Shown piece after piece: positions 1-64,000 of a DNA stretch of 64,000 nt. A program made the position numbers and the translations under genes. Origin of the DNA: Falsiroseomonas bella (GTDB lineage Bacteria; Pseudomonadota; Alphaproteobacteria; Acetobacterales; Acetobacteraceae); the NCBI RefSeq assembly GCF_003173615.1, contig NZ_QGNA01000004.1, forward strand, positions 124,001 to 188,000, given 5' to 3'. The notes under the pieces are model-generated. The model made no database searches and was not told where the DNA came from. It worked only from the letters and a program-made list of their open reading frames with translations. Within the stretch, counting starts at the first letter, position 1; each line of letters starts with the position of its first letter.

Positions 1-912
1 GTGCCCGAGGCGCTGCGCGGCGCGACGGTGGCGCTCGGCAATTTCGACGGCGTGCATCTCGGCCATGCGGCGGTGATCCGCGCCGCGCATGGTGCGCGCC
101 CAGACCTCCCGCTCGGCGTGCTCACATTCGAGCCGCATCCCCGCGAGCATTTCCGGCCCGAGGACCCGCCCTTCCGCCTGACGCTGCTGCCGGCCAAGGC
201 CGAGGCGCTTGGCGCGCTCGGCGTCTCCGTCATCTACGCGCTGCGCTTCGACGCGGCACTCGCCGCCATGCCGGCCGAGACCTTCGTGGAGCAGGTGCTG
301 CAGCAGGGGATCGGCGCGAAGCACCTGGCCTGCGGGCCGGACTTCGCCTTCGGCCACCGCCGCGGCGGCGACACCGCCTTCCTGGCGCGGGAGGCCGAGG
401 CGCGCGGCATCGGCCTGACCATCGTGCCGCCGGTGATGGATGACGGCGCGCAGATCTCCTCCACCCATATCCGTCGGCTGCTGCAGGACGGCTACCCGGA
501 ACGCGCCGCGCGCGACCTCGGCCGGCTCTTCGAGCTGCGCGGCGAGGTGTTTCACGGCGACAAGCTGGGCCGCGAGCTGGGCTGGCCGACCGCGAACATC
601 CTGCTCGGCCGCCAGGTGGAGCCGGCGCGCGGCGTCTATGCGGTGACCGTCGTGCTGGCCGATGGCAGCGAGGTGCCGGGCGTCGCGAATGTCGGCCGCC
701 GCCCGACGCTCGGCGGCGATCCGGTCACGCGGCTGGAGGCACACCTGTTCGACTGGTCGGGCGACCTGTACGGCCAGGAGATCCGCGTGCGCCTGCACGC
801 CTTCCTCCGCCCCGACGCGACCTTCGGCGGGCTGGAGGAGCTGAAGGCCGCGATCGCCGCGGATGCGGCGGAGGCGCGGCGCGTGCTGGCCGCCGGGGAC
901 GCGCCTGGATAG
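1..912 (+). CDS. ribF: Bifunctional riboflavin kinase / FAD synthetase, 5' end probably outside the window
   Basis: Converts riboflavin to FMN and FMN to FAD in the cytoplasm. The N-terminal nucleotidyltransferase domain carries GNFDGVHLGH at residues 13-22, the HxGH-type signature of FAD synthetases, and SSTHIRRLL near residue 153. The C-terminal kinase domain carries GWPTAN near residue 194 and a GVYAV strand. The frame is open from base 1. The GTG there encodes the Val of a VPEALRG segment that normally lies about ten residues inside RibF, so I think the true start is upstream and this is a slightly truncated copy rather than a GTG start. The 303 residues present are otherwise close to the usual length of about 310. 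The gene ends 20 bases before the stop of a convergent isomerase-like gene. Confidence 0.95.
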   Translation: MPEALRGATVALGNFDGVHLGHAAVIRAAHGARPDLPLGVLTFEPHPREHFRPEDPPFRLTLLPAKAEALGALGVSVIYALRFDAALAAMPAETFVEQVLQQGIGAKHLACGPDFAFGHRRGGDTAFLAREAEARGIGLTIVPPVMDDGAQISSTHIRRLLQDGYPERAARDLGRLFELRGEVFHGDKLGRELGWPTANILLGRQVEPARGVYAVTVVLADGSEVPGVANVGRRPTLGGDPVTRLEAHLFDWSGDLYGQEIRVRLHAFLRPDATFGGLEELKAAIAADAAEARRVLAAGDAPG

Positions 913-933
913 CGCGCCCCGGGCGAGCCCTGC

Positions 934-1683
934 TCAGAACCGCTCGAGCAGCTTGCCGCAGCCTTCGACCTTGTCCTCGATGCCGCGGGCGCGCAGCGCG
1001 TGCCAGTAGGTCGCGGTGTTGATCGCGATCACCGGCTTGCCGAGCCACATCTCCGCCATCGCGGCCAGCTTCACCATGGACAGGTTCGTGCCGACCTGCA
1101 CGATCGCATCCACGTCGTCGCCATCCAGGTATTTCATCGCGGCGACGCATTCCTCGGAGGTCGTCTCGGCGATGCCGATCCAGCTCGGCCGCTTCAGCGC
1201 GATGTCGCGCACGACGGAGAAGCCCATGTCGGTGAAGTAGCGCGCGACCTCGATGTTCATGGCCGGCCAGTAGGGCGAGAGCACCGCGATGCGCTTCACC
1301 CCGCCATACGCGTTCAGGGCGGCCGTGCAGGCATGGCTGCCGACGCTGATCTTGAGGCCGGAGAATTCCTCCACCTGCTTCACGAAGCGGTCGGCCCCCT
1401 TCGCGCCGTCGAAGAAGGTGACGGCGGACATGCCCATCACCAGGTGGTCCGGTGCGCAGGTCATCACGGACTTCACCGCGTCCAGCGTGTTTCCGGCGAT
1501 CACCTCGGCGCCGGCGCGGAAGGTCTCATTGGAGATCGCATTGGCGTTCGGCGTGAAGATGCGCGCGTAGTGGTTGGTCACGCCCGCCGGGCGCATCATG
1601 TCGAAATCCGGCTGCACGATGGTGTTGGTGGACGGTCCCATCACCCCGAACTTGCACCGCCAGCCCAGCATGTCCTTGCTCAT
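934..1683 (-). CDS. Maleate cis-trans isomerase / arylmalonate decarboxylase family protein (Asp/Glu racemase fold)
   Basis: A 249-residue cytoplasmic protein of the Asp/Glu racemase superfamily, which includes maleate isomerase and arylmalonate decarboxylase. Family landmarks are the GPSTN segment at 16-20, GMSAVTFFDG at 84-93, SPYWPAMN at 136-143 and the C-terminal PVIAINTATYWHALR at 217-231. The start at 1683 is chosen because AGGAGG lies six bases upstream; an in-frame extension to 1773 has no ribosome site. Maleate isomerases use two cysteines. I see Met-Ser where the first is expected (residues 85-86) and VGTN (197-200) where the second is expected, so the chemistry may differ from maleate isomerase. 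It is divergent from a Bug receptor gene, a common pairing that suggests a role in using an imported carboxylate. The exact substrate is unknown. Confidence 0.8.
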   Translation of the reverse strand: MSKDMLGWRCKFGVMGPSTNTIVQPDFDMMRPAGVTNHYARIFTPNANAISNETFRAGAEVIAGNTLDAVKSVMTCAPDHLVMGMSAVTFFDGAKGADRFVKQVEEFSGLKISVGSHACTAALNAYGGVKRIAVLSPYWPAMNIEVARYFTDMGFSVVRDIALKRPSWIGIAETTSEECVAAMKYLDGDDVDAIVQVGTNLSMVKLAAMAEMWLGKPVIAINTATYWHALRARGIEDKVEGCGKLLERF

Positions 1684-1874
1684 CGCAGCCCTCCTCGGCA
1701 ATCGCGCGGAGGCAGCCTGCCACAACCGCGGCGCGGCGGAAGGGCTCCGCCGGCTTGCCATGAGGACTGCCAAGCTGGGAAGGCAGGGCGGACGCCACGC
1801 CCTGCCATGCCGGCCCGGCTTGCGTTACGGCCGTGCCCGACCCAGTCTGCTTCCCATTCAGGGAGAGCGAAGCA

Positions 1875-2852
1875 ATGGCTTATCCGCTGCCGCGCCGTTC
1901 GGCATTGACCCTTGCCGCCGCGATGCTCGCGCGGCCCAGCCTTGCGCAGACCGGGGACTGGCCGAACCGGCCGATCCGCTGGGTCAACCCCGGCCCGGCC
2001 GGCGGCGCGGGCGACGTCATCTCCCGCCTGGTCGCGGACCGGCTGAGCGCACGGCTCGGCCAGCCCGTGGTGGTGGACAACCGCCCGGGCGCCGGCACCA
2101 ATATCGGCATGACCATCGTCGCCCGCGCCCCGGCCGACGGCTACACGGTGGGGCTGGCGACCATCGCCGCGAACGCCGCGAACAAGTGGCTCTACCGCGA
2201 GATGGCCTTCGACCCGGAGAAGGACTTCGCCGCCGTCGGCCTGATCGCGCTGGTGCCGAACATCGTCGTGATCCCGCCCAGCGTGCCGGCGCGCAACCTG
2301 CAGGAATTCATCGCCTGGGCGAAGGCGCAGAACCGGCCGATCAACTTCGGCTCGGTCGGCGCCGGCTCCTCGCAGCATCTGGCGGGCAGCCAGTTCCAGG
2401 TGATCACCGGCCTCCAGATGCAGCACCTTCCGTATACGAACAGCGGGCAGATGAACACGGACCTCATGGAGGCCCGGATCGACATGCTGTTCCAGTCCAT
2501 CTCGGCGGTGACCCAGATGGCGCAGTCCGGGCGGATGCGCCCGATCGCGGTCAGCGGCACGGCCCGCGTGGGTGCCTTCCCGGACCTGCCGACCATGCAG
2601 GAACAGGGCGTGGACATCACCTCCACGGGGTGGTTCGGCCTCTGCACCCCGGCCGGCGTGCCGGAGCCCATTCTGGCGCGGCTGGACAAGGAACTCGGCG
2701 AGATCGTGGACGACCCGGCCTTCCGCGAGCGGATCGCGGCCACGGGCTCCATCCCGCGGAAGATGGGACGGGCGGAATTCCAGGCCTTCATGAACGAGGA
2801 AAGCCTGCGCTGGCGCGACGTGATCCGCGCGGTGGGCGCGACGGCCGGGTGA
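1875..2852 (+). CDS. Bug/TctC-family tripartite tricarboxylate transporter substrate-binding protein
   Basis: A 325-residue periplasmic solute receptor of the Bug (TctC) family, which captures small carboxylates for TctAB-type transporters. The N-terminus has two arginines followed by a hydrophobic stretch ending in SLAQ, a plausible signal peptide cleaved near residue 25. Family motifs follow: VVVDNRPGAGTNIG around residues 65-78 and ADGYT just after. The ATG at 1875 has GGGAGA about nine bases upstream; an upstream in-frame codon at 1833 would put extra residues before the signal peptide and was rejected. No TctA or TctB membrane subunit is nearby, so it is an orphan receptor, as is usual for this family in Roseomonas and Bordetella relatives. 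Ligand unknown. Confidence 0.93.
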   Translation: MAYPLPRRSALTLAAAMLARPSLAQTGDWPNRPIRWVNPGPAGGAGDVISRLVADRLSARLGQPVVVDNRPGAGTNIGMTIVARAPADGYTVGLATIAANAANKWLYREMAFDPEKDFAAVGLIALVPNIVVIPPSVPARNLQEFIAWAKAQNRPINFGSVGAGSSQHLAGSQFQVITGLQMQHLPYTNSGQMNTDLMEARIDMLFQSISAVTQMAQSGRMRPIAVSGTARVGAFPDLPTMQEQGVDITSTGWFGLCTPAGVPEPILARLDKELGEIVDDPAFRERIAATGSIPRKMGRAEFQAFMNEESLRWRDVIRAVGATAG

Positions 2853-2859
2853 GGGCGTT

Positions 2860-3041
2860 GGCAGGGGGCCTTGCCCCCTGCACCCCCACCAGGAGGCCTG
2901 AGGCTCCTGGACCTGCGTCCGTTTAACCCCGAAGGGGGAGGGGGCACTTCGGCACCCTCCCCCTTCGGCGCTGAAAGCGTATGTGGGGGTCCGGGGAGCT
3001 TCAAGCTCCCCGGCGGGGGGCGCGGGGGCAGCGCCCCCGCC
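2860..3041. repeat. Large palindromic intergenic element with two inverted arms around a central hairpin
   Basis: This fills nearly all of the gap between the Bug receptor and rplY. The left arm (2860-2912) and right arm (2989-3041) are imperfect reverse complements of each other over about 53 bases. Each arm contains its own small hairpins, for example GGGGGC...GCCCCC pairs and CCGGGGAGCTTCAAGCTCCCCGG-type palindromes at 2991-3013. Between them sits a 14-base perfect stem, CCGAAGGGGGAGGG at 2929-2942 pairing with 2955-2968. The whole could fold as one long cruciform or as a chain of hairpins. It may end transcription of the upstream gene or be a non-autonomous repeat; no terminal U-run is present. 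It is different in sequence from the repeats at 13.7, 23.8 and 61.8 kb. Confidence 0.8.
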
Positions 3042-3145
3042 AAAGCCCGCCCCTTGCGCCCCCGGTGCCCATCCGCTACCCACCGCTCCGCGCTGGCACC
3101 CCTGGAGGCCGGCGCTTTTCGTTCTTGCGCATAAGGAGCCTGGCG

Positions 3146-3829
3146 ATGGTCCAGACTGTTCGGATCGAGGCCGTGGCGCGCGAGCGTGCCGGTAAGGGGG
3201 CGGCGCGCGCGACCCGGCGAGGGGGCATGGTCCCCGGTGTTGTCTATGGCGCGAAGCAGGAGGCGACGCTGATCGCCCTCGACCCGCGCGACGTGATGAA
3301 GGAACTGACCAAGGGCGGCTGGCAGTCCCACCTGTATGAGGTGGCGGTGAAGGACGGCCCGACGGAGCGCAGCATCATGCGCGACGTGCAGTTCGACCCG
3401 GTGACGGACCGCCCCGTCCATGTGGATTTCCAGCGGGTCGCGCCCGGCGCGCGTATCCGCGTCCGCGTCCCGGTGGTGTTCCTGCATGAGGACACCAGCC
3501 CGGGCCTCAAGGCCGGCGGCGTGCTGAACGTCGTCCGCCGCGAGGTCGAGGTGATGGTCGAGCCGGACAAGGTGCCGGACCACTTCGAGATCGACCTGGC
3601 CGAGGCGAAGATCGGCGACAACCTCCGCTGGTCCTCGATCAAGGACAGCTTCGGCGCCCGCCCCGGCATCGTCGGCCGCGACTTCATGGTGGCCTCGATC
3701 GCCGCCCCGAAGGTCGAGGCGGAGGCCGCCCCGGCTGCCGCCGCGGCGCCCGAGCCCGCCAAGGGCAAGGGCGGCAAGGCCGCGCCGGCCAAAGCCCCCG
3801 CGGCCGCGGCGCCCGCCAAGAAGAAGTAA
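3146..3829 (+). CDS. rplY: 50S ribosomal protein L25/general stress protein Ctc
   Basis: A 227-residue ribosomal protein that binds 5S rRNA. The N-terminal L25 domain spans roughly residues 1-95 with the typical RRGGMVPGVVYG segment near residue 24, and the C-terminal beta domain of the long (TL5/Ctc) form spans about 100-190. The last 36 residues are an Ala/Lys/Pro-rich low-complexity tail, common in alphaproteobacterial L25. The ATG at 3146 is preceded by AAGGAG with a seven-base spacer. It is followed after 24 bases by pth, and the L25-Pth-YchF order seen here is a conserved alphaproteobacterial arrangement, so the genes are probably co-transcribed. Confidence 0.97.
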   Translation: MVQTVRIEAVARERAGKGAARATRRGGMVPGVVYGAKQEATLIALDPRDVMKELTKGGWQSHLYEVAVKDGPTERSIMRDVQFDPVTDRPVHVDFQRVAPGARIRVRVPVVFLHEDTSPGLKAGGVLNVVRREVEVMVEPDKVPDHFEIDLAEAKIGDNLRWSSIKDSFGARPGIVGRDFMVASIAAPKVEAEAAPAAAAAPEPAKGKGGKAAPAKAPAAAAPAKKK

Positions 3830-3853
3830 CCTCCGCGCCGGGAGGACGATGCG

Positions 3854-4435
3854 GTGCTGCTGTGGGTGGGGCTCGGCAATCCCGGGCCGGAACATGCCAG
3901 GCAGCGGCACAACATCGGCTTCATGGCGCTGGATGCGATCGTGCGGCGCCACGGCTTCTCGCCGTGGCGCAAGCGATTCAAGGGCGAGGTCGCGGAAGGC
4001 GCGCTGGGCGGCGTGAAGGTTCTGGCGCTGAAGCCGATGACCTACATGAACGCCTCGGGCGACGCCGTGCAGCAGGCGGCGTCCTTCCTGAAGATCAGGC
4101 CGGCTGACATCTGGGCCTTGCATGACGAGCTGGATCTCGCGCCGGGCAAGGTGCGGGTGAAGAAGGGTGGCGGCACCGCCGGCCACAACGGCCTGCGCGA
4201 CATGCAGCGCGCGCTGGCCACGCCTGATTTCGGGCGCGTGCGCCTCGGCATCGGCCATCCCGGCCACAAGGACCGCGTGACGGGCCATGTTCTCGGCAAC
4301 TTCGCCAAGGTGGACACCTGGGTGGAGCCGCTGTTGGACGCGGTTGCCGATGCCGCGCCGCTGCTGGCCGGCGGCAAGCCGGAGGAGTTCATGACGCGCG
4401 TCGCGCTGCTGACGCAGGAGACCGAGCCGCGATGA
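3854..4435 (+). CDS. pth: Peptidyl-tRNA hydrolase
   Basis: A 193-residue cytoplasmic esterase that frees tRNA from prematurely released peptidyl-tRNA. The key residues of the Pth family are visible: Asn in GLGNPG near residue 9, the catalytic His in RHNIGF near residue 19, Asp in HDELDL near residue 93, and Asn in GHNGL near residue 113. The start is a GTG at 3854, preceded by GGGAGGA; an ATG five bases upstream is out of frame. Its stop overlaps the next start by four bases (ATGA at 4432), which indicates translational coupling. Confidence 0.97.
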   Translation: MLLWVGLGNPGPEHARQRHNIGFMALDAIVRRHGFSPWRKRFKGEVAEGALGGVKVLALKPMTYMNASGDAVQQAASFLKIRPADIWALHDELDLAPGKVRVKKGGGTAGHNGLRDMQRALATPDFGRVRLGIGHPGHKDRVTGHVLGNFAKVDTWVEPLLDAVADAAPLLAGGKPEEFMTRVALLTQETEPR

Positions 4436-4890
4436 GCGAGGACGTGTTCCCCGACAGCTTCGGAGAGATGACCCACGGGCCGGGCCCCGAGGATTTCGCC
4501 AACGGCGCCGCCGCGCTCGCCGCCGGCCTGGTGCGGGAAGCGCAGGCGCTGGCGCAATCCGCCGCCGCGCTGCACGCCGCAACGGCCGCGGGGCCGGAAG
4601 GTGCTGGCGATGTGCGTCGCGCCAGGCTCGCGCTGCATGCGGGCGGCGAGGCCGCCCTGCGCGCCGCGCTCGCGCTCGATGCCGCAGCGATGCTCGGCGC
4701 GAACCAGAAGGCCGCCGAACTGGCGCCCCGCCTGGCCGAGGCCGCGAAGCGCGCGGGCCTGCCGGCGGCTACGATCGCGCCGCTGCTGCGTGCGGCGGCG
4801 CTCGATTTCCGCACCGACGACGCCGCGGCGCGCATCGCCGCCTCCACCCTTGCCGCCGAGCTCTGCGCGCGGCTTGCGGGACAGGACTGA
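4432..4890 (+). CDS. Unknown Ala-rich protein between pth and ychF
   Basis: A 152-residue protein that I do not recognise. It is about one third alanine, predicted almost wholly helical, with no signal peptide and no membrane segment. The first 25 residues are acidic and Gly/Pro-containing (MSEDVFPDSFGEMTHGPGPED), then long amphipathic Ala/Leu/Arg helices follow. Codon use matches its neighbours. It overlaps pth by four bases and ends nine bases before ychF, so it is part of the same transcript and is likely a genuine gene rather than a chance frame. A role in translation quality control would be guilt by association only. Confidence 0.75.
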   Translation: MSEDVFPDSFGEMTHGPGPEDFANGAAALAAGLVREAQALAQSAAALHAATAAGPEGAGDVRRARLALHAGGEAALRAALALDAAAMLGANQKAAELAPRLAEAAKRAGLPAATIAPLLRAAALDFRTDDAAARIAASTLAAELCARLAGQD

Positions 4891-4899
4891 GGACGAGTC

Positions 4900-5994
4900 A
4901 TGGGCTTCAACTGCGGCATCGTGGGCCTGCCGAATGTCGGGAAATCCACGCTGTTCAATGCGCTGACGCAGACGGCGGCGGCGCAGGCGGCGAATTATCC
5001 CTTCTGCACGATCGAGCCGAATGTCGGCCGCGTTGCCGTACCCGACCCGCGCCTCGACGTGCTCGCGAAGATTGGCAAGTCGGCCAAGATCATCCCGACC
5101 AGCCTGGAATTCGTGGACATCGCCGGCCTGGTGCGCGGCGCATCGAAGGGCGAGGGTCTCGGCAACCAGTTCCTCGCGAACATCCGGGAGGTGGATGCGA
5201 TCATCCATGTCCTGCGCTGCTTCGAGGATGGCGACATCACCCATGTCGAAGGCAGCGTGGACCCGGTGCGCGATGCCGAGACGGTCGAGACCGAGCTGAT
5301 GCTCGCCGACCTCGACAGCCTGGAGAAGCGCGCGCTGGGACTGGTGAAGCGGGCCCGCGGCGGCGACAAGGAAGCGGTCGCGCAGATGGCACTGATCGAG
5401 CCGCTGAAGGCGGCGCTGGAAGCGGGCAAGCCGGCGCGCACGGCCGTGCCGAAGGGCGAGGAGACAGCGGCCGCGCGGCTGCAGCTGATGACGACGAAGC
5501 CCGTGCTCTATGTGTGCAACGTGGAGGAAGCGAGCGCCGCGACGGGCAATGCGCATTCCGCGCGCGTGCAGGCGATGGCGGCCGCGCAGGGCGCCAAGGC
5601 GGTGATCGTCTCGGCGGCGATCGAGGCGGAGATCAGCCAGATGCCCGATGCTGATCGCGGGGATTTCCTTGCTTCCCTGGGCCTCGAGGACAGCGGGCTC
5701 GATCGCATCATCCGCGCCGGCTACGAACTGCTCGGCCTGATCACCTATTTCACGGTTGGCCCGAAGGAGACGCGGGCCTGGACGATCACCAAGGGCACGA
5801 AGGCGCCGGGCGCGGCGGGCGTGATCCATGGCGATTTCGAGCGCGGCTTCATCGCGGCCGAAACCATCGCCTATGACGACTACGTGGCGCTGGGTGGCGA
5901 GGCGGGCGCGAAGGACGCCGGCAAGATGCGCGTCGAAGGCAAGGAATACGTCGTGAAGGACGGCGACGTGTTGCTGTTCCGGTTTAATGTTTGA
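4900..5994 (+). CDS. ychF: Redox-regulated ATPase YchF (OBG family)
   Basis: A 364-residue P-loop ATPase of the OBG family that binds the ribosome and takes part in stress responses. The G1 loop [14 protein letters not shown] lies at residues 8-21, followed by the switch I segment [12 protein letters not shown] and the switch II segment [16 protein letters not shown]. The C-terminal TGS domain is intact ([14 protein letters not shown], then [12 protein letters not shown]), and the length equals that of the family. GAGGACG lies upstream of the ATG. It is the last gene of the rplY-pth-unknown-ychF group and is followed by an inverted repeat. Confidence 0.97.
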
Positions 5995-6000
5995 CGTGCG

Positions 6001-6048
6001 CTCTCCCTCTCCTGCAGGGCGAGAGAGGGTCGGGGTGAGGGTGGGTCA
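6001..6048. repeat. REP-like imperfect inverted repeat after ychF
   Basis: CCCTCTC at 6005-6011 faces GAGAGAGGG at 6021-6029, followed by TCGGGGTGAGGG at 6030-6041. This stem-plus-tail pattern is a widespread proteobacterial intergenic repeat. It lies between convergent genes (ychF and the flavoprotein ending at 6076) and could serve as a bidirectional terminator, although no U-run follows. Confidence 0.55.
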
Positions 6049-6075
6049 AGCGGCTCTGTCCTCGCGCGGAATGCG

Positions 6076-7251
6076 CTAAGCAGACTCCCCCGCCGCCCAG
6101 CCGCTCGACCAGGCCCATTGGAAGTTGTAGCCGCCCAGCCAGCCGGTGACGTCCACCGCCTCGCCGATCACGAACAGGCCCGGCACCGCCTTTGCCATCA
6201 TCGTCCGCTGGTCGAGTGCGGCGGTGTCCACGCCGCCGGCCATCACCTCCGCCTTCGCATAGCCCTCAGTCCCGTCGGGCAGCAGGCGCCACGCCTTCAG
6301 CAGCGCGGCGAGGCGCAGCAGGTCCTTGTCGCCGATCTCCCCGATCACGCGCGCCGGCAGGTGCAGCGCGGCGAGCGACTGCGCCAGGCGTGCGGGCAGC
6401 AAATCCGCCAGCACGGTTTGCGGCTGCGCCTTCGGCCGCGCGCGCTTGCCCTCCAGCAGCAGCGCCGCGCCGTCGCGTTCCGGCAGCAGGTCGAGCGTGA
6501 CCGGCTCGCCCGCCTGCCAGTAGGACGAGGCCTGCAGGATCGCGGGGCCGGAGAGGCCGCGATGGGTGAACAGCATCGCCTCGCGGAAGGCGGCGCGGCC
6601 GCAGCGCGCGATGCTGTCCAGCGCGACGCCGGCCAGCGGGCGCATCAGCGCCAGCGCCTCGCCGCCGAAGGTCAGCGGCACAAGCGCCGGCCGAGGCTCC
6701 ACCACCGCCAGGCCGAAGCGGCGCGCAACATCCAGCGCGACGCCGGTCGCGCCCATCTTCGGGATGGAGAGGCCGCCGGTCGCGAGCACGAGCGAGGGCG
6801 CGGCGAAGGCGCCGCGCTGCGTCGTCACGGTGAAGCCCGTGCCATGCGCGATGTCGGCGACGCGGTGATCGAGCCTGAGGTCGACGCCGGCCGCGAGGCA
6901 TTCCGCCAGCAGCATCGCCACGATCTCCCGCGCCGAGCCGTCGCAGAAGAGCTGGCCCAGTGTCTTCTCATGGAAAGCGATGCGGTGCTTGCGGACCAGG
7001 CCGATGAAGTCATGCTGCGTGTAGCGCGCCAGCGCCGAGCGCGCGAAATGCGGGTTCCGCGACAGGAAGCGCTCCGGCACGCAGCCGAGATTGGTGAAGT
7101 TGCAGCGCCCGCCGCCGCTGATCAGGATTTTTCGGCCCGGCGCGTCGCCATGCTCCAGCAGCAGCACGCGACGCCCGCGCTGGCCGGCGCGCAGCGCGCA
7201 CATCATGCCCGCGGCGCCGGCGCCGATCACGACGACGTCGAAGTCATGCAT
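6076..7251 (-). CDS. HI0933/YhiN-family FAD-dependent oxidoreductase
   Basis: A 391-residue flavoprotein of the HI0933 (YhiN/BaiN-like) family, close to the PP_4765-type subgroup. The N-terminal Rossmann motif is VVVIGAGAAGMMCALRAG at about residues 6-23, followed by the FAD-contacting GRKILISGGGRCNFTN segment near residue 39. The C-terminal family signature GGYNFQWAWSSGWAAG ends the protein. Substrates for this family are mostly unknown. The start is two bases from the stop of the upstream flavoprotein gene (TGA at 7254-7256), so the two are co-transcribed. Nothing in the sequence identifies the electron donor or acceptor. Confidence 0.9.
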   Translation of the reverse strand: MHDFDVVVIGAGAAGMMCALRAGQRGRRVLLLEHGDAPGRKILISGGGRCNFTNLGCVPERFLSRNPHFARSALARYTQHDFIGLVRKHRIAFHEKTLGQLFCDGSAREIVAMLLAECLAAGVDLRLDHRVADIAHGTGFTVTTQRGAFAAPSLVLATGGLSIPKMGATGVALDVARRFGLAVVEPRPALVPLTFGGEALALMRPLAGVALDSIARCGRAAFREAMLFTHRGLSGPAILQASSYWQAGEPVTLDLLPERDGAALLLEGKRARPKAQPQTVLADLLPARLAQSLAALHLPARVIGEIGDKDLLRLAALLKAWRLLPDGTEGYAKAEVMAGGVDTAALDQRTMMAKAVPGLFVIGEAVDVTGWLGGYNFQWAWSSGWAAGESA

Positions 7252-7253
7252 GC

Positions 7254-8912
7254 TCAGGCGGCCGCGGCTTCCAGCCCCGCCATGTCGCGCCCCACCGCTT
7301 CCGCCACGCGGATGCCGTCCACGCCGGCGGAGAAGATGCCGCCCGCATAGCCCGCGCCCTCGCCGGCCGGATACAGGCCGAGCGTGTTGACGCTGCGGAA
7401 GCTCGCATCGCGCCGGATGCGCACGGGGGAGGAGGTGCGCGTCTCCACCCCCGTCATCACCGCATCCGCCATGTCGAAGCCCGCGATCTGCCGGCCGAAG
7501 GCGGGCAGCGCCTCCCGGATGGCGGCGACGACGAAGTCGGGCAGGCAGCGCGAGAGATCGGTCGGCGTGACGCCGGGCTTGTAGCTCGGGATCACCTCGC
7601 CGAGCTGCGTCGAGGGACGCTGCGCGAGAAAATCGCCGACGCGCTGCGCCGGCGCGCGGTACTCGCCCTCGCCCGCGATGAAGGCCGCATCCTCCCAGCG
7701 CCGCTGCAGCGCGACGCCGGCCAGCGGATCGCCGGGGAAATCAACCTCCGGCGTGATGCCGACGACGATGCCCGCATTCGCGTTGCGCTCGGCGCGCGAA
7801 TACTGGCTCATGCCGTTGGTCACCACGCGCCCATCCTCGCTGGTGGCGGCGACGACGGTGCCGCCCGGGCACATGCAGAAGGAATAGACGCTGCGGCCTT
7901 CCAGCCCCTTGCCGCGGCAGTGATGCACCAGCTTGTAGTCGGCGGCGCCGAGGATCCGGTTGCCCGCGAAGGCGCCGAAGCGCGCGCGGTCGATCAGCGA
8001 TTGCGGGTGCTCGATGCGCACGCCGAGGGAGAAGGGTTTCGGCTCCACATGCACGCCGCGTTGCAGCAGCGTGGCGAAGGTGTCGCGCGAGGAATGGCCG
8101 ATCGCCAGCACGACGTGGTCGGTCTCGATCGTCTCGCCTGCCTCGGTGACGACGCCGCGCATGCGGCGCAGCCCGTCGCGGCCGGTCTCCACGATGAAGT
8201 CCGTCACCTTCGTGCCGAAGCGGTATTCGCCGCCCAGCGCCTCGATCTTGGCGCGCATGGACTCGACCATCTGCACCAGCCGGAAGGTGCCGATATGCGG
8301 CTTGGCGACCCACAGGATCTCCTCGGGCGCGCCGGCCTCGACGAATTCCGTCAGCACCTTCCGGCCGAGATGCTGCGGGTCCTTGATGCCCGACCAGAGC
8401 TTACCGTCGGAGAAGGTGCCGGCGCCGCCCTCGCCGAACTGCACGTTGCTCTCCGTGGTGAGCTGGCTGCGGCGCCACAGCGCCCAGGTATCCTTGGTGC
8501 GTTCCCGCACCACCTTGCCGCGCTCGAGGATGATCGGCCGGAAGCCCATCTCGGCCAGGATCAGCGCGGCGAAGATGCCGCAGGGGCCGGTGCCGATCAC
8601 CACGGGCCGCTTCGGAAGCGGGGTGCGCGCCTGCGTGACATGGCGATAGGTGGTGTCCGGCGCCGGGCCGAGGGTGCGCGCCAGCACGCCGTCACGCGCA
8701 TGCCGGCGAAGCAGCGCGGCCTCGTCGCGCACAGAAAAATCCAGCGTGTAGACCAGCTCGATCGCGCTGCGCTTGCGCGCATCCCAGGCGCGGCGCGCGA
8801 CGGTGCAGGACAGCAGCTCGCCCGGCCGCAGGCCGAGCCGCGCGACCAGCGCGGCCTCGACCGCGCCGGGCGCATGCTCCAGCGGCAGCTTGAGTTCGGT
8901 GAGCCTCAGCAT
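7254..8912 (-). CDS. Uncharacterised FAD-dependent dehydrogenase (COG2509 type)
   Basis: A 552-residue protein matching the COG2509 group of FAD-dependent dehydrogenases. About 100 N-terminal residues precede the Rossmann segment VVIGTGPCGIFAALILAEMG (about 105-124). Typical family stretches are SNVQFGEGGAGTFSDGKLW, FCMCPGGTVVAATSE and, at the C-terminus, LGLYPAGEGAGYAGGI followed by AGVDGIRVAE. The start at 8912 (MLRLTEL) is preferred because the family begins with a short strand there; an extension to 8972 looks unlike coding sequence. It heads a two-gene unit with the HI0933-family protein. The physiological reaction is not known for the family. Confidence 0.9.
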   Translation of the reverse strand: MLRLTELKLPLEHAPGAVEAALVARLGLRPGELLSCTVARRAWDARKRSAIELVYTLDFSVRDEAALLRRHARDGVLARTLGPAPDTTYRHVTQARTPLPKRPVVIGTGPCGIFAALILAEMGFRPIILERGKVVRERTKDTWALWRRSQLTTESNVQFGEGGAGTFSDGKLWSGIKDPQHLGRKVLTEFVEAGAPEEILWVAKPHIGTFRLVQMVESMRAKIEALGGEYRFGTKVTDFIVETGRDGLRRMRGVVTEAGETIETDHVVLAIGHSSRDTFATLLQRGVHVEPKPFSLGVRIEHPQSLIDRARFGAFAGNRILGAADYKLVHHCRGKGLEGRSVYSFCMCPGGTVVAATSEDGRVVTNGMSQYSRAERNANAGIVVGITPEVDFPGDPLAGVALQRRWEDAAFIAGEGEYRAPAQRVGDFLAQRPSTQLGEVIPSYKPGVTPTDLSRCLPDFVVAAIREALPAFGRQIAGFDMADAVMTGVETRTSSPVRIRRDASFRSVNTLGLYPAGEGAGYAGGIFSAGVDGIRVAEAVGRDMAGLEAAAA

Positions 8913-8935
8913 CGCCGCGCCATATGGGCTACCGC

Positions 8936-9517
8936 TCAGCCCTCCGCCAGCACTGCCGGCGCGATGTCCCATGCGGCACCGCCGCCCTTGGGCGGCGAGA
9001 TCAGCATGGGCAGGGCGTTCGGCGTGCGGACATTCGGCTCATGGCCGAGGGCGAGGCGCAGCGCGCGGAACAGCGCGCCATGTGCCACCACCATCACCGG
9101 CGCCGGGCGCGCGAGTGCGGCGTTCACGCCGCGCACCGCGCGCTCCAGCAGGGCCTGGAAGGTTTCCGCGCCATGCGGCGTGTAGGTGCCGGCGATCCAG
9201 TCGTCGTACCAGTCGCCCATGGGCTGGCCTTCCTGGTCGCCGAAATTCACCTCGGCCAGATCCTCGTCCAGCAGCACGGGCAGGCCGAGCGGCGCCGCCA
9301 CGACCTCCGCCGTGCGCTTCGCGCGCACCAGCGGCGAGGCGACGATGGTCGCCAGGCCGCTGCTGCGCATGGCATGCGCCGCGCGCTCCGCCTGCATCTC
9401 ACCCACGCGGTTCAGCGGGATGTCGGTGCGGCCCTGCGAGAGGCCCTGCGCATTCCAGTCCGTCTCGCCATGGCGGAGGAACCAGAAGGGCTGGCGGAGC
9501 AGCGCGGGGATGCTCAC
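8936..9517 (-). CDS. Histidine phosphatase family protein (phosphoglycerate mutase-like)
   Basis: A 193-residue member of the histidine phosphatase superfamily. The phosphohistidine motif FLRHGETDWN sits near residues 10-19, the second catalytic His is in VVAHGALFRALR near residue 147, and the acidic proton donor is in the DEDLAEVNFG segment. The start is a GTG at 9517, overlapping the stop of the upstream GST gene (GTGA), so the two are translationally coupled. Longer upstream readings would run through the GST gene and are not supported. The substrate could be a phosphosugar, a nucleotide or alpha-ribazole phosphate; there are no cobalamin genes nearby to favour the last. Confidence 0.9.
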   Translation of the reverse strand: MSIPALLRQPFWFLRHGETDWNAQGLSQGRTDIPLNRVGEMQAERAAHAMRSSGLATIVASPLVRAKRTAEVVAAPLGLPVLLDEDLAEVNFGDQEGQPMGDWYDDWIAGTYTPHGAETFQALLERAVRGVNAALARPAPVMVVAHGALFRALRLALGHEPNVRTPNALPMLISPPKGGGAAWDIAPAVLAEG

Positions 9518-10137
9518 GCCGCCAGGCCTTCCTGCGCCAGCGTGCGCTGCACGGCGGGTCGGGCCAGCATCGCCTTCAGATGCGCATCGAGATGCGGCGG
9601 CAGCGAGAGGCCGGAGCGGCGGGTCGCCCAGTATTCCACGAAGAACAGCGCCGCATCCGCCACCGAGTAGCCCGAGGGCAGCAGCCAGGTGCCGCCCGTC
9701 CAGCCCTTCTCGATCGTGTCGAAGTACTTCTGGGCGTTCTGCTTGCCGAGTTCCACCGACTTCGGGTGGTCTTCCTCGCGGAACGAAAAATTGCCGGGGC
9801 GGAACTGGCGGGTGAAGCCGTGCGGATGCACCGTGCCGCAGATGTAGTCCAGCATCTCCAGGCAACGGACCTCGCCTTCGAAGTCGGAGGGGATCAGCCC
9901 GGCCTCGGGGTTGGACTTCGCCAGCCAGAAGGCGATCACCGGGAATTCCGTCAGCACCTTGCCGTCGCCGCGGTCGAGCGCCGGCACCTTGGACTTCGGG
10001 TTCACCGCCATATACTCGGGCTTGTACTGGGCGCCGTCCTTCAGGGCGACGAGCGACAGATCATAGGGCTTGCCGATCTCCTCCAGAATCACGTGGATGC
10101 CGATCGAGCAGGCGCCCGGCGAGTAGTGGAGCTTCAC
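9514..10137 (-). CDS. Glutathione S-transferase family protein
   Basis: A 207-residue cytosolic GST. The N-terminal thioredoxin-fold domain begins VKLHYSPGACSIGIHVILEE, with SPGACS typical of beta-class bacterial GSTs and containing the likely catalytic Cys near residue 10. The glutathione-binding NPKSKVPALD and LTEFPVIAFWLA segments follow, then an all-helical C-terminal domain with the YSVADAALFF N-capping region. The start is a GTG at 10137 with GGAGG six bases upstream. It overlaps the histidine phosphatase gene by four bases at its end. The upstream neighbour is divergent. Confidence 0.92.
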   Translation of the reverse strand: MKLHYSPGACSIGIHVILEEIGKPYDLSLVALKDGAQYKPEYMAVNPKSKVPALDRGDGKVLTEFPVIAFWLAKSNPEAGLIPSDFEGEVRCLEMLDYICGTVHPHGFTRQFRPGNFSFREEDHPKSVELGKQNAQKYFDTIEKGWTGGTWLLPSGYSVADAALFFVEYWATRRSGLSLPPHLDAHLKAMLARPAVQRTLAQEGLAA

Positions 10138-10246
10138 GACGTACCTCCGTTGCGGATGCGCCCTTTTAGGGGGTGCGGGCCGACCGCGGCCAGCCCCCTT
10201 GGCCGCGTCGCGCGCAGGCCGCACTCTGGCGCGGGAGGACCGTTCC

Positions 10247-11215
10247 ATGCGCATCCGTCGCCGCCATCTGCTGGGCGCCACGCCCCTGCTCGCCCTGCCG
10301 CGCCTGGCCGGCGCGCAAGCGGCGTTTCCGACGCGCGGCGTCACCATCGTGGTGCCCTTCCCGCCGGGCGGCGGCACCGACGTGCTGGCGCGCATCCTGG
10401 CGCAGCACTTCCAGGAAGCCTGGCGCCAGACCGTGGTGGTGGAGAACCGCGGCGGCGGCGCCGGGCGCATCGGGCTGCAGCAGGTGCAGCGCGCGGCGCC
10501 GGACGGCTACACGCTGATGGTCACCTCGACCGGCGGCATCATGGGCCTGGCAGGCGCCGAGCGTGCCTTCGCCGTGCGGGAGGCGCTGACGCCGGTCACG
10601 CTGATCGCCGCACCGGCCTATGTCGTGGCGATGCATCCGGGCGTTGGCGTCAAGGACGTGGCGGAGCTGATCGCGATGGCCAAGGCGCGGCCCGGGCAGC
10701 TCAGCTTCGGCAGCTCCGGCACCGGCGCGGCGAGCCACCTGGCCGCCGAGCTCTTCGCCTCCATGGCCGGGATCGAGATGCTGCACGTGCCCTATCGCGG
10801 CACCGGGCCGGCGCTGAACGACCTGATCGCCGGCCGCATCCAGCTGATGTTCGCGCCGCCCCAGACCGTCGCCGCGGCCGTGGCCGCGGGCCAGGTGAAG
10901 AACCTGGCGATGACGGCCGAGCGCCGCTCGGGCCTGCTGCCCGGCCTGCCGACGGTGGGCGAGAGCGGGCTGCCCGGCTATTCCGCCGTGGGCTGGTTCG
11001 GCCTGTTCGGGCCGCGCGGCATGCCGGCGGCCATCGCTGCGCAGATCTCGGAGGAGGCGGCGCGCGGCCTCGGCACCGCAGCGACGCGCCAGCGGCTTGC
11101 CGCGCTGGGCGCGGAGCCGGAGCCGATGACGCCCGACGCCTTCGCCGCCTACATCGACGCCGACATCGCCAAGTGGCAGCGGGTCGTCCGCGAGCGCGGC
11201 ATCACCCTGGAGTAG
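10247..11215 (+). CDS. Bug/TctC-family substrate-binding protein
   Basis: A 322-residue periplasmic receptor. A twin-Arg-containing N-terminus (MRIRRRHLLG) precedes a hydrophobic core and a cleavage site after LAGAQA near residue 24. The family motifs VVVENRGGGAGRIG and PDGYTLMVTS are present, as is HVPYRGTGPALNDLIAGRI. The ATG at 10247 has GGGAGGA seven bases upstream. It is followed after only seven bases by a fumarylacetoacetate hydrolase-family gene, so receptor and enzyme are probably co-expressed and the ligand may be an acylpyruvate or related dicarboxylate that the enzyme cleaves. No TctAB subunits are adjacent. Confidence 0.93.
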   Translation: MRIRRRHLLGATPLLALPRLAGAQAAFPTRGVTIVVPFPPGGGTDVLARILAQHFQEAWRQTVVVENRGGGAGRIGLQQVQRAAPDGYTLMVTSTGGIMGLAGAERAFAVREALTPVTLIAAPAYVVAMHPGVGVKDVAELIAMAKARPGQLSFGSSGTGAASHLAAELFASMAGIEMLHVPYRGTGPALNDLIAGRIQLMFAPPQTVAAAVAAGQVKNLAMTAERRSGLLPGLPTVGESGLPGYSAVGWFGLFGPRGMPAAIAAQISEEAARGLGTAATRQRLAALGAEPEPMTPDAFAAYIDADIAKWQRVVRERGITLE

Positions 11216-11222
11216 TCACCGC

Positions 11223-12116
11223 ATGATCCGAGTGGCCAGCTTCCTCTCGCCCGGCGATGTGCGCCCGCGGCTCGGCGCGGCGGAGGGCGAGACGCTGCGT
11301 GACCTGACCGCGGCGCATGGTCCCGACTGGGACATGGTGCGCGCGCTGCGCCTGCCGCCTGCCGAGTTGCGCGACTTCGTCGCGGCGGCCGCGCCGCGCC
11401 TGCCGCTTGCGCAGTGCCACCTGCTGCCGCCGGTGCCCGCGCCTGGCAAGATTTTCTGCGTCGGCAAGAACAGCAAGGTGCACCGGCAGGAACTGGTGCG
11501 CGAAGGCATGCTGAAGGAGGACCCGCAGGAGCCGACCGGCTTCGTGAAGCTGGTCGAGACGCTGGTGGGGGAGGGCGCGCGCGTGGTGCGGCCGGACGGC
11601 ATCAGCACCTTCGACTACGAGCCGGAGCTGGCCTTCATCGTGACGCGCCGCGCGCATCGCGTGCCGCAGGAGAAGGCGCGGGAGTATGTCGGCGCGGTCA
11701 CCGTGCTGAACGACCTGACGGCGCGCGAGATCCAGAAGCAGGAGGTCGTCTCCGGCACCAAGTTCTGGACCTCGAAGAACATGCCAGGCTTCTGCCCGGT
11801 CGGCCCCTTCGCCGTGCCGCTCTTCGAGATCGCCGATCCCTACGACCTGTGGTTGACCTGCGAGGTCAATGGCGAGCAGCGGTTGCGCGTCAGCACCGAT
11901 GAGTACATCCACCGGATCGAGGGCATCATCGCGCACTTCACCCGCTTCATGCCCTTCGAGGCCGGGGACGTGATCGCGACCGGCGCGCCGCGCGGCACGG
12001 CCATCGGGCATCCCAATGCGGCCGACTTGTACCTCAAGCCGGGCGATGTCTGCGTCGCGGGGCTGGAGGGCCTGATGCGGCTCACCACGCGGATCGTTGC
12101 GCCGGGGGAGGCATGA
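11223..12116 (+). CDS. Fumarylacetoacetate hydrolase family protein
   Basis: A 297-residue enzyme of the FAH family, whose members hydrolyse or decarboxylate beta-diketone acids using a divalent metal. The C-terminal FAH fold runs from about residue 70 (KIFCVGKNSKVHRQE) to the end. Metal ligands are expected from FDYEPELAFIV near residues 128-138 and from the DLTAREIQ segment, and the catalytic region includes GDVIATGAPRGTAIG near residue 248. It lies directly after a Bug receptor gene. The sequence does not discriminate between acylpyruvase, 2-hydroxyhepta-diene-dioate isomerase and related activities. Confidence 0.9.
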   Translation: MIRVASFLSPGDVRPRLGAAEGETLRDLTAAHGPDWDMVRALRLPPAELRDFVAAAAPRLPLAQCHLLPPVPAPGKIFCVGKNSKVHRQELVREGMLKEDPQEPTGFVKLVETLVGEGARVVRPDGISTFDYEPELAFIVTRRAHRVPQEKAREYVGAVTVLNDLTAREIQKQEVVSGTKFWTSKNMPGFCPVGPFAVPLFEIADPYDLWLTCEVNGEQRLRVSTDEYIHRIEGIIAHFTRFMPFEAGDVIATGAPRGTAIGHPNAADLYLKPGDVCVAGLEGLMRLTTRIVAPGEA

Positions 12117-12169
12117 CGCCGCGCGGCGTGCTAGCCTGACGCCGCGCGCGAAGCGCGCAGGAGGATCCG

Positions 12170-12727
12170 ATGCACGCCACACGTCGCCACGCCGCCCGGC
12201 TTCTCGCCGGCGCCGGGCTTGCCACACTCGCCGCGGGGCCGGCGCGCGCCGATACGAAGGCCGAGATCGACGCGGGCGTCGCCGCCGCGATGGAGCGGCT
12301 GCGCCGGATGGACAATGCGGAGCCGCTGCTGCGGGTCTCGATCGCGCAGCTGATCTTCCCGCGCATCCTGAGCGGCGGCTTCATCGTGGGCGGGCAGTAC
12401 GGCGAGGGCGCGCTGCTGCGCAACGGCGAGACGGTGGCGTATTACCGGATCGCCGGCGCGTCCTTCGGCCTGCTGGCCGGCGCGCAGACCGCGGGGCTCG
12501 CCATGCTGTTCACGAAGGAGGAGGCGCTGGCCGCGCTGCAGCGGAACGACGGCTGGGAGATCGGCACGGGCCCATCGGTGGTCATGCTGGATCGCGGGCT
12601 GCAGGCCAATGTCACCTCCACCACGCTGACGGAGCCGGTCTATGCGATCAGCTTCAACCAGCAGGGCGTGATGGCGGCGTTGTCCATCAACGGCACGAAG
12701 ATCACGCGCTTCACGCCGGCGTCGTAG
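12170..12727 (+). CDS. Exported SYLF (Ysc84) domain protein
   Basis: A 185-residue protein with an N-terminal signal peptide (hydrophobic core LLAGAGLATLAA, cleavage near GPARA-D at about residue 28). The remainder is a SYLF domain, a lipid-binding module: GGFIVGGQYGEGALL, then LLAGAQTAGLAMLF and the conserved FNQQGVMAALSINGTKIT at the end. The ATG has AGGAGGA a few bases upstream. Bacterial SYLF proteins are periplasmic or outer-membrane associated and of uncertain function. It converges on the lipid A acyltransferase gene with a strong hairpin between them. Confidence 0.9.
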   Translation: MHATRRHAARLLAGAGLATLAAGPARADTKAEIDAGVAAAMERLRRMDNAEPLLRVSIAQLIFPRILSGGFIVGGQYGEGALLRNGETVAYYRIAGASFGLLAGAQTAGLAMLFTKEEALAALQRNDGWEIGTGPSVVMLDRGLQANVTSTTLTEPVYAISFNQQGVMAALSINGTKITRFTPAS

Positions 12728-12738
12728 CGGTGCTTCGC

Positions 12739-12764
12739 CCCCTCCCCCGCACGCGGGGGAGGGA
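12739..12764. terminator. Hairpin between convergent genes
   Basis: CCCTCCCCCGC at 12740-12750 pairs perfectly with GCGGGGGAGGG at 12753-12763 across a two-base loop. It lies between the stops of the SYLF gene and the LpxXL-type gene, so it could end transcription from both sides. There is no U-run. A near-identical stem occurs at 27453-27480 in the same kind of position. Confidence 0.6.
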
Positions 12765-12771
12765 GTTGGCA

Positions 12772-13674
12772 CTACATCCGCCAGCGGCGGTGCTGCCACA
12801 GCCACTGGCCGGGGTGCTCGCGGATCCAGCCCTCGATCACGTCGTTGATCGCCTGGGTCGCGGCGTCCACGTCCACCTGGCCGCGCGCATCGCGCGGCAG
12901 CGTCATGGCATCGGTCAGTTCCAGGCGGAAGCGGTTGCCCGGCAGGCGGATCGCGCGGGCGCCATGCACCGGCACGTCGAAGCGCCGCGCCAGCCGCGCC
13001 AGAAGCGGGTTTGCCGTGGCCGTGCGCCCGAGGAAGCGGATCTTCGGGCCGCGGCCGAAGCGCTGGTCCACCAGCATGCCGAGATGCACGCCGGCATCCA
13101 GCACTTCCATCATCCGCACGGGCGCCGAGATGCCGGCCGGGATCAGCTCGCCCATCACGTCGCGGCGCATCGCCAAGATGTCGCGCGCGATCGCCCGGTT
13201 GTTCGGCGTGCGGTAGAGCGCGGCGGAAGCCAGCTCGTAGCGGCGCGCGGAGACAGCCGGCAGCTCCCAGTTCGCCAGATGCGCGGCGAAGAAGATCGCG
13301 CCCTTGCCGTCGTCGCGCAGCTGCACGAAGCGCGCGATGCTGTCCTCCGGGATCTCGATGCGGCCGGTGTTCGGGTGGTCGGGGTCGTAGTCGAAGATCG
13401 TGCCGAGATGGACGTATTCGCAGGCGGTGCGGCCGAGGTTGTCCCAGCTTTCGCGCAGGATGGCCTTGCGCTCGGCCTCGGTCTTCTCGGGGAAGGCGGC
13501 GGCGATGTTCTCGCGCGCGATGCGGTTGGCCGAGGTCAGCGGACCGAGCAGCCGCGCGCCGGCGCCGCCCAGGTTCGAGGCGCGGTCGGGGCCGAGCGCA
13601 CGCACCAGCGCGAAGGCGCCGCGCACCAGGGCGGCGAGAGATTCGTCGGCGATCCGCGACAGTGCTGCCTTCAT
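12772..13674 (-). CDS. lpxXL: Lipid A very-long-chain acyltransferase, LpxXL type
   Basis: A 300-residue member of the LpxL/HtrB lysophospholipid acyltransferase family. The catalytic motif reads HLANWE at residues 132-137 (HxxxxE). Further conserved stretches are LYRTPNNRAIARDI, the acyl-acceptor segment GMLVDQRFGRGPKIRFLGR and the C-terminal HPGQWLWQHRRWR, which marks the family. The N-terminus (MKAALSRIADESLAALVRGAFALV) is a likely membrane anchor. It is the last gene of the acpXL operon, which in rhizobia transfers 27-hydroxyoctacosanoate from AcpXL to lipid A; context rather than sequence alone makes the LpxXL assignment. The upstream gap holds a hairpin repeat that separates it from the zinc dehydrogenase gene. 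Confidence 0.87.
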   Translation of the reverse strand: MKAALSRIADESLAALVRGAFALVRALGPDRASNLGGAGARLLGPLTSANRIARENIAAAFPEKTEAERKAILRESWDNLGRTACEYVHLGTIFDYDPDHPNTGRIEIPEDSIARFVQLRDDGKGAIFFAAHLANWELPAVSARRYELASAALYRTPNNRAIARDILAMRRDVMGELIPAGISAPVRMMEVLDAGVHLGMLVDQRFGRGPKIRFLGRTATANPLLARLARRFDVPVHGARAIRLPGNRFRLELTDAMTLPRDARGQVDVDAATQAINDVIEGWIREHPGQWLWQHRRWRM

Positions 13675-13685
13675 GCTCCACCACA

Positions 13686-13840
13686 GGCGGCCCGCACTTC
13701 CGGCGGGCCGAGCGCGCGAATGCGCGCCGCGCACAAACCAACCGCCCAACAGGCGCTACAGTGGCCTGCGCGTCACGCCGAAGGCGTGCCTTCGGCACGA
13801 CGCCAAGCGCGCGGAGCGCGCGCCCGGCGTCTGAGGGCGC
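13686..13840. repeat. Mosaic hairpin repeat, copy 1
   Basis: Fills the gap between the zinc dehydrogenase and lpxXL genes. Going rightwards it holds a hairpin CGGCCCGC/GCGGGCCG (13688-13710), the block GGGCCGAG (13705-13712), stem 1 GCGCGC/GCGCGC with loop near 13718-13721, a non-conserved middle with a CACGCCGAAGGCGTG hairpin, the block CGACGCCAAG (13798-13807), stem 2 (13807-13823) again of GCGCGCG type, and the end block CCCGGCGTCTGAGGGCGC (13823-13840). The blocks recur at 23.8 kb and, inverted, at 61.8 kb. It lies inside an otherwise overlapping operon. Confidence 0.75.
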
Positions 13841-13841
13841 C

Positions 13842-14864
13842 TCAAAGAGTCACAATGATCTTGCCGAAGACGCGGCGCGATTCCAGGCGTTCCAGCCCTT
13901 CGCCGAAGCGTTCCAGCGGCACGACGGTGTCGAGCACGGGCAGGATGCCCTGCGCCATCTTCGCGACGCCGTTGGCCACGTTCTCGATACGGCAGCCGAA
14001 GCTGCCGAAGATGTGCAGCTGGCGCTGGAACAGCATCATCAGGTTGGTCTCGGCCGTGACGCCGGATGTCGAGCCGCAGGTGACGAGCCGCCCGCCCATG
14101 CGCAGCGACAGCAGCGAGGCCGCCCAGGTCGCCGCGCCGACATGCTCGAACACCACGTCCACGCCGACCTTCTTGGTGACGCGCCGCGCCACGGACGAGA
14201 AATTCTTCTCGCTGTAGTTCACGACGTGGTCGGCGCCGAGCTCCTTGGCCTTGGCGCATTTCTCGTCGTCGCCCGCCGTCGCGATCACCGTGCAGCCCAG
14301 CGCCTTCGCCGTGCGGATCGCGTAGGAGCCGATGCCCGATCCGGCGGCCTGGACCAGGATGGTCTCGCCCGGCTGCAGCCTCGCATTGTCGAACAGCATG
14401 TGCTCGACCGTGCCGACCGTGACGACGGAGCAGGCCGCGTCCTCGAAGCGGACGCCGGCGGGCACCTTCACCATGGTGCGGGCGGGCCAGTTGGCGAGCT
14501 CGCGCGCGAAGCCGTCCACGTGGAAGCCGGCGACGCCCTGCACGTTCTCGCACAGGTTGTCGCGGCCGGCGCGGCATTGCGCGCAGGTGCCGCAGGTGCG
14601 CGCGCCATAGGGCGTGGCATGGTCGCCGACGGACCAGCCCGTCACGCCCTCGCCGACGGCCACCACCTCGCCCGCGGCTTCCGCGCCGACGACGAGCGGC
14701 AGCTGGCGCTGCGCGAAGGCCATGCCGCGCCAGCCCCAGACGTCGATGTGGTTCAGCGCCACGGCGCGCACGCGGATCTGGATCTCGCCCGGGCCGGGCG
14801 GCGGCGGCGGCGCGATCTCCTCGAGCCGGAGGTCCTTGTCGCCGTGAAGTCGGAGCGCCCGCAT
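13842..14864 (-). CDS. Zinc-binding dehydrogenase of the VLCFA lipid A cluster
   Basis: A 340-residue medium-chain dehydrogenase/reductase. The four structural-zinc cysteines are intact (C91, C94, C97, C105 in CGTCAQCRAGRDNLC), but the usual first catalytic-zinc Cys is replaced (LNHIDVW near residues 38-44), which points to a reductase of the quinone or enoyl type rather than an alcohol dehydrogenase. The NAD(P)-binding loop is AAGSGIGSYA near residue 167. It overlaps the upstream ketosynthase by one base (TGATG at 14862-14866). In rhizobial acpXL clusters a gene of this family (adh2XL) holds the same place and is thought to supply a reductive step of chain elongation. Confidence 0.88.
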   Translation of the reverse strand: MRALRLHGDKDLRLEEIAPPPPPGPGEIQIRVRAVALNHIDVWGWRGMAFAQRQLPLVVGAEAAGEVVAVGEGVTGWSVGDHATPYGARTCGTCAQCRAGRDNLCENVQGVAGFHVDGFARELANWPARTMVKVPAGVRFEDAACSVVTVGTVEHMLFDNARLQPGETILVQAAGSGIGSYAIRTAKALGCTVIATAGDDEKCAKAKELGADHVVNYSEKNFSSVARRVTKKVGVDVVFEHVGAATWAASLLSLRMGGRLVTCGSTSGVTAETNLMMLFQRQLHIFGSFGCRIENVANGVAKMAQGILPVLDTVVPLERFGEGLERLESRRVFGKIIVTL

Positions 14865-16129
14865 CAGACGGCTCCGCCGATCACCAGGCAGACATTCTGC
14901 CCGCCGAAGCCGAAGCTGTTGGACAGCACGTTCTTCACCTTCGCGTCGCGCGCGACGTTGGGCACCACGTCCAGCGTGATCGCCGGATCGGGTTCCTCGT
15001 GGTTGATGGTGGGCGGCAGCACCTGGTCGCGCAGGGCCAGGACGCTGAACACTGCCTCGATCGCGCCGGCCGCGCTCAGCGTGTGGCCGATCATGGACTT
15101 GTTGGAGGAGATCGGCGGGCAGGCATCGCCGAAAACGGCGCGCATCCCCAGCGTCTCCATCTTGTCGTTCTCCGGCGTGCCGGTGCCATGCGCGTTGACG
15201 TAGTCGATCGCGCCGGGCTCCAGCCCCGCATCGGCGATGGCGTTGCGCATCGCCTTGATGATCGCCCCGCCATCCGGGTTGGAGCGCGTGCGGTGGAAGC
15301 TGTCAGATTTCTCGCCGCAGCCGCGCAGGATGCCGAGCACCTTGGCGCCGCGCGCCGTCGCATGCTCCAGGCTCTCCAGCACCAGGCAGGCGGCGCCCTC
15401 GCTCATCACGAAGCCGTCGCGCGTCTTCTCGAAGGGGCGGGCCGCCTTCGCCGGATCCTCGTTGCGGGTGGACAGCGCCGAGAGCAGGGAGAAGCGGATC
15501 AGCGCCTCCGGCTGCACCGTGCCGTCCGCGCCGATGGCGAGTGCCGCCTCGGCCTCGCCGCGGCGGATCGCCTCGACGCCGAGCTGGATCGCGGAAGCGC
15601 CGGTGGCGCAGGCGGTGGAGAGCGCGATGGGCGCGCCGCGCGTGCCGAAGCGTTCCGCCAGCTTCTCGCCGACGCTCGCGAAGGCGGCGACGCGATAGAG
15701 CGACTCCAGGCCGGTGCAGGCTTCCGTCAGCGCCGGATAGAGCGGCGGCGTCGGCGCGATCCGGGCGGCGATGCGGAAGCGGTCGGGCCATTCCGTCTCG
15801 ACCGGCGGCATGCCGAGCATCAGCGGGCCGGGGAAGTCGCCGCGCTGCATGCCGGCCGTGGCCAGCGCCTCCTCCGCCGCCAGCGTGGCGTAGCGGGTGA
15901 CGCGCTGCGAGGAGCACATGGCGCCCGTGTCCTCGTTCGGCAACTCGACCGTGCCGGCGATGGTGGTGCGGAGGTGATCCAGCGGGAAGCGGCTGATGCG
16001 GCGGATGCCGGAACGTCCCGCGCGCAGCGCCGCCCAGTTGTCCACCACGCCGACGCCGAGCGGCGTGACCAGGCCGATGCCGGTGACGGCGACGATCGGC
16101 CGGCCCTTGTGGTCGCGATGGGCGCTCAT
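14864..16129 (-). CDS. fabF1XL: Beta-ketoacyl-ACP synthase, catalytically complete partner (FabF1XL type)
   Basis: A 421-residue FabF-like condensing enzyme. The catalytic Cys-His-His triad is complete: C174 in STACATGAS, H314 in NAHGTGTPEND and H349 in SMIGHTLSAAGAIE, with the terminal NSFGFGGQN motif of KAS enzymes. It elongates acyl-ACP chains in the cytoplasm; by context the carrier is AcpXL (17817-18104). It overlaps the upstream ketosynthase-like gene by four bases (ATGA), suggesting equimolar production of the two, like the alpha/beta pairs of type II polyketide synthases. Confidence 0.92.
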   Translation of the reverse strand: MSAHRDHKGRPIVAVTGIGLVTPLGVGVVDNWAALRAGRSGIRRISRFPLDHLRTTIAGTVELPNEDTGAMCSSQRVTRYATLAAEEALATAGMQRGDFPGPLMLGMPPVETEWPDRFRIAARIAPTPPLYPALTEACTGLESLYRVAAFASVGEKLAERFGTRGAPIALSTACATGASAIQLGVEAIRRGEAEAALAIGADGTVQPEALIRFSLLSALSTRNEDPAKAARPFEKTRDGFVMSEGAACLVLESLEHATARGAKVLGILRGCGEKSDSFHRTRSNPDGGAIIKAMRNAIADAGLEPGAIDYVNAHGTGTPENDKMETLGMRAVFGDACPPISSNKSMIGHTLSAAGAIEAVFSVLALRDQVLPPTINHEEPDPAITLDVVPNVARDAKVKNVLSNSFGFGGQNVCLVIGGAV

Positions 16130-17328
16130 GGCTGGTCCCCCGCCGGGATGGCCGAGAGATGCGCGATCGCCTCACCGCGCCAGGCGGCGAAGCCGGTGAC
16201 CAGGATGTCGCGCGGCGCGTCCTCGTAGCGCGCTTCCAGCGCCTCCATCGGCGCGGGGAACACGCCCTGCGAGAGGCAGAGCGCGGCGAGCGCGACATTG
16301 GCCGGGAAGGTGGCCTCCACGCCCCAGCCGAAGCGGCTTCCGGTGGCGCGCACGGCGAGGGGGCGGGTCAGCGCGCCCAGCACCTCGCGCTCCAGCACCG
16401 TCGGGATCGTGGCGCCGGTGCAGCCGGAGATGATAGGCAGGACGCCTTCGCCGAGACGTGGCGCAATGCGCGCGAAGGCCTGGCCCATGGCGGCGTGGCC
16501 CGTGTCCTCCGCGTTGCGGCGGGCCTGCGCGCTGGCGACGGTGTTGAGCCGCGCGAGGCCGCGCGCGCCGCGGGCGCGGGCATGCGCCGCGGTCTCCATC
16601 ACCACGAAGCCGGACAGCGTGCCGGTGACGGCGCCCGGCGCGTCCTCCCGCGAGAAGACCGGCGCCCAGGGGCCCCGCCGCAGGAGGCTGCCAGCGTGGT
16701 AGAGCATCAGCATGTCCCAGCGCGGCGCGGAGTAGGCGCCGCCGGCGAGCGCGATGGGCGAGTTGCCTTCCGCGAGCCTGGCCGCGGCGATGCGCACCGC
16801 ATCGGCGCCCGCCTGCTCCTCCCCCATGAAGGTGCGGGAGGCGCCGGTGACGCCCTGCACGATGGAGATGTTGCCCGCCAGCAGGTTGGAGAGCTGCGCC
16901 AGGAACAGCGTGGGCCGCAGGCCGCCGGCCAGCATCTCGTTCAGCTTCACCGCCGCCTCGGGCGCCGGCAGCGGCGCCAACGCGCTCAGCACCGCATCGT
17001 CCAGCGCGATGTCCCGCTCGCCGCCGCCGGCCGCGACGATCAGGTCCATGTCGCCGACCAGCCCGCGCGCCCCGGCATCGTCGATGGCGAGCCCCGCGGT
17101 GTAGGTGCCGAGGCGCTGCCAGGGCTCCATCTGCCGCTGGTCGCCCTTCTTCGGGATTTGCCTGTCGAGCTCGAGCGCGGGGCCGGGATGGATGGTGAAG
17201 GGGGCGAAGCTGCCCTCGTCCAGCGCCGCGGGGCGCGGGGCGGCCAGCGCGGCGAGATGCGCCGCACGGCCCTCGCCGGCGCTGGAGACCAGTCCGACGC
17301 CGGTGATCCAGATGTCGTTGTCGGCCAT
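16126..17328 (-). CDS. Ketosynthase-like protein lacking the catalytic triad (FabF2XL position)
   Basis: A 400-residue protein with the beta-ketoacyl synthase fold (N-terminal WITGVGLVSSAG, C-terminal FPANVALAALCLSQG and DILVTGFAAWRGEA), but the nucleophile elbow reads GVTGASRTFMGEE at residues 159-171, with no cysteine. I also find no counterpart of the HGTGTP and GHTxxAAG histidine motifs. It is therefore probably inactive as a condensing enzyme and may act as a chain-length-factor-like partner of the downstream complete synthase. The start overlaps the fabZ-like stop by one base and the end overlaps the next start by four. The position corresponds to fabF2XL of rhizobial clusters, but divergence is high enough that I leave the symbol blank. 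Confidence 0.85.
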   Translation of the reverse strand: MADNDIWITGVGLVSSAGEGRAAHLAALAAPRPAALDEGSFAPFTIHPGPALELDRQIPKKGDQRQMEPWQRLGTYTAGLAIDDAGARGLVGDMDLIVAAGGGERDIALDDAVLSALAPLPAPEAAVKLNEMLAGGLRPTLFLAQLSNLLAGNISIVQGVTGASRTFMGEEQAGADAVRIAAARLAEGNSPIALAGGAYSAPRWDMLMLYHAGSLLRRGPWAPVFSREDAPGAVTGTLSGFVVMETAAHARARGARGLARLNTVASAQARRNAEDTGHAAMGQAFARIAPRLGEGVLPIISGCTGATIPTVLEREVLGALTRPLAVRATGSRFGWGVEATFPANVALAALCLSQGVFPAPMEALEARYEDAPRDILVTGFAAWRGEAIAHLSAIPAGDQP

Positions 17329-17783
17329 CAGCAGAATCCGGGCAGCCCGATGCGGCGGGCATTGCCGCGCATGGCGGCTTCCAGGTCGGCGGCGGGGAAG
17401 GGCAGCAGGCGGAAGCTGATCTCGGCATCCGCGACGCGCTTGCCGGCCGCCTCGATCCGCGCCTCGGTCACCGCGAAGCCCGAGCCGTCATGGCTGCGGC
17501 GGGAGATGACGGTCAGCTCTGTCCCCGGGGTGACGAAGCCGCGGAACTTCGCCTCCGACACCTTCAGCAGGAAGGGCATCTGCGCGAAGCCGTTCAGCGC
17601 CATCAGCAGCCAGCCGCCGGTCTGCGCCATGGTCTCCACCATCAGCACGCCGGGCAGGATCGGATGGCCGGGGAAATGGCCCTCGAAGACCGGGCTCTGC
17701 TCCGGCACCTGGCTGGACACGGTGATAGTGTCGGCTTCGAGCGACACCACCCGGTCCACCATCTGGAAATACTCGAGCCGCAT
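17328..17783 (-). CDS. fabZXL: 3-hydroxyacyl-ACP dehydratase, FabZ-like, of the acpXL cluster
   Basis: A 151-residue hot-dog-fold dehydratase. The FabZ active-site segment is clear: GHFPGHPILPGVLMVE, with catalytic H36 and E50. It removes water from 3-hydroxyacyl-ACP during chain elongation; here the partner carrier is presumably AcpXL. The last 30 residues (PFPAADLEAAMRGNARRIG) are unlike typical FabZ and may be specific to the cluster. It overlaps the next gene by one base (TGATG) and follows acpXL after 33 bases. Confidence 0.9.
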   Translation of the reverse strand: MRLEYFQMVDRVVSLEADTITVSSQVPEQSPVFEGHFPGHPILPGVLMVETMAQTGGWLLMALNGFAQMPFLLKVSEAKFRGFVTPGTELTVISRRSHDGSGFAVTEARIEAAGKRVADAEISFRLLPFPAADLEAAMRGNARRIGLPGFC

Positions 17784-17816
17784 GGCGGCGCCGGAGCCCC
17801 CCTGTAGCGGTGCGCC

Positions 17817-18104
17817 TCAGGCGGTGCCCTTGGCCGCGACCAGTTCCTCGATGCGCTGCGCCAGGTTGCCCATGACGAAATACTGCTCGGCGGGCGCCTT
17901 GCCGGCATTCACTTCCTGCGTCCAGGCCTCGACCGGCACCTTGATCCCGAAGGCCTTGTCGATCGCGAAGACGATGTCGAGGAAGTCCAGGCTGTCGATG
18001 CCCAGGTCGTTGATCACATGCGCCTCGGGCGTGATCTTCTCGCGCGGCACTTCGCTGTTCTCGGCAATGATGTCGGCGATGCGGTCGAAGACCGGGGAGG
18101 TCAT
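17817..18104 (-). CDS. acpXL: Specialised acyl carrier protein AcpXL
   Basis: A 95-residue acyl carrier protein. The phosphopantetheine attachment site is Ser38 in [18 protein letters not shown], and the following [18 protein letters not shown] and [15 protein letters not shown] segments are characteristic of AcpXL rather than housekeeping AcpP, as is the length above 90. AcpXL carries the growing very-long-chain 27-hydroxy acyl group destined for lipid A. The start at 18104 ([13 protein letters not shown]) fits the family; the extension upstream is not coding-like. It heads the minus-strand operon acpXL-fabZ-fabF2-fabF1-adh-lpxXL. The upstream 200 bases include an AT-rich patch at 18240-18247 that may hold the promoter. 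Confidence 0.95.
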
Positions 18105-18316
18105 GGGGGCGGGACTCCGGGCGGGTGCGCCGGGCGGCGCTCGTGCGCCTCTTGGCCCGATCCGGCCGGCTTGTCCAGGGCAAGGGCGGGCGGCGGCGGG
18201 GGCCGGCGCCGCCGGGCAATGCCCCTTCCATTCCGTCCGGTTTATTACCAGAGTGTCATCCAGACCGCGGCGCGCCCCCCGGAAGAGGCGCGGCGGCAAG
18301 CCGGGAGAGTTTCACC

Positions 18317-19909
18317 ATGCGACGCCTTCTGTTGGCCACGGCGCTGGCCGCCGGGCTGCTGCCTGCCCTTGCCCCCGCCGCCCTTGGCCCCGCCCTGGCC
18401 CAGCCGGCCCGGACGCTGACCGTCGGGATGGGCGGCGTGCCGACCGGCTACGACCCGCACTACCACTCGACCAACAACAACAACGCCCAGCTTCGGCAGA
18501 TCTTCAATCCGCTGATCGACCTCGACACTCAGGGCCGGCCTTTCGGCGTCCTGGCCGAATCCTGGCGCGTGGTGGACGACCTGACCTGGGAATTCCGCCT
18601 GCGCGAGGGGATCCGGTTCCACGACGGCACGCCCTTCGGGCCGGAGGACGTGGCCTTCACCGTGGCGCGAGTCCCCACCGTGCCCAACAGCCCGGGGCCC
18701 TTCACGACGCAGGTGCGCCCGATCAGCCGCGTCGAGATCGTGGATGCACGGACGGTGCGGCTGCACACCAGCGCGCCCACGCCCTTCCTGGAGCGCGACA
18801 TCGCGCAGGTGATGATCCTGTCGCGCAGCATCCACGCCAATGCGCAGCTTGCCGACTTCAACGCCGGCCGCGCCCTGGTCGGGACCGGCGCCTATCGCCA
18901 TGTGGCGCTCAGCCTCGGCGAGCGGCACGAGATCGCCCGCAACCCGGACTTCTGGGGTGAGCGCGCGGCGTGGGACCGCGTGGTGACGCGCTTCGTCACC
19001 AATCCCGGCGCGCGCGTCGCCGCCCTGCTGGCGGGCGACGTGGACCTGATCGACGCGGTGCCGGTCACCGACGTGCAGCGCCTCTCGGCCGATCCGCGCA
19101 TCGCGCTGTTCGCGACAGACAGCAACACCACCGCCTTCATGTTCCCCGACGCGGCGCGCGACAATCCGCCGCACATCACCGACAAGCAGGGCAACCCGCT
19201 GGCGCGCAACCCGCTGGCCGACCTGCGGGTCCGCCAGGCGATCAGCCTGGCGATGCCGCGCGAGGCGATCGTGGAGCGGCTGATGCAGGGCCAGGGCTCC
19301 CCGGCGGAGCAGATCGCCTCCCGCGCGTTGCCCGACCGCGCGCAGGGCATGCCCCCGCTGCAGACCGACCTGGCCCGCGCCCGCGTGCTGCTGCGGGAGG
19401 CCGGCTATCCGGACGGGTTCCGCATGACGATCCATGGGCCGAACGGCTTCATCGTGGGCGATGCCGACATCCTGCAGGCGGTGGCGCAGGCGCTGACGCG
19501 GATCGGCATCGAGACGCGGGTGGAGGTGATCCCGCCCGCGCCCTTCTTCACGCGCGCGACGCAGCGCGAATTCTCCTTCTTCTTCTCGACCTTCACCGCC
19601 AACAGCGCCGCGGTGATGCTGCGCCAGGTGGTGATGACGCGGAACCCGGCGCAGGGCCTCGGCGCCTTCAACCGCGGGCATTATTCGAGCCCGGCGGTGG
19701 ACGGGCCGCTTGCCGAGGCGCTGCGGACGATGGACGCGGAGCGGCGCGCGGCGCTGACGGCGCAGGCGATGCGCGCCGCGGTGGACGACCTCGCCGTGAT
19801 CCCGCTGATGTATGTGCGGGTGAACTGGGCCGGGCTTCGGAACAAGGTGCGCTACGACGCGCACCCGTCCTGGTTCACCAACGCGCTGCTCGCTTCGCCG
19901 GCCGAGTGA
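18317..19909 (+). CDS. Peptide-type ABC transporter substrate-binding protein (SBP_bac_5 family)
   Basis: A 530-residue periplasmic binding protein of the DppA/OppA family. The signal peptide (MRRLLLATALAAGLLPALAP...) is cleaved near ALAQPA at about residue 29. Family features include LAESWRVVDDLTWEFRLREGIRFHDG-type sequence near residues 75-100 and GTGAYRHVAL near residue 195. The ATG has GGGAGAG eight bases upstream. It is transcribed alone, divergent from acpXL and convergent with a Bug gene, with no permease genes beside it, so it either serves the transporter at 21.2-26.6 kb or a distant one. Ligand unknown. Confidence 0.92.
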   Translation: MRRLLLATALAAGLLPALAPAALGPALAQPARTLTVGMGGVPTGYDPHYHSTNNNNAQLRQIFNPLIDLDTQGRPFGVLAESWRVVDDLTWEFRLREGIRFHDGTPFGPEDVAFTVARVPTVPNSPGPFTTQVRPISRVEIVDARTVRLHTSAPTPFLERDIAQVMILSRSIHANAQLADFNAGRALVGTGAYRHVALSLGERHEIARNPDFWGERAAWDRVVTRFVTNPGARVAALLAGDVDLIDAVPVTDVQRLSADPRIALFATDSNTTAFMFPDAARDNPPHITDKQGNPLARNPLADLRVRQAISLAMPREAIVERLMQGQGSPAEQIASRALPDRAQGMPPLQTDLARARVLLREAGYPDGFRMTIHGPNGFIVGDADILQAVAQALTRIGIETRVEVIPPAPFFTRATQREFSFFFSTFTANSAAVMLRQVVMTRNPAQGLGAFNRGHYSSPAVDGPLAEALRTMDAERRAALTAQAMRAAVDDLAVIPLMYVRVNWAGLRNKVRYDAHPSWFTNALLASPAE

Positions 19910-19918
19910 GCACCGCGC

Positions 19919-19942
19919 GGGGAGGGCGCGCCCGCCCTCCCC
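19919..19942. terminator. Hairpin between convergent genes
   Basis: GGGGAGGGCG at 19919-19928 pairs perfectly with CGCCCTCCCC at 19933-19942 around a four-base loop. It lies ten bases after the stop of the peptide-binding protein gene and ten before the stop of the convergent Bug gene, and could stop transcription from both directions. No U-run follows. Confidence 0.65.
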
Positions 19943-19951
19943 CGATGGATG

Positions 19952-20935
19952 TCAGCCTTCCGGCTGCACGCCCGAGATGCGCACCAGCTCGCGCCAGGTG
20001 GTGCGCTGCTCCTGCATGATCTCAAGGAAGCGCGCGCGGCTGTTCGGGAAGGGCGCGTTGCCGCCGCGCGCCAGCGTCTCGGTCAGCGCCGGCGTCGCGA
20101 GCGCCGCGTTGATCGCGGCGTGCATCCGGTCGGCGATGGCGTCCGGGATGCCCTTCGGGCCGACGACGGCCGAGAAGGACGGAAGATTGTAGTCCGGCAC
20201 CCCCTGTTCCTGCACCGTCGGGAATTCCGGGGCGAGCGGCCAGCGGGTGGGGTTGGTCACCGCCAGCGCCCGCACCTGCCCCGCGCGGACCGTGCCGATG
20301 ATGCCGGAGAAGCTGTCGAAGACGAGCTGGATGTTGCCCGCGATCAGGTCGGCCAGCGCCGGCGCCGCACCGCGATACGGCACATGCGTCAGCTCCACGC
20401 CCGTGCGCTGCATGAACAGCACGCCGAGCATGTGGTTGGCCCCGCCCGCGCCGGCCGAGCCGTAGTTCAGCTTCCCCGGATTCGCCTTCGCGTAGGCGAT
20501 CAGCTCCTGGATGTTGTTGATCGGCAGGCGGGGATGGACGCAGACCATCGCGGTGCCGGTCGCGAAGGTGGCGATGTGCGTGAAGTCGTCCACGCCCTCG
20601 TAGCCCGGATTGCGGAACAGCAGCGGCGCGCCGAGATGGCTCGACGGGCTGGACATCATGATGGTGTAGCCGTCGGGCGCGGACTGGGCGACATGCGCGG
20701 TGCCGATCGTGCCGCCGGCGCCGGCGCGGTTATCCACCACCACCGGGACGCCGAGCGCCTCCGACAGCACCTGCGCCTGCTGCCGCCCGGCGATGTCGCT
20801 GGCGCCGCCCGGCGGATAGGGCACGACGAGGCGGATCTGGCGGCTCGGCCAGGCACCCTGGGCCAGGGCCGGCGCGGCGAGTGGCGCGCTGGCGAGCGCA
20901 GGCATGGCAGCGATCAGGCTGCGGCGGCGGATCAT
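19952..20935 (-). CDS. Bug/TctC-family substrate-binding protein
   Basis: A 327-residue periplasmic receptor. The signal peptide runs MIRRRSLIAAMPALASAPLAAPALAQ, cleaved near residue 26. The family motifs VVVDNRAGAGGTIG, APDGYTIMMSSPSSH and HVPYRGAAPALADLIAGNI are all present. The ATG at 20935 has GGAGGGAG about nine bases upstream, so the longer reading to 20986 is not needed. It is divergent from the peptide ABC transporter operon and has no TctAB partner here. Ligand unknown. Confidence 0.93.
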   Translation of the reverse strand: MIRRRSLIAAMPALASAPLAAPALAQGAWPSRQIRLVVPYPPGGASDIAGRQQAQVLSEALGVPVVVDNRAGAGGTIGTAHVAQSAPDGYTIMMSSPSSHLGAPLLFRNPGYEGVDDFTHIATFATGTAMVCVHPRLPINNIQELIAYAKANPGKLNYGSAGAGGANHMLGVLFMQRTGVELTHVPYRGAAPALADLIAGNIQLVFDSFSGIIGTVRAGQVRALAVTNPTRWPLAPEFPTVQEQGVPDYNLPSFSAVVGPKGIPDAIADRMHAAINAALATPALTETLARGGNAPFPNSRARFLEIMQEQRTTWRELVRISGVQPEG

Positions 20936-21170
20936 CGTGGCAGTCTCCCTCCGGTTCGGTCGTGGATGCCCCGCGGCACCGCGCATCGCGCGGCTGCGCG
21001 CGCGCGTCGGCTAGGGCGCACTGACGGGAGCGTGAAGCAGCGATTGCCGCGAGGCAAGGAAGCATTCGCGCCGCGGCAGCGACGACCGCCCGGCGCGTGG
21101 CTGCATTTCGCGCAATACCGGGACCGCCTGCCGAAGGGCGCGGCAATCGCGCTACACCGCGCACGGAAGG

Positions 21171-21200
21171 CTTGACACCCGGCCCCCCTGCGCGCGGCAA
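21171..21200 (+). promoter_or_regulatory. Possible promoter of the peptide ABC transporter operon
   Basis: CTTGACA at 21171-21177 matches the alphaproteobacterial -35 element. The -10 region 17 bases later (CGGCAA at 21195-21200) is a poor match, so the call rests on the -35 alone. It sits 56 bases upstream of the first gene, in the 297-base gap between divergent transcripts (20936-21232); apart from short GC-rich palindromes near 20980-21012 I see nothing else in that gap. Confidence 0.3.
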
Positions 21201-21232
21201 TCCGTTTTCGCGTCACGCCAGGGAGAGAAATC

Positions 21233-22765
21233 ATGTCGATGCTGACCCGCCGCGCCGCCATGATCGGCGCCACCGCCTTCGGCGTCCTGCCGGTCGCCCG
21301 CCTGGCACAGGCGCAGCCCAGGCCGGATCTGCTGCGCTTCGGCCTTTCCGTCTGGCCGCCGAACCTGCAGCCCTGGCAGTCCGTGGGCCAGGCGGCGGGC
21401 ATGATCAAGATGCTGATCGGGCGGCGGCTGGTCGGCTTCGACGAGAAGGGCGAGCTGCGCGGGGAGCTGGCGCGCGACTTCGGCCGCGACGCCTCGGACG
21501 GCGCCTGGGTCTTCAGGCTGGATCCGCGCGCGGTCTTCCACAACGGCGAGAAGGTGACGTCCGAGGACGTGAAGTGGACGATCGAACAGGTCGCCGGCGA
21601 ACGCTCCACCGCCTACTACCGCGCGCAGATGCAGCGCATCGACCGCATCGAGACGCCCGATGCGCATACCGTGCGGCTGCACATGAAGGAACCCACGGCC
21701 ACGGTGCCGCTGTGGTTCGCCAACTACAACATGCCGATCGTCTGGCGCGGGACGCGGAACATGAACGAGGCGATGGGCTGCGGGCCGTATCGCCTCGCCG
21801 CGCAGGAGCGCGGCAGCTGGATCGAGCTGCAGGCCGTGCCGAACTACTGGGTGCCGGGCCAGCCGCGGACGAAGACGATCCGCATGACGCTCGTCGCCGA
21901 CGAATCGCTGCGCCTTGCGGCGCTGCAATCCGGCGACGTGGACTTCATCGAGTTCGTGCCCTGGACGGGCATGGCCGCCGTGGAGGCCGATCCACGCTTC
22001 AAGCTGGAAAGCACCATGGGGCCGTTCATGGACATCCTGTTCAACGGCACGCGCCCGCCCTTCGACAACCCGCTGGTGCGGCGCGCGGTGGCGCATGCCG
22101 TGAAGCGCGAGGACATCGTGCGCGTGGCCTTCTCGGGCCGCGGCAAGGTGCTGGAAGGCATGCCGATCGTCGAGGGCACGCCCTGGTGGGATGCCGAGCT
22201 CTCGCGCGGGCACAACTACGATCCCGAACGATCCAAGGCGCTGCTGGCGCAGGCCGGCCATGCGAACGGCATCAACACCACGCTGCTCACCACCGGCGCC
22301 TTTGCCATGCACAAGGACAGCGCCGAAGTGGCGCAGCAATACCTCGCTGCCGTCGGCATCCGGGCGGAGCTGCGCGTGGTGGACTGGTCCACGCGCGTCA
22401 GCCAGGGCATCCGCGGCCAGTACGACCTTGCCGTGCACGGCGTGTCGGCCGATTTCAACGACCCGGACGGGCTCACCGTGGTGCTCGACACCTCGCTCTC
22501 GGCCGCGCATGGGCGCAGCTTCGGCCTGAGCGCGCCGCGCACGACGGAGCTGCTGAACAAGGGCCGGCAGGAGTTCGACCACGCCAGGCGCGTCGAGATC
22601 TACAAGGACATGCAGCGCGCGGCGCTCGAGGAAGTGCCGGTCGTCGGGCTGGCCTGGCGCGAGCAGGGCTACGCCTTCGATCGCCGCGTGTCCGGCTTCA
22701 GGATCCTGCCCGGTGCGCTGAGCCTGTCGAGCGGCGTGAACCTGGAGTTCACGAGCGTCGGGTAG
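21233..22765 (+). CDS. Peptide-type ABC transporter substrate-binding protein
   Basis: A 510-residue SBP_bac_5-family receptor. The signal peptide (MSMLTRRAAMIGATAFGVLPVARLAQAQ) contains a twin-arginine-like TRRAAM start, so Tat export is possible. The body shows WVFRLDPRAVFHNGEKVTSED near residues 90-110, GCGPYRLAAQE near residue 182 and the late QAGHANGINTTLLT segment typical of oligopeptide receptors. GGGAGAG precedes the ATG. The stop overlaps the permease start by one base (TAGTG at 22763-22767), placing it first in a five-gene operon. The ligand is probably a peptide or amino-acid derivative, but it cannot be read from sequence. Confidence 0.93.
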   Translation: MSMLTRRAAMIGATAFGVLPVARLAQAQPRPDLLRFGLSVWPPNLQPWQSVGQAAGMIKMLIGRRLVGFDEKGELRGELARDFGRDASDGAWVFRLDPRAVFHNGEKVTSEDVKWTIEQVAGERSTAYYRAQMQRIDRIETPDAHTVRLHMKEPTATVPLWFANYNMPIVWRGTRNMNEAMGCGPYRLAAQERGSWIELQAVPNYWVPGQPRTKTIRMTLVADESLRLAALQSGDVDFIEFVPWTGMAAVEADPRFKLESTMGPFMDILFNGTRPPFDNPLVRRAVAHAVKREDIVRVAFSGRGKVLEGMPIVEGTPWWDAELSRGHNYDPERSKALLAQAGHANGINTTLLTTGAFAMHKDSAEVAQQYLAAVGIRAELRVVDWSTRVSQGIRGQYDLAVHGVSADFNDPDGLTVVLDTSLSAAHGRSFGLSAPRTTELLNKGRQEFDHARRVEIYKDMQRAALEEVPVVGLAWREQGYAFDRRVSGFRILPGALSLSSGVNLEFTSVG

Positions 22766-23715
22766 TGCTCTACGTCGCGAAGCGCATCGCCATCTCCCTG
22801 GTGCTGGTCTGGGTGGTGGCGACGGTGGTGTTCCTCGCCCTGCACATGGTGCCGGGCGACCCGGCCGAGGTGCTGCTCTCCACCGGCGGCACCTCGCCCG
22901 ATCCCTATGCCGTGGCCGAGCTGCGCGAACGGCTGGGGCTCGATCGGCCCATCATGGTGCAATACGGGGAGTTCATCGCGCGCCTTGCGCGCGGCGACCT
23001 CGGCACCTCGCTGGTGGACGACTATCCGGTGGCGGAGGAGATCCTGCTGCGCCTGCCGCGCACGCTGGAGCTGATCCTGGCCGGCACGCTGATCGCCGTG
23101 AGCATCGCGCTGCCGGCGGCGACCTATGCGGCGGTGCATGCCGGCGGCGCCTTCGACCGCGCGGCGTCGGCCGTCGCGGCCATCCTGCAGGCGCTGCCGG
23201 TCTTCGTGCTCGGCACGCTGCTGATCCTGGTGCTGGCGCAATGGCTGCGCTGGATGCCGGCCGGCGGCTACGTGCCCTTCGCGCAGGATCCGGGGCGGCA
23301 TCTTCTGCTGCTGCTGCTGCCCGCGGTCGCGGTGGCGAAGGGGCTTGCGGCCACCGTCTTCCGCATGGCGCGCGCGGCGGTGCTGGAACAGCTCTCCCGC
23401 GATCATGTGCGCACGGCGCGTGCCAAGGGGCTGACGCCGCGACGCGTGGTGCGGCGCCATGTGGTGCGCAACGCGATGATCCCGGTCACCACCGTGCTCG
23501 GCCTGCAGATGGGCACGCTGCTGGGCGGCACCGTGCTGGTCGAGTTCGTGTTCAACTGGCCGGGCCTGTCCACGCCGCTGCTGCGGGCGGTGGAGACGCG
23601 GGACTACCCGATGGTCGTCGGCATCGTGCTGACCGTCTCCGGCCTGTTCCTGCTGATCAACCTGGCGATGGACCTTCTCTACGCCGTGCTCGATCCGCGG
23701 ATCGCACGCTCGTGA
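22765..23715 (+). CDS. ABC transporter permease, DppB type
   Basis: A 316-residue inner-membrane permease. It begins with a membrane helix (ISLVLVWVVATVVFLALHMVPGDPAEVLL), the hallmark N-terminus of DppB/GsiC-type permeases including the conserved PGDP. The EAA loop lies in RDHVRTARAKGLTPRRVVRRHVVRNAMIP-type sequence near residues 212-240, and about six membrane helices are visible. The start is a GTG at 22765 overlapping the previous stop by one base. The following gap to the next gene is occupied by a hairpin repeat, unusual inside a transporter operon. Confidence 0.93.
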   Translation: MLYVAKRIAISLVLVWVVATVVFLALHMVPGDPAEVLLSTGGTSPDPYAVAELRERLGLDRPIMVQYGEFIARLARGDLGTSLVDDYPVAEEILLRLPRTLELILAGTLIAVSIALPAATYAAVHAGGAFDRAASAVAAILQALPVFVLGTLLILVLAQWLRWMPAGGYVPFAQDPGRHLLLLLLPAVAVAKGLAATVFRMARAAVLEQLSRDHVRTARAKGLTPRRVVRRHVVRNAMIPVTTVLGLQMGTLLGGTVLVEFVFNWPGLSTPLLRAVETRDYPMVVGIVLTVSGLFLLINLAMDLLYAVLDPRIARS

Positions 23716-23827
23716 CGGCCGCAGGCTGGCACGTGGCGGCCTGCGCAGCAGGCCGAGGCCGCGAAGGCGGCCCGCTAATGCGGCGAAGCCAAGGCCGCGG
23801 ATGCGGCCGCCCGGCGCTTGAGGGCGC
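23716..23827. repeat. Mosaic hairpin repeat, copy 2, abutting a start codon
   Basis: Begins right after the permease stop and ends at the base before the next ATG. It contains a perfect hairpin GGCCTGC/GCAGGCC (23738-23744 with 23748-23754), the block GGCCGAG (23751-23757), stem 1 GGCCGC/GCGGCC (23757-23762 with 23767-23772), the block CCGCTAATGCGGCGAAGCCA (23773-23792), stem 2, also GGCCGC/GCGGCC (23793-23798 with 23803-23808), and the end block CCGGCGCTTGAGGGCGC (23811-23827). The GAGGG in the end block is the only candidate ribosome-binding sequence for the downstream gene. Confidence 0.8.
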
Positions 23828-25647
<1,820 letters not shown>

Positions 25648-25648
<1 letters not shown>

Positions 25649-26607
25649 TGGCGCTGGTCGTCGCGGAGAATGTCGAGAAGAGCTTCGCGCCGCGGGGTGT
25701 CTTCGCGCGCGGCAAGCCGGTGCGCGCCGTCGCCAGCGTGGATGCACAGGTGGCGCGCGGCGAGGCGCTGGGCGTGGTGGGCGAGAGCGGCAGCGGCAAG
25801 TCAACGCTCGGCCGCCTGCTGCTCGGGCTGCTGGACGTCACCGGCGGCCGGGTGCGCTTCGACGGCGCCGACCTGCCGAAGCCCGGCAGCGCCGCGTGGA
25901 AGACGCTGCGCGCGCGCATGGGGATCGTGTTCCAGGACCCCTTCGGCAGCCTCGATCCGCGGCGGAGCGTCGGCGCGCAGGTGGGCGACGGGCTGGCGAT
26001 CCATCGCGGCGGCGCCGAGCCCGCGCGCATCGCCGCGCTGTTCGAGCGCGTGGGCCTCGACCCGCTGCGCATGGGCGCCTTCCCGCACGAGTTCAGCGGC
26101 GGGCAGCGCCAGCGCCTCGGCATCGCGCGCGCGCTCGCGACCGATCCGGATTTCCTGGTGGCGGACGAGCCGGTCAGCGCGCTGGATGTCTCGATCCAGG
26201 CGCAGGTGGTGAAGCTGCTGGCCGATCTGCGGCGCGACCTCGGCCTCGCGATGCTGTTCATCAGCCACGACCTGCCGGTGGTGCGGCACCTGTGTGACCG
26301 CGTGGCGGTGATGTATCTCGGCCGCGTCATGGAGGAAGGGCCTGTGCGCGAGGTCTTCGCGCGGCCGCTGCATCCCTACACCCGCGCGCTGCTCTCCGCG
26401 ACACCGATGCTCGATCCGGCGAAGCGCGCGACGCGAATCCTGTTGCCCGGCGATCCGCCGAGCCCGTCCGATCCGCCAAGCGGCTGCGTGTTCCGCACGC
26501 GCTGTTCCTTCGCGCAGGCGGCCTGCGCGGAGACGGTGCCGGCCCTGCGTGCATTCGGCGGACCGGGCCAGCGCGTCGCCTGCATCCGCGCCGAAGAGAT
26601 CAGTTGA
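25648..26607 (+). CDS. ABC transporter ATP-binding protein, DppF type
   Basis: A 319-residue ATPase. Walker A GESGSGKSTLGR lies near residue 47, the Q-loop in VFQDPFGSLDPR, the signature FSGGQRQRLGIARAL near residue 150 and Walker B FLVADEPVSALDVS near residue 170, followed by the oligopeptide-type C-terminal extension (CVFRTRCSFAQAAC). I chose the ATG at 25648, which overlaps the previous stop by one base; a GTG at 25645 directly before it is equally possible. GGAAGGA lies nine bases upstream of the ATG. Together with the fused protein it supplies the two ATPase halves of the transporter. Confidence 0.93.
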
Positions 26608-26632
26608 GACCTGCCAGAGGAAGGCCAGAGCA

Positions 26633-27445
26633 ATGACCGATGTTTCCCCCACCAAGGTGCGCATGGGCGAGATCACGGGCGACGAGGCCCGAGCGCTCTA
26701 TCCGAAGAACCCGGTGATCCTGTTGCCGATGGGCAGCCATGAGGACCAGGGCCCGCATGCCCCGATGGGCGACTATTTCCTGGCCGAGAAGATGGCCGAG
26801 CTGATCGCGCTGAAGGCGACGGCGGAGGGCACGCGCACCGTCGTCGCGCCGGTGCTTCCCTTCGGCAAGGGCGACTATTTCGGCCCGATGATCGGCGGCA
26901 TCGCGCTGTCCGCCGCCACCTTCCGCGCGGTGCTGGACGAGTTGTTCTCCGAATTGCTGCGCCACCGGCTGACGAAGCTGGTGATCATCAACGGCCATGG
27001 CGGCAACGTGAACGCGATCAACGAGGCGACGCGCGCGGTGATGCACAAGGGCGGGCCGATCATCCCCTCGCTCTATCTGTGGCGCATCGCCTATGCCGAG
27101 ATGCCGAAGCTGCTGGGCGCGGAGAAGGCGAAGGCCGTCAGCAGCCACGGCGCCGATCCGCTGACCAGCCTGTGCATGCACCTGTTCCCGGAGCGGGTGC
27201 GCAAGGACCTGATCCCGGAGCCGCGCAAGGGCGGCGCCACGGCGCTCGGCCTGCCCTTCCAGGGCTGGGGCTCGCTCAGCTTCAACGGCGCCGAGGTCAC
27301 CGTGCCGCACGAATACGATGTGGTCAGCCCGAACGGCTTGGGCACCGGCGATCCGCGGCTGTGCAGCGCGGAGAGCGGCAAGCTGATCGCCGACCGGCTG
27401 ACGGAAATCGGCGCCGGCTTCTGCCACCACTTCGCGAAACAGTAG
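26633..27445 (+). CDS. Creatininase family protein
   Basis: A 270-residue metal-dependent amidohydrolase of the creatininase family. Conserved metal-binding segments are GSHEDQGPHAPMGDY at about residues 34-48 and IINGHGGNVNAIN near residue 117, with a later SSHGADPLTSLCMH stretch. The ATG at 26633 is preceded by AGAGGAAGG. It follows the ATPase gene after 25 bases on the same strand, so the imported molecule may contain a cyclic amide or lactam that this enzyme opens; that link is inference. Other family members hydrolyse formamidopyrimidines or act in cofactor pathways, so creatinine itself should not be assumed. Confidence 0.9.
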   Translation: MTDVSPTKVRMGEITGDEARALYPKNPVILLPMGSHEDQGPHAPMGDYFLAEKMAELIALKATAEGTRTVVAPVLPFGKGDYFGPMIGGIALSAATFRAVLDELFSELLRHRLTKLVIINGHGGNVNAINEATRAVMHKGGPIIPSLYLWRIAYAEMPKLLGAEKAKAVSSHGADPLTSLCMHLFPERVRKDLIPEPRKGGATALGLPFQGWGSLSFNGAEVTVPHEYDVVSPNGLGTGDPRLCSAESGKLIADRLTEIGAGFCHHFAKQ

Positions 27446-27452
27446 GGACTTT

Positions 27453-27480
27453 TCCCTCCCCCGCGCAGGCGGGGGAGGGA
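27453..27480. terminator. Hairpin between convergent genes
   Basis: TCCCTCCCCCGC at 27453-27464 pairs perfectly with GCGGGGGAGGGA at 27469-27480 across the loop GCAG. It lies between the stop of the creatininase gene and the stop of the convergent hydroxyacid dehydrogenase gene. A TTTT stretch precedes it (27450-27453), which reads as AAAA after the stem, not U, on the minus strand. The stem matches the one at 12739-12764. Confidence 0.65.
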
Positions 27481-27485
27481 GCACG

Positions 27486-28451
27486 TTACAGCACCACGTC
27501 CTGGGGCGGGATCTCCTCGCCCTTGTGCACCCGCATGATGTTCCCCAGCCAGTGCATGATGGTCCGCCGCGAGTTCTCATAGGAACTGGTCGCGGTGTGC
27601 GGCGTGCAGACCACGTTGGGCATGTGCAGCAGCGGGTGGTCGGGCGGCGGCGGCTCCTGGTCGAAGACGTCCACCGCCGCGCCCGCGAGGTGGCCCGAGC
27701 GCAGCGCCTCCACCAGATCCGCTTCCACCACGATGCCGCCGCGCGCGACGTTCACGAGCAGCGCGCCGCGCTTCATCCGCGCCAGTCGCGCGGCATTGAT
27801 CAACCCCGCCGTCTCCGGCGTCAGCGGGCAGTTCAAGGACAGGATGTCGCACTCCGCCAGCATCGCATCCAGCGTGCGGTACTGCACGCCGAGCGCCTGC
27901 TCCTCCGCCTCCGGCAGGCGATTGCGGTTGTTGTAGAGGATCGTGCAGTCGAAGCCGCGCAGCCGCTTCGCGACACCCTTGCCGATCGCGCCGAGGCCGA
28001 GGATGCCGACCGTCTTGCCGGAGACGAGGATCGATCGCTGCGAAACCTCGGTCTTCGGCCAGCCTCCGGCGACGGTGGCGACATGCGCCTGCACGATGCA
28101 GCGCGCGACGGCGATCATCAGCCCGACGGTCGCCTCCGCCACCGGCACCGCGTTCGAGCCGGTCGTCCGCGCAATGCGGATGCCGCGCGCGCGGCAGGCC
28201 TCGATGTCGATGTTGTCGATGCCGACGCCCCATTTGTGGAACAGCTTGATGCGCGGCGCAGCGGCCACGACATCCGCCGAGATCGGCAGGTCCCACCAGA
28301 CGCCGTAATCCGCGTCCGCGACGCCGGCCTTCACGTCATCGGGGCTGCGCCCCTTGATGGCGCTGACCGAAAAGCCCTCGGGGAGCAGCGCCCTTATGTT
28401 GGCCTCCTGCTCCGCGCCGATCGGCTGCAGCATCACGATCTTCTGTGTCAT
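27486..28451 (-). CDS. D-isomer-specific 2-hydroxyacid dehydrogenase
   Basis: A 321-residue NAD(P)-dependent dehydrogenase of the phosphoglycerate/hydroxyacid dehydrogenase family. The cofactor loop GILGLGAIGKGVAKRL lies near residues 150-165. The catalytic Arg is in NVARGGIV (near 233), the Glu in DVFDQEP (near 262) and the His in TPHTATSS (near 284). The start overlaps the stop of the upstream gamma-glutamyltransferase gene by four bases (ATGA at 28448-28451), so the two are coupled. The substrate (glyoxylate, hydroxypyruvate or another 2-keto acid) is not evident. Confidence 0.92.
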   Translation of the reverse strand: MTQKIVMLQPIGAEQEANIRALLPEGFSVSAIKGRSPDDVKAGVADADYGVWWDLPISADVVAAAPRIKLFHKWGVGIDNIDIEACRARGIRIARTTGSNAVPVAEATVGLMIAVARCIVQAHVATVAGGWPKTEVSQRSILVSGKTVGILGLGAIGKGVAKRLRGFDCTILYNNRNRLPEAEEQALGVQYRTLDAMLAECDILSLNCPLTPETAGLINAARLARMKRGALLVNVARGGIVVEADLVEALRSGHLAGAAVDVFDQEPPPPDHPLLHMPNVVCTPHTATSSYENSRRTIMHWLGNIMRVHKGEEIPPQDVVL

Positions 28452-30154
28452 GCGGTGCTCTGTCCGGTGGTGTTGGGCTCGGTGGAAAAGCGCACGCCGG
28501 CCCGCGCCAGCCCGCCGCCGAGCGCGGCGACGCTGCCATCGGCGCGCCAGCAGGCCGCGCCCGTCATGCTGCCATCGGGCTCGAAGGCGATGCCGTTGAT
28601 GCCGCCGCCGATTGTTTTGACCCGCTTGATCGTGTGCCCCATCGCGGCCAGCGCGCCGGCGACTGTATCGGGGATGGCGGGCTCGAGCTCCAGCGCATTG
28701 CCCATGGTCCAGATGCGCGGCGCTTCCAGTGCCGCCTGCAGCGGCATGGCGTGGTCGATCAGGTTGAGCAGCGCCTGGAACGCGGAGGGGAAGATGCGCA
28801 GGCCCCCGGGCAGGCCGAGCGCGAAGCGCGGCGCGCCGTCCTGCAGCACGATGGTCGGCGCCATCGAGGTATAGACGCGCTTGCCCGGCGCGACCGAGAG
28901 CGCGAGGCCGGGCCGCGGGTCGAAATTGTGCATGTAGTTGTTGCAGATCAGCCCGGTGCCGGGGATAGCGATGCGCGCGCCGAACATGGCGTTGATCGTC
29001 TGCGTCGTCGCGACGATGTTCCCCGCCGCATCGGCGACCGTCACATGCGTGGTGCAGTTGGATTCCGCGAGTGTCGGGTCCGCTTCCCAGGACCGGGCGC
29101 GCTTCATGTCCAGCAGGGCACGGCGGCGTTCGGCGTAGTCCTTGCTGGTGAGCATGGCCACCGGCACGCGCACGAAGTCGGGATCGGCGGTCGCCACCGC
29201 GCGGTCGGCGAAGGCCATCTTCAGCACCTCCGCCACCAGGTGCAGCGCCTCCGTGGTGCCGAAGCCGAGCCCGGCGACGTCCATCGCCTCCAGCACGTTC
29301 AGCATCTGCGCCACATGCACGCCGGCGGAGGCCGGGGGCGGCGGGCCGAACACGTCGAAGCCGCGATAGGTGCCGCGGATCGGCGCGCGTTCCAGCGTGC
29401 GCACGCGGGCGAGATCCTCGACCGTCACGATCCCGTCCTGCCGCGCGAGGTGCTCCGCCATCAGCCGCCCGAGCGCGCCGCCATGCAGCAGGTCCGGCCC
29501 CTCCTGCGCCACGGCGCGCAGCGTCTCGGCATAGGCCCCCTGCACCAGCTTCGCGCCGGCCGGCAGGCGATCGCCGCCGGGGAGGAAGCGCGCGGCGAGA
29601 TCGGCATCGCGCGCGAGGTCCGCGGCGGCGTCCGCGATGCAGTCGGAGAGATAGGGCGTGACGCGGAAGCCGCGCGCGGCGAGCCGGATCGCCGGCTCCA
29701 TCACATCGGCCAGCGGCCAGGTGCCGTGCCGCGCCAGGGCGTGCGCCCAGCCGCGCAGCGCCGCCGGCACGGCGACCGCGAGCGCGCCGACGGCGTTGCG
29801 CTTGCCCTCCGTCTCCCGCTCCTCGGGCGGCGAGCCAGGGATCGGGCGATACATGTCGGGCGTGGCCGCGGCGGGGGCGGCGGAAAGACCGTCCAGCACC
29901 TCATGCGCGCCGTCCGCCATGCGGATGTGGCAGACGCCGCCGCCGGTGAGGCCGACCATCATCGGCTCCACAACCGTCAGCGCGAAAAGCGTGGCGATGG
30001 CGGCGTCCACGGCGTTGCCGCCGGCCAGCAGCACCTCGGCGCCCGCGGCGCTGGCGAGCGGATGGTTGCTGCACACGACGCCGCGCGCGCCGCGCGCCGG
30101 CTGCTTCTCGAGCGTTAGGGGAAAACCGTTGCGGCCGACCAGGGCTGTGGGCAA
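28448..30154 (-). CDS. ggt: Gamma-glutamyltransferase family protein, TTG start
   Basis: A 568-residue Ntn-hydrolase of the gamma-glutamyltransferase family. The autoprocessing nucleophile is Thr368 in ESNCTTHVTVADAAGN, which would give subunits of about 367 and 201 residues. Other family segments are GGNAVDAAIATLFALTVVEP near the N-terminus, GGGVCHI and the late MAPTIVLQDGAPRFALGLPGG. I choose TTG at 30154 because AAGGAG lies six bases upstream and homology begins right after; the open frame continues to 30445 but looks non-coding and lies across the divergent selO start. No signal peptide is visible from this start, unlike most periplasmic GGTs, so the enzyme may act in the cytoplasm on gamma-glutamyl compounds or be a cephalosporin acylase-like relative. 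Confidence 0.88.
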   Translation of the reverse strand: MPTALVGRNGFPLTLEKQPARGARGVVCSNHPLASAAGAEVLLAGGNAVDAAIATLFALTVVEPMMVGLTGGGVCHIRMADGAHEVLDGLSAAPAAATPDMYRPIPGSPPEERETEGKRNAVGALAVAVPAALRGWAHALARHGTWPLADVMEPAIRLAARGFRVTPYLSDCIADAAADLARDADLAARFLPGGDRLPAGAKLVQGAYAETLRAVAQEGPDLLHGGALGRLMAEHLARQDGIVTVEDLARVRTLERAPIRGTYRGFDVFGPPPPASAGVHVAQMLNVLEAMDVAGLGFGTTEALHLVAEVLKMAFADRAVATADPDFVRVPVAMLTSKDYAERRRALLDMKRARSWEADPTLAESNCTTHVTVADAAGNIVATTQTINAMFGARIAIPGTGLICNNYMHNFDPRPGLALSVAPGKRVYTSMAPTIVLQDGAPRFALGLPGGLRIFPSAFQALLNLIDHAMPLQAALEAPRIWTMGNALELEPAIPDTVAGALAAMGHTIKRVKTIGGGINGIAFEPDGSMTGAACWRADGSVAALGGGLARAGVRFSTEPNTTGQSTA

Positions 30155-30273
30155 GGCGCGCTCCTTCGCTGCAGGGGCAGTTTGGGCGCAGGCGCCGGGC
30201 GCGGGAAGGGGGGCGGGTTGAGCCGCGGCGCCGGCGGCGCCATCTGGCGGGAAGCCGGTGCCGGGAAGCCCAG

Positions 30274-31710
30274 ATGCCAGTCTCGCCAGCCTACCAGCCT
30301 TCGACGCGCCACGCCGATCTCGGCGACGATTTTTTTGATCCTGTCGCCGCCGCGCGCTTTCCGCAGCACATCCTGCGCTGGCGCAACCGGCGCTGGGATC
30401 GACGCGTCGGCCTGGATGCACTGACGGATGAGGAGTGGACCGCACACTTCGGAAAATTCGAGCCGTTGCCCGGCAGCTTCGACACGCCGCTGGCGCTGCG
30501 CTACCACGGCCACCAGTTCCGCTCCTACAACCCAGATCTCGGCGACGGGCGCGGCTTCCTCTTCGCGCAGCTGCACGATCTGCGGGATGGGCGGCTGCTC
30601 GATCTCGGCACCAAGGGCAGCGGCCGCACGCCCTATCATCGCGGCGCCGATGGAAGGCTCACGCTGAAGGGCGGCGTGCGCGAGGTGCTCGCGACCGAGA
30701 TGCTCGAGGCGCAGGGCGTCTACACCTCGAAATCCTTCAGTCTGGTCGAGACCGGAGAGGCGCTGCAGCGCAACGACGAGCCCTCGCCCACGCGGGCCGC
30801 GGTGCTGGTGCGGCTCAGCCATTCCCACATCCGCATCGGCACCTTCCAGCGCTTCGCCTATCACAAGGACAACGACGCCATCGCGCGCCTCGTCGCGCAT
30901 TGCTGCGCGCACTACATCCCGGAAGCGCGGCGCGAGGATCCGGGCGCGCAGGTGGTCGCCTTTTTCGAGGCGGTGACGCGCCGCGTGGCGCGGATGGGCG
31001 CGCAATGGATGGCGGCCGGGTTCGTGCATGGCGTGCTGAACACGGACAACACCAACATCACCGGCGAGAGCTTCGACTACGGCCCCTGGCGCTGGGCGCC
31101 GACCTACAAGCCGGACTTCACCGCGGCCTATTTCGACTATGGCGGCCTCTACGCCCTGGCGCGCCAGCCGGAGGCGCTGCTTTGGAACCTGGCGCGGCTC
31201 GGCGGCTGCCTGCTGCCGCTGGCCGAGGAGGCACCGCTGCAGGCGGCGCTCGAAGGCTTCGAGGACGCGCTGCATGCGGAATTCCGCGCCAAGGTGCTGT
31301 GGCGGCTGGGGCTGGCTTCCGCCGGCGAGGAGCGGGACGCGGCGCTGGTGCGCACGCTGTATCAGTTCCTGCTCGACAGCCAGGCGCCGCTGGACCGGGT
31401 GTTCTTCGACTGGCGCGGCGGCGGGCTGAGCGCGGATCGCGCCGCGCGCAGCCCCCTCGCGGCAACCTATGGCGAGGAGGCCTTCGCGCCGCTGCGTGCG
31501 CTGCTGCTGGACCACCCCGCGACGCCCGATGCCAATCTCGACCACCCCTATTTCGCCGATCGGATGGAGCCCTGCTCCATGCTGATCGACGAGGTCGAGG
31601 CGATCTGGGCGCCGATCGCCGAGGCCGATGACTGGTCGCGCTTCCACGCCAAGATCGCGGATATCGCGCTGATGGCGGAGGCGATGGGCAGCACCACCCT
31701 GCCGCCCTGA
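30274..31710 (+). CDS. selO: Protein adenylyltransferase SelO (YdiU)
   Basis: A 478-residue pseudokinase-fold enzyme that transfers AMP to Ser/Thr/Tyr of target proteins, linked to redox stress. The family signature RYHGHQFRSYNPDLGDGRG lies near residues 76-94, the nucleotide-binding LGTKGSGRTPYHRG near 111 and the metal/catalytic segment HGVLNTDNTNITGESFDYG starts at residue 252, with Asp258 the likely catalytic base. The length equals that of the E. coli protein. I see no C-terminal selenocysteine or Cys-rich tail. GGGAAG precedes the ATG. A run of seven Ts at 30330-30336 encodes Phe-Phe and is unusual for this GC content, but the frame is intact. Confidence 0.95.
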   Translation: MPVSPAYQPSTRHADLGDDFFDPVAAARFPQHILRWRNRRWDRRVGLDALTDEEWTAHFGKFEPLPGSFDTPLALRYHGHQFRSYNPDLGDGRGFLFAQLHDLRDGRLLDLGTKGSGRTPYHRGADGRLTLKGGVREVLATEMLEAQGVYTSKSFSLVETGEALQRNDEPSPTRAAVLVRLSHSHIRIGTFQRFAYHKDNDAIARLVAHCCAHYIPEARREDPGAQVVAFFEAVTRRVARMGAQWMAAGFVHGVLNTDNTNITGESFDYGPWRWAPTYKPDFTAAYFDYGGLYALARQPEALLWNLARLGGCLLPLAEEAPLQAALEGFEDALHAEFRAKVLWRLGLASAGEERDAALVRTLYQFLLDSQAPLDRVFFDWRGGGLSADRAARSPLAATYGEEAFAPLRALLLDHPATPDANLDHPYFADRMEPCSMLIDEVEAIWAPIAEADDWSRFHAKIADIALMAEAMGSTTLPP

Positions 31711-31746
31711 CCGGAACGGCCGAGCCATGGCCGCGTTGGCGCCGCC

Positions 31747-32199
31747 ATGCGGGTGGCCGATCTGATGACGCGGGAAGTGGAGTTCGTCGCGCCCGAGGCG
31801 CCGGTGCGCGCCGCGGCCGAGTTGATGGGCGAGCTCGATGTCGGCGCGCTGCCGGTCGGCGGCCCTTCCGACCTGCGCGGCATCGTCACCGACCGGGACC
31901 TGCTCTACCGCGTCGTCGCGCGCGGGCTGGATGCCTCGCGCGTGCGCGTGGCGGAGGTGCTCTCCAGCCCCGTCGTCACCTGCCGCGAGGAGGATGCGCT
32001 GCAGGCCGCGCTGGACCGCATGGCGGCCCACCATTTGCGGCGCCTGCCGGTGGTGGATGCGGGCGGGCGCGTCGTCGGCTGGATCACGCTGTCGGACCTT
32101 GCGCGGGCGATGCTGCTGGAAAGCGAGGCGCTGCAGCGCGCGCTCGCCGCGCTGACCGAGGCGGAGGGCGGGGTCAGCGGCGCGCCAGCCCCGCGGTGA
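31747..32199 (+). CDS. CBS-domain protein
   Basis: A 150-residue cytoplasmic protein made of two CBS motifs (about residues 1-57 and 66-125) that together form one Bateman module, which usually binds adenosine nucleotides. Typical stretches are VADLMTREVEFVAPEAPVRAAAELM, GIVTDRDLLYRVV, LRRLPVVDAGGRVVGWITLSDLAR. A 25-residue helical tail follows with no fused effector domain. No clear ribosome-binding sequence precedes the ATG. Its last 26 bases overlap the end of the convergent gene at 32174. Confidence 0.9.
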   Translation: MRVADLMTREVEFVAPEAPVRAAAELMGELDVGALPVGGPSDLRGIVTDRDLLYRVVARGLDASRVRVAEVLSSPVVTCREEDALQAALDRMAAHHLRRLPVVDAGGRVVGWITLSDLARAMLLESEALQRALAALTEAEGGVSGAPAPR

Positions 32200-32638
32200 G
32201 CGTTGCGGGCAGCGCGAAGCGCGCCGCCAGCCAATTGAGGAACAGCCGCTGCGCCGGCACGCGCCGCTCCAGCACCAGCGCCGCCGCGGCATAGCCATGC
32301 GCGCTGAGGCCCGCGGCTTCCAGCGCACCCAGGAGCGCGATCAGGTCCGGCGGGTCATGCAGGGCGCGACGCGCCGGCGCGCGCTCCGCCGCGCCGCCGA
32401 TCCGTTCCAGCGCCTGGTCCAGCCGCGCGGCATCGGCCTCGGCCGTGGCGCCGCAGGCGGCGAGCGCGGCGGCCATCAGGCGCGCGACCGGCACGCGCTG
32501 CGCGGCGGGCATGCGCGCCAGGTTGAGGCTCAGCGGCACGCGCACCTGCAGCCGGTTCTGCGACCAGGCATGCAGCAGCTTCTGCGCCAGGGCGAGGCGC
32601 AGCGTCTGGTCCGCCGGCGGCGGGGGCGAGCGGTTCAT
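32174..32638 (-). CDS. Unknown helical protein convergent with the CBS gene
   Basis: A 154-residue protein I do not recognise. It starts MNRSPPPPADQTLRLALAQKLLHAW and is Ala/Leu/Arg-rich, probably all helical, with no signal peptide or clear membrane segment. A more hydrophobic stretch (LEAAGLSAHGYAAAALVLERRV) near residue 105 is followed by FLNWLAARFALPATLTAGLARR. Codon bias is consistent with real coding. The start at 32638 is chosen because upstream codons overlap the promoter region of the divergent SLC13 gene. Its 3' end overlaps the CBS gene by 26 bases, slightly reducing confidence. Confidence 0.6.
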   Translation of the reverse strand: MNRSPPPPADQTLRLALAQKLLHAWSQNRLQVRVPLSLNLARMPAAQRVPVARLMAAALAACGATAEADAARLDQALERIGGAAERAPARRALHDPPDLIALLGALEAAGLSAHGYAAAALVLERRVPAQRLFLNWLAARFALPATLTAGLARR

Positions 32639-32729
32639 GCACGGGGCGACGCGGAGACCTGCGCCGGGTTCCGGGGAACCCCCGCGCGGCCACGCGTTTC
32701 GATGGCGTGACGCTGCCGGTGCCCGCTTC

Positions 32730-34505
32730 GTGACCCTGGACCAGTCCATGGCCTTCGCCATCCTCGGGGTGACGATCGGCCTGTTTGTCTGGGGCAGGCT
32801 GCCCTATGACCTCGTGGCGCTGCTCGCGCTGCTCGCCGGGCTGGTCAGCGGCGTGGTGACGCCGGAGGCTGCCTTCGCGGGCTTCTCGGACGACATCGTC
32901 ATCATCGTCGCCTCCGCCCTGCTGGTCAGCGCCGCGGTGGCGCGGTCGGGCGTGGTGGAGACGGTGATGCGCCCGCTGCTGTCGCATCTGCGCAGCCCGG
33001 CGACGCAAGTGCCGGTGCTGGCCGGCGTGGTGCTGCTGCTCTCCGGCTTCGTCAAGAACATCGGTGCCGTCGCGCTGCTGATGCCCGTCGCGTTCCAGCT
33101 CGCGCGGCGCACCGGCCATTCGCCCTCTGCGCTGCTGATGCCGATGGCCTTCGCGTCGCTGCTCGGCGGCGTGGTCACGCTGATCGGCACCTCGCCCAAC
33201 ATCGTCGTCTCCCGCATGCGGGAGGAGATCCTGGGGGAGCCGTTCCGCATGTTCGACTTCGCGCCGGTAGGCGCGGTGGTGGCGGTGGCGGGCCTCGCCT
33301 TCCTCGCGGTGGGGTGGCGGCTGCTGCCGCGCGGCCGGCGCGGCTCGGCCGGCATGGAGGCCGCCTTCACGATCGAGACCTACACGACGGAAGCGACGCT
33401 GCCGGAGGAGAGCCCGATGGCGGGCCGGACCCTGGGCGAGCTGGAGGCCATGGCGCATGGCGTGCGCGCCGCCGTGGTGATCCGCGAGCGCTTCCGCCGG
33501 CTGCCGCCGTCGCCGGAACTGGTGCTGCGCGCGGGCGACGTGCTGCTGCTGGACGGCGAGCCGGAGGAGCTCGAGAGCCTCCAGGCGCGCGCCGGCCTGG
33601 TCCTGGCGGGCGAGCGGCAGGCGGAGAAGCGGCCGGTGGACGAGCCGGTGGTCGTCGAAGGCGTGGTCACGGAGGGCAGCGCGCTGGTGGGCCGCACGCC
33701 GGCCGAGCTCGAACTCGGCCGGCGCCAGGGCGTCGCGCTGATCGCGGTCAGCCGCAGCGGGCAGCGCGTGACGCGGAGGCTTGCTGCGCTGCGATTCCGC
33801 GCCGGCGACGTGGTGATCCTGAAGGGCGCGCAGGAGAGGCTGCCGGAGGCGCTGGGCGAACTGCGCGTGCTGCCGCTCTCCGGCCGCGACATCGCGCTCG
33901 GCAGCAGCCGGCGCAGCATCGTGCCGGCGGCGGTGCTGGCGGCGGCCATGCTGCTGGTGGGGCTCAATCTGGTGCCGGTCGCCGTCGCCTTCTTCGGCGC
34001 GGCCGTGGTGCTGCTGGTGCTGCGCGCGCTGACCATGCGCGAGGCCTATGAGGCGGTGGAATGGCCGGTGCTGATCCTGCTCGGCGCGCTCATCCCGGTG
34101 AGCGAGGCGATCCGCACCACCGGCGGTTCCGACCTGCTGGCCGGCTGGCTCGCCGCGGCCGTGCAGCACCTGCCGCCGATGGGCGCGCTGGCCGCCATCA
34201 TGGCCTTCGCCATGGCGGTGACGCCCTTCCTGAACAACGCCGCGACCGTGCTGGTGCTGGCGCCGATCGCGGCGAGCCTAGCGCAGCGGCTGAACCTTGC
34301 GCCCGATCCCTTCCTGATGGCGGTCGCGCTCGGCGCCGCCTGCGACTTCCTCACGCCCATCGGGCACCAGTGCAACACGCTGGTCATGGGGCCGGGCGGC
34401 TATCGTTTCGCGGATTACCCGCGGCTCGGCCTGCCGCTGACGCTCATCGTGCTGGCGGTCGGCGTGCCGATGATCGCCTTCGTCTGGCCGCTCGCGCCGC
34501 GATAG
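32730..34505 (+). CDS. SLC13-family anion permease with two TrkA-C domains
   Basis: A 591-residue inner-membrane carrier of the DASS/SLC13 group, whose bacterial members move sulfate, di- or tricarboxylates. About five helices precede a cytosolic insert (roughly residues 200-385) holding two TrkA-C (RCK-C) regulatory domains (LVLRAGDVLLLDGEPEEL and LRFRAGDVVILKGAQERL each end one), then further helices. The two SLC13 substrate motifs are seen as LIGTSPNIVVS (about 152) and VTPFLNNAATVLVLAPIA (about 495). I prefer the GTG at 32730 (VTLDQSMAFAILG), which matches how relatives begin; the ATG at 32748 is an alternative. Confidence 0.9.
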   Translation: MTLDQSMAFAILGVTIGLFVWGRLPYDLVALLALLAGLVSGVVTPEAAFAGFSDDIVIIVASALLVSAAVARSGVVETVMRPLLSHLRSPATQVPVLAGVVLLLSGFVKNIGAVALLMPVAFQLARRTGHSPSALLMPMAFASLLGGVVTLIGTSPNIVVSRMREEILGEPFRMFDFAPVGAVVAVAGLAFLAVGWRLLPRGRRGSAGMEAAFTIETYTTEATLPEESPMAGRTLGELEAMAHGVRAAVVIRERFRRLPPSPELVLRAGDVLLLDGEPEELESLQARAGLVLAGERQAEKRPVDEPVVVEGVVTEGSALVGRTPAELELGRRQGVALIAVSRSGQRVTRRLAALRFRAGDVVILKGAQERLPEALGELRVLPLSGRDIALGSSRRSIVPAAVLAAAMLLVGLNLVPVAVAFFGAAVVLLVLRALTMREAYEAVEWPVLILLGALIPVSEAIRTTGGSDLLAGWLAAAVQHLPPMGALAAIMAFAMAVTPFLNNAATVLVLAPIAASLAQRLNLAPDPFLMAVALGAACDFLTPIGHQCNTLVMGPGGYRFADYPRLGLPLTLIVLAVGVPMIAFVWPLAPR

Positions 34506-34540
34506 CGGAACCGCGGGGCGTGCCGCGCGCTGCGTGCGGC

Positions 34541-34840
34541 ATGAGCGGATTGAACGACGGAAGCGGCTGGCTGCCGGTGGAGGCGCAGGACGCGCTGGAG
34601 GAGCAGCGCGACAAGGCGAGCGCGGAGGAGGCGGAACGGCTGGTCGCGCTCGACCCCCGGGCGCGCGTGCTGGTGCTGCTCGATCGCCTGGCCTGCCGCA
34701 GCGTGGAGGAGAGCGACTGCCCGCGGCTGCGCCCGGCGGACCTCGCCCGCGTGCTGCAGAGCTTTCCGGGCGAGGCCATGCCCGACACCGCCGGGCTGGC
34801 CGGCCGCTTTCCGGACCTCGTGGCAGCGCCGCCGGGCTAG
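34541..34840 (+). CDS. Small unknown soluble protein
   Basis: A 99-residue protein of unknown function, acidic and helical, beginning MSGLNDGSGWLPVEAQDALEEQRDK. There is no export signal and no recognised motif. The region LLDRLACRSVEESDCPRLRPADLARVLQSFPGEAM has two Cys eight residues apart. It lies 35 bases after the SLC13 gene on the same strand, with a TGCCGC/GCGGCA hairpin (34521-34540) directly before the ATG and no ribosome-binding sequence, and its last four bases overlap the stop of the convergent response regulator gene. Codon use is like that of true genes here, but existence is less sure. Confidence 0.55.
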   Translation: MSGLNDGSGWLPVEAQDALEEQRDKASAEEAERLVALDPRARVLVLLDRLACRSVEESDCPRLRPADLARVLQSFPGEAMPDTAGLAGRFPDLVAAPPG

Positions 34841-35235
34841 CTCTCTGCCGGCGGTTCCTCGGCCTCGTCGCGCTTCAGCAGCGCCGCGTCGATCTGCGCC
34901 AGCAGGCGCGAGAAATCCACGGGCTTCGGATGGTAGTCGTCGCAGCCCGCCTCCAGCACGCGGCCACGGTCCCCCGACATGGCATGCGCCGTCAGCGCGA
35001 TGATCGGGATGCGTTGCGTCGCCGCGTCCTCCCGCAGCAGCCGCGCGGCGGTCCAGCCGTCCATGACGGGCAGGTTCATGTCCAGCAGGATCACGTCCGG
35101 CGCCAGGCTGCGCGCCTTGTCCACGCCGTCCTGCCCATCATGCGCCAGCTCCACCTCGAAGCCGCGGCGACGCAGGCGGCGAGAAAGGAAGTCCCAGAGT
35201 TCCTCATGGTCCTCCACAAGCAGGATTCGGGTCAC
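34837..35235 (-). CDS. Single-domain response regulator
   Basis: A 132-residue receiver-only regulator. The acidic pocket (E8, D9), phosphoacceptor D52 in [13 protein letters not shown], the switch Thr in [10 protein letters not shown] and Lys in HPKPVDF are all present. There is no output domain, so it probably passes phosphate on (as in a relay) or acts by protein contact. It is translated directly after the hybrid kinase, whose stop overlaps its start by four bases (35232-35235), making the kinase its obvious partner. Confidence 0.93.
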
Positions 35236-37796
35236 CGTGCCTCCTCGATGCCGGGCGCCGCCGGGGCGACGCGCTTGAGTTCCTTCGCCAGCGCAAGCCC
35301 GGCCGCTTCCGCCGGCACGATGGTGCGCACCGTCTCCCGCAGGCGGGAGAGCTGCGCCTCATCCACCTCGCCCTCGGTGATGGCGATCACCGGCAGGTCG
35401 CGCAGCATCGGGCGGCGCCGCAGCTCCCGCAGCAGCCCGAAGCCGTCGCCGACGGCCGCGGCGCGCAGCTCCATCACCAGCACCGCCGGCACCGGTGGCG
35501 TATCCAGGCGCGCGAGCGCGGCCTCGGTGTCCGCTGCCGTCTCGACGGTCCAGCCCTCCGCTTCCAGCAGCGCGCGCAGCTCCGCCCGTTCGTTCGGATC
35601 GGCTTCCAGCAGCAGCGCGTGGCCCGTCGCCACCTCGCGGCGGAAGCGGTCGAGCACGCGCTTCAACCGGTCCCAGCGCACCGGCTTGTTGAGGTAGTCG
35701 GCCGCGCCGAGCGAGAGGGCAAGGCCGCGTTCCTGCACCACCGTCAGCATCACCACCGGCGTCTCCGACAGGTCGGGATCGGCCTTCAGCGCCGTCAGCA
35801 CCGCCCAGCCGTCGAGGCGGGGCATCATCACGTCGAGCAGGATCGCCGAGGGGCGCAGGCGGCGCGCCATCGCCAGCCCCTCCGCCCCATCCGCGGCGCA
35901 GCGCACGGCGAAGCCTTCGCGGCGGAGGAAGCGGGAGACGAGGTCGCGCGTCGCCGCGTCGTCGTCGATCACCAGCACCAGCCCCGCCCGCCCGTCATGC
36001 TCCTCCGCCGCGGCCTCGCCGACGAGCGTCGCGGGATCGTCCGGCTCGGCGCGCGCGTCGCGGATGTCGGCGGGCAGGCTGAGGGTGAAGGTGCTGCCCT
36101 TGCCGGCCTCGCTGCGCACGGCGATCTCGCCGCCCAGCATCGTCGCGAAGGCCTTGGTGATCGCCAGGCCCAGTCCCGTCCCGCCGAAGCGCCGCGTGGT
36201 GGAGGCATCGGCCTGGGTGAAGCGGCGGAACAGCTTGTCCAGCTGCTCGGGGGACATGCCGATGCCGGTGTCCTCCACTTCGAAGACCAGCCGGTCCGCC
36301 TCCCCCGAGGCGCGGAGGGTGATCGTGCCGTCCTCCGTGAATTTCGCGGCGTTGCCCAGCAGGTTGAACAGGCATTGGCGGATCTTCACCGGATCCGAAT
36401 GCGCCTCCCCGATAGCGGCGTCGCATTCCACGACCAGCCGGTTGCGCCGCTGCTCGGCCAGAGCCTCGACCGTGCCGGCCACGTCCTCCACCAGCGCGCA
36501 GAGGCCGAAATCCTCGGCCTGCACCTCCATCCGCCCGGCCTCGATCTTGGAAAGGTCCAGCACGTCGTTGATCAGGGAGAGCAGGTGCCGCGCATTGCCG
36601 CTGATCTTCCGCAGATCGTCGAGGAAGTCCGCGGCCCCCTCCAGCCCTTCCGCCTCCTCTTCCAGCATCTCGGCATAGCCGATCACGGCGGAGAGCGGCG
36701 TGCGCAGCTCATGCGACATGTTGGCGATGAACTGGCTCTTCGCCAGGTTGGCGTCCTCGGCCGCGGCCTTGGCGGCGGCCAGCGCCTCCTCCGTCTCGCG
36801 CAGCTCGGTGATGTCGGTGTTGGTGCCGAACCAGCCGATCGGGCGCGCCGCGTCGTCCTCCTCCTCGCCCGGCTCGAACAGCGGCAGCGCGCGGGAGAGG
36901 AACCAGCGGTAGTGTCCGTCCTTGCCGCGAAGCGGGAAGCTGTCCTCCCAGGCGGTGCCGGCCTCGATGGCGGCGGCGAAGCGCCCGCTCACCCGCGCCG
37001 CGTGCTCGGGATGCAGCGCGACCTGCCAGCCATCGCCCACCGCATCGTCGGTTCCGAGCCCGGTGAATTCGTACCAGCGGCGGTTGAACCAGAGCACCTG
37101 TCCCGCCGCATCGGTCATCCAGGCGAGCTGCGGGATCGCATCCAGGATGGTGCGCAGTCGCGTCTCGCTGCGCCGCAGCCGGTCCTCGGCGCGGCGCCGC
37201 AGCGTGTCGTCGATGGCGAAGAGACCGACGCCGTCCGGCCGCCCGCCGCGTTCCGTGCCGAGCGGGAAGATGCCGAGCAGCAGGTGCCGCGCCAGCCTCT
37301 CCTTGCCGGGCGGGCGCACCACCACCTCGATCCCGGTCTGCGCGCGGCCGCCCTCCAGCACCTTGCGCAGCTGGGGCGCGATCTGGGTGCTCACCTCCTC
37401 CGGCAGGGTGGCGTCGCTGCCCGCCTCGACGCCCAGCGTGCGCTCTCCCAGCGCGGTGAGATGGCGGTTGGCATGCCGCAGCCGCAACTCCCGGTCGAGG
37501 AAGCCGAGGCCGATCGGCGCATTCTCCGTCACGCCGCGCAGCAGCGCCTGCGCCCTGCGCTCGGTCCGGCGCCGCGCAAGGGCGAGGGCGGCGAGCAGGG
37601 CGCAGGCCAGCAGCACGGTGCCGAGCGCGGCGACATAGCCCCAGGCGCTGTCCGTCTCGCTGCTCCAGGCCCAGGCCGCGGTGCCGATCGCGAGCAGCAC
37701 CAGCGCCGTTGCCAGAAGCGGCGCGCGCCGCGCCCATTCGGGCGGCGGGCGGTCCGGGGCGATCGGCTCTTCGGATCGGAGGCGGCTGCGGAACAC
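35232..37796 (-). CDS. Hybrid sensor histidine kinase with two C-terminal receiver domains
   Basis: An 854-residue membrane kinase. Two membrane helices lie near residues 27-45 and 53-74 with almost no periplasmic loop between them, so it probably senses an internal or membrane signal. Two PAS domains follow (about 85-205 and 215-340, the second with the LHPEH PAS_3 signature), then HisKA with H362 in [11 protein letters not shown], the HATPase domain ([15 protein letters not shown]), a receiver with D655 in [12 protein letters not shown], and a last receiver-like domain in which the acceptor position is Glu776 (LVMELRA), so it should not accept phosphate. The start is a GTG at 37796 with AAGAAGG eleven bases upstream. 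Divergent from the PerM-type transporter gene, 78 bases away. Confidence 0.92.
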
Positions 37797-37874
37797 GATG
37801 GTGGAAGCCTTCTTGCCTGTGCATAGCGCCCGAAGGGCCACGCCGGTTCGCCGCAGTGAACCCGCCGCGAGCCG

Positions 37875-39722
37875 ATGCGTTCCCGCAGCGGAACGCGTGA
37901 CAGGGGATCGCCGGCCTTGGACATCGGCCCGAACGGGCGGCGCGCGGCGCCGCGCGCCACCGCCTCGCTGACGGCGGCGGCGCCGCTCGTCGCCGCGGCG
38001 ATCGTCGTCGCCGCGCTGTATCTGGGGCGCGACCTGCTCGTGCCGCTGGCGCTCGCCGTCATCCTGGCCTTCGTGCTGGCGCCCCTGGTGCGCCTGCTGC
38101 GCCGCGCGGGGCTTGGCGAGGTGGCGGCCGCGCTGCTGGCGATGCTGGCCGCGGTCGGCGTGCTCGCCGGCCTCTTCACCGTCGTGCTGCGCCAGCTCGC
38201 CGCCCTGGCCGCGGGGCTTGCCGACTATGGCGGGAACCTGCGCGCCAAGCTGGCCGAGCTGCGCATCGCCGAGCTGCTGTCGGGCGCCGAGGATGCGGTG
38301 AACGCGCTGCGGGAGATGGTGGGCGCGCGCCCGGCGCAGCCGATGCCGACCGTGGCGACGGAGGATTCGACGCCGATCGAGGTGGTGGCCGGCTTCATCG
38401 GCCCGGTCCTCGCGCCGCTGGCCACGGCGGGGCTCGTGCTGGTCTTCGCGCTGTTCATCCTGCTCTACCGCGAGGACCTGCGGAACCGGCTGATCCGCCT
38501 GGCCGGGGTGCGCGACCTGCACCGCACGGTCGGCGCGCTGGACGACGCCGCCTATCGCCTTTCGCGCCTGTTCCTGGCGCAGCTGATCCTGAACGCCGCC
38601 TTCGGCGCGGCGATGGCCGCCGGGCTGTGGCTGATCGGCCTGCCGGGCGCGCCGCTGTGGGGCATCCTGGCGGGGCTGATGCGCTTCGTGCCCTTCGTCG
38701 GCACGCCGGTGGCGGTGATCCCGCCCGCGCTGGTGGCGATGGCCGCCGATCCGGGCTGGGGCATGTCGCTGTCCGTGATCGGCCTCTTCGCCCTGGGCGA
38801 GCCGCTGATGGGCCAGCTCTTCGAGCCGCTGGTCTTCGGCCGCAGCGCCGGCCTCTCCCCGGTCTCGATCATCGTGGCGGCGACCTTCTGGACCTTCATG
38901 TGGGGGCCGATCGGCCTGCTGCTGGCCACGCCGCTGACCGTCGGCCTCGTCGTGCTCGGCCGCCACGTGCCGCGGCTGGAATTCCTGGACGTCATGCTGG
39001 GCGACCGGCCGCCGCTGCGGCCGGAGGAGAGCTTCTACCAGCGGGCGCTGGAGGGCGATGCCGACGCGCTGGTGCTGCAGGCACGCGCGGCGCTGCGCCA
39101 GGGCACCTCGCTCACCGCCTGGCATGACGAGGTGGCGCTGCGCGGCCTGGCGCTGGCGGAGGCCGACTGGTCGCGGGAGGTGCTGGAGCCGGAGCGCCTG
39201 GGCGCCATCCGCCAGCAGGTGGAGACGCTGCTGGACGAACTGGCCGAGAGCCCGCCCACGCCCCAGGCCGCCCGCCTGCCGGATTCCTGGCGCGGGGAGG
39301 GGGCCGTGCTGTGCATCGCCGGGCGCGGCCGGCTGGACGACCTCTCCGCCGCCATCGCCGCGCAGGGCCTGCGGCATGAGGGCTTCGGCGCGGCTTCCCT
39401 GCCGAGCGCCGCGCTGGAAGGCGCGCCCGACCCGCGGCTCGATCCCGCCCGCGTCCGGCTCTGCTGCCTCTCGGTGCTGGAAGAAGGGAGCAGCGCCGCG
39501 GCGGTGCGCTACTTCCTGCGGCGCGTGGCGCGGCGCCTGCCCGGGGTGCCGGTGATCGTGGCGCTGTGGCATGCCCCGCCCGGCAGCGCGACGCTCGCCG
39601 AATTGCGGCAGGAGAAGGGGGCGGCGGCAGTGATCGCCACCTCCCTCGGCGAGGTCGCGGCCTTTTGCCAAGCCAGCGCCGACCAGCCCGCGGCGTCGCC
39701 CCTTCCGGTCCCCGCCGGCTGA
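37875..39722 (+). CDS. AI-2E/PerM-family transporter with a large C-terminal cytosolic domain
   Basis: A 615-residue inner-membrane protein of the PerM (AI-2E exporter) family. The membrane part covers about residues 30-385 with the family stretches [41 protein letters not shown] and [36 protein letters not shown] further 230 residues follow: a helical region (about 390-485) and an alpha/beta domain (about 490-605) with the look of a B12-binding-like or Rossmann fold ([20 protein letters not shown]). Plain PerM proteins are about 350 residues. An ATG at 37875 and a TTG at 37917 are both possible starts; the TTG has GGGGAT upstream. Substrate unknown; AI-2 export is not established for this subgroup. 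Confidence 0.88.
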
Positions 39723-39789
39723 CCCTGGACAGCCCGCGGGCCGGGCCGCATTGTCCGGCCCCCTTTTGTCCCGGGAGGCAATACGGAAC

Positions 39790-41382
39790 ATGCAGAAGAT
39801 CGGACCCCGCGCCGCGCTCAGGGCCACGGCCTGCGCGCTGGCCCTCTGGGCGGGGCTGGCCGCCGCGCCCGCCGGCGCCACCACCTTCACCTGGGCGACG
39901 GCGAACGACATCCTCGGCCTCGACCCGCATGCCAACAACCATGGCGTGACCAACGCCATGAAGAGCAACATCTACGAGCCGCTGGTCCGCCGGGAGGCCG
40001 ACGGCACCCTGGCCCCGGCGCTGGCCGAGCGGTGGGAGACGCCGACGCCGACCACCTGGCGCTTCCACCTGCGCCGCGGCGTCACCTTCCATGACGGCAC
40101 GCCGCTGACCGCCGCCGATGTCGTGATGTCCGCCGAGCGCGTGCGCCAGAACGACATGGCCTATGTGCTGCAGTCGGTGGCGCGCGTGACCGCCGTGGAC
40201 GACCACACGGTGGAGATGGAGACGCGCGGCCCTAGCCCGATCCTGCTGCAGGACCTGACGCTGTTCTTCGTGATGTCGAAGCGCTGGGTCGAGGCGAACA
40301 ACGCGATGAACGTCGCGCGCGCCGGCCAGCCGGGCGCGGCGACCGCCTTCCCGCAGCTCAACACCAACGGCACCGGCCCCTTCCGCCTGGTCGAGCGCCT
40401 GGCGGATGAGCGCACCGTGCTGGTGCCGAACCCCAGCTACTGGGGTGCGGCGCAGATGAACCACGGCATCACCCGCGCGGTGTTCCGCCCGGTCGCGTCC
40501 GCACCCACGCGCGTGGCCGCGCTGCTCTCGCGCGAGCTCGACGTGATGTACCACGTGCCGCTGCAGGACATGCCGCGCGTGCAGCAGACCCAGGGCGTGC
40601 GCGTGGTGAGCGGCCCGACGGCGCGCACCATCTACTTCGCCTTCGACGTGGCGCGCGCGGAAAGCCTGGACGAGCCGGGCAAGCCGAACCCGCTGCAGGA
40701 CGTGCGCGTGCGGCGCGCGATGTACCAGGCGATCGACATGAACACGATCACCCGCGTCATCCTGCGCAACTCCACCAGCGCGTCGGGCCTGCCGATCGCG
40801 CCGGCGGTGGGTGGTTATGTCGAATCCCTCGCGGCGCGCCTGCCCTTCGACGCCGACGCGGCGAAGCGGCTGCTGGCCGAGGCCGGCTACCCCAACGGCT
40901 TCCGCATCACGCTGAACTGCCCGAACAACCGCTACGTGAACGACGAGGCGATCTGCCAGGCGGCGACGGCGATGCTGCAGCGCGCCGGCATCCAGGCGCG
41001 GCTGAACGCCATCCCCTTCGGCCGCTTCCTGGCCGGCGGCGCGAACAACGAGTACCAGTTCTGGCTGCTCGGCTGGACGCCCGGCAACTTCGACCTGACC
41101 AACCCGGCGCGCGAGCTGCTGGGCGAGGGCAGCTTCAACTGGGGCAAGTTCAACGACGCCCGGATGAACGAGCTGGCGACCGAGATCGGCACGCTGCCGC
41201 TCGACAACCCGCGCCGCCAGCAGCTGGCGGCGGAATACTGGACGCGCTACCGCGACCTGGTGCCGCAGATCCCGCTGCACCAGGAGCCGCAGATCTTCGC
41301 CGTGCGCGACACCGTGGCCGACTTCACGCTGCGCGTGCAGGAGGACCTGGAGCTGCGCTACGTGCGGATGCGCGGCAACTGA
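39790..41382 (+). CDS. Peptide-type ABC transporter substrate-binding protein
   Basis: A 530-residue periplasmic receptor of the SBP_bac_5 family. The signal peptide ([30 protein letters not shown]) is cleaved near residue 30. The mature part shows [20 protein letters not shown] near residue 77, [16 protein letters not shown] near 97, [10 protein letters not shown] near residue 198 and [15 protein letters not shown] near residue 362. GGGAGG lies upstream of the ATG at 39790; an in-frame codon at 39751 would add 13 residues before the signal peptide. It stands alone and is followed by a strong terminator. Ligand unknown. Confidence 0.93.
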
Positions 41383-41407
41383 TCGCAGCGCGCCGCGGCT
41401 GAAGCAG

Positions 41408-41435
41408 GGGCCCGCCACGGCGACGTGGCGGGCCC
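41408..41435. terminator. Strong bidirectional terminator hairpin
   Basis: GGGCCCGCCACG at 41408-41419 pairs perfectly with CGTGGCGGGCCC at 41424-41435 across a GCGA (GNRA) tetraloop; TTCGCGTT follows on the plus strand. It lies 26 bases after the binding-protein stop and eight bases before the stop of the convergent fusion gene. Confidence 0.8.
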
Positions 41436-41442
41436 TTCGCGT

Positions 41443-42942
41443 TCAGACGCCTTCCAGCAGACTGATCTTCAGCGCGCGAAAGGCCCGGCTGGCGCGGGAA
41501 CTGCGCTGCTCCTCGAGGGAGCGCTCGAGCGCCTCGCCGAGGGCGCGCAGCCTTGCCTCGCCCAGGCGCTGTGCATGCGCGAACATGGACCGTTCCTCAG
41601 ATCCCGCGTGATGGTTTACCGCCGCGTGCAGCGCCCGCAGGTGTTCCTCGAAGGCCGGGGTCGCGGTGTTCAGCTTCAGCGTCGCCGCGAGCAGGTCGGA
41701 AAGCTGCCGGTGCTCGGCATGCGCGACCGGCACGTCCTCGCTGACTGCGCGCACCGCCGGGTAGAAGATGTGATCCTCGATGGATTCATGGATCTCGAGT
41801 TCGGAGGCCAGGGCGCGCAGCAGGTCGCGCCGCGCAGGATCTTCGCGTGGCAGCGCCTGGATCCGTTCGAACAGGCGGCGCAGCAGCATGTGATGCTCCG
41901 TCAGGACCTCATCCGCCTTGCGGGCGGCTTGCGCCGGCGGCCCGGCCGGGGGCGCGGGCGCCATCTGCGCCAGGTCCCCGGGCGTGACGACCTCGTCGCC
42001 GGGCTCCTGCTCCCGGCGCAGCTCGACGACGCCGTCGCGCAGCCGCACCGCGTAGCGGGGCTGCGGTGCGGTGGAAGGACCCTGCGCCGGACAGCCGGTG
42101 CGGAGGTCGAAGCGGGAGCCGTGCCAGGGACAGACGAGGCGGCCCTCCAGCACCCATCCCTGGTCCAGTGGGCCGCCCATGTGCGAACAGCGCGCGCCCA
42201 GCGCGTGCACGCGGCCGCGGTGCAGAACCAGCGCCACGCCCACCTGCTGCTGCGCCTGCGGGTCCCAGACCTCGACCCTGCGCGGGCGATCCTCCTGCAG
42301 CGCGGAGATCGGCATGACGGGTATGAATTCGCGCGGCTCGGGGCTGCGATCGGCATGGTCCACGCCGACGCGGCGGCGATAGACGAGGTGGCCGCCGAGA
42401 TAGCCGCCGAAGGCCATGCAGGCCCAGCCGAGGGCGCTGGCCAGCCGCCCCTCGCCGCGCCGGCCCGCGGCGCGCAGGCGGATGGAGCCGAGCGTGAGCG
42501 CGAGCGCGGTCCCGTTCGCCGCGGCATGCACCAGGCCAACGCGGCGATCCCGCCCGTCCGTGTACTGCCAGTCGGCGAGGCCGGCCGCGGCGGCGGCGAT
42601 GGCGCCGGCCGCGCCGGCCTTCAGCGCGCCATCCGCCGCGCGCGCCGCCGATCGTGCACGCAGGACGCCGAGCGCATCCAGCAGGTCCAGCCCGAGCGCG
42701 AAGGTCCAGGTGCCGATCGGGATGGTGACCAGCGCCGGATGCAGCGGGTGCCCGAGCCAACTTCCGTGCAGGGCATCCTGCACATGCCGCGCCGGGCGCC
42801 CGGCGATCTGCGCCGGACGCGCGAGCAGCGCGTTCTCGATGGCGCGAGACGGGCCGTCGAGCGACCGCGCCGCCTCGATGCGCGCGACCGCGGCTTCAAC
42901 GCCAGCCCGTCCGGGCCGGGCACCGTCCATCCGCCTCGCCAT
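41443..42942 (-). CDS. DUF2231 membrane domain - Rieske [2Fe-2S] - hemerythrin (HHE) fusion protein
   Basis: A 499-residue three-part protein. Residues about 55-190 are a DUF2231 membrane domain (HPLHPALVTIPIGTW at 65-79, then three more helices, ending GGYLGGHLVYRRR). Residues about 205-310 are a Rieske ferredoxin with both cluster motifs, C252-x-H254 in RCSHMGGPLDQG and C271-x2-H274 in CPWHGSRFD. Residues about 343-470 are a hemerythrin-like helical bundle with its metal-binding pattern: HH at 350-351, H385 and E389 in EIHESIED, H391, H411, HH at 444-445 and EE at 449-450. GGAGG lies nine bases before the ATG. The parts suggest an inner-membrane redox or diiron protein, perhaps handling O2, NO or peroxide; this is inference. 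No frameshift separates the domains. Confidence 0.92.
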   Translation of the reverse strand: MARRMDGARPGRAGVEAAVARIEAARSLDGPSRAIENALLARPAQIAGRPARHVQDALHGSWLGHPLHPALVTIPIGTWTFALGLDLLDALGVLRARSAARAADGALKAGAAGAIAAAAAGLADWQYTDGRDRRVGLVHAAANGTALALTLGSIRLRAAGRRGEGRLASALGWACMAFGGYLGGHLVYRRRVGVDHADRSPEPREFIPVMPISALQEDRPRRVEVWDPQAQQQVGVALVLHRGRVHALGARCSHMGGPLDQGWVLEGRLVCPWHGSRFDLRTGCPAQGPSTAPQPRYAVRLRDGVVELRREQEPGDEVVTPGDLAQMAPAPPAGPPAQAARKADEVLTEHHMLLRRLFERIQALPREDPARRDLLRALASELEIHESIEDHIFYPAVRAVSEDVPVAHAEHRQLSDLLAATLKLNTATPAFEEHLRALHAAVNHHAGSEERSMFAHAQRLGEARLRALGEALERSLEEQRSSRASRAFRALKISLLEGV

Positions 42943-43026
42943 GTGCCATCGCCTCCAGCGCGGACGGCATGGCGCGACGGCGCCGGCGATCCGCCTTTCG
43001 GGAACGGCCGCAGCGCGATGAGGTTG

Positions 43027-43764
43027 CTAGATCAACCCGCCGTTGACGTGGATCGCCTGGCCGGTGACGTAGCCGGCCTCCGCCGAGCACAGGAAGGCCG
43101 CCATCGCCGCCACGTCGTCCGGCGTGCCGAGGCGGCGCAGCGGGATCTTGGCCGTCACCGCCTCCCACTGTGCCGGGGTCAGCGCGGCATGGGCGCCCGG
43201 ATCCTTGCGCGTGTAGCCGGGCACGATGGCGTTCACCGTGGTGCCGTTCGCCGCCGCTTCCACCGCGATGGCGCGCACCAGCGCCTCCATCCCCGCCTTG
43301 GCCGCGGCGCTGGCGGGGAAGGTGCTGACATCGGTGCGGAACACATGCGCGACGAAGGAGGAGATCGCGACGATGCGGCCTTCCTTCAGGTGCGGCAGCG
43401 CGGCGCGCGCGGTGCGCAGGAAGCCCCAGAGCACGGCATCGAGCGATTTCTGGAACACCGCATCCGGCGCCTGCGCGAAGGGCGTCTTGTCCGCGAAGCC
43501 CGCCGCGAAGACCAGTGCGTCCAGCCTTCCGAATCGTTGGAGCGTTTCCGCAACCAGGGCCTCCGGCAGTGCCGGATCGGCGATATCGCCCAGCATCACG
43601 GCCGCCTCGCCGCCGGTCGCGCGGACTTCCGCCGCGACGCGGTCGGCGCCTTCCGCGTTCTTCCGCGTATGCACCAGGATCGCGGTGCCCGGCCCCGCCA
43701 GGCGCCGGCAGCAGGCCGCGCCGATGCCGGAGGCCGCGCCGGTGACCAGGACGGCGCGCGTCAC
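43027..43764 (-). CDS. Short-chain dehydrogenase/reductase family protein with an altered active site
   Basis: A 245-residue Rossmann protein of the SDR family. The cofactor motif TGAASGIG is at residues 8-15 and the NAG-like segment reads FAAGFAD near residue 87. The active-site region is SSFVAHVFRTDVSTFPASAA followed by AKAGMEALVRAI; aligning on K156 (AAKAGMEAL) puts Ser152 where the catalytic Tyr of the YxxxK motif belongs, so normal SDR catalysis is doubtful. The end AGYVTGQAIHVNGGLI is canonical. The GTG start at 43764 overlaps the preceding stop (GTGA). It is the last gene of a four-gene minus-strand group with a carbamoylase-type hydrolase, pyrE and a hydroxyacid dehydrogenase. Confidence 0.88.
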   Translation of the reverse strand: MTRAVLVTGAASGIGAACCRRLAGPGTAILVHTRKNAEGADRVAAEVRATGGEAAVMLGDIADPALPEALVAETLQRFGRLDALVFAAGFADKTPFAQAPDAVFQKSLDAVLWGFLRTARAALPHLKEGRIVAISSFVAHVFRTDVSTFPASAAAKAGMEALVRAIAVEAAANGTTVNAIVPGYTRKDPGAHAALTPAQWEAVTAKIPLRRLGTPDDVAAMAAFLCSAEAGYVTGQAIHVNGGLI

Positions 43765-44813
43765 TGCGGAAACTCGTTCGGCGCGAAGCCGAAGGCCTCG
43801 CGGAAGCGCGCCGCATAGCGCGGCCAGGCTTCCGGGTTCACCAGCCGCGGCGGCACCTGGCCGCGAAAGATTGCGATCCATTGCTCCGCCGCGCCGGCTG
43901 CCATGTCGTGCAGCGCCTCCTCCGTGATGCCGGCATTGTGCGGGGAGACGATGACGTTCTCGAAGGCCAGCAGCGGATGGTCGGCCGGCGGCGGTTCCTT
44001 CAGGAACACGTCGAGCCCCGCACCCGCAATCCGCCCGGCCGCGAGCGCGTCCGCCAGCGCCGCCTCGTCATGGATGCCGCCGCGCGCGGTCTGGATGAAC
44101 CAGGCGGTGGGTTTCATGCGCGCGAATTGCGCGGCGCCGAACATATTCATCGTCTCCGCGTTGCGCGGCGTGTGGACGGAGACGAAGTCGCTGCGCTTGA
44201 GCAGTTCGTCCAGCGCCACCTTGCGTGCGCCGCGCGCGGCAATCTGCTCCGCGGTGAGATACGGATCGCAGGCCAGCACGGTCATGCCGAACAGGCCGTT
44301 GCACAACTCGGCCAGCCGCGTGCCGATCTGCCCGAGGCCGACTATGCCCAGGATCTTGCCGCGGATGTCGCGGCCGGTCAGGGCGAAGCGATCCGGTGCC
44401 GCACCGCGCCGCAGCGCCTTGTCCGCCTGCGCGAACTTTTTCGAGAGCGCCAGCATCATGCCGAGGGCGTGTTCCGCGACGGCTTCCTTGTTCGTGCCGG
44501 ATTGGTGGCAGACGATCACCCCCGCCGCGGTGCAGGCGTCCACGTCGATCACGTCGAAGCCGGCGCCGGTCGAGCACGCCGCCAGCAGCGCCGGCGCGCG
44601 CTTCAGCAGCGCGGCGTCGCAGAACCAGGGCTCGACGATCTCGACGCGCGGCAGGGCGTGGTAGCCATGCGCGGCCGCCATCGCGGCATCCAGCGCGGCG
44701 CGGTCATCGGCGAAGCGCAGGCGTTGCAGCGCGATGTGGTCGGCCGCGCGCAGCATCCGCTCGGCGACGGGGTTGGTGAAGTTCTCGAAGTAGACGAGGT
44801 TGGCGCGGGTCAT
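43761..44813 (-). CDS. D-isomer-specific 2-hydroxyacid dehydrogenase
   Basis: A 350-residue NAD-dependent dehydrogenase. The cofactor loop is GIVGLGQIGTRLAEL near residues 158-172; the catalytic Arg lies in QTARGGIHD, the Glu in DVFLKEPP and the His in SPHNAGITEEA. I take the ATG at 44813, which overlaps the pyrE stop in the usual ATGA form; an in-frame ATG at 44822 would add three residues. It ends with a four-base overlap into the SDR gene. The linkage to pyrE is unusual and does not reveal the substrate. Confidence 0.9.
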   Translation of the reverse strand: MTRANLVYFENFTNPVAERMLRAADHIALQRLRFADDRAALDAAMAAAHGYHALPRVEIVEPWFCDAALLKRAPALLAACSTGAGFDVIDVDACTAAGVIVCHQSGTNKEAVAEHALGMMLALSKKFAQADKALRRGAAPDRFALTGRDIRGKILGIVGLGQIGTRLAELCNGLFGMTVLACDPYLTAEQIAARGARKVALDELLKRSDFVSVHTPRNAETMNMFGAAQFARMKPTAWFIQTARGGIHDEAALADALAAGRIAGAGLDVFLKEPPPADHPLLAFENVIVSPHNAGITEEALHDMAAGAAEQWIAIFRGQVPPRLVNPEAWPRYAARFREAFGFAPNEFPQ

Positions 44814-45496
44814 GACTTCCATGCGGGGTCGGGGGCGGCGAGGCCGCCGCGGGCGGCGGACCAGCCGAAGGGATCGGCGAGATAGCGGCGCAGCTCCGCC
44901 AGGTCATCGGCGGGCAGCGTCGCGCGTTCTTCCGCCACCGGCAGCACGTCCTGCCAGGTGGCGAGCGCGAAGAGCTCGGCGCCGATATCCTGCACCTCCG
45001 TCACCAGGCGGTCGAAGATGCCGTAGTTGAACAGCACGAAGACATGCGAGACCGAGGCGCCGGCCTGCCGCAGCGAGCGTGCGTAGCGCGCCTTGCTGCG
45101 GCCGTCGGTGGTGACGTCGCTGACCAGCAGCGCCCGTGCGCCCCTGGGCAGCGCGCCTTCGACATGCGCATCCGCGCCGAATCCCTGGGCGCGCCGGCGA
45201 ACGGTCACGAAGGGCAGGCGGAAGCGCTCGGCGAGCATGGCGGCGAGGGCGATGCCGCCCTGCTCGGTGGCGGCGATCGCGTCGAAGCCGGCATAGCCCA
45301 CGCGTTCCAGGATGCGCGCCTCCGCGCCGTCCAGCAGCGCGGCGCGCGCCAGCGGGAAGGAGAGGGCGCGAGGGATGTCGAGATAGACCGGGCTCGCCCA
45401 GCCCGAGGAGAAGATGAAGGGCCGGTCCGGCCGCAGCAGGATGCAGCCGGTGTCGAGCAGGATCTGCGCGGTGCGCCGCCCGATGCTGTCATTCAT
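44810..45496 (-). CDS. pyrE: Orotate phosphoribosyltransferase
   Basis: A 228-residue type I phosphoribosyltransferase. The orotate/PRPP features are present: FIFSSGWASPVYLDIPRALS near residue 27, VRRRAQGFGADAHVEG near residue 98 in place of the usual KxxGxxxxIEG loop, and the PRPP-binding ALLVSDVTTDGRSK near residues 122-135. It converts orotate to OMP in the cytoplasm. The sequence of the PRPP loop (SDVTTDG rather than EDVVTTGG) is a little divergent. It overlaps both neighbours by four bases and is divergent from pyrK-pyrD 1.4 kb away, which supports a pyrimidine role. Confidence 0.87.
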   Translation of the reverse strand: MNDSIGRRTAQILLDTGCILLRPDRPFIFSSGWASPVYLDIPRALSFPLARAALLDGAEARILERVGYAGFDAIAATEQGGIALAAMLAERFRLPFVTVRRRAQGFGADAHVEGALPRGARALLVSDVTTDGRSKARYARSLRQAGASVSHVFVLFNYGIFDRLVTEVQDIGAELFALATWQDVLPVAEERATLPADDLAELRRYLADPFGWSAARGGLAAPDPAWKS

Positions 45497-46800
45497 CGCA
45501 AGGCATCCGCGCCGGTGAGGAGCACTTCGCGCAGCAGTGCCGCGCCGTGCAGGAAGTCGTCGAACTCCATCGCTTCCCTGGGATTGTGGCTGCCATGCTC
45601 GTTGCGGACGAACACCATCGCCGTCGGAACGCCAACGTTCGAAAAAATCGCGGCGTCGTGGCCGGCGCCGCTGGCCAGCACCTCATGCGACAGGCCCGCC
45701 GCCGTGCAGATGGCGCGCGCGTGTGCAAGCAGTCGCTTGTCCATCGCGGCCGGCGGCGTGCGCACGCCAGGGCCGAGCGCGATGCGCACGCCGCGCTCGC
45801 GCGCGATCTCCTCGGCTTCCGCCTGCGCCAGCGCGCCGAAGGCATCCAGCGTCGCCTCGCTCTCGCTGCGCCATTCCAGGGTGAAGCGCAGGTCGCCGGG
45901 AACGCGGGTCATCGCATGCTCGCGTGGGTCGGTGGTGAAGATGCCGAAGGTCATCACCAGGTCCTCGCCGCGTTCCAGCAGCGTGCGCCAGCTTGCGTCG
46001 AGCCGCATGGCGAAGTCGGCCGCGCCCAGCACCGCATCGCGCCGCAGCCAGCGCGGCACCGCGCCGGAATGCGCCGCCTCGCCGACGGCGCGGCCGTTCG
46101 GGTGGCGCTGGTTGCCGCGGATGCCGGAGACCAGGCCGACCGGCACGCGACGCGCGACAAGCACCGGCGCCTGCTCGATATGCAACTCCACGAAGTGCGA
46201 GAGCGTCGCCGGATCGCACAGCACGCGGCGCGCCGCGACGGCGTCGACGTCCGCGCCTTCGCGCCGCATCGCCGCGCCGAGCGTGAGCGAAGGATCGTGC
46301 AGGTTCGGCAGGTCGAGCCAGGCCGGATCGAACTGGCCGAACAGCGCGGAGGAGCCGAGATAAGGCCGGCCATACCAGGCACTCTCCTCGCCACGCAGCA
46401 CGAAGAGGTGCAGGCTTCGCGCCGGGCGCGGGCCGCGCGCCGCATGCAGCAGCGCGATCAGCCCGGCGATCACGCCGGCCGCACCGTCGAAATTGCCGCC
46501 CTGCGGCACGCTGTCGAGATGCGATCCGCAGGCGGCGGCCGGCAGGGCGGGATCGGTCCCTTCCAGCGTGACACGCAGGTTCGCCGCCGCGTCCCAGGCG
46601 CAGGCGAGGCCGGCTTCGCGCGCGATCGCCTCGATGCGTCGCATCGCGCGCGTCTCGCCCGCTGCGTAGGTCTCGCGCGTGATGCCCACGCCGTCGTGAT
46701 CGGCGGCGCGCAGCGTCTCGAACAGGTCGCGCGCGAGCGCGGCCAGGTCGGGCGCGATGGCGAGCGGGGCCGGGACGGCGAGGTCCATGCGCCGGACCAT
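45493..46800 (-). CDS. M20-family amidohydrolase (hydantoinase/carbamoylase, allantoate amidohydrolase type)
   Basis: A 435-residue zinc- or manganese-dependent hydrolase of the AllC/HyuC group that releases carbamoyl or similar groups from N-carbamoyl amino acids. The dinuclear metal ligands are visible: His and Asp in CGSHLDSVPQGGNFDGAAG near residue 90, the Glu pair in LRGEESAWYG near residue 136, HIEQAP near residue 199 and HSGAVP near residue 234, with GAGHDAAIFS and HNPREAMEF late in the chain. Starts at 46800 and 46788 are both ATG; a TTG at 46824 is less likely. It is the first gene of the minus-strand group that includes pyrE, so N-carbamoyl-aspartate or a ureido product of pyrimidine metabolism is a reasonable but unproven substrate. 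Confidence 0.88.
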   Translation of the reverse strand: MVRRMDLAVPAPLAIAPDLAALARDLFETLRAADHDGVGITRETYAAGETRAMRRIEAIAREAGLACAWDAAANLRVTLEGTDPALPAAACGSHLDSVPQGGNFDGAAGVIAGLIALLHAARGPRPARSLHLFVLRGEESAWYGRPYLGSSALFGQFDPAWLDLPNLHDPSLTLGAAMRREGADVDAVAARRVLCDPATLSHFVELHIEQAPVLVARRVPVGLVSGIRGNQRHPNGRAVGEAAHSGAVPRWLRRDAVLGAADFAMRLDASWRTLLERGEDLVMTFGIFTTDPREHAMTRVPGDLRFTLEWRSESEATLDAFGALAQAEAEEIARERGVRIALGPGVRTPPAAMDKRLLAHARAICTAAGLSHEVLASGAGHDAAIFSNVGVPTAMVFVRNEHGSHNPREAMEFDDFLHGAALLREVLLTGADALR

Positions 46801-46832
46801 CGCCCGCCCCGCCGGGCCCGGCAAGTCGCGCG

Positions 46833-46861
46833 CTTGACTTCGCGCCCCTGCGCCCGAACAT
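46833..46861 (+). promoter_or_regulatory. Possible promoter of pyrK-pyrD
   Basis: CTTGAC at 46833-46838, an alphaproteobacterial -35 consensus, is followed 17 bases later by GAACAT at 46856-46861, a weak -10. It lies 29 bases upstream of the pyrK start in the 89-base gap between the divergent pyrE group and pyrKD. Confidence 0.35.
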
Positions 46862-46889
46862 CGCCTGTGCAGGCAGGGAGACCGGCCGG

Positions 46890-47708
46890 ATGGATCTCGG
46901 GGCGGCCGCCTTCCCGGTGGCCGAGGCGAGCGTGACGGTGATCGAGAGCGCGCCCGTGGGCCGACGCTATCATCGCCTGCTGCTCGACGCGCCCGATCTC
47001 TCGGCGCGCAGCCGGCCCGGCCAGTTCTTCCACCTGCTCTGCCGCGACGGTGGCGGCGCCGGTCCCTATCTCCGCCGGCCGATGAGCATCTGGCGCTGCG
47101 GCGAAGGCCGGCCGCTCGGCTTCCTGTTTCATGTGAAGGGCAAGGGCACGACGGCGCTGGCGCGGCTGCGCGAAGGCGATGCGCTGTCCGTCGTCGGGCC
47201 TCTCGGCCACGGCTTCCGGCTCGATCCCGCCTGGCGCCGCATCCTCATCGTCGCGCGCGGCGTCGGGCTGGCGACGCTGGCGCCGGTCACCGAAGCCGCC
47301 GCCGCGATGGGCATCGCGGTGGAGGCGGTGCTGTCGGCGCGCGCGGAGGCCGACCTGATGGCGCCGGAATTCGCCGGCGCCTCGGGTGCTGCAATCACCG
47401 CGCTGTTCGACGCGGATGGCGGCAGCGATGTCGAGCACGTAGAAAAAATGCTGCGCGCGCGCTTCGCTGCCGCGCGTCCCGATGCGGTCTTCACCTGCGG
47501 CTCGAACCGCCTGTTTCTCCTGTTGCAGCGCCTGGCGGCGGAGCACGGCATCCCGGGCCAGGTCGCGTTGGAACAGCAGATGGGCTGCGGCCTCGGCATG
47601 TGCTTCTGCTGCGTGCGCCAGGTGCGCGACGAGACCGGCAAGGTGGTGAACCTGCGCGTCTGCGCGGAAGGCCCCGTCTTCGACCTGCAGGCGGCGCTCG
47701 CATGGTAG
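46890..47708 (+). CDS. pyrK: Dihydroorotate dehydrogenase electron transfer subunit
   Basis: A 272-residue FAD and [2Fe-2S] protein that passes electrons from the class 1B dihydroorotate dehydrogenase catalytic subunit to NAD. FAD contacts are in GPYLRRPMSIW near residue 57, and the cluster cysteines are C233, C238, C241 and C258 (spacing C-x4-C-x2-C-x16-C in MGCGLGMCFCCV and NLRVC), the PyrK pattern. The ATG is preceded by GGGAGA. The stop overlaps the pyrD start by seven bases (47702-47708), and the pairing with pyrD confirms the assignment. Confidence 0.92.
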   Translation: MDLGAAAFPVAEASVTVIESAPVGRRYHRLLLDAPDLSARSRPGQFFHLLCRDGGGAGPYLRRPMSIWRCGEGRPLGFLFHVKGKGTTALARLREGDALSVVGPLGHGFRLDPAWRRILIVARGVGLATLAPVTEAAAAMGIAVEAVLSARAEADLMAPEFAGASGAAITALFDADGGSDVEHVEKMLRARFAAARPDAVFTCGSNRLFLLLQRLAAEHGIPGQVALEQQMGCGLGMCFCCVRQVRDETGKVVNLRVCAEGPVFDLQAALAW

Positions 47709-48634
47709 ACCTCGCCACGAGGATCGGCACGCTGACGCTGGCGAACCCCGTCATGCCGGCGTCGGGCACCTTCGGGCCGGAGCTTGCACAGGTCTTCGAC
47801 CTCGACCGGCTCGGCGCGCTCGTCACCAAATCCGTCACGCCGGAATTCCGCGCCGGCAACCCGCTGCCGCGCCTCTGCGAGACGGAGGCCGGCGTGCTGA
47901 ACTCGATCGGCATCCCCGGCAAGGGGCTGGATCACTTCATCGCGCAGGCCATGCCGGAATGGCGCCGCTTCCGCGCGCCGCTGGTCGTCAGCCTCTCCGC
48001 GCCGACGGTCGCGAGCTTCGCCGACTGCGCCGCGCGGCTGGCCGCGACGCCGGGCGTCGCCGCCATCGAGGCCAACATCTCCTGCCCGAACCTCGAGGAG
48101 GATGGCCGCGCCTTCGCCATGCATCCCGAGCCGGCGGCGGCGGCGACGGCGGCGATGCGCCGGGCGGCGCCGGGCATGCCGCTGTGGGTCAAGCTGTCGC
48201 CCAACACCGGCGACATCGCCGCGGTGGCGCGTGCGGTGGAGGAGGCGGGCGCGGATGCGGTGGTGGTGGCGAACACCATCCTCGGCCTTGCCATCGACGT
48301 CGAGACGGCGCGGCCGAAGCTCGGCAGCGGCATGGGCGGCTTCTCCGGCCCGGCCTTCAAGCCCGTCGCGCTGCGCCTGGTGTGGCAGTGCGCGCAGGCG
48401 GTGCGCATCCCGGTGATCGGTGTCGGCGGCATTGCCACCGGCGAGGATGCAGTCGAGTTCCTGATGGCCGGCGCGAGCGCGGTTCAGGTGGGCACCGCCA
48501 GCTTCGTCAGTCCCACTGCGATGCTGTCGGTGATCGAGGCGCTCGAAAAATTCTGCGCGCGCAAGGGCATCGCGCGCGTCGCGGAGCTGACCGGCGCCGC
48601 GCTGCCGCGCGCGTGGCGCGAGGCGGCGGAATAG
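47702..48634 (+). CDS. pyrD: Dihydroorotate dehydrogenase, class 1B catalytic subunit
   Basis: A 310-residue FMN enzyme that oxidises dihydroorotate to orotate. The class 1 catalytic Cys is C128 in ANISCPNLEEDG. The FMN-binding segments include PASGTFGPEL near residue 18, GALVTKSVTPEFRAGNP and VIGVGGIATGEDAVEFLMAGASAVQVGTA-type sequence near residues 240-265. Class 1B enzymes are soluble and work with PyrK. Most alphaproteobacteria rely on a class 2 membrane enzyme, so this pair is notable. The stop is followed directly by the stop of the convergent tspO gene, with no space for a terminator. Confidence 0.93.
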   Translation: MVDLATRIGTLTLANPVMPASGTFGPELAQVFDLDRLGALVTKSVTPEFRAGNPLPRLCETEAGVLNSIGIPGKGLDHFIAQAMPEWRRFRAPLVVSLSAPTVASFADCAARLAATPGVAAIEANISCPNLEEDGRAFAMHPEPAAAATAAMRRAAPGMPLWVKLSPNTGDIAAVARAVEEAGADAVVVANTILGLAIDVETARPKLGSGMGGFSGPAFKPVALRLVWQCAQAVRIPVIGVGGIATGEDAVEFLMAGASAVQVGTASFVSPTAMLSVIEALEKFCARKGIARVAELTGAALPRAWREAAE

Positions 48635-49123
48635 CTACTCGGCCGGCAGCGGGTTGCCGTTCAGCGCCGGGTTCATCCGCCACAGCGTCCAGTTCAGCAC
48701 GCCCGCGAAGGTGACCCAGGCGAGATAGGGCACCAGCAGCCAGCCGGCCGCGGCGCTGACGGGGAAGAAGGCCAGCACCATCGCGAGGATGGAAAGCCAG
48801 AACACCACCAGCTCGTAGAAGGCCAGGTCCATCCGGCGCAGGCCGAAGAACAGCCAGGACCAGGCGGCGTTCAGCAGCAGCGAGCCGAACCAGAGCCAGA
48901 TCTGCGGCCCGAAGCCCACCTCGCGCCAGACCAGCCAGGCCGCGACGGCGATCGCCGTGTAGAGCACCGCCCAGGCCGGCCCGAACAGCCAGTTCGGCGG
49001 GTTCCAGGAGGGCTTGTCGAGCGCGGCATACCAGGCGCCGGGCCGGAAGATCGCCCCGGTCGAGGCGGCGGCGAAGCAGGCCAGAAGGAAGCCGCCCAGG
49101 GCCAGGAGCGATGTTGTGTTCAT
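48635..49123 (-). CDS. tspO: TspO/MBR family membrane protein (tryptophan-rich sensory protein)
   Basis: A 162-residue five-helix membrane protein. The family motifs are complete: KPSWNPPNWLFGPAWAVLY near residues 37-55, LNAAWSWLFFGLR near residue 85, and PYLAWVTFAGVLNWTLWRMN near the end, along with the many tryptophans. Bacterial TspO binds porphyrins and is tied to oxygen and stress sensing. It ends one base after the pyrD stop on the other strand. Confidence 0.95.
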   Translation of the reverse strand: MNTTSLLALGGFLLACFAAASTGAIFRPGAWYAALDKPSWNPPNWLFGPAWAVLYTAIAVAAWLVWREVGFGPQIWLWFGSLLLNAAWSWLFFGLRRMDLAFYELVVFWLSILAMVLAFFPVSAAAGWLLVPYLAWVTFAGVLNWTLWRMNPALNGNPLPAE

Positions 49124-49181
49124 GCCGCGCTAGGTGGGGCAGGCGGCCGCCGCTGTCGAGCGAAACCGCAACCCCGGCGGT

Positions 49182-49937
49182 TCAGCGCGGCGTGACCCGG
49201 GGCGGGATGGCGGCCAGCAGGGCGCGCGCCAGCGGCGGGCGGCCGGCGATCGGCACCGGCAGGCTGCGATAGGCGGCGAGTCCCCGGCCGGACGGCCCGG
49301 ACCCGGCCGGCAGCGCCAGGCGCTCCGCCCCGTTCGACAGGCGCGCCGCGCCCCCGCCGGCCTGCGCCAGGCCGGCCAGCGCCGCGGGCGGCGCCACGGG
49401 CGGGTGCGGCCGGGCCTGTTCCTGCGCCCAGGCCGCCATCACGCGGGCGCGATAGGGCTCGGCGAATTCCGGCGTCTGGGAGTGATAGGCGCTGGCCGAA
49501 CGCTGCCAGTCGTTCCGCGTGGCGTTCAGTTCGGTCAGGAAGCGCGCCGCGTATCGCGCATTGGTCGCCGGGTCGAAAGCGGCTTCCAGAGTCGGGAAGG
49601 CGTCCGGGTGGTGGCGCAGGTTCACCTGCATGCAGCCCACGTCGATCGAGCGGACGCCGCGGGCCTGCAGGGCCTGCACGGCGGCGATCGCTGCCGCCTT
49701 GGTGGGAAAGAATTGCCCTCGCCCCTCGGCATTGATCGTCCAGGGCCAGGGGTGGAAGGCCCCCGTCTCGGGGTCGCGCCGGCCCGATTCCACCCGCCCG
49801 ATGGCCATCAGGAGCTGGGCCGGGATGCCGGCGGCGCGCTCCGCCGCCTGGATCGCGGCGCGGCAGAGCAGCCCGGGCTCGGCCGCGGCGGGCAGCGGCA
49901 GGAGAAGCAGCAGCAGCGCTGGCAAGGTGCGACGCAT
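49182..49937 (-). CDS. Exported lytic transglycosylase (SLT domain)
   Basis: A 251-residue protein with a signal peptide (MRRTLPALLLLLLPLPAAA, cleaved near residue 19). Residues about 22-165 form an SLT transglycosylase domain with the catalytic Glu in AIGRVESGRRD near residue 50 and the conserved VGCMQVNLRHHPDAF and NARYAARFLTELNA segments. It cuts peptidoglycan in the periplasm. The C-terminal 80 residues are Ala/Pro-rich, possibly a linker. The first residues after the signal include LLCRAAIQAAERAAGIP, typical of small SLT proteins linked to envelope machines, but no such machine is encoded nearby. Confidence 0.9.
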   Translation of the reverse strand: MRRTLPALLLLLLPLPAAAEPGLLCRAAIQAAERAAGIPAQLLMAIGRVESGRRDPETGAFHPWPWTINAEGRGQFFPTKAAAIAAVQALQARGVRSIDVGCMQVNLRHHPDAFPTLEAAFDPATNARYAARFLTELNATRNDWQRSASAYHSQTPEFAEPYRARVMAAWAQEQARPHPPVAPPAALAGLAQAGGGAARLSNGAERLALPAGSGPSGRGLAAYRSLPVPIAGRPPLARALLAAIPPRVTPR

Positions 49938-49972
49938 GCCGCCCCCGCAGCAACCGCCATGCCAGGCGGCCG

Positions 49973-50569
49973 CTACAGGATCGGTGCCGGAGGGGCGGCT
50001 GGTGGCGTCGCCTCAGCCGGCGGCGGCGGGGCATCGCCCGAGGGCGCGGGTGCGGGTGCGGGCGCGGGGCGGGGCGGCTCCGGCTCGGCCGGGATCGCCG
50101 TCGGCGGCGCCTCCCCAGGCTGGGTGTAGTCCGCCACGATCCGTGCCTGGTTGCCTGCGATCACCAGCACGCGGAGGCCGATCTCCAGCGGCTGCTCGTC
50201 GCGCTGCGTGACCGAGACGAGGTCGCCATTCGTCTTGCGCACGATGTATTCGAAGGCCTTGGTGTCGCCGACCACCCGTTCCGCCGCGGTGCCGAACAGC
50301 CCGCCGACCAGCGCGCCGCCGACGGCGCCGATCGCCCCGGCCATGTTCCCGCCCGGCACCTGGGAGCCGATGATGCCGCCGGCGGCGCCGCCCGTCGCCG
50401 CGCCGGTGGTGCCCTCCAACTGCACCGCCACCTCGCGCCGGCCGATGACCACGCCCTGCTCCACGCGGTTCATCTGCTGGACCGCGCGGGTGGCGTAGGC
50501 ATCGGGCGAGAAGCGGGGGCCGCAGGCCGCGAGGGCGAGCAGCGGCGCCAGGAGAAGGGCGGCACGCAT
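49973..50569 (-). CDS. Glycine-zipper outer-membrane lipoprotein, SlyB-like
   Basis: A 198-residue lipoprotein. The signal ends in the lipobox LALAAC near residue 16. A glycine-zipper segment (GGAAGGIIGSQVPGGNMAGA then IGAVGGALVGGLFG, about residues 60-95) is typical of SlyB / 17-kDa surface antigen proteins. A beta-type domain follows (VRKTNGDLVSVTQRDEQPLEIGLRVLVI), then a Pro/Ala-rich tail of about 45 residues (PRPAPAPAPAPSGDAPPPP). Starts upstream of 50569 (for example 50593) are possible but the signal peptide favours 50569. Confidence 0.88.
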   Translation of the reverse strand: MRAALLLAPLLALAACGPRFSPDAYATRAVQQMNRVEQGVVIGRREVAVQLEGTTGAATGGAAGGIIGSQVPGGNMAGAIGAVGGALVGGLFGTAAERVVGDTKAFEYIVRKTNGDLVSVTQRDEQPLEIGLRVLVIAGNQARIVADYTQPGEAPPTAIPAEPEPPRPAPAPAPAPSGDAPPPPAEATPPAAPPAPIL

Positions 50570-50744
50570 GCGGCTGACATAGAGGACGATCATGCCCCGC
50601 GCCATCCGCGTCCCGCCCGGCGGTCGCATGGCACCATCGTGGCCGCCGCGGGGCAGGGCCGCCCGTCCGGTCCGCGCCATCGCCACCCTGGACAGGCGCC
50701 GCTTGCCGCGCGCAGCATCGCATCGCGATCAAAAGGAGGCGCCG

Positions 50745-50882
50745 ATGCGTCCGGCACTGCTTCTGTTCCTGCTGTTCCTGGCCGCGTGCACCCAATCCAG
50801 CGAGCCGCCGCCCTGCATCTCGCCGAGCTACATCGACAGCACCGGCGAATGCGTCTCCCAGCCCGTATTCCGCCGCCGCTGA
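50745..50882 (+). CDS. Small lipoprotein of 45 residues
   Basis: A short gene with strong translation signals: AAAAGGAGG ends five bases before the ATG at 50745. The product starts MRPALLLFLLFLAACTQ, a lipoprotein signal with lipobox FLAAC (Cys15), leaving a 31-residue mature peptide with two further Cys (PPCISP and TGECVS) that could form a disulfide. It resembles the small unknown lipoproteins often seen in Acetobacteraceae. It ends one base before the 3-hydroxyisobutyrate dehydrogenase start and is probably co-transcribed. Confidence 0.75.
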   Translation: MRPALLLFLLFLAACTQSSEPPPCISPSYIDSTGECVSQPVFRRR

Positions 50883-50883
50883 C

Positions 50884-51768
50884 ATGACGGCGCGCATCGG
50901 CTTCGTCGGCCTGGGCAACATGGGCGGGCCGATGGCCCGCAACCTGGCGAAGGCAGGACACCGTGTCGCGGTCTTCGACATCGTGCCGGACCTGGTTTCG
51001 CGCTGCGTCGCGGCGGGGGCGACGGCGGCCGGCAGCGCGGCCGAGGCCGCCCGCGAGGCCGACTTCGTCATCACCATGCTGCCCGCCGGCCAGCATGTGC
51101 GCGAGGCCTGGCTCGGCGCCGGTGGCATGGCCGCTGCGTCCCGGCCCGATGCGGTGCTGGTGGATTGCTCCACCATCGATGTGGCGACGGCGCGGGAGGT
51201 GGCGGCGGGATGCGGCCGCGCCTTCCTCGATGCGCCCGTCTCGGGCGGCGTGATGGGGGCGGAGAATGCGACGCTGACCTTCATGGTCGGCGGCCCCGAC
51301 GCCGCCTTCGCCGCGGCCGAGCCGGTGCTGAACCGGATGGGCCGCGCCGCGATCCATTGCGGCGGCGCGGGCGCGGGGCAGGCGGCCAAGGCCTGCAACA
51401 ACATGATCTTGGCGGCGACCATGATCGCCACCTGCGAGGCCTTCGTGCTGGCCGAGAAACTCGGCCTGACGCATCAGGCGCTGTTCGACGTGGTCTCGAA
51501 ATCCTCCGGCCAGTCCTGGAGCGTGACGAGCTATTGCCCGGTGCCCGGCCCGGTGCCGGCGAGCCCAGCGAACCGCGACTACGCACCGGGCTTTGCCGCC
51601 GCGCTGATGCTGAAGGACCTCGGGCTGGCCGCCGAGGCCGCGGCGCAGACCGGCGCCGAGACGCCGATGGGCGCGAAGGCGCTGGAGCTGTATCGCGCCT
51701 TCGTGCAGGCTGGGAACGGCAGCGTGGATTTCTCGGGCATCATCCGCACGCTGCGTGGGGGCGGATAA
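50884..51768 (+). CDS. mmsB: 3-hydroxyisobutyrate dehydrogenase
   Basis: A 294-residue NAD-dependent beta-hydroxyacid dehydrogenase. The N-terminal signature FVGLGNMGGPMARNL lies at residues 7-21, the substrate-binding DAPVSGGVMGAENATLTFM near residue 116 and the catalytic Lys in GAGQAAKACNNM near residue 168. The C-terminal stretch SGQSWSVTSYCPVPGPVPA and NRDYAPGF is characteristic of 3-hydroxyisobutyrate dehydrogenase rather than tartronate semialdehyde reductase. The enzyme works in valine degradation. No other valine-degradation gene is adjacent in the window, apart from the HMG-CoA lyase locus 8 kb away. Confidence 0.92.
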   Translation: MTARIGFVGLGNMGGPMARNLAKAGHRVAVFDIVPDLVSRCVAAGATAAGSAAEAAREADFVITMLPAGQHVREAWLGAGGMAAASRPDAVLVDCSTIDVATAREVAAGCGRAFLDAPVSGGVMGAENATLTFMVGGPDAAFAAAEPVLNRMGRAAIHCGGAGAGQAAKACNNMILAATMIATCEAFVLAEKLGLTHQALFDVVSKSSGQSWSVTSYCPVPGPVPASPANRDYAPGFAAALMLKDLGLAAEAAAQTGAETPMGAKALELYRAFVQAGNGSVDFSGIIRTLRGGG

Positions 51769-51779
51769 GGCGGGCGTCC

Positions 51780-52484
51780 CTACTCCGCGTAGATCATCTT
51801 CCGCGTCATCCCGCCGTCGCTGACGAACTCGGCGCCCGTCACGAAGCCGCTCTCCGGCCCGACCAGCCAGGCGACCAGCGCGGCGATGTCCTCCGGCTTT
51901 CCGACGCGCCCGGCCGGGTGCTGCGCGTGGTCCTCCGGCCGCAGGGTCGCGCCCTTCGTGTCGATCCAGCCGGGGCTCACGCAGTTCACCCGCACATCCG
52001 GGCCGAGGCTGACCGCCAGTGCATGCGTCAGCGAGACCAGCCCGCCCTTGGAGGCGCTGTAGCTCTCCGTGTCCGGCTCCGACTGGTGCGCGCGGGTCGA
52101 GGCGATGGTCACCACCGCGCCCTTCGCCGCGCGCAGCATCGCCTCGGCCTCCCGCATCAGCAGGAAGGTCGCGGTGAGGTTGGCGCCGATCACTGCGTGC
52201 CACTCGGCGAGCGTCAGCTCTCGGAGCGGCTTGCGGATCATGAAGCCGGCATTGGAGATGAGCGCGTCCAGCCGCCCTTCCTGCTGCGCGATGCCGGCGA
52301 CCAGCTTGCGCACGGCGGCTTCCTCGGAGACATCCGCCTGGACGTGCCGCGCTGCCAGGCCGGTGGGCGGCGCCGCGGGATCGGCCACCACCACGCGCCA
52401 GCCGTCCCGCAGCAGGCGCTGCGCGATGCCAAGCCCGATGCCCTTCGCGCCACCCGTCACCAGCGCGACCCGTTGCTCCGCCAT
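51780..52484 (-). CDS. Short-chain dehydrogenase/reductase
   Basis: A 234-residue SDR oxidoreductase. Cofactor motif TGGAKGIG near residue 10, ISNAGF near residue 78, catalytic Ser in TIASTRAH near residue 126 and YSASK near residue 140 are all intact, and the C-terminal GFVTGAEFVSDGGM fits the family. The ATG at 52484 has GGAGG five bases upstream. A second ATG at 52499 overlaps the stop of the upstream LOG-family gene, so the exact start is uncertain by five codons. Substrate unknown. Confidence 0.9.
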   Translation of the reverse strand: MAEQRVALVTGGAKGIGLGIAQRLLRDGWRVVVADPAAPPTGLAARHVQADVSEEAAVRKLVAGIAQQEGRLDALISNAGFMIRKPLRELTLAEWHAVIGANLTATFLLMREAEAMLRAAKGAVVTIASTRAHQSEPDTESYSASKGGLVSLTHALAVSLGPDVRVNCVSPGWIDTKGATLRPEDHAQHPAGRVGKPEDIAALVAWLVGPESGFVTGAEFVSDGGMTRKMIYAE

Positions 52485-52495
52485 CGCGTCCTCCG

Positions 52496-53254
52496 TCATG
52501 CCCGGGGTCGAACGCCGCCAATCTCCAGCAGATGCCACGCGGCTTCCGCATCCTCCGCGAAATGCAGCAGGCCGAGGTCGTCCGGGCCGATCATCCCGTC
52601 CTCCGCCAGCGCGTCCCAGTTCACCAGCCGGCGCCAATAGGCCGCGTCCACCAGCACCACCGGCACCGCGCCCATGCGGCCCGACTGGCGCAGCGTCAGG
52701 ATCTCGAACAGCTCGTCCAGCGTGCCGAAGCCGCCGGGGAAGACGACCAGCGCGCGGGCGCGCATGGCCAGGTGCAGCTTGCGGATGGCGAAGTAGTGGA
52801 ACTGGAAGGTCAGCTCCGGCGTGGTGTAGGGGTTCGGCAGCTGTTCCCGCGGCAGGCGGATGTTGAAGCCGATGGAGGGCGCGCCGGCGTCATGCGCGCC
52901 GCGATTCGCCGCCTCCATCAGCCCCGGCCCGCCGCCGGTGGCGATCACGTTGTCGCGGATGCCGGCCACCGGATGCAGCGCGCCGCCGCGTTCGGAGGCG
53001 ATGCGGCCGAAGCGCCGCGCCTGGTCGTACCAGCGCGCATGCCGCTCGGGCCCGCCGGAGGCGGCGCGCGCGCTGCCGAAGACAACGAGGGTGGAGCGCA
53101 CGCCCCAGGCGCGCAGCGCCTCGTCCGCCTTCATGCACTCCACCTGCAGCCGCACGCCGCGCATGGAGGGGCTGAGCAGGAACTCCCGGTCGAACAGCGC
53201 GAGCTCGTAGCTCGGCCCGAGGCGCGGCGATCCGTTGCGTGTCCTGGCTGCCAT
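52496..53254 (-). CDS. LOG-family protein (TIGR00730-type Rossmann fold), possible cytokinin riboside phosphoribohydrolase
   Basis: A 252-residue protein of the LOG / lysine-decarboxylase-like family. The two family motifs are GGGPGLMEAANRGAHDAG near residue 110 and VVFPGGFGTLDELFEIL near residue 168. Such proteins cleave nucleoside monophosphates to base and ribose 5-phosphate. This is the longer bacterial form with about 70 residues before the Rossmann core. GGAGG lies five bases before the ATG at 53254. It overlaps the SDR region at its end by the ATGA at 52496-52499. Confidence 0.9.
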   Translation of the reverse strand: MAARTRNGSPRLGPSYELALFDREFLLSPSMRGVRLQVECMKADEALRAWGVRSTLVVFGSARAASGGPERHARWYDQARRFGRIASERGGALHPVAGIRDNVIATGGGPGLMEAANRGAHDAGAPSIGFNIRLPREQLPNPYTTPELTFQFHYFAIRKLHLAMRARALVVFPGGFGTLDELFEILTLRQSGRMGAVPVVLVDAAYWRRLVNWDALAEDGMIGPDDLGLLHFAEDAEAAWHLLEIGGVRPRA

Positions 53255-53318
53255 CCTCGCCTCCTGCGCCCGGCGGGGCCTATGCTGGCGCCTCGGCAGG
53301 CGGGAGGGGAAGTGTGCC

Positions 53319-54917
53319 ATGGCGATCCGGCTGAAAGTCTGCGGCGCGGCGCGCACCGTCACCGGCCTCTCCCTGCTGTTCGAGACGCCGCGATCCCGCG
53401 TGCTGGTGGATTGCGGCATGTTCCAGGGGCCGAAGACGCTGAAGGCGCTGAACTACGAGCCCTTTCCCTTCGACCCCGCCGACATCGACGCCGTGCTGCT
53501 GACGCATGCGCACATCGACCATTCGGGCCTGCTGCCGAAGCTGGTGCGGCAAGGCTTTCGGGGCGCGATCCACGCCACCACCGCCACGTGTGACCTGTGC
53601 TCGGTGATGCTTCCCGATTCCGGCAGCATCCAGGAAAGCGAGGTGGAGCAGCTCAACCGCCGCAACCGCCGCCGCGGCCGCGACCCGGTGGAGCCGATCT
53701 ACACCGCCGAGGACGCGGAGCGGACGATGGTGGCGTTCCGCAAGACCGAGTACGGCGCCTGGGTGACGCCCGTGCCCGGGCTGCGCGCGCGCTGGTGGAA
53801 TGCCGGCCACATGCTGGGCTCCGCCTCCATCGAGCTGGACTTCGTCACCGACGAAGGGCCGATGCGCGTGCTCGTCTCGGGCGACATCGGCCCCGATCTC
53901 GGCCCGATCCAGCGCGACCCGGAAGGGCCGACGGATGGCGTGGACCATGTCTTCCTGGAAAGCACCTATGGCGACGAGGACAGGCCCGCCATCGGCCAGG
54001 CGGCGCGCCGTGCGGCGCTGGCGAAGCTGGTCAACGACGCCTCCCGCCAGAACGGCGCGCTGCTGATCCCGATCTTCGCGGTGGAGCGCGCGCAGGAGGT
54101 GATGCTCGACCTCGTCACGCTGATCCATGCGAAGCAGGTGCCGCCGACCGAGATCCATCTCGACAGCCCGCTGGCGCAGCGCGCGACCTCGGTCTTCGCG
54201 AAGCATGCCGCGCTGCTGGAGGATGGCGCGGCGATGCGCGCGGCGCTCGCCGATCATCACATCCACCATGTCGAGGACTGGCGGCAGAGCATGCAGCTCG
54301 CGCGGCAGGACGGGTTCCGCGTGATCCTGGCCGGCAGCGGCATGTGCGAGGCCGGGCGCATCCGCGCGCATCTGAAGGCGAAGCTGTGGGATGCGCGCAC
54401 CATCGTCGCGCTGGTCGGCTTCCAGGCGCAGGGGACGCTCGGGCGGCTGCTGCAGGACGGCGCCGACCGCGTGCGCATCCAGGGCGAGCCGATCCGCGTC
54501 GGCGCGCGCATCACCATGATCGAGGGTTATTCCGGCCATGCCGACGCGCCGGAACTGCTGCGCTGGCTGGAGGCGCGCGGCCGGATCGCGGGCGGCCTGT
54601 TCCTGGTGCATGGCGAGGAGGAGGCGATCGCCGGCCTGGCGCAAGGCGTTCTTGATCGCGGCATCGTGCCGGAACAGGCGCTGGTCCGCCCGCTGCTGGA
54701 CGAGGCCTTCGTGCTGCGCCCCGGCGCGGCGCCGGAGCGCGACAAGGAGCGCTCGAAGGGTCGTCGGCTGGCGCCGGAGCGCGTGGGCCTGCCGGACTGG
54801 CACAACGAGCGCGCTGCCCTCACGCTGCAGATCGAGGAGGCGCTGGAGAAGGCGGGCGACGACCGCGGCCGCGCCGCGCTGCTCGCGCGGCTTCGGCAGG
54901 CGCTGGACGCGCGCTGA
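53319..54917 (+). CDS. MBL-fold / beta-CASP nuclease-like protein
   Basis: A 532-residue protein with a metallo-beta-lactamase core and a beta-CASP insert, the arrangement of RNA-processing exonucleases such as YSH1-like proteins. The metal motif THAHIDHSG lies near residue 66, with later ligands in WNAGHMLGSAS and VSGDIG; beta-CASP features are IPIFAVERAQEV, AGSGMCEAGRIRAHL near residue 345 and EGYSGHADAPEL near residue 404. About 80 charged helical residues end the protein. GGGAGGGG lies eight bases before the ATG at 53319. RNA cleavage or decay is the usual role; the target here is unknown. Confidence 0.92.
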   Translation: MAIRLKVCGAARTVTGLSLLFETPRSRVLVDCGMFQGPKTLKALNYEPFPFDPADIDAVLLTHAHIDHSGLLPKLVRQGFRGAIHATTATCDLCSVMLPDSGSIQESEVEQLNRRNRRRGRDPVEPIYTAEDAERTMVAFRKTEYGAWVTPVPGLRARWWNAGHMLGSASIELDFVTDEGPMRVLVSGDIGPDLGPIQRDPEGPTDGVDHVFLESTYGDEDRPAIGQAARRAALAKLVNDASRQNGALLIPIFAVERAQEVMLDLVTLIHAKQVPPTEIHLDSPLAQRATSVFAKHAALLEDGAAMRAALADHHIHHVEDWRQSMQLARQDGFRVILAGSGMCEAGRIRAHLKAKLWDARTIVALVGFQAQGTLGRLLQDGADRVRIQGEPIRVGARITMIEGYSGHADAPELLRWLEARGRIAGGLFLVHGEEEAIAGLAQGVLDRGIVPEQALVRPLLDEAFVLRPGAAPERDKERSKGRRLAPERVGLPDWHNERAALTLQIEEALEKAGDDRGRAALLARLRQALDAR

Positions 54918-54938
54918 GCCACGACCCAGATAGGCCGC

Positions 54939-56963
54939 ATGACCGACAATCCACTGCTCGAGCCCTGGACCACGCCCTTCGGCGTGCCCCCCTTCGACCG
55001 CATCCGCCCGGAACATTTCCCGCCGGCCTTCGAGGCGGCGCTGGCGGCGCATCGCGCGGAGATCGCCGCGATCGGCAAGGATCCCGCGCCGCCCTCCTTC
55101 GCCAACACGGTGGAGGCGCTGGAGCGCGCGGGCGGCCTGCTGACCCGCGTCGCCGCCACCTTCTTCAACCTGGCGGCCAGCCAGGCCACCGACGAACTGC
55201 AGGCGGTGGAGCGCGACTGGGCGCCGAAGCTCGCCCGCCATCGCGCAGAGGTCGCGCTGGATGCGGCGACCTTCCGCCGCATCGCGGCGCTCTATGAGCG
55301 GCGCGCGGCCCTCGGCCTGGATCCGGACCAGCTTCGCCTGCTGGAACGGCTGCACATGAACCGCCTGCGCAGCGGCGCCGGGCTGGACGACGCCGCGCGG
55401 GCGCGCATGACGGAAATCTCCGCCCGCCTCGCGGTGCTGCACACCGCCTTCGGCCAGAACGTGCTGGCCGACGAGAACGCGTGGCAGATGGTGCTGGGCG
55501 CGGAGGACCTCGACGGCCTGCCCGGCTTCCTGCGCGAGGCCGCGGCGCAGGCGGCGAAGGAGCGCGGCGCGGCGGGCTATGTCATCACCCTCGCGCGGTC
55601 CTCCGTCGAGCCCTTCCTGACCTATTCGGCGCGCCGCGACCTGCGGGAACGCGCCTGGCGCGCCTGGGTCGCGCGCGGTGCGCTCGACCCCGCGCGCGAC
55701 AACGAACCGCTGGTGCGCGAGATTCTTTCGTTACGCGCCGAGCGCGCGCGGTTGCTCGGCCATGCGGACCACGCCGAGTACCGGCTTGCCGACACCATGG
55801 CGAAGCGCCCCGAGGCGGCGGAGCAGTTACTGCGCGCCGCGTGGGAGCCCGCGAAGCGCCGCGCGGCGGAGGAACGCGCGGAACTCGCCGCGCTCGCCCG
55901 CGCGGAGGGCCAGAACGAGCCCATCGAGGCCTGGGACTGGCGCTACTGGGCGGAGCGCGCGCGGCTCGCCAGGCACGATCTCGACGGCGCCGCGCTCAAG
56001 CCCTTCTTCGAGCTGGAGGCGATGCTGCGCGCGATCTTCGCGACCGCCGGCCGCCTCTTCGGCCTGCGCTTCGCGGAACGCGCGGACATACCCGTCTATC
56101 ACCCCGATGTCCGCGCCTTCGAAGTGCTGGATTCCGACGGCACGCATCGCGGCGTCTTCCTGCTCGACAACTTTTCCCGAGTTGGCAAACGCTCGGGTGC
56201 CTGGATGAGCAGTTTTCGCGTGGGCGAGAGCTTTGCGGACCGCGTCTCGCCGATCATCGTCAACAACAACAACCTGGCAAAGTCCTCGCCGACGCTGCTG
56301 TCTTTCGACGATGCGCGCACGCTGTTCCACGAATTCGGGCATGCGCTGCACGGGCTGATGAGCACCGCGCGCTATCCCTCCCAGTCCGGCACGGCGGTGC
56401 TGGGCGACTTCGTGGAGTTCCCCTCGCAGGTGATGGAGCATTGGCTGTCGGTGCCGGAGACGCTGCGGACCCATGCGCGCCATCACGCGACGGGCGAGAC
56501 GCTGCCGGACGCCATGATCGAAAAACTGCTGGCGGCGCGGAACGAAGGGCAGGGCTTCGCGACGGTGGAATACGTCTCCTCCGCCCTGATGGACCTCGCG
56601 CTGCACCGCCATGCCGAGCCCGACGCCCTCGACATCACCGCCTTCGAACAAAAATTCCTGCAGGAGATCGGGATGCCGGAGGGCATCGTGCTGCGGCACC
56701 GCCCGCTGCATTTCGGGCATCTCTTCGCGGGCGGCGGCTATGCCGCGGGCTACTATTTCTACCTCTGGGCCGAGGTGCTGGACGCCGACGGCTTCGAGGC
56801 CTTCGAGGAAGCGGGCGATCCCTTCCACCCCGAGTTGGCCGCGCGGCTCAAGGCGATCTACGAGGCCGGCGACACGCGCGAGCCGATGGAACTCTACACG
56901 CAGTTCCGCGGCCGCCCGCCGCGGGTGGAGGCGCTGCTGCGCAAGCGCGGGCTCGCGGCATAG
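54939..56963 (+). CDS. M3-family zinc oligopeptidase (oligopeptidase A / Dcp type)
   Basis: A 674-residue cytoplasmic metallopeptidase that degrades short peptides. The zinc motif is HEFGHALHGL with H464, E465 and H468, and the third ligand is expected in FVEFPSQVMEHW about 25 residues later. N-terminal features such as PLLEPWTTPFGVPPFDRIRPEHFPP-like sequence and the helical region fit peptidyl-dipeptidase Dcp / oligopeptidase A. The length is at the family average. It follows the beta-CASP gene after 21 bases on the same strand. A few stretches (for example 56165-56280) use more A/T-ending codons than the neighbours, but the frame is intact. Confidence 0.94.
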   Translation: MTDNPLLEPWTTPFGVPPFDRIRPEHFPPAFEAALAAHRAEIAAIGKDPAPPSFANTVEALERAGGLLTRVAATFFNLAASQATDELQAVERDWAPKLARHRAEVALDAATFRRIAALYERRAALGLDPDQLRLLERLHMNRLRSGAGLDDAARARMTEISARLAVLHTAFGQNVLADENAWQMVLGAEDLDGLPGFLREAAAQAAKERGAAGYVITLARSSVEPFLTYSARRDLRERAWRAWVARGALDPARDNEPLVREILSLRAERARLLGHADHAEYRLADTMAKRPEAAEQLLRAAWEPAKRRAAEERAELAALARAEGQNEPIEAWDWRYWAERARLARHDLDGAALKPFFELEAMLRAIFATAGRLFGLRFAERADIPVYHPDVRAFEVLDSDGTHRGVFLLDNFSRVGKRSGAWMSSFRVGESFADRVSPIIVNNNNLAKSSPTLLSFDDARTLFHEFGHALHGLMSTARYPSQSGTAVLGDFVEFPSQVMEHWLSVPETLRTHARHHATGETLPDAMIEKLLAARNEGQGFATVEYVSSALMDLALHRHAEPDALDITAFEQKFLQEIGMPEGIVLRHRPLHFGHLFAGGGYAAGYYFYLWAEVLDADGFEAFEEAGDPFHPELAARLKAIYEAGDTREPMELYTQFRGRPPRVEALLRKRGLAA

Positions 56964-56964
56964 C

Positions 56965-56987
56965 GGGAAGGCGCTCCGCGCCTCCCC
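56965..56987. terminator. Imperfect hairpin between convergent genes
   Basis: GGGAAGGCGC at 56965-56974 pairs with GCGCCTCCCC at 56978-56987 (one mismatch) around a three-base loop. It lies just after the M3 peptidase stop and ten bases before the stop of the convergent Bug gene. Confidence 0.55.
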
Positions 56988-56996
56988 GCGCGCTGG

Positions 56997-57971
56997 TCAG
57001 CTCTCGGGGCGGATGCCGAGGCGGCGGATCAGCCCGCCCCAGCGCTCGATCTCGGCCTTCTGCAGCGCGGCGAACTCCGCCGGGGTGGAGCCTACCGGCT
57101 CGAAGCCGGCGGCTTCCAGCACGCGGCGCTGCTCGGGCTGGTTCAGCGCCACCCGGCACTCCTGCGCGATGCGGGAAGCGCGGTCGGCCGGCGTGCCCGC
57201 GGGGCCGAACAGCCCGATCCAGGCGACGACCGGTTCCATCTGCACGCCCGCCTCGCGCAGGGTCGGCACATCCGGCAGCTGCGGCATGCGGCCAGGACCG
57301 GTGACAGCCAGGGCGCGAAGCTGGCCGTCGCGGACCTGCCCGGCGACGCCGGCATAGGGCGCGAAGAACAGCTGCAGCCGCCCCGCCACCAGGTCCAGCA
57401 CCGCCGGCGCGACGCCGCGGTAGGAGACGTGCTCGGCCCGGAAATTCTCCCGCGCCGCCATGTCCTCGGTGGCGAGGTGGGAGAGCGTGCCGGGGCCTGT
57501 CGAGCCGTAGTTCAGCTTGCCCGGATTGGCGCGCGCATAGGCGAGCAGCTCCGCGACGGTGTTCGCCGGGACGGAGGGATGCACCGCCAGCACGAAGGGC
57601 AGCCGCGCCAGCAGCGAGATCGTCGAGAGGTCGGTCGCGGGGTCGAAGGAGAGCGCGGGGTTCAGCACCTTCGCCGTGCTGCCGGGGCCGCCGATGGTGA
57701 CGCCGAAGGTGTGGCCGTCCGAGGCGCGTGCGATCGCCTCGGTGCCGATGTTGCCGCCGCCGCCGGCGCGGTTGTCCACCACGAAGGGCTGGCCGAACAC
57801 CTGCTGCAGATGCGGCGTCACCGCGCGCGCCGCCATGTCGGGGGTGGAGCCGCCGGGGAAGGCGACGATCACGCGCACCGGGCGGTCCGGCCAGGCGGGC
57901 TGCGCGGCCAGCGTGCCGGGCAGGGCGGCGAGGGTGGCGGCGCCGAGCACGCCGCGACGGGTGAGGGTCAT
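56997..57971 (-). CDS. Bug/TctC-family substrate-binding protein
   Basis: A 324-residue periplasmic receptor with signal peptide MTLTRRGVLGAATLAALPGTLAAQ; the TRRGVLG start suggests possible Tat export. Family motifs VVDNRAGGGGNIGTEAIARA and HVSYRGVAPAVLDLVAGRL are present; the usual ADGYT is changed to SDGHT. GGGAGG lies about seven bases before the ATG at 57971, so the longer frame to 58007 is not needed. The fourth Bug receptor of the window, again without TctAB. Ligand unknown. Confidence 0.93.
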   Translation of the reverse strand: MTLTRRGVLGAATLAALPGTLAAQPAWPDRPVRVIVAFPGGSTPDMAARAVTPHLQQVFGQPFVVDNRAGGGGNIGTEAIARASDGHTFGVTIGGPGSTAKVLNPALSFDPATDLSTISLLARLPFVLAVHPSVPANTVAELLAYARANPGKLNYGSTGPGTLSHLATEDMAARENFRAEHVSYRGVAPAVLDLVAGRLQLFFAPYAGVAGQVRDGQLRALAVTGPGRMPQLPDVPTLREAGVQMEPVVAWIGLFGPAGTPADRASRIAQECRVALNQPEQRRVLEAAGFEPVGSTPAEFAALQKAEIERWGGLIRRLGIRPES

Positions 57972-58032
57972 CGGGGTTCCTCCCTGGTGCGATTGATCCG
58001 CACCCAAGCCCGGCTGGCCGCCGGGGGCAAGA

Positions 58033-58524
58033 TCATCCGGCGCGGGCGAGGGTGGTGCGCGGATGCACGAAGCCGCGCACCGGGTAGCCCGTCACGCCGA
58101 GGTCGTTGATGCGCGGATACCACACGCGCACAACGGACCAGTCGTTGCCGGGCGAGACATCCACCACGCGCTGGCCGGTGGCGATGCGCCCGCGGGCGGC
58201 GCCGGAGGCCCAGTTCGCGTGGTCCACCAGGATCTCGCGCCGGCCGACCACGCGTGTCACGACGGCGACATGGCCGTCGCGCATCCGGCTGGTGCGGTTG
58301 ATCACCAGCACGCTGCCGGGGATCGGCGTGCGGGAGCGGTCGTAGCGCCCGGCGGCCGCGTCCCACCAGGTCCAGGCATCGCCCTGCAACTGGATCCCGG
58401 ACCGTGCCCGGGCATAGGGCACGCAGGAGACGGGCTCGGTGAGGCCCGCCCCCGGCCCCGGCGCGCGGGTGCTGCCGCAGGCGGCCAGCGCGAGCAGAAG
58501 CAGGATGGCAAGGGCGGCGCGCAT
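58033..58524 (-). CDS. CHAP-domain lipoprotein
   Basis: A 163-residue protein with a lipoprotein signal (MRAALAILLLLALAAC, lipid-bearing Cys16). The rest is a CHAP (NlpC/P60-like) amidase domain: catalytic Cys34 in PVSCVPYARARSG, His85 in RDGHVAVVTRV and the polar third residue in DHANW near residue 104. It probably cuts peptidoglycan cross-bridges or amide bonds in the periplasm. No Shine-Dalgarno sequence precedes the ATG, and TAGAAT (minus strand, 58537-58532) lies just upstream, so the mRNA may be nearly leaderless. Confidence 0.88.
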   Translation of the reverse strand: MRAALAILLLLALAACGSTRAPGPGAGLTEPVSCVPYARARSGIQLQGDAWTWWDAAAGRYDRSRTPIPGSVLVINRTSRMRDGHVAVVTRVVGRREILVDHANWASGAARGRIATGQRVVDVSPGNDWSVVRVWYPRINDLGVTGYPVRGFVHPRTTLARAG

Positions 58525-58531
58525 CGGGTTG

Positions 58532-58537
58532 ATTCTA
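58532..58537 (-). promoter_or_regulatory. Possible -10 element of the CHAP lipoprotein gene
   Basis: The minus strand reads TAGAAT here, a close match to a -10 hexamer in an AT-rich patch of a very GC-rich region. No good -35 is seen 17 bases upstream. Transcription would begin within one to three bases of the ATG at 58524. Confidence 0.4.
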
Positions 58538-58567
58538 CCAGAAAACGAGGCGCGCCCGCCACGCCGA

Positions 58568-59362
58568 TCATCCGGGCCGCCGGCCCTTCACGCCCCAGGC
58601 CCGCACCGCCAGCAGGATCTCGCCCTCCGGCCCGGTCGGTAGCCGCGCGCGCAGCGCCTCCCGGATGGCGGCGCGCGTCGCCTCGTCCAGCCCCGCGCAG
58701 TATTTGGGCGCGGAGCCCGTGCCGCCGAGGAAGGGCGTCCAGTATTCGTCGAAATCCGCGAAGGCGGCGGGGATGTCGAGCGCGGTCGTCTCCACAGCCG
58801 CGAGCCCCGCCGCCGCGAAGGCCGCGGCCAGCGGCGCCGGGCGGCAGATCGGGGCGTTGAGGCCGTCGTCGAAGCGCGCCGCGTCCGGGTCGATGGCGCG
58901 CGCGGCGTCGAAGAAGTGGCGCATGATCTGCATCTGGCCGGCATAGTCCCAGACATAGAGCGCAACGGTGCCGCCCGGCCGCACCAGCCGTGCCATCTCG
59001 GCCAGCGCCTTCGGCTTGTCGGGCAGGAAGTTCAGCACGAGGCCGCTGACTGCGAGGTCGAAGGCGGCGCCGGGCTGGCCGGTATCGGTCGCGTCGCCTT
59101 GCAGGAAGGCGCCCTGCGGCACGCGCGCCGCGGCTTCGGCGAGGAAGGCGGGCGCGCTGTCCAGGCCGACAAGCCGCGCCGGGGCGCAGCGCCGCGCGAC
59201 GGCCTCGCTCAGCACGCCAGTGCCGCAGCCGAGGTCCATCCAGTCGAGGCCGGTCCGCGGCGCCAGCCAATCGAGGAACAGCGGCGCGACGGCGCGGCTC
59301 CAGCGGCCCATGTAGCGCTCATAGGCCTCGGCCGCGCCCCACAGCCCCGTCGTGCCGCCCAT
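58568..59362 (-). CDS. Class I SAM-dependent methyltransferase
   Basis: A 264-residue methyltransferase. The SAM-binding motif I is WMDLGCGTGVLSEAV near residue 41, the acidic loop is LVGLDSAPAFL, motif II includes FLQGDATDTG, and FDLAVSGLVLNFLPD and RLVRPGGTVALYVWDY follow, as in UbiE/Coq5-like enzymes. The second half contains an unusual EYWTPFLGGTGSAPKYCAGL segment. The acceptor is unknown. It stands alone between a lipoprotein and the HMG-CoA lyase gene. Confidence 0.9.
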   Translation of the reverse strand: MGGTTGLWGAAEAYERYMGRWSRAVAPLFLDWLAPRTGLDWMDLGCGTGVLSEAVARRCAPARLVGLDSAPAFLAEAAARVPQGAFLQGDATDTGQPGAAFDLAVSGLVLNFLPDKPKALAEMARLVRPGGTVALYVWDYAGQMQIMRHFFDAARAIDPDAARFDDGLNAPICRPAPLAAAFAAAGLAAVETTALDIPAAFADFDEYWTPFLGGTGSAPKYCAGLDEATRAAIREALRARLPTGPEGEILLAVRAWGVKGRRPG

Positions 59363-59433
59363 GGCCGCTCCGCCCCGGATTGCCAGGTTGCGAGGCTAGG
59401 CCCGCGGGCGGCGCCCGATCCAGCGTTGCGAAG

Positions 59434-60348
59434 TCACGCCACCTTGCGCGCCGCCGGGACCGCGCGCATCCGGCCTCCCGGCAGACCGCCCGGCACGCCG
59501 GCCGCGAGATCCGCCGCGGCCAGCAGCCTCGGCCAGTCGAGCCCCGTCTCCACGCCCATGCGCCGGAACAGCCAGGCGACGTCCTCGGTGGCGACATTGC
59601 CCGTCGCGCCCGGCGCGAAGGGGCAGCCGCCAAGCCCGCCCGCCGCGCTGTCGATCACGTCGCAGCCCGCGTTCCAGGCGGCGGCAACATTCGCCACGCC
59701 CATGCCGTAGGTGTCGTGGCCGTGGAAGGCGATGCGGTTCGAGCCATCCGGCGCCGGCCACGCCTTCACCGCATGGCCCACCACGCGCGCCACTTGGTCG
59801 GGCGCGGCGTTGCCGGTGGTGTCGCAGATCGCGACCTCGATCCAGGGGTCGAGCGCGATCACGCGCTCCACCCAGTCCAGCGCGTCGCGTTCCGGCACCA
59901 CGCCCTCGAAGGGGCAGTGGAAGCAGCAGGAGAGGTTGAAGCGCACCTTGCGGCCCGCCGCGAGCGCGTCCCGCACGATGGCGGAGAGGTCGGCGAAGCT
60001 GTCGGCGCAGCTGCGGTTCACATTGGCCTTGTTGTGGCTTTCGGTGACCGACATGAACAGCCCGACGCGATGCGCGCCGGCCGCGAGCGCCGCTTCGAAG
60101 CCCTTCCGGTTCGGCACGAGCGCGGTGCATTCTAGCCCGTCCAGCGCCAGCGCGGCCTGGAACACCGCGGCGGTGTCGGCCATCTGCGGGACCGCCTTCG
60201 GGCTGACGAAGGAGCCGACTTCCATCCGCCGTACGCCGGCCGCATGCAGTGCGCGGACGAGCGCGATCTTGGTCTCGGTCGGCACGAAGGGGCCGATGGA
60301 TTGAAGCCCGTCGCGCGGCGCGACCTCGCTGATGGAAACCCGCGGCAT
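59434..60348 (-). CDS. Hydroxymethylglutaryl-CoA lyase family enzyme
   Basis: A 304-residue TIM-barrel lyase that cleaves 3-hydroxy-3-methylglutaryl-CoA (or a related 3-hydroxyacyl-CoA) to acetyl-CoA plus a keto acid. PRDGLQ near residue 12 carries the catalytic Arg-Asp, HGHDTYGMG near residue 204 the metal His residues, and AAGGLGGCPFAPGATGN near residue 231 the catalytic Cys. The ATG at 60348 overlaps the CoA-transferase stop (TGATG), with GGGAGG upstream. The pairing suggests a degradation route in which the transferase loads CoA and this enzyme splits the product. Citramalyl-CoA or HMG-CoA are both possible. Confidence 0.9.
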   Translation of the reverse strand: MPRVSISEVAPRDGLQSIGPFVPTETKIALVRALHAAGVRRMEVGSFVSPKAVPQMADTAAVFQAALALDGLECTALVPNRKGFEAALAAGAHRVGLFMSVTESHNKANVNRSCADSFADLSAIVRDALAAGRKVRFNLSCCFHCPFEGVVPERDALDWVERVIALDPWIEVAICDTTGNAAPDQVARVVGHAVKAWPAPDGSNRIAFHGHDTYGMGVANVAAAWNAGCDVIDSAAGGLGGCPFAPGATGNVATEDVAWLFRRMGVETGLDWPRLLAAADLAAGVPGGLPGGRMRAVPAARKVA

Positions 60349-61529
60349 CACTTCCCTCCCAGCAACTCGCCGAAGACATGGTCGTTGTGCGCGCCGATGG
60401 CGGGCGCGGTCCAGCGCACCATCTCCGGCGGGCTGACGCCGTCGAAGCGGAAGGGCGGCGCGGGGTGCAGCAGCGTGCGGTCGAGCAGCGGGTCGCGCAC
60501 CTCCATCACCGTCTGCCGCGCGCGGAAATGCGGGTCTTCCGCGCAGTCCTTCATGTCATACAGGCGCGAGACGGGGATGTCGGCCGCGTCCAGCAGCCGC
60601 TCCGCCTCCGCGGCCGGCAGCGTCCTGGTCCAGGCCTCGATCGCGGCGTCGATCTCCTTCACGTTGGCGCAGCGGCCGATATTGGTCTGCAGGCGTTCAT
60701 CGGCGCCCAGGTCCTCGCGGCCGATCACCTTCATCAGCCGGCGATAGATCGCGTCCGAGTTGCCGCCGACGCAGAGCCACTTCCCGTCGGCGCAGAGATA
60801 GGTGTTGGTCGGGGCCGCGGTGGGCAGCGCCGCGCCCTGCGGCTGCCGCACCCAGCCGAACAGCCCGTATTCCGGCAGCATCCCCTCCATCAGCGAGAAG
60901 ATGGAGCCGACCAGGTCCACGTCGATGATGCGCCCCTTCGCCTCGGGGTTGCCCTTGGTCGCCCAGGCGGCGCCGAGCACGGCCATGGCCGCGTAGATGC
61001 CCGCGATGTCGTCGGCGATGGAGACGCCGCAGCGCGGCGGAGGGTGATCGGTCACGCCCGGCGTCGCCGTCAGGTGGCGGATGCCGCCCATAGCCTCCCC
61101 GATCGAGCCGAAGGCGGGCTTGTCGCGATAAGGCCCGTCCTGGCCGTAGCCGGAGACGCGGGCGATGGTCAGCCTGGGGTTGATCGCCTGCAGCACCTCC
61201 GGCCCCAGCCCGATGCGCTCCAGGTAGCCGGGCCGGAAGTTCTCGATCAGTGCGTCGGCGCGGGCGGCCAGCGCCTTCACCTTTTCGCGCCCGTCCTCCG
61301 ACTTCAGGTCGAGCGAGACGCAGAGCTTGTTGCGCCCATGGATGCTGAACCACACGGCGTGCCCGTTCACCTGGCTGCCCCAGCCGCGATGCGGGTCGCC
61401 TTCCGGGGGCTCCACCTTGATCACCTCGGCGCCCATGTCGGCGAGCATCCGCGCGGCGAAGGGCCCCGCGATGTAGTGGCCCAGTTCCAGCACCCGAAAC
61501 CCCGCGAGCGGCAAGCCCTGCCCGGTCAT
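60348..61529 (-). CDS. CaiB/BaiF family CoA-transferase
   Basis: A 393-residue type III CoA-transferase. The N-terminal VLELGHYIAGPFAARMLADMG and EVIKVEPPEGDPHRGWG segments are typical; the catalytic Asp is in GRIIDVDLVGSIFSLMEG near residue 205. These enzymes move CoA between carboxylic acids in the cytoplasm. GGAGGAG lies seven bases before the ATG. It is coupled to the HMG-CoA lyase-like gene by a one-base stop/start overlap. Substrate cannot be deduced. Confidence 0.92.
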   Translation of the reverse strand: MTGQGLPLAGFRVLELGHYIAGPFAARMLADMGAEVIKVEPPEGDPHRGWGSQVNGHAVWFSIHGRNKLCVSLDLKSEDGREKVKALAARADALIENFRPGYLERIGLGPEVLQAINPRLTIARVSGYGQDGPYRDKPAFGSIGEAMGGIRHLTATPGVTDHPPPRCGVSIADDIAGIYAAMAVLGAAWATKGNPEAKGRIIDVDLVGSIFSLMEGMLPEYGLFGWVRQPQGAALPTAAPTNTYLCADGKWLCVGGNSDAIYRRLMKVIGREDLGADERLQTNIGRCANVKEIDAAIEAWTRTLPAAEAERLLDAADIPVSRLYDMKDCAEDPHFRARQTVMEVRDPLLDRTLLHPAPPFRFDGVSPPEMVRWTAPAIGAHNDHVFGELLGGK

Positions 61530-61689
61530 CCGATCTCCTCCGGCGATGTGCGGGGCAGGATAGGGGGCGCGGCCGGCCGCGTCATGACGCCGGCTTGTGC
61601 GCCGGGCCGCGAAAAAGCGATGCCGGGGTAAGGATCGGGCAAGGCCCCCGCGCGATAAGGCGGTGGGGTTGCCGAGCTATGCACCCCGT
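61530..61689. other. Non-coding upstream region of the CoA-transferase gene
   Basis: Part of a 372-base stretch without a gene (61530-61901). This half lies upstream of the minus-strand CoA-transferase and should contain its promoter, but I see no convincing -35/-10 pair. Short frames here have no coding character. Confidence 0.5.
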
Positions 61690-61905
61690 CTCTCCCTCCC
61701 GGGAGCCGGCCATCTACCCCCATCCGGCCGGCATCCCCACTCGGGCGGCGCCCCCTCGGGCTCCGCCCATTTTTTTGGGCCCTTCGTTTCGGCCGTAGGC
61801 TTCACCTTCGGCCCTCAGACGCCGGCGCTGCGCTTGGCTTCGCCGCATGAGCGGCGGCGCCCGTTCGGGCGCTCGGCCGGCATGACGCCGGCCGGGGGGC
61901 TTCAG
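61690..61905. repeat. Hairpin array including mosaic repeat copy 3 (inverted)
   Basis: A chain of hairpins after the MFS gene (minus-strand sense). From the right: GGGGCTGAAGCCCC (61901-61914 region, containing the MFS stop), CCGGCCGGCGTCATGCCGGCCG, block GGCCGAG (61872-61878), stem 1 GCGCCC/GGGCGC (61857-61872), block CCGCTCATGCGGCGAAGCCA (61835-61854), a shortened stem 2 (61825-61833) and end block GCCGGCGTCTGAGGGC (61811-61826). Further left are a GCCCAT-T6-GGGC stem (61765-61780), GGGCGG/CCGCCC and GGCCGGC/GCCGGCC hairpins. The blocks match copies at 13.7 and 23.8 kb. Confidence 0.7.
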
Positions 61906-63014
61906 CCCCGCCCGCGATAGGCCACCGCGCAGGCCGCCAGGCTGAGCGCGAAACCCACGCCGAACACCGCCGCATGGCTGTCCCCGGTGGCGCCGAACAG
62001 GGCCGCGAGGCCAAAGGCGAAGCTGACCTGCGCCACGCCATACGCCGCCGTCGCCCGCACCCAGATCACGCCGGCGCGCGCCCCGGCCACCTCCCGCGCC
62101 GCGACCAGCGTCACGGCCGTGGCGCCCACCCCGGCGAAGCCGCTGAGCGGCCCGGCCAGGATCAGCGCCGGCCAGGCCGGCACCAGCGCCGACCCCAGCG
62201 CCGCCACCTGCACCACCATCCAGGCCAGCAGTGCGCGCCGCCCGCCGATCCTGCCCGCCAGCCGCCCCCCCAACATGGTGCCGAGCAGGGCGCCGAGCCC
62301 GAAGCCGATCCACACCGCCGCGCCGGCCTCGATCGGCAGGCCCCGGCCACGCACCGCGAGATCCGAGAGATAGACCATCGGCGCCACCATCCCGGCACCC
62401 GAGAGCGCATAGGCCAGCAGCAGCAGCCCCGCCCGCGGCACGGCGGAGCGCGTTTCCTCCGGCGGCAGGGCGGGCGGATCGGGCCAGTGGCGGCGCGCCG
62501 CCCACCAGACCGCCGCGGTCGCCGCCGCCAGCCCGAGCCAGGCGGTGGGAATGCCGCCGCCGAGCAGCAGCGGGATGGCGAGCCCCCCGGCCACCACGCC
62601 GGCGCCCACCCCCGTCATCACGATGCCGCTGGCCGCGCCGCGCCGCTCGGGCGGCACGCTTGCCTGGGCCGAGGGGCCGGCGAGCGCCATCAGCACGCCT
62701 CCCGCCGTCCCGGCCAGCGCCCGCCAGGCGAGCAGCCAGACCAGCCCGCCCTGCCAGGCGCAGGCCGCGAAGGCCGCGACCGCCAGCGCCATGCCGGCAT
62801 CGAGCGCGCGCGGCACCCCGATCCGCGCCGCCAGCCGCCGCCCTGCCAGCACGCCGAGCAGGTAGCCGGCGAAATTCCCCGCGCCGAGCAGCCCCGCCTC
62901 GGCCCCGTCCACCCACCCGGCCGCAACCATGGCGGGGAACAGCGGCACATAGGCGAAGCGCGCCAGCCCGACCCCGGCGAGGATTGCGCCCGCCGCCGCC
63001 CAGGCCACCTTCAT
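61902..63014 (-). CDS. YbfB/YjiJ-family MFS transporter
   Basis: A 370-residue inner-membrane transporter with about twelve helices, of the YbfB/YjiJ branch of the major facilitator superfamily. Family features are the N-terminal AGVGLARFAYVPLFPAMVAAGWVD, the DGAEAGLLGAGNFAGYLLG segment and the later GFGLGALLGTMLGGRLAGRIGGRRAL loop. The start at 63014 (MKVAWAAAG) begins the first helix; an ATG at 63056 would add 14 residues. Its stop TGA lies inside the stem GGGGCTGAAGCCCC of the downstream hairpin array. Substrate unknown. Divergent from the DegP-like protease gene. Confidence 0.87.
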   Translation of the reverse strand: MKVAWAAAGAILAGVGLARFAYVPLFPAMVAAGWVDGAEAGLLGAGNFAGYLLGVLAGRRLAARIGVPRALDAGMALAVAAFAACAWQGGLVWLLAWRALAGTAGGVLMALAGPSAQASVPPERRGAASGIVMTGVGAGVVAGGLAIPLLLGGGIPTAWLGLAAATAAVWWAARRHWPDPPALPPEETRSAVPRAGLLLLAYALSGAGMVAPMVYLSDLAVRGRGLPIEAGAAVWIGFGLGALLGTMLGGRLAGRIGGRRALLAWMVVQVAALGSALVPAWPALILAGPLSGFAGVGATAVTLVAAREVAGARAGVIWVRATAAYGVAQVSFAFGLAALFGATGDSHAAVFGVGFALSLAACAVAYRGRG

Positions 63015-63110
63015 GGCGCCGCCCTGCCGGTTGAATGCGGGGCGGCACTTCTCCATGCTGCGCTGCCACAAGGATCGGCGGCGCCGCTGCCATTGCCCCG
63101 ACGAGGCACC

Positions 63111-64000
63111 ATGTCCCACCCCATCGGCCGCCGCGCCGCGGCCGCGCTGGTTCTTCTGCCCTTCGCCGGATGCGGCGGCCTGCCCGCGGCCCGCGCCCAG
63201 CGTGGCGCCGCGGCGCTACCGGATTTCGCCGACCTCGCGGAACGCGTGCTGCCTGCCGTCGTCAACATCGCGGTCACCTCCGAGCAGCGGACGGAGGTGC
63301 CGCCGGAGTTGCGTGGCACGCCCTTCGAGCGATTCTTCCGCGACCGCCGCGGCCGCAGCCGGCAGAGCCAGGGCGCGGGGTCCGGCTTCATCATGGACCC
63401 GGCCGGGCTGGTGGTCACGGCCAACCACGTCGTCGGCAATGCCAGCCGGGTCGTGGTCTCGCTGCAGGATGGCGAGGAATACGTTGCCCGCGTCGTCGGC
63501 TCCGACGACCTGACCGACCTCGCCCTGCTGCGGGTCGAGGCCCGCGCACCGCTGCCCTCGGTGCCCTGGGGCAGTTCCGCGGCGCTCCGGGTCGGGCAAT
63601 GGGTGCTGGCGGCGGGCAATCCCTTCGGGCTCGGCGGCACCGTCACCTCCGGCATCCTCTCGGCCCGCGGGCGCGACATCGGCTCCGGCCCCTATGACGA
63701 CTTCCTGCAGACCGATGCGCCGATCAACCCGGGAAATTCCGGCGGGCCGTTGTTCAACACGGCGGGCGAGGTGGTGGGTATCAACACGGCGATCTTCTCG
63801 CCCAGCGGCGCCAGCGCCGGCATCGGCTTCGCCGTGCCCTCCGACCTCGCCCGGCCGATCATCGAGCAGCTGCGCGCCGGCGGCCGGGTGGAGCGTGGGT
63901 GGCTCGGCGTCAGCCTGGAAGACATCGAGGCGGATGAAGCGGGACGCCGGCGGAATGCGGGGCGTGGCGTGGTGGTCGCGGGCGTGGTGCGCGGCAGCCC
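63111..64000 (+). CDS. DegP/HtrA-like periplasmic serine protease, 3' end outside the window
   Basis: The first 296 residues of an S1C protease. The N-terminus MSHPIGRRAAAALVLLPFAGCGG is an export signal with a possible lipobox (FAGC, Cys21). The catalytic triad is complete: His in TANHVVGNAS near residue 106, Asp in DDLTDLALLRV near residue 138 and Ser in NPGNSGGPLFN near residue 212. The last 20 residues begin the first PDZ domain (RGWLGVSLEDIEADEA). GAGG precedes the ATG. It degrades or refolds damaged envelope proteins. The frame is open to the last base. Confidence 0.92.
   Translation, partial: MSHPIGRRAAAALVLLPFAGCGGLPAARAQRGAAALPDFADLAERVLPAVVNIAVTSEQRTEVPPELRGTPFERFFRDRRGRSRQSQGAGSGFIMDPAGLVVTANHVVGNASRVVVSLQDGEEYVARVVGSDDLTDLALLRVEARAPLPSVPWGSSAALRVGQWVLAAGNPFGLGGTVTSGILSARGRDIGSGPYDDFLQTDAPINPGNSGGPLFNTAGEVVGINTAIFSPSGASAGIGFAVPSDLARPIIEQLRAGGRVERGWLGVSLEDIEADEAGRRRNAGRGVVVAGVVRGS

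Follow-up and report, generated by a model that had tools for sequence, protein, structure and literature searches.

The stretch of DNA analysed here, referred to below as the window, comprises 64,000 nucleotides of the Falsiroseomonas bella genome and holds three copies of a folded intergenic element, whose cores were located by cmsearch (Table 1). Copy 2 is found between two ABC-permease genes that, as read from the sequences, abut or overlap in 10 relatives, and all 10 relatives aligned at this position are missing the insert, the exact limits of which we infer. The TGA stop codon of the upstream gene is read as the 5′ copy of a 3-bp target duplication, and the putative 3′ copy is placed by the TNA rule that holds at other insertions described below. 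Copy 3 is situated immediately 3′ of the stop codon of an MFS transporter gene (ORF 61902-63119, Pfam MFS_4). Copy 1 contains an additional hairpin (about 13773-13799) that the copy at the same locus in genome G008 does not have. At that locus hairpin D of G008 reads GGCCGC-gga-GCGGCC, i.e., both of its arms have changed together relative to the window, a paired change for which gene conversion could be an alternative source.

Table 1. Coordinates of the element copies in the window, of their parts and of the adjoining codons.
Feature	Position	Strand	Basis or remark
Copy 1, core, long-C type with extra hairpin inserted	13689..13838	+	cmsearch, 45 bits
Copy 1, hairpin D, GCGCGC-gga-GCGCGC	13807..13821	+	
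TGA stop of upstream ABC-permease gene (ORF 21097-23715, Pfam BPD_transp_1)	23713..23715	+	read as 5′ copy of target duplication
Copy 2, inserted segment, 119 bp (eroded 5′ end, core, eroded 3′ end)	23716..23834	+	
Copy 2, folded core A-B-C-D-E	23738..23825	+	cmsearch, 85.4 bits
Copy 2, hairpin A, GGCCTGC-gca-GCAGGCC	23738..23754	+	sequence; covarying helix 1
Copy 2, hairpin B, GGCCGC-gaag-GCGGCC	23757..23772	+	sequence; helix 2
Copy 2, hairpin C, shortened in this copy	23773..23785	+	sequence; helix 3
Copy 2, conserved linker AAGCCAAG, final G also first base of hairpin D	23786..23793	+	
Copy 2, hairpin D, GGCCGC-ggat-GCGGCC	23793..23808	+	helix 4
Copy 2, block E, GCCC-ggcgcttga-GGGC	23809..23825	+	helix 5; nearly invariant
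ATG start of downstream ABC-permease gene (ORF 23828-25648, Pfam BPD_transp_1), directly 3′ of core	23828..23830	+	
TGA read as 3′ copy of target duplication	23835..23837	+	sequence compared with empty sites
Copy 3, core, hairpin D eroded	61811..61893	-	cmsearch, 64.4 bits

The core of the element is about 90 nt long and consists, in this order, of hairpin A (stem of about 7 bp), the dinucleotide GA, hairpin B (6 bp, loop mostly GAAn), hairpin C (6 bp), the linker AAGCCAAG, hairpin D (5-6 bp, loop GGA or GGAT) and block E, CGCCCGGCGnnTGAGGGC. A first-pass annotation of the window had described three elements built of common blocks and two hairpins; the blocks are real and the hairpin structure stands, but four hairpins are present instead of two, in addition to block E. 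Single blocks searched alone with mismatches allowed were not more frequent in the window than expected by chance, so that the evidence lies in the whole architecture and in the copy number. Conservation is higher in the linkers and in several loop bases than at inner positions of the stems: GA, AAGCCAAG, GGA and CGCCCGGCGnnTGAGGG are nearly fixed while the stems turn over. A second form of the core, of which six copies were aligned, has a long C. In this variant, found at window positions 13689-13838 and at loci L010, L016, L021, L025, L027 and L030, hairpin C is replaced by GCGCACAAACC...GTGGCCTGCGCG; it coexists with the short form.

Pairing had been said to be kept while the sequence changes, and covariation confirms this in own-genome as well as multi-genome alignments. 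Among 18 copies of the source genome, 90.1% of the cells are paired and the covariation score is 0.285 vs. 0.088 after shuffling. For 36 cores from 18 genomes and 10 genera, aligned with MAFFT without structure, the corresponding values are 93.4% and 0.403 vs. 0.110 (sd 0.011), and the score falls to 0.035-0.059 when the partners are slid. Four of five covariation measures were matched by at most one of 500 shuffles (0, 0, 1, and 0), and the 17 pairs changed on both sides in the 36 cores were reached by 21 of 500. Covariation is thus far above both the shuffled and the slid-partner controls, which supports a structured nucleic-acid element over a random GC-rich spacer. By helix, the paired cells of the 36 cores amount to 77.5% for A, which is poorly aligned in this set, 100% for B, 99.5% for C, 95.3% for D and 97.2% for E; RNAalifold recovered B, C, D, and E from the same cores, but not A. 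Block E pairs without covariation, no pair of the 36 cores being changed there on both sides. For most copies the search model itself rewards pairing, a bias that the BLAST matches do not share. From 184 cmsearch matches, 164 were used (the 20 omitted were mostly weak, partial or secondary), and removal of 7 duplicates left 157 distinct copies, of which the 141 not exceeding 105 nt were aligned for a first count of wobble pairs, 17 G-T vs. 8 A-C. Addition of 25 of 25 and 52 of 64 matches of two further searches brought the set to 228 copies, in which mismatches occupy few of 1606 cells (16 G-T, 6 A-C and 32 other). The asymmetry of 16 to 6 (p 0.052) does not prove selection on a single RNA strand.

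The first-pass annotation had further proposed that the two stems of one copy match and could therefore exchange partners, giving alternative folds of B and D. The B and D arms are indeed equal in window copies 1 and 2. However, among the 95 of 121 genus copies in which both stems were readable, B equals D in 20, against 20.06 when D is shuffled among copies, and the own-genome copies give 7 of 39 against 5.83 expected. The stems draw on a repertoire of GGCCGC, GCGGCC, GGCGCC, GCGCCC, GCGCGC, and GCCGCC, and the equality seen in copies 1 and 2 looks like a coincidence of this small repertoire. With matches at chance level, partner exchange as a general property is refuted, there is no special reason to propose it, and it must be regarded as highly improbable.

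The element is abundant in its host. At E<=10, BLAST of the source genome with copy 2 as query gave 54 match rows, in some cases two for the pieces of a single copy, and a covariance model built from 18 short-form copies, with the structure supplied by hand, gave at least 99 matches at E<=1 and at least 64 at E<=0.001, which are lower bounds from 150 scored candidates of 19915. All 15 genomes of the genus (the source included) have matches, 15 to 89 each at E<=0.001. With stricter filters, under which weak matches are lost, matches were obtained in 22 of 150 genomes drawn from the family (16 of 102 genera) and in 22 of 150 drawn from the order (6 of 41 genera), the latter 22 all belonging to the family of the source organism. 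An exact-pattern scan of the genome collection returned 68 stretches, mostly from the Roseomonas-like genera Neoroseomonas, Roseomonas, Falsiroseomonas, Roseicella, Siccirubricoccus, and Rhodovarius, and also from Telmatospirillum, Magnetospirillum, Paramagnetospirillum, Terasakiella, one record titled Erythrobacter vulgaris, and MAGs; the 20 stretches beyond the named Roseomonas-like genera were inspected. Telmatospirillum copies, e.g., L248, end in TTATACCAA...TTGGTATTA and have their parts in the same order, but the stems differ. The earlier suggestion of a multi-copy intergenic family in Roseomonas-like bacteria is thereby supported, and the remark that its blocks were not recognised as a named family agrees with Rfam (4227 families), which has no match in the window at gathering thresholds and none over the core in five loci searched at E<=1. 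A weak match to RF01696 (E 0.36, below cut-off) begins 3 bases past the core of L131. Searches of openly licensed literature returned no description of this element family and no paper on miniature inverted-repeat elements of Roseomonas.

Intact copies, which occur in genome G196, where they are young, and in the genus, begin with TACCAACGGC or TACCAGC, followed by the core, roughly 10 nt and a terminal hairpin whose last bases are GGTA. They represent a MITE about 155-165 bp long, bounded by the inverted ends TACCAACGGC...GCCGTTGGTA and flanked by a TNA duplication of 3 bp. Both ends were recognised in 44 of 157 copies, the other 113 having no recognised end pair, and 35 of the 44 measure 154-165 bp with both duplications included. 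Identical 3-bp flanks border 30 of the 44 (17 TGA, 11 TCA, 1 TTG, and 1 TAA); in five of the 44, the pattern used to recognise ends has probably settled on a site inside the element (3′ triplet GCG). When seven genomes were searched by pattern, 16 facing end pairs spanning 145-206 bp were counted by eye; they overlap in part with the 44 two-ended copies, and all 16 agree at the variable base. For five insertions of genome G013, the site is uninterrupted in the relatives G001, G006 or G009, with a single TCA or TGA triplet at four of them and a diverged sequence in the relative at the fifth (L209); no core was found in any of the eight empty-site loci of relatives. One 20-kb region compared between G196 and its relatives gave no clean empty site: at one element there, 328 bases of G196, about twice the length of the element, stand opposite 3 bases of the closest relative. 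Arrays of head-to-tail units were observed at L176 and L178 (G008), L225-L226 (G025), L235 (G086), L098 (own genome), L132 (G196), and L189 (G013). The terminal palindrome is found only at the array end in L132 and L189; in L225 and L226, hairpin A, C or D varies between the units of a single array.

The ends have fared differently from genome to genome. A recognisable end was found in 35 of 36 copies of G196 and in 24 of 63 copies of the other genus genomes. In G196 the left end, present in 31 of 36 (control 1), is the better evidence since the control for the right end is high (10 of 36). In the source genome the ends of 58 copies are at control level (0 left and 1 right, controls 3 and 2), and a search of that genome for the end motif gave one forward match and one reverse (controls 0 and 2).

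Placement relative to genes was assessed with open frames rather than annotations. Where the duplication is TGA or TCA, that TGA ends an open frame of at least 100 codons in 20 of 28 insertions, vs. 709 of the 3272 TGA lying at least 600 bases into either strand of the same loci (p 2.6e-8); selection against gene disruption alone, without any choice of target, could be the cause. Of 228 copies, 15 were skipped for short flanks and 63 were not assignable to a neighbour class; the 150 classified copies comprise 82 between convergent genes, 64 between co-directional genes and 4 between divergent genes. Since convergent and divergent pairs are about equal in number on a circular chromosome, 82 vs. 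4 denotes a strong bias toward gene ends. At a TGA target the left duplication restores the stop codon and the right GGTA followed by TGA contains an ATG, as read from sequence, so that insertion into an ATGA overlap can leave both genes readable. Copy 2, as read, would be an insertion into such a stop/start overlap with both permease genes left readable. The TNA rule and the TACC...GGTA ends together provide a simple sequence account of transposon entry into an ATGA operon junction. A junction of genes that we take to be paaB/paaC-like (L097:8658-8771) contains the element in the own genome and a different repeat-like insert, of the CCCTCTCCCGC...GCGGGAGAGGGT type, in G008 (L105); two kinds of insert have thus used the same gene junction. 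Another core copy (L097:11211-11291, own contig C1 near 1,139.7 kb) lies between blocks matching contigs C6 and C4 of G008, at an apparent rearrangement breakpoint.

These contexts bear on the possibility that the core is a strand-specific RNA, either a small RNA or a cis-regulator, spread by the transposon. Covarying stems with nearly invariant unpaired motifs would suit such a molecule, as would the weak wobble excess on the reported strand. Yet co-directional neighbours show no strand preference (28 sense vs. 36 antisense), the 82 copies between convergent genes have no gene next in the direction of transcription, and Rfam has no match, all of which makes a strand-specific RNA improbable.

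A partner that could have moved the element is present in related genomes. Genome G003 contains a 1.18-kb element with the ten terminal bases of the MITE at its left end, a near copy of them at its right end, and TGA on both sides. Its transposase is broken and was searched in pieces, which match NCBIfam transpos_IS630 (1.1e-21 and 4.9e-18, each below the whole-protein cut-off) as well as Pfam HTH_29 and DDE_3. In all, five IS630-family elements were read at both ends, one in G003 and four in G004, with TACC...GGTA ends. The flanking triplets are TGA/TGA in G003 and TTA/TTA, TCA/TCA, TTA/TTA, and CCA/TCA in G004, i.e., identical TNA triplets at four of five, and ten IS copies of G013, read at the left end only, lie at a TNA site in 10 of 10 cases. 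The ten terminal bases of the genus MITE were found in the G003 element only; the G004 elements have TACC and the TNA rule in common with it, and in both G013 and G004 the IS ends are related to those of the MITE. IS630 elements usually duplicate a 2-bp TA. That duplication was not encountered here, where the MITE has a 3-bp TNA duplication and identical triplets flank four of five IS, and no paper joining IS630 with a 3-bp TNA duplication was found in the openly licensed literature. At E<=1e-15 no match to the transposase was obtained in the own genome, so that mobility there looks to be a thing of the past. What the window contains are eroded representatives of this MITE, whose ends are TACC...GGTA, whose target duplication is TNA and whose partner is of the IS630 family.

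Several contigs of G013 end in an IS630-family element (among L315, L318, L321, L323, L325, and L327-L331), suggesting that this IS is multi-copy, probably recently active and breaking the assembly. Just 5′ of its transposase start (L315-L323) stands GCGCCTGAGGGCGG, which resembles block E of the core (GGCGCCTGAGGGC); the likeness may be due to chance or may indicate the origin of block E. In six of six IS630-family loci (L193, L315, L316, L319, L322, and L324), GACTC is located 20 bases inside the left end. This is a GANTC, the CcrM-type methylation site, and GANTC density is 2.78 per kb in complete elements of the genus and 7.16 per kb in those of G196 vs. 0.95 per kb in the loci overall. 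Methylation could conceivably serve as a timer of transposition.

Several known repeat families resemble this one in part. RUP of Streptococcus pneumoniae, compared by description only, is likewise a MITE (107 bp, 108 intergenic repeats) with IS630-family-like ends, for which mobilisation by IS630-Spn1 has been proposed; it inserts at TA-containing sites, in contrast to the 3-bp TNA duplication here, and the consulted portion of its description mentions no covarying multi-hairpin core (PMC2229807). The Correia/NEMIS elements of Neisseria (about 107 and 155 bp) have inverted ends too, but these are 24 bp long with TA, whereas the ends here are different and enclose four separate covarying hairpins; RNA structures of MITEs are reported to take part in regulating adjacent mRNAs (PMC2229807). 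CIR of Caulobacter and Brucella are also alphaproteobacterial intergenic repeats with separately folding arms and a linker, but are described there as lacking the inverted ends present here (PMC2229807). The GANTC motif, exposed in CIR, gives a mixed picture in the present family: it is not conserved in the cores of genus copies, being absent from both consensus sequences examined and from all 58 own cores, yet many intact copies have it, with 25 of 36 among the G196 cores and 28 of 44 among the complete elements. MRSC-type repeats such as MRSC-65-2 also have a covarying structure and a suspected transposase partner, occur in dozens per genome and lie in inconsistent orientation, which is taken as a sign of mobility; MRSC-65-2 is nevertheless a single long stem with UYCCGG repeats, unlike the four hairpins, block E, defined ends and defined duplication seen here (PMC11109978). 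MITEPye1 of Paracoccus yeei is an alphaproteobacterial, preferentially intergenic MITE with inverted ends and predicted stem-loops, but it differs in its IS1182-family link, its 1-3 copies per chromosome and its long stem-loop (PMC11578231). A REP/BIME-type element moved by a RAYT, or a CGTC-type REP, would also be palindromic, intergenic and of high copy number, and CGTC does occur in some E blocks. However, CGTC is not conserved in block E (GGCGnnTGAGG, the bases after GGCG being variable), inverted ends, a 3-bp duplication and an IS630 partner do not fit a REP, and CGTC REPs were reported missing from Acetobacteraceae (PMC3733652), which makes this the least probable of the readings considered.

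The persistence of the core calls for an explanation of its own. The 30 parsable copies of the source genome have Watson-Crick pairs in 356 of 360 B and C cells, and the 28 parsable ones among the young G196 copies in 328 of 336; parsing required some outer bases, which favours pairing. As the ends are gone from the source genome and the hairpins persist, something maintains the core, and what is maintained is the folded form, as RNA or as DNA. Mutation rather than selection might do so if template switching within short palindromes rewrites one arm from its partner (quasipalindrome correction), without any function. Discrete stem variants with few intermediates, as the mismatch counts above indicate, and the lack of orientation bias agree with this, but quasipalindrome correction alone does not predict linkers and loop bases that stay fixed amid stem turnover, and it leaves unexplained why the ends, terminal hairpin included, have gone from the own genome while the core is still paired; it is rather unlikely to be the answer. 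Alternatively, transposition itself might require the core, which the transposase or a host factor would bind in hairpin or single-stranded form, so that only folding copies spread. The folding of the young G196 copies and, again, the absence of orientation bias are in keeping with such a role. Against it, MITEs are generally mobilised via their ends, copies without recognisable ends still pair, and none of the five end-to-end IS630 elements contains a core, the two matches obtained at E<=1 (0.43 and 0.73) both lying outside the IS; the IS loci of G013, cut off by contig ends, say little on core content. We consider a need in transposition no likelier than quasipalindrome correction.

The best explanation, which we hold with good though not complete confidence, is a non-autonomous MITE-type family with TACC...GGTA ends and a folded core, moved by a TNA-inserting transposase of the IS630 type. 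The transposase would act in trans, and selection would act on the core as a folded strand. Where transcription runs past the end of a gene, from either side, the hairpins may then protect or insulate the mRNA end, a role to which we would give somewhat less than an even chance; it would explain both the survival of the core in the source genome after the transposon ends were lost and the indifference to orientation. More tentatively still, the core may be an exapted mRNA-end module, a folded unit under selection across Roseomonas-like genera as well as Telmatospirillum, Magnetospirillum, and Terasakiella (the cores of these last three being known by exact-pattern matches), which rode an IS630-type transposon with termini that preserve stop and start codons on insertion, and which hosts kept after the ends of that transposon had decayed. 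The family unites two things usually found apart, namely a strictly defined short transposon and a strongly covarying multi-hairpin core that outlives its ends. Dozens of gene-end copies per genome, together with empty sites in sister species, constitute natural test pairs for effects on mRNA ends and operon coupling.
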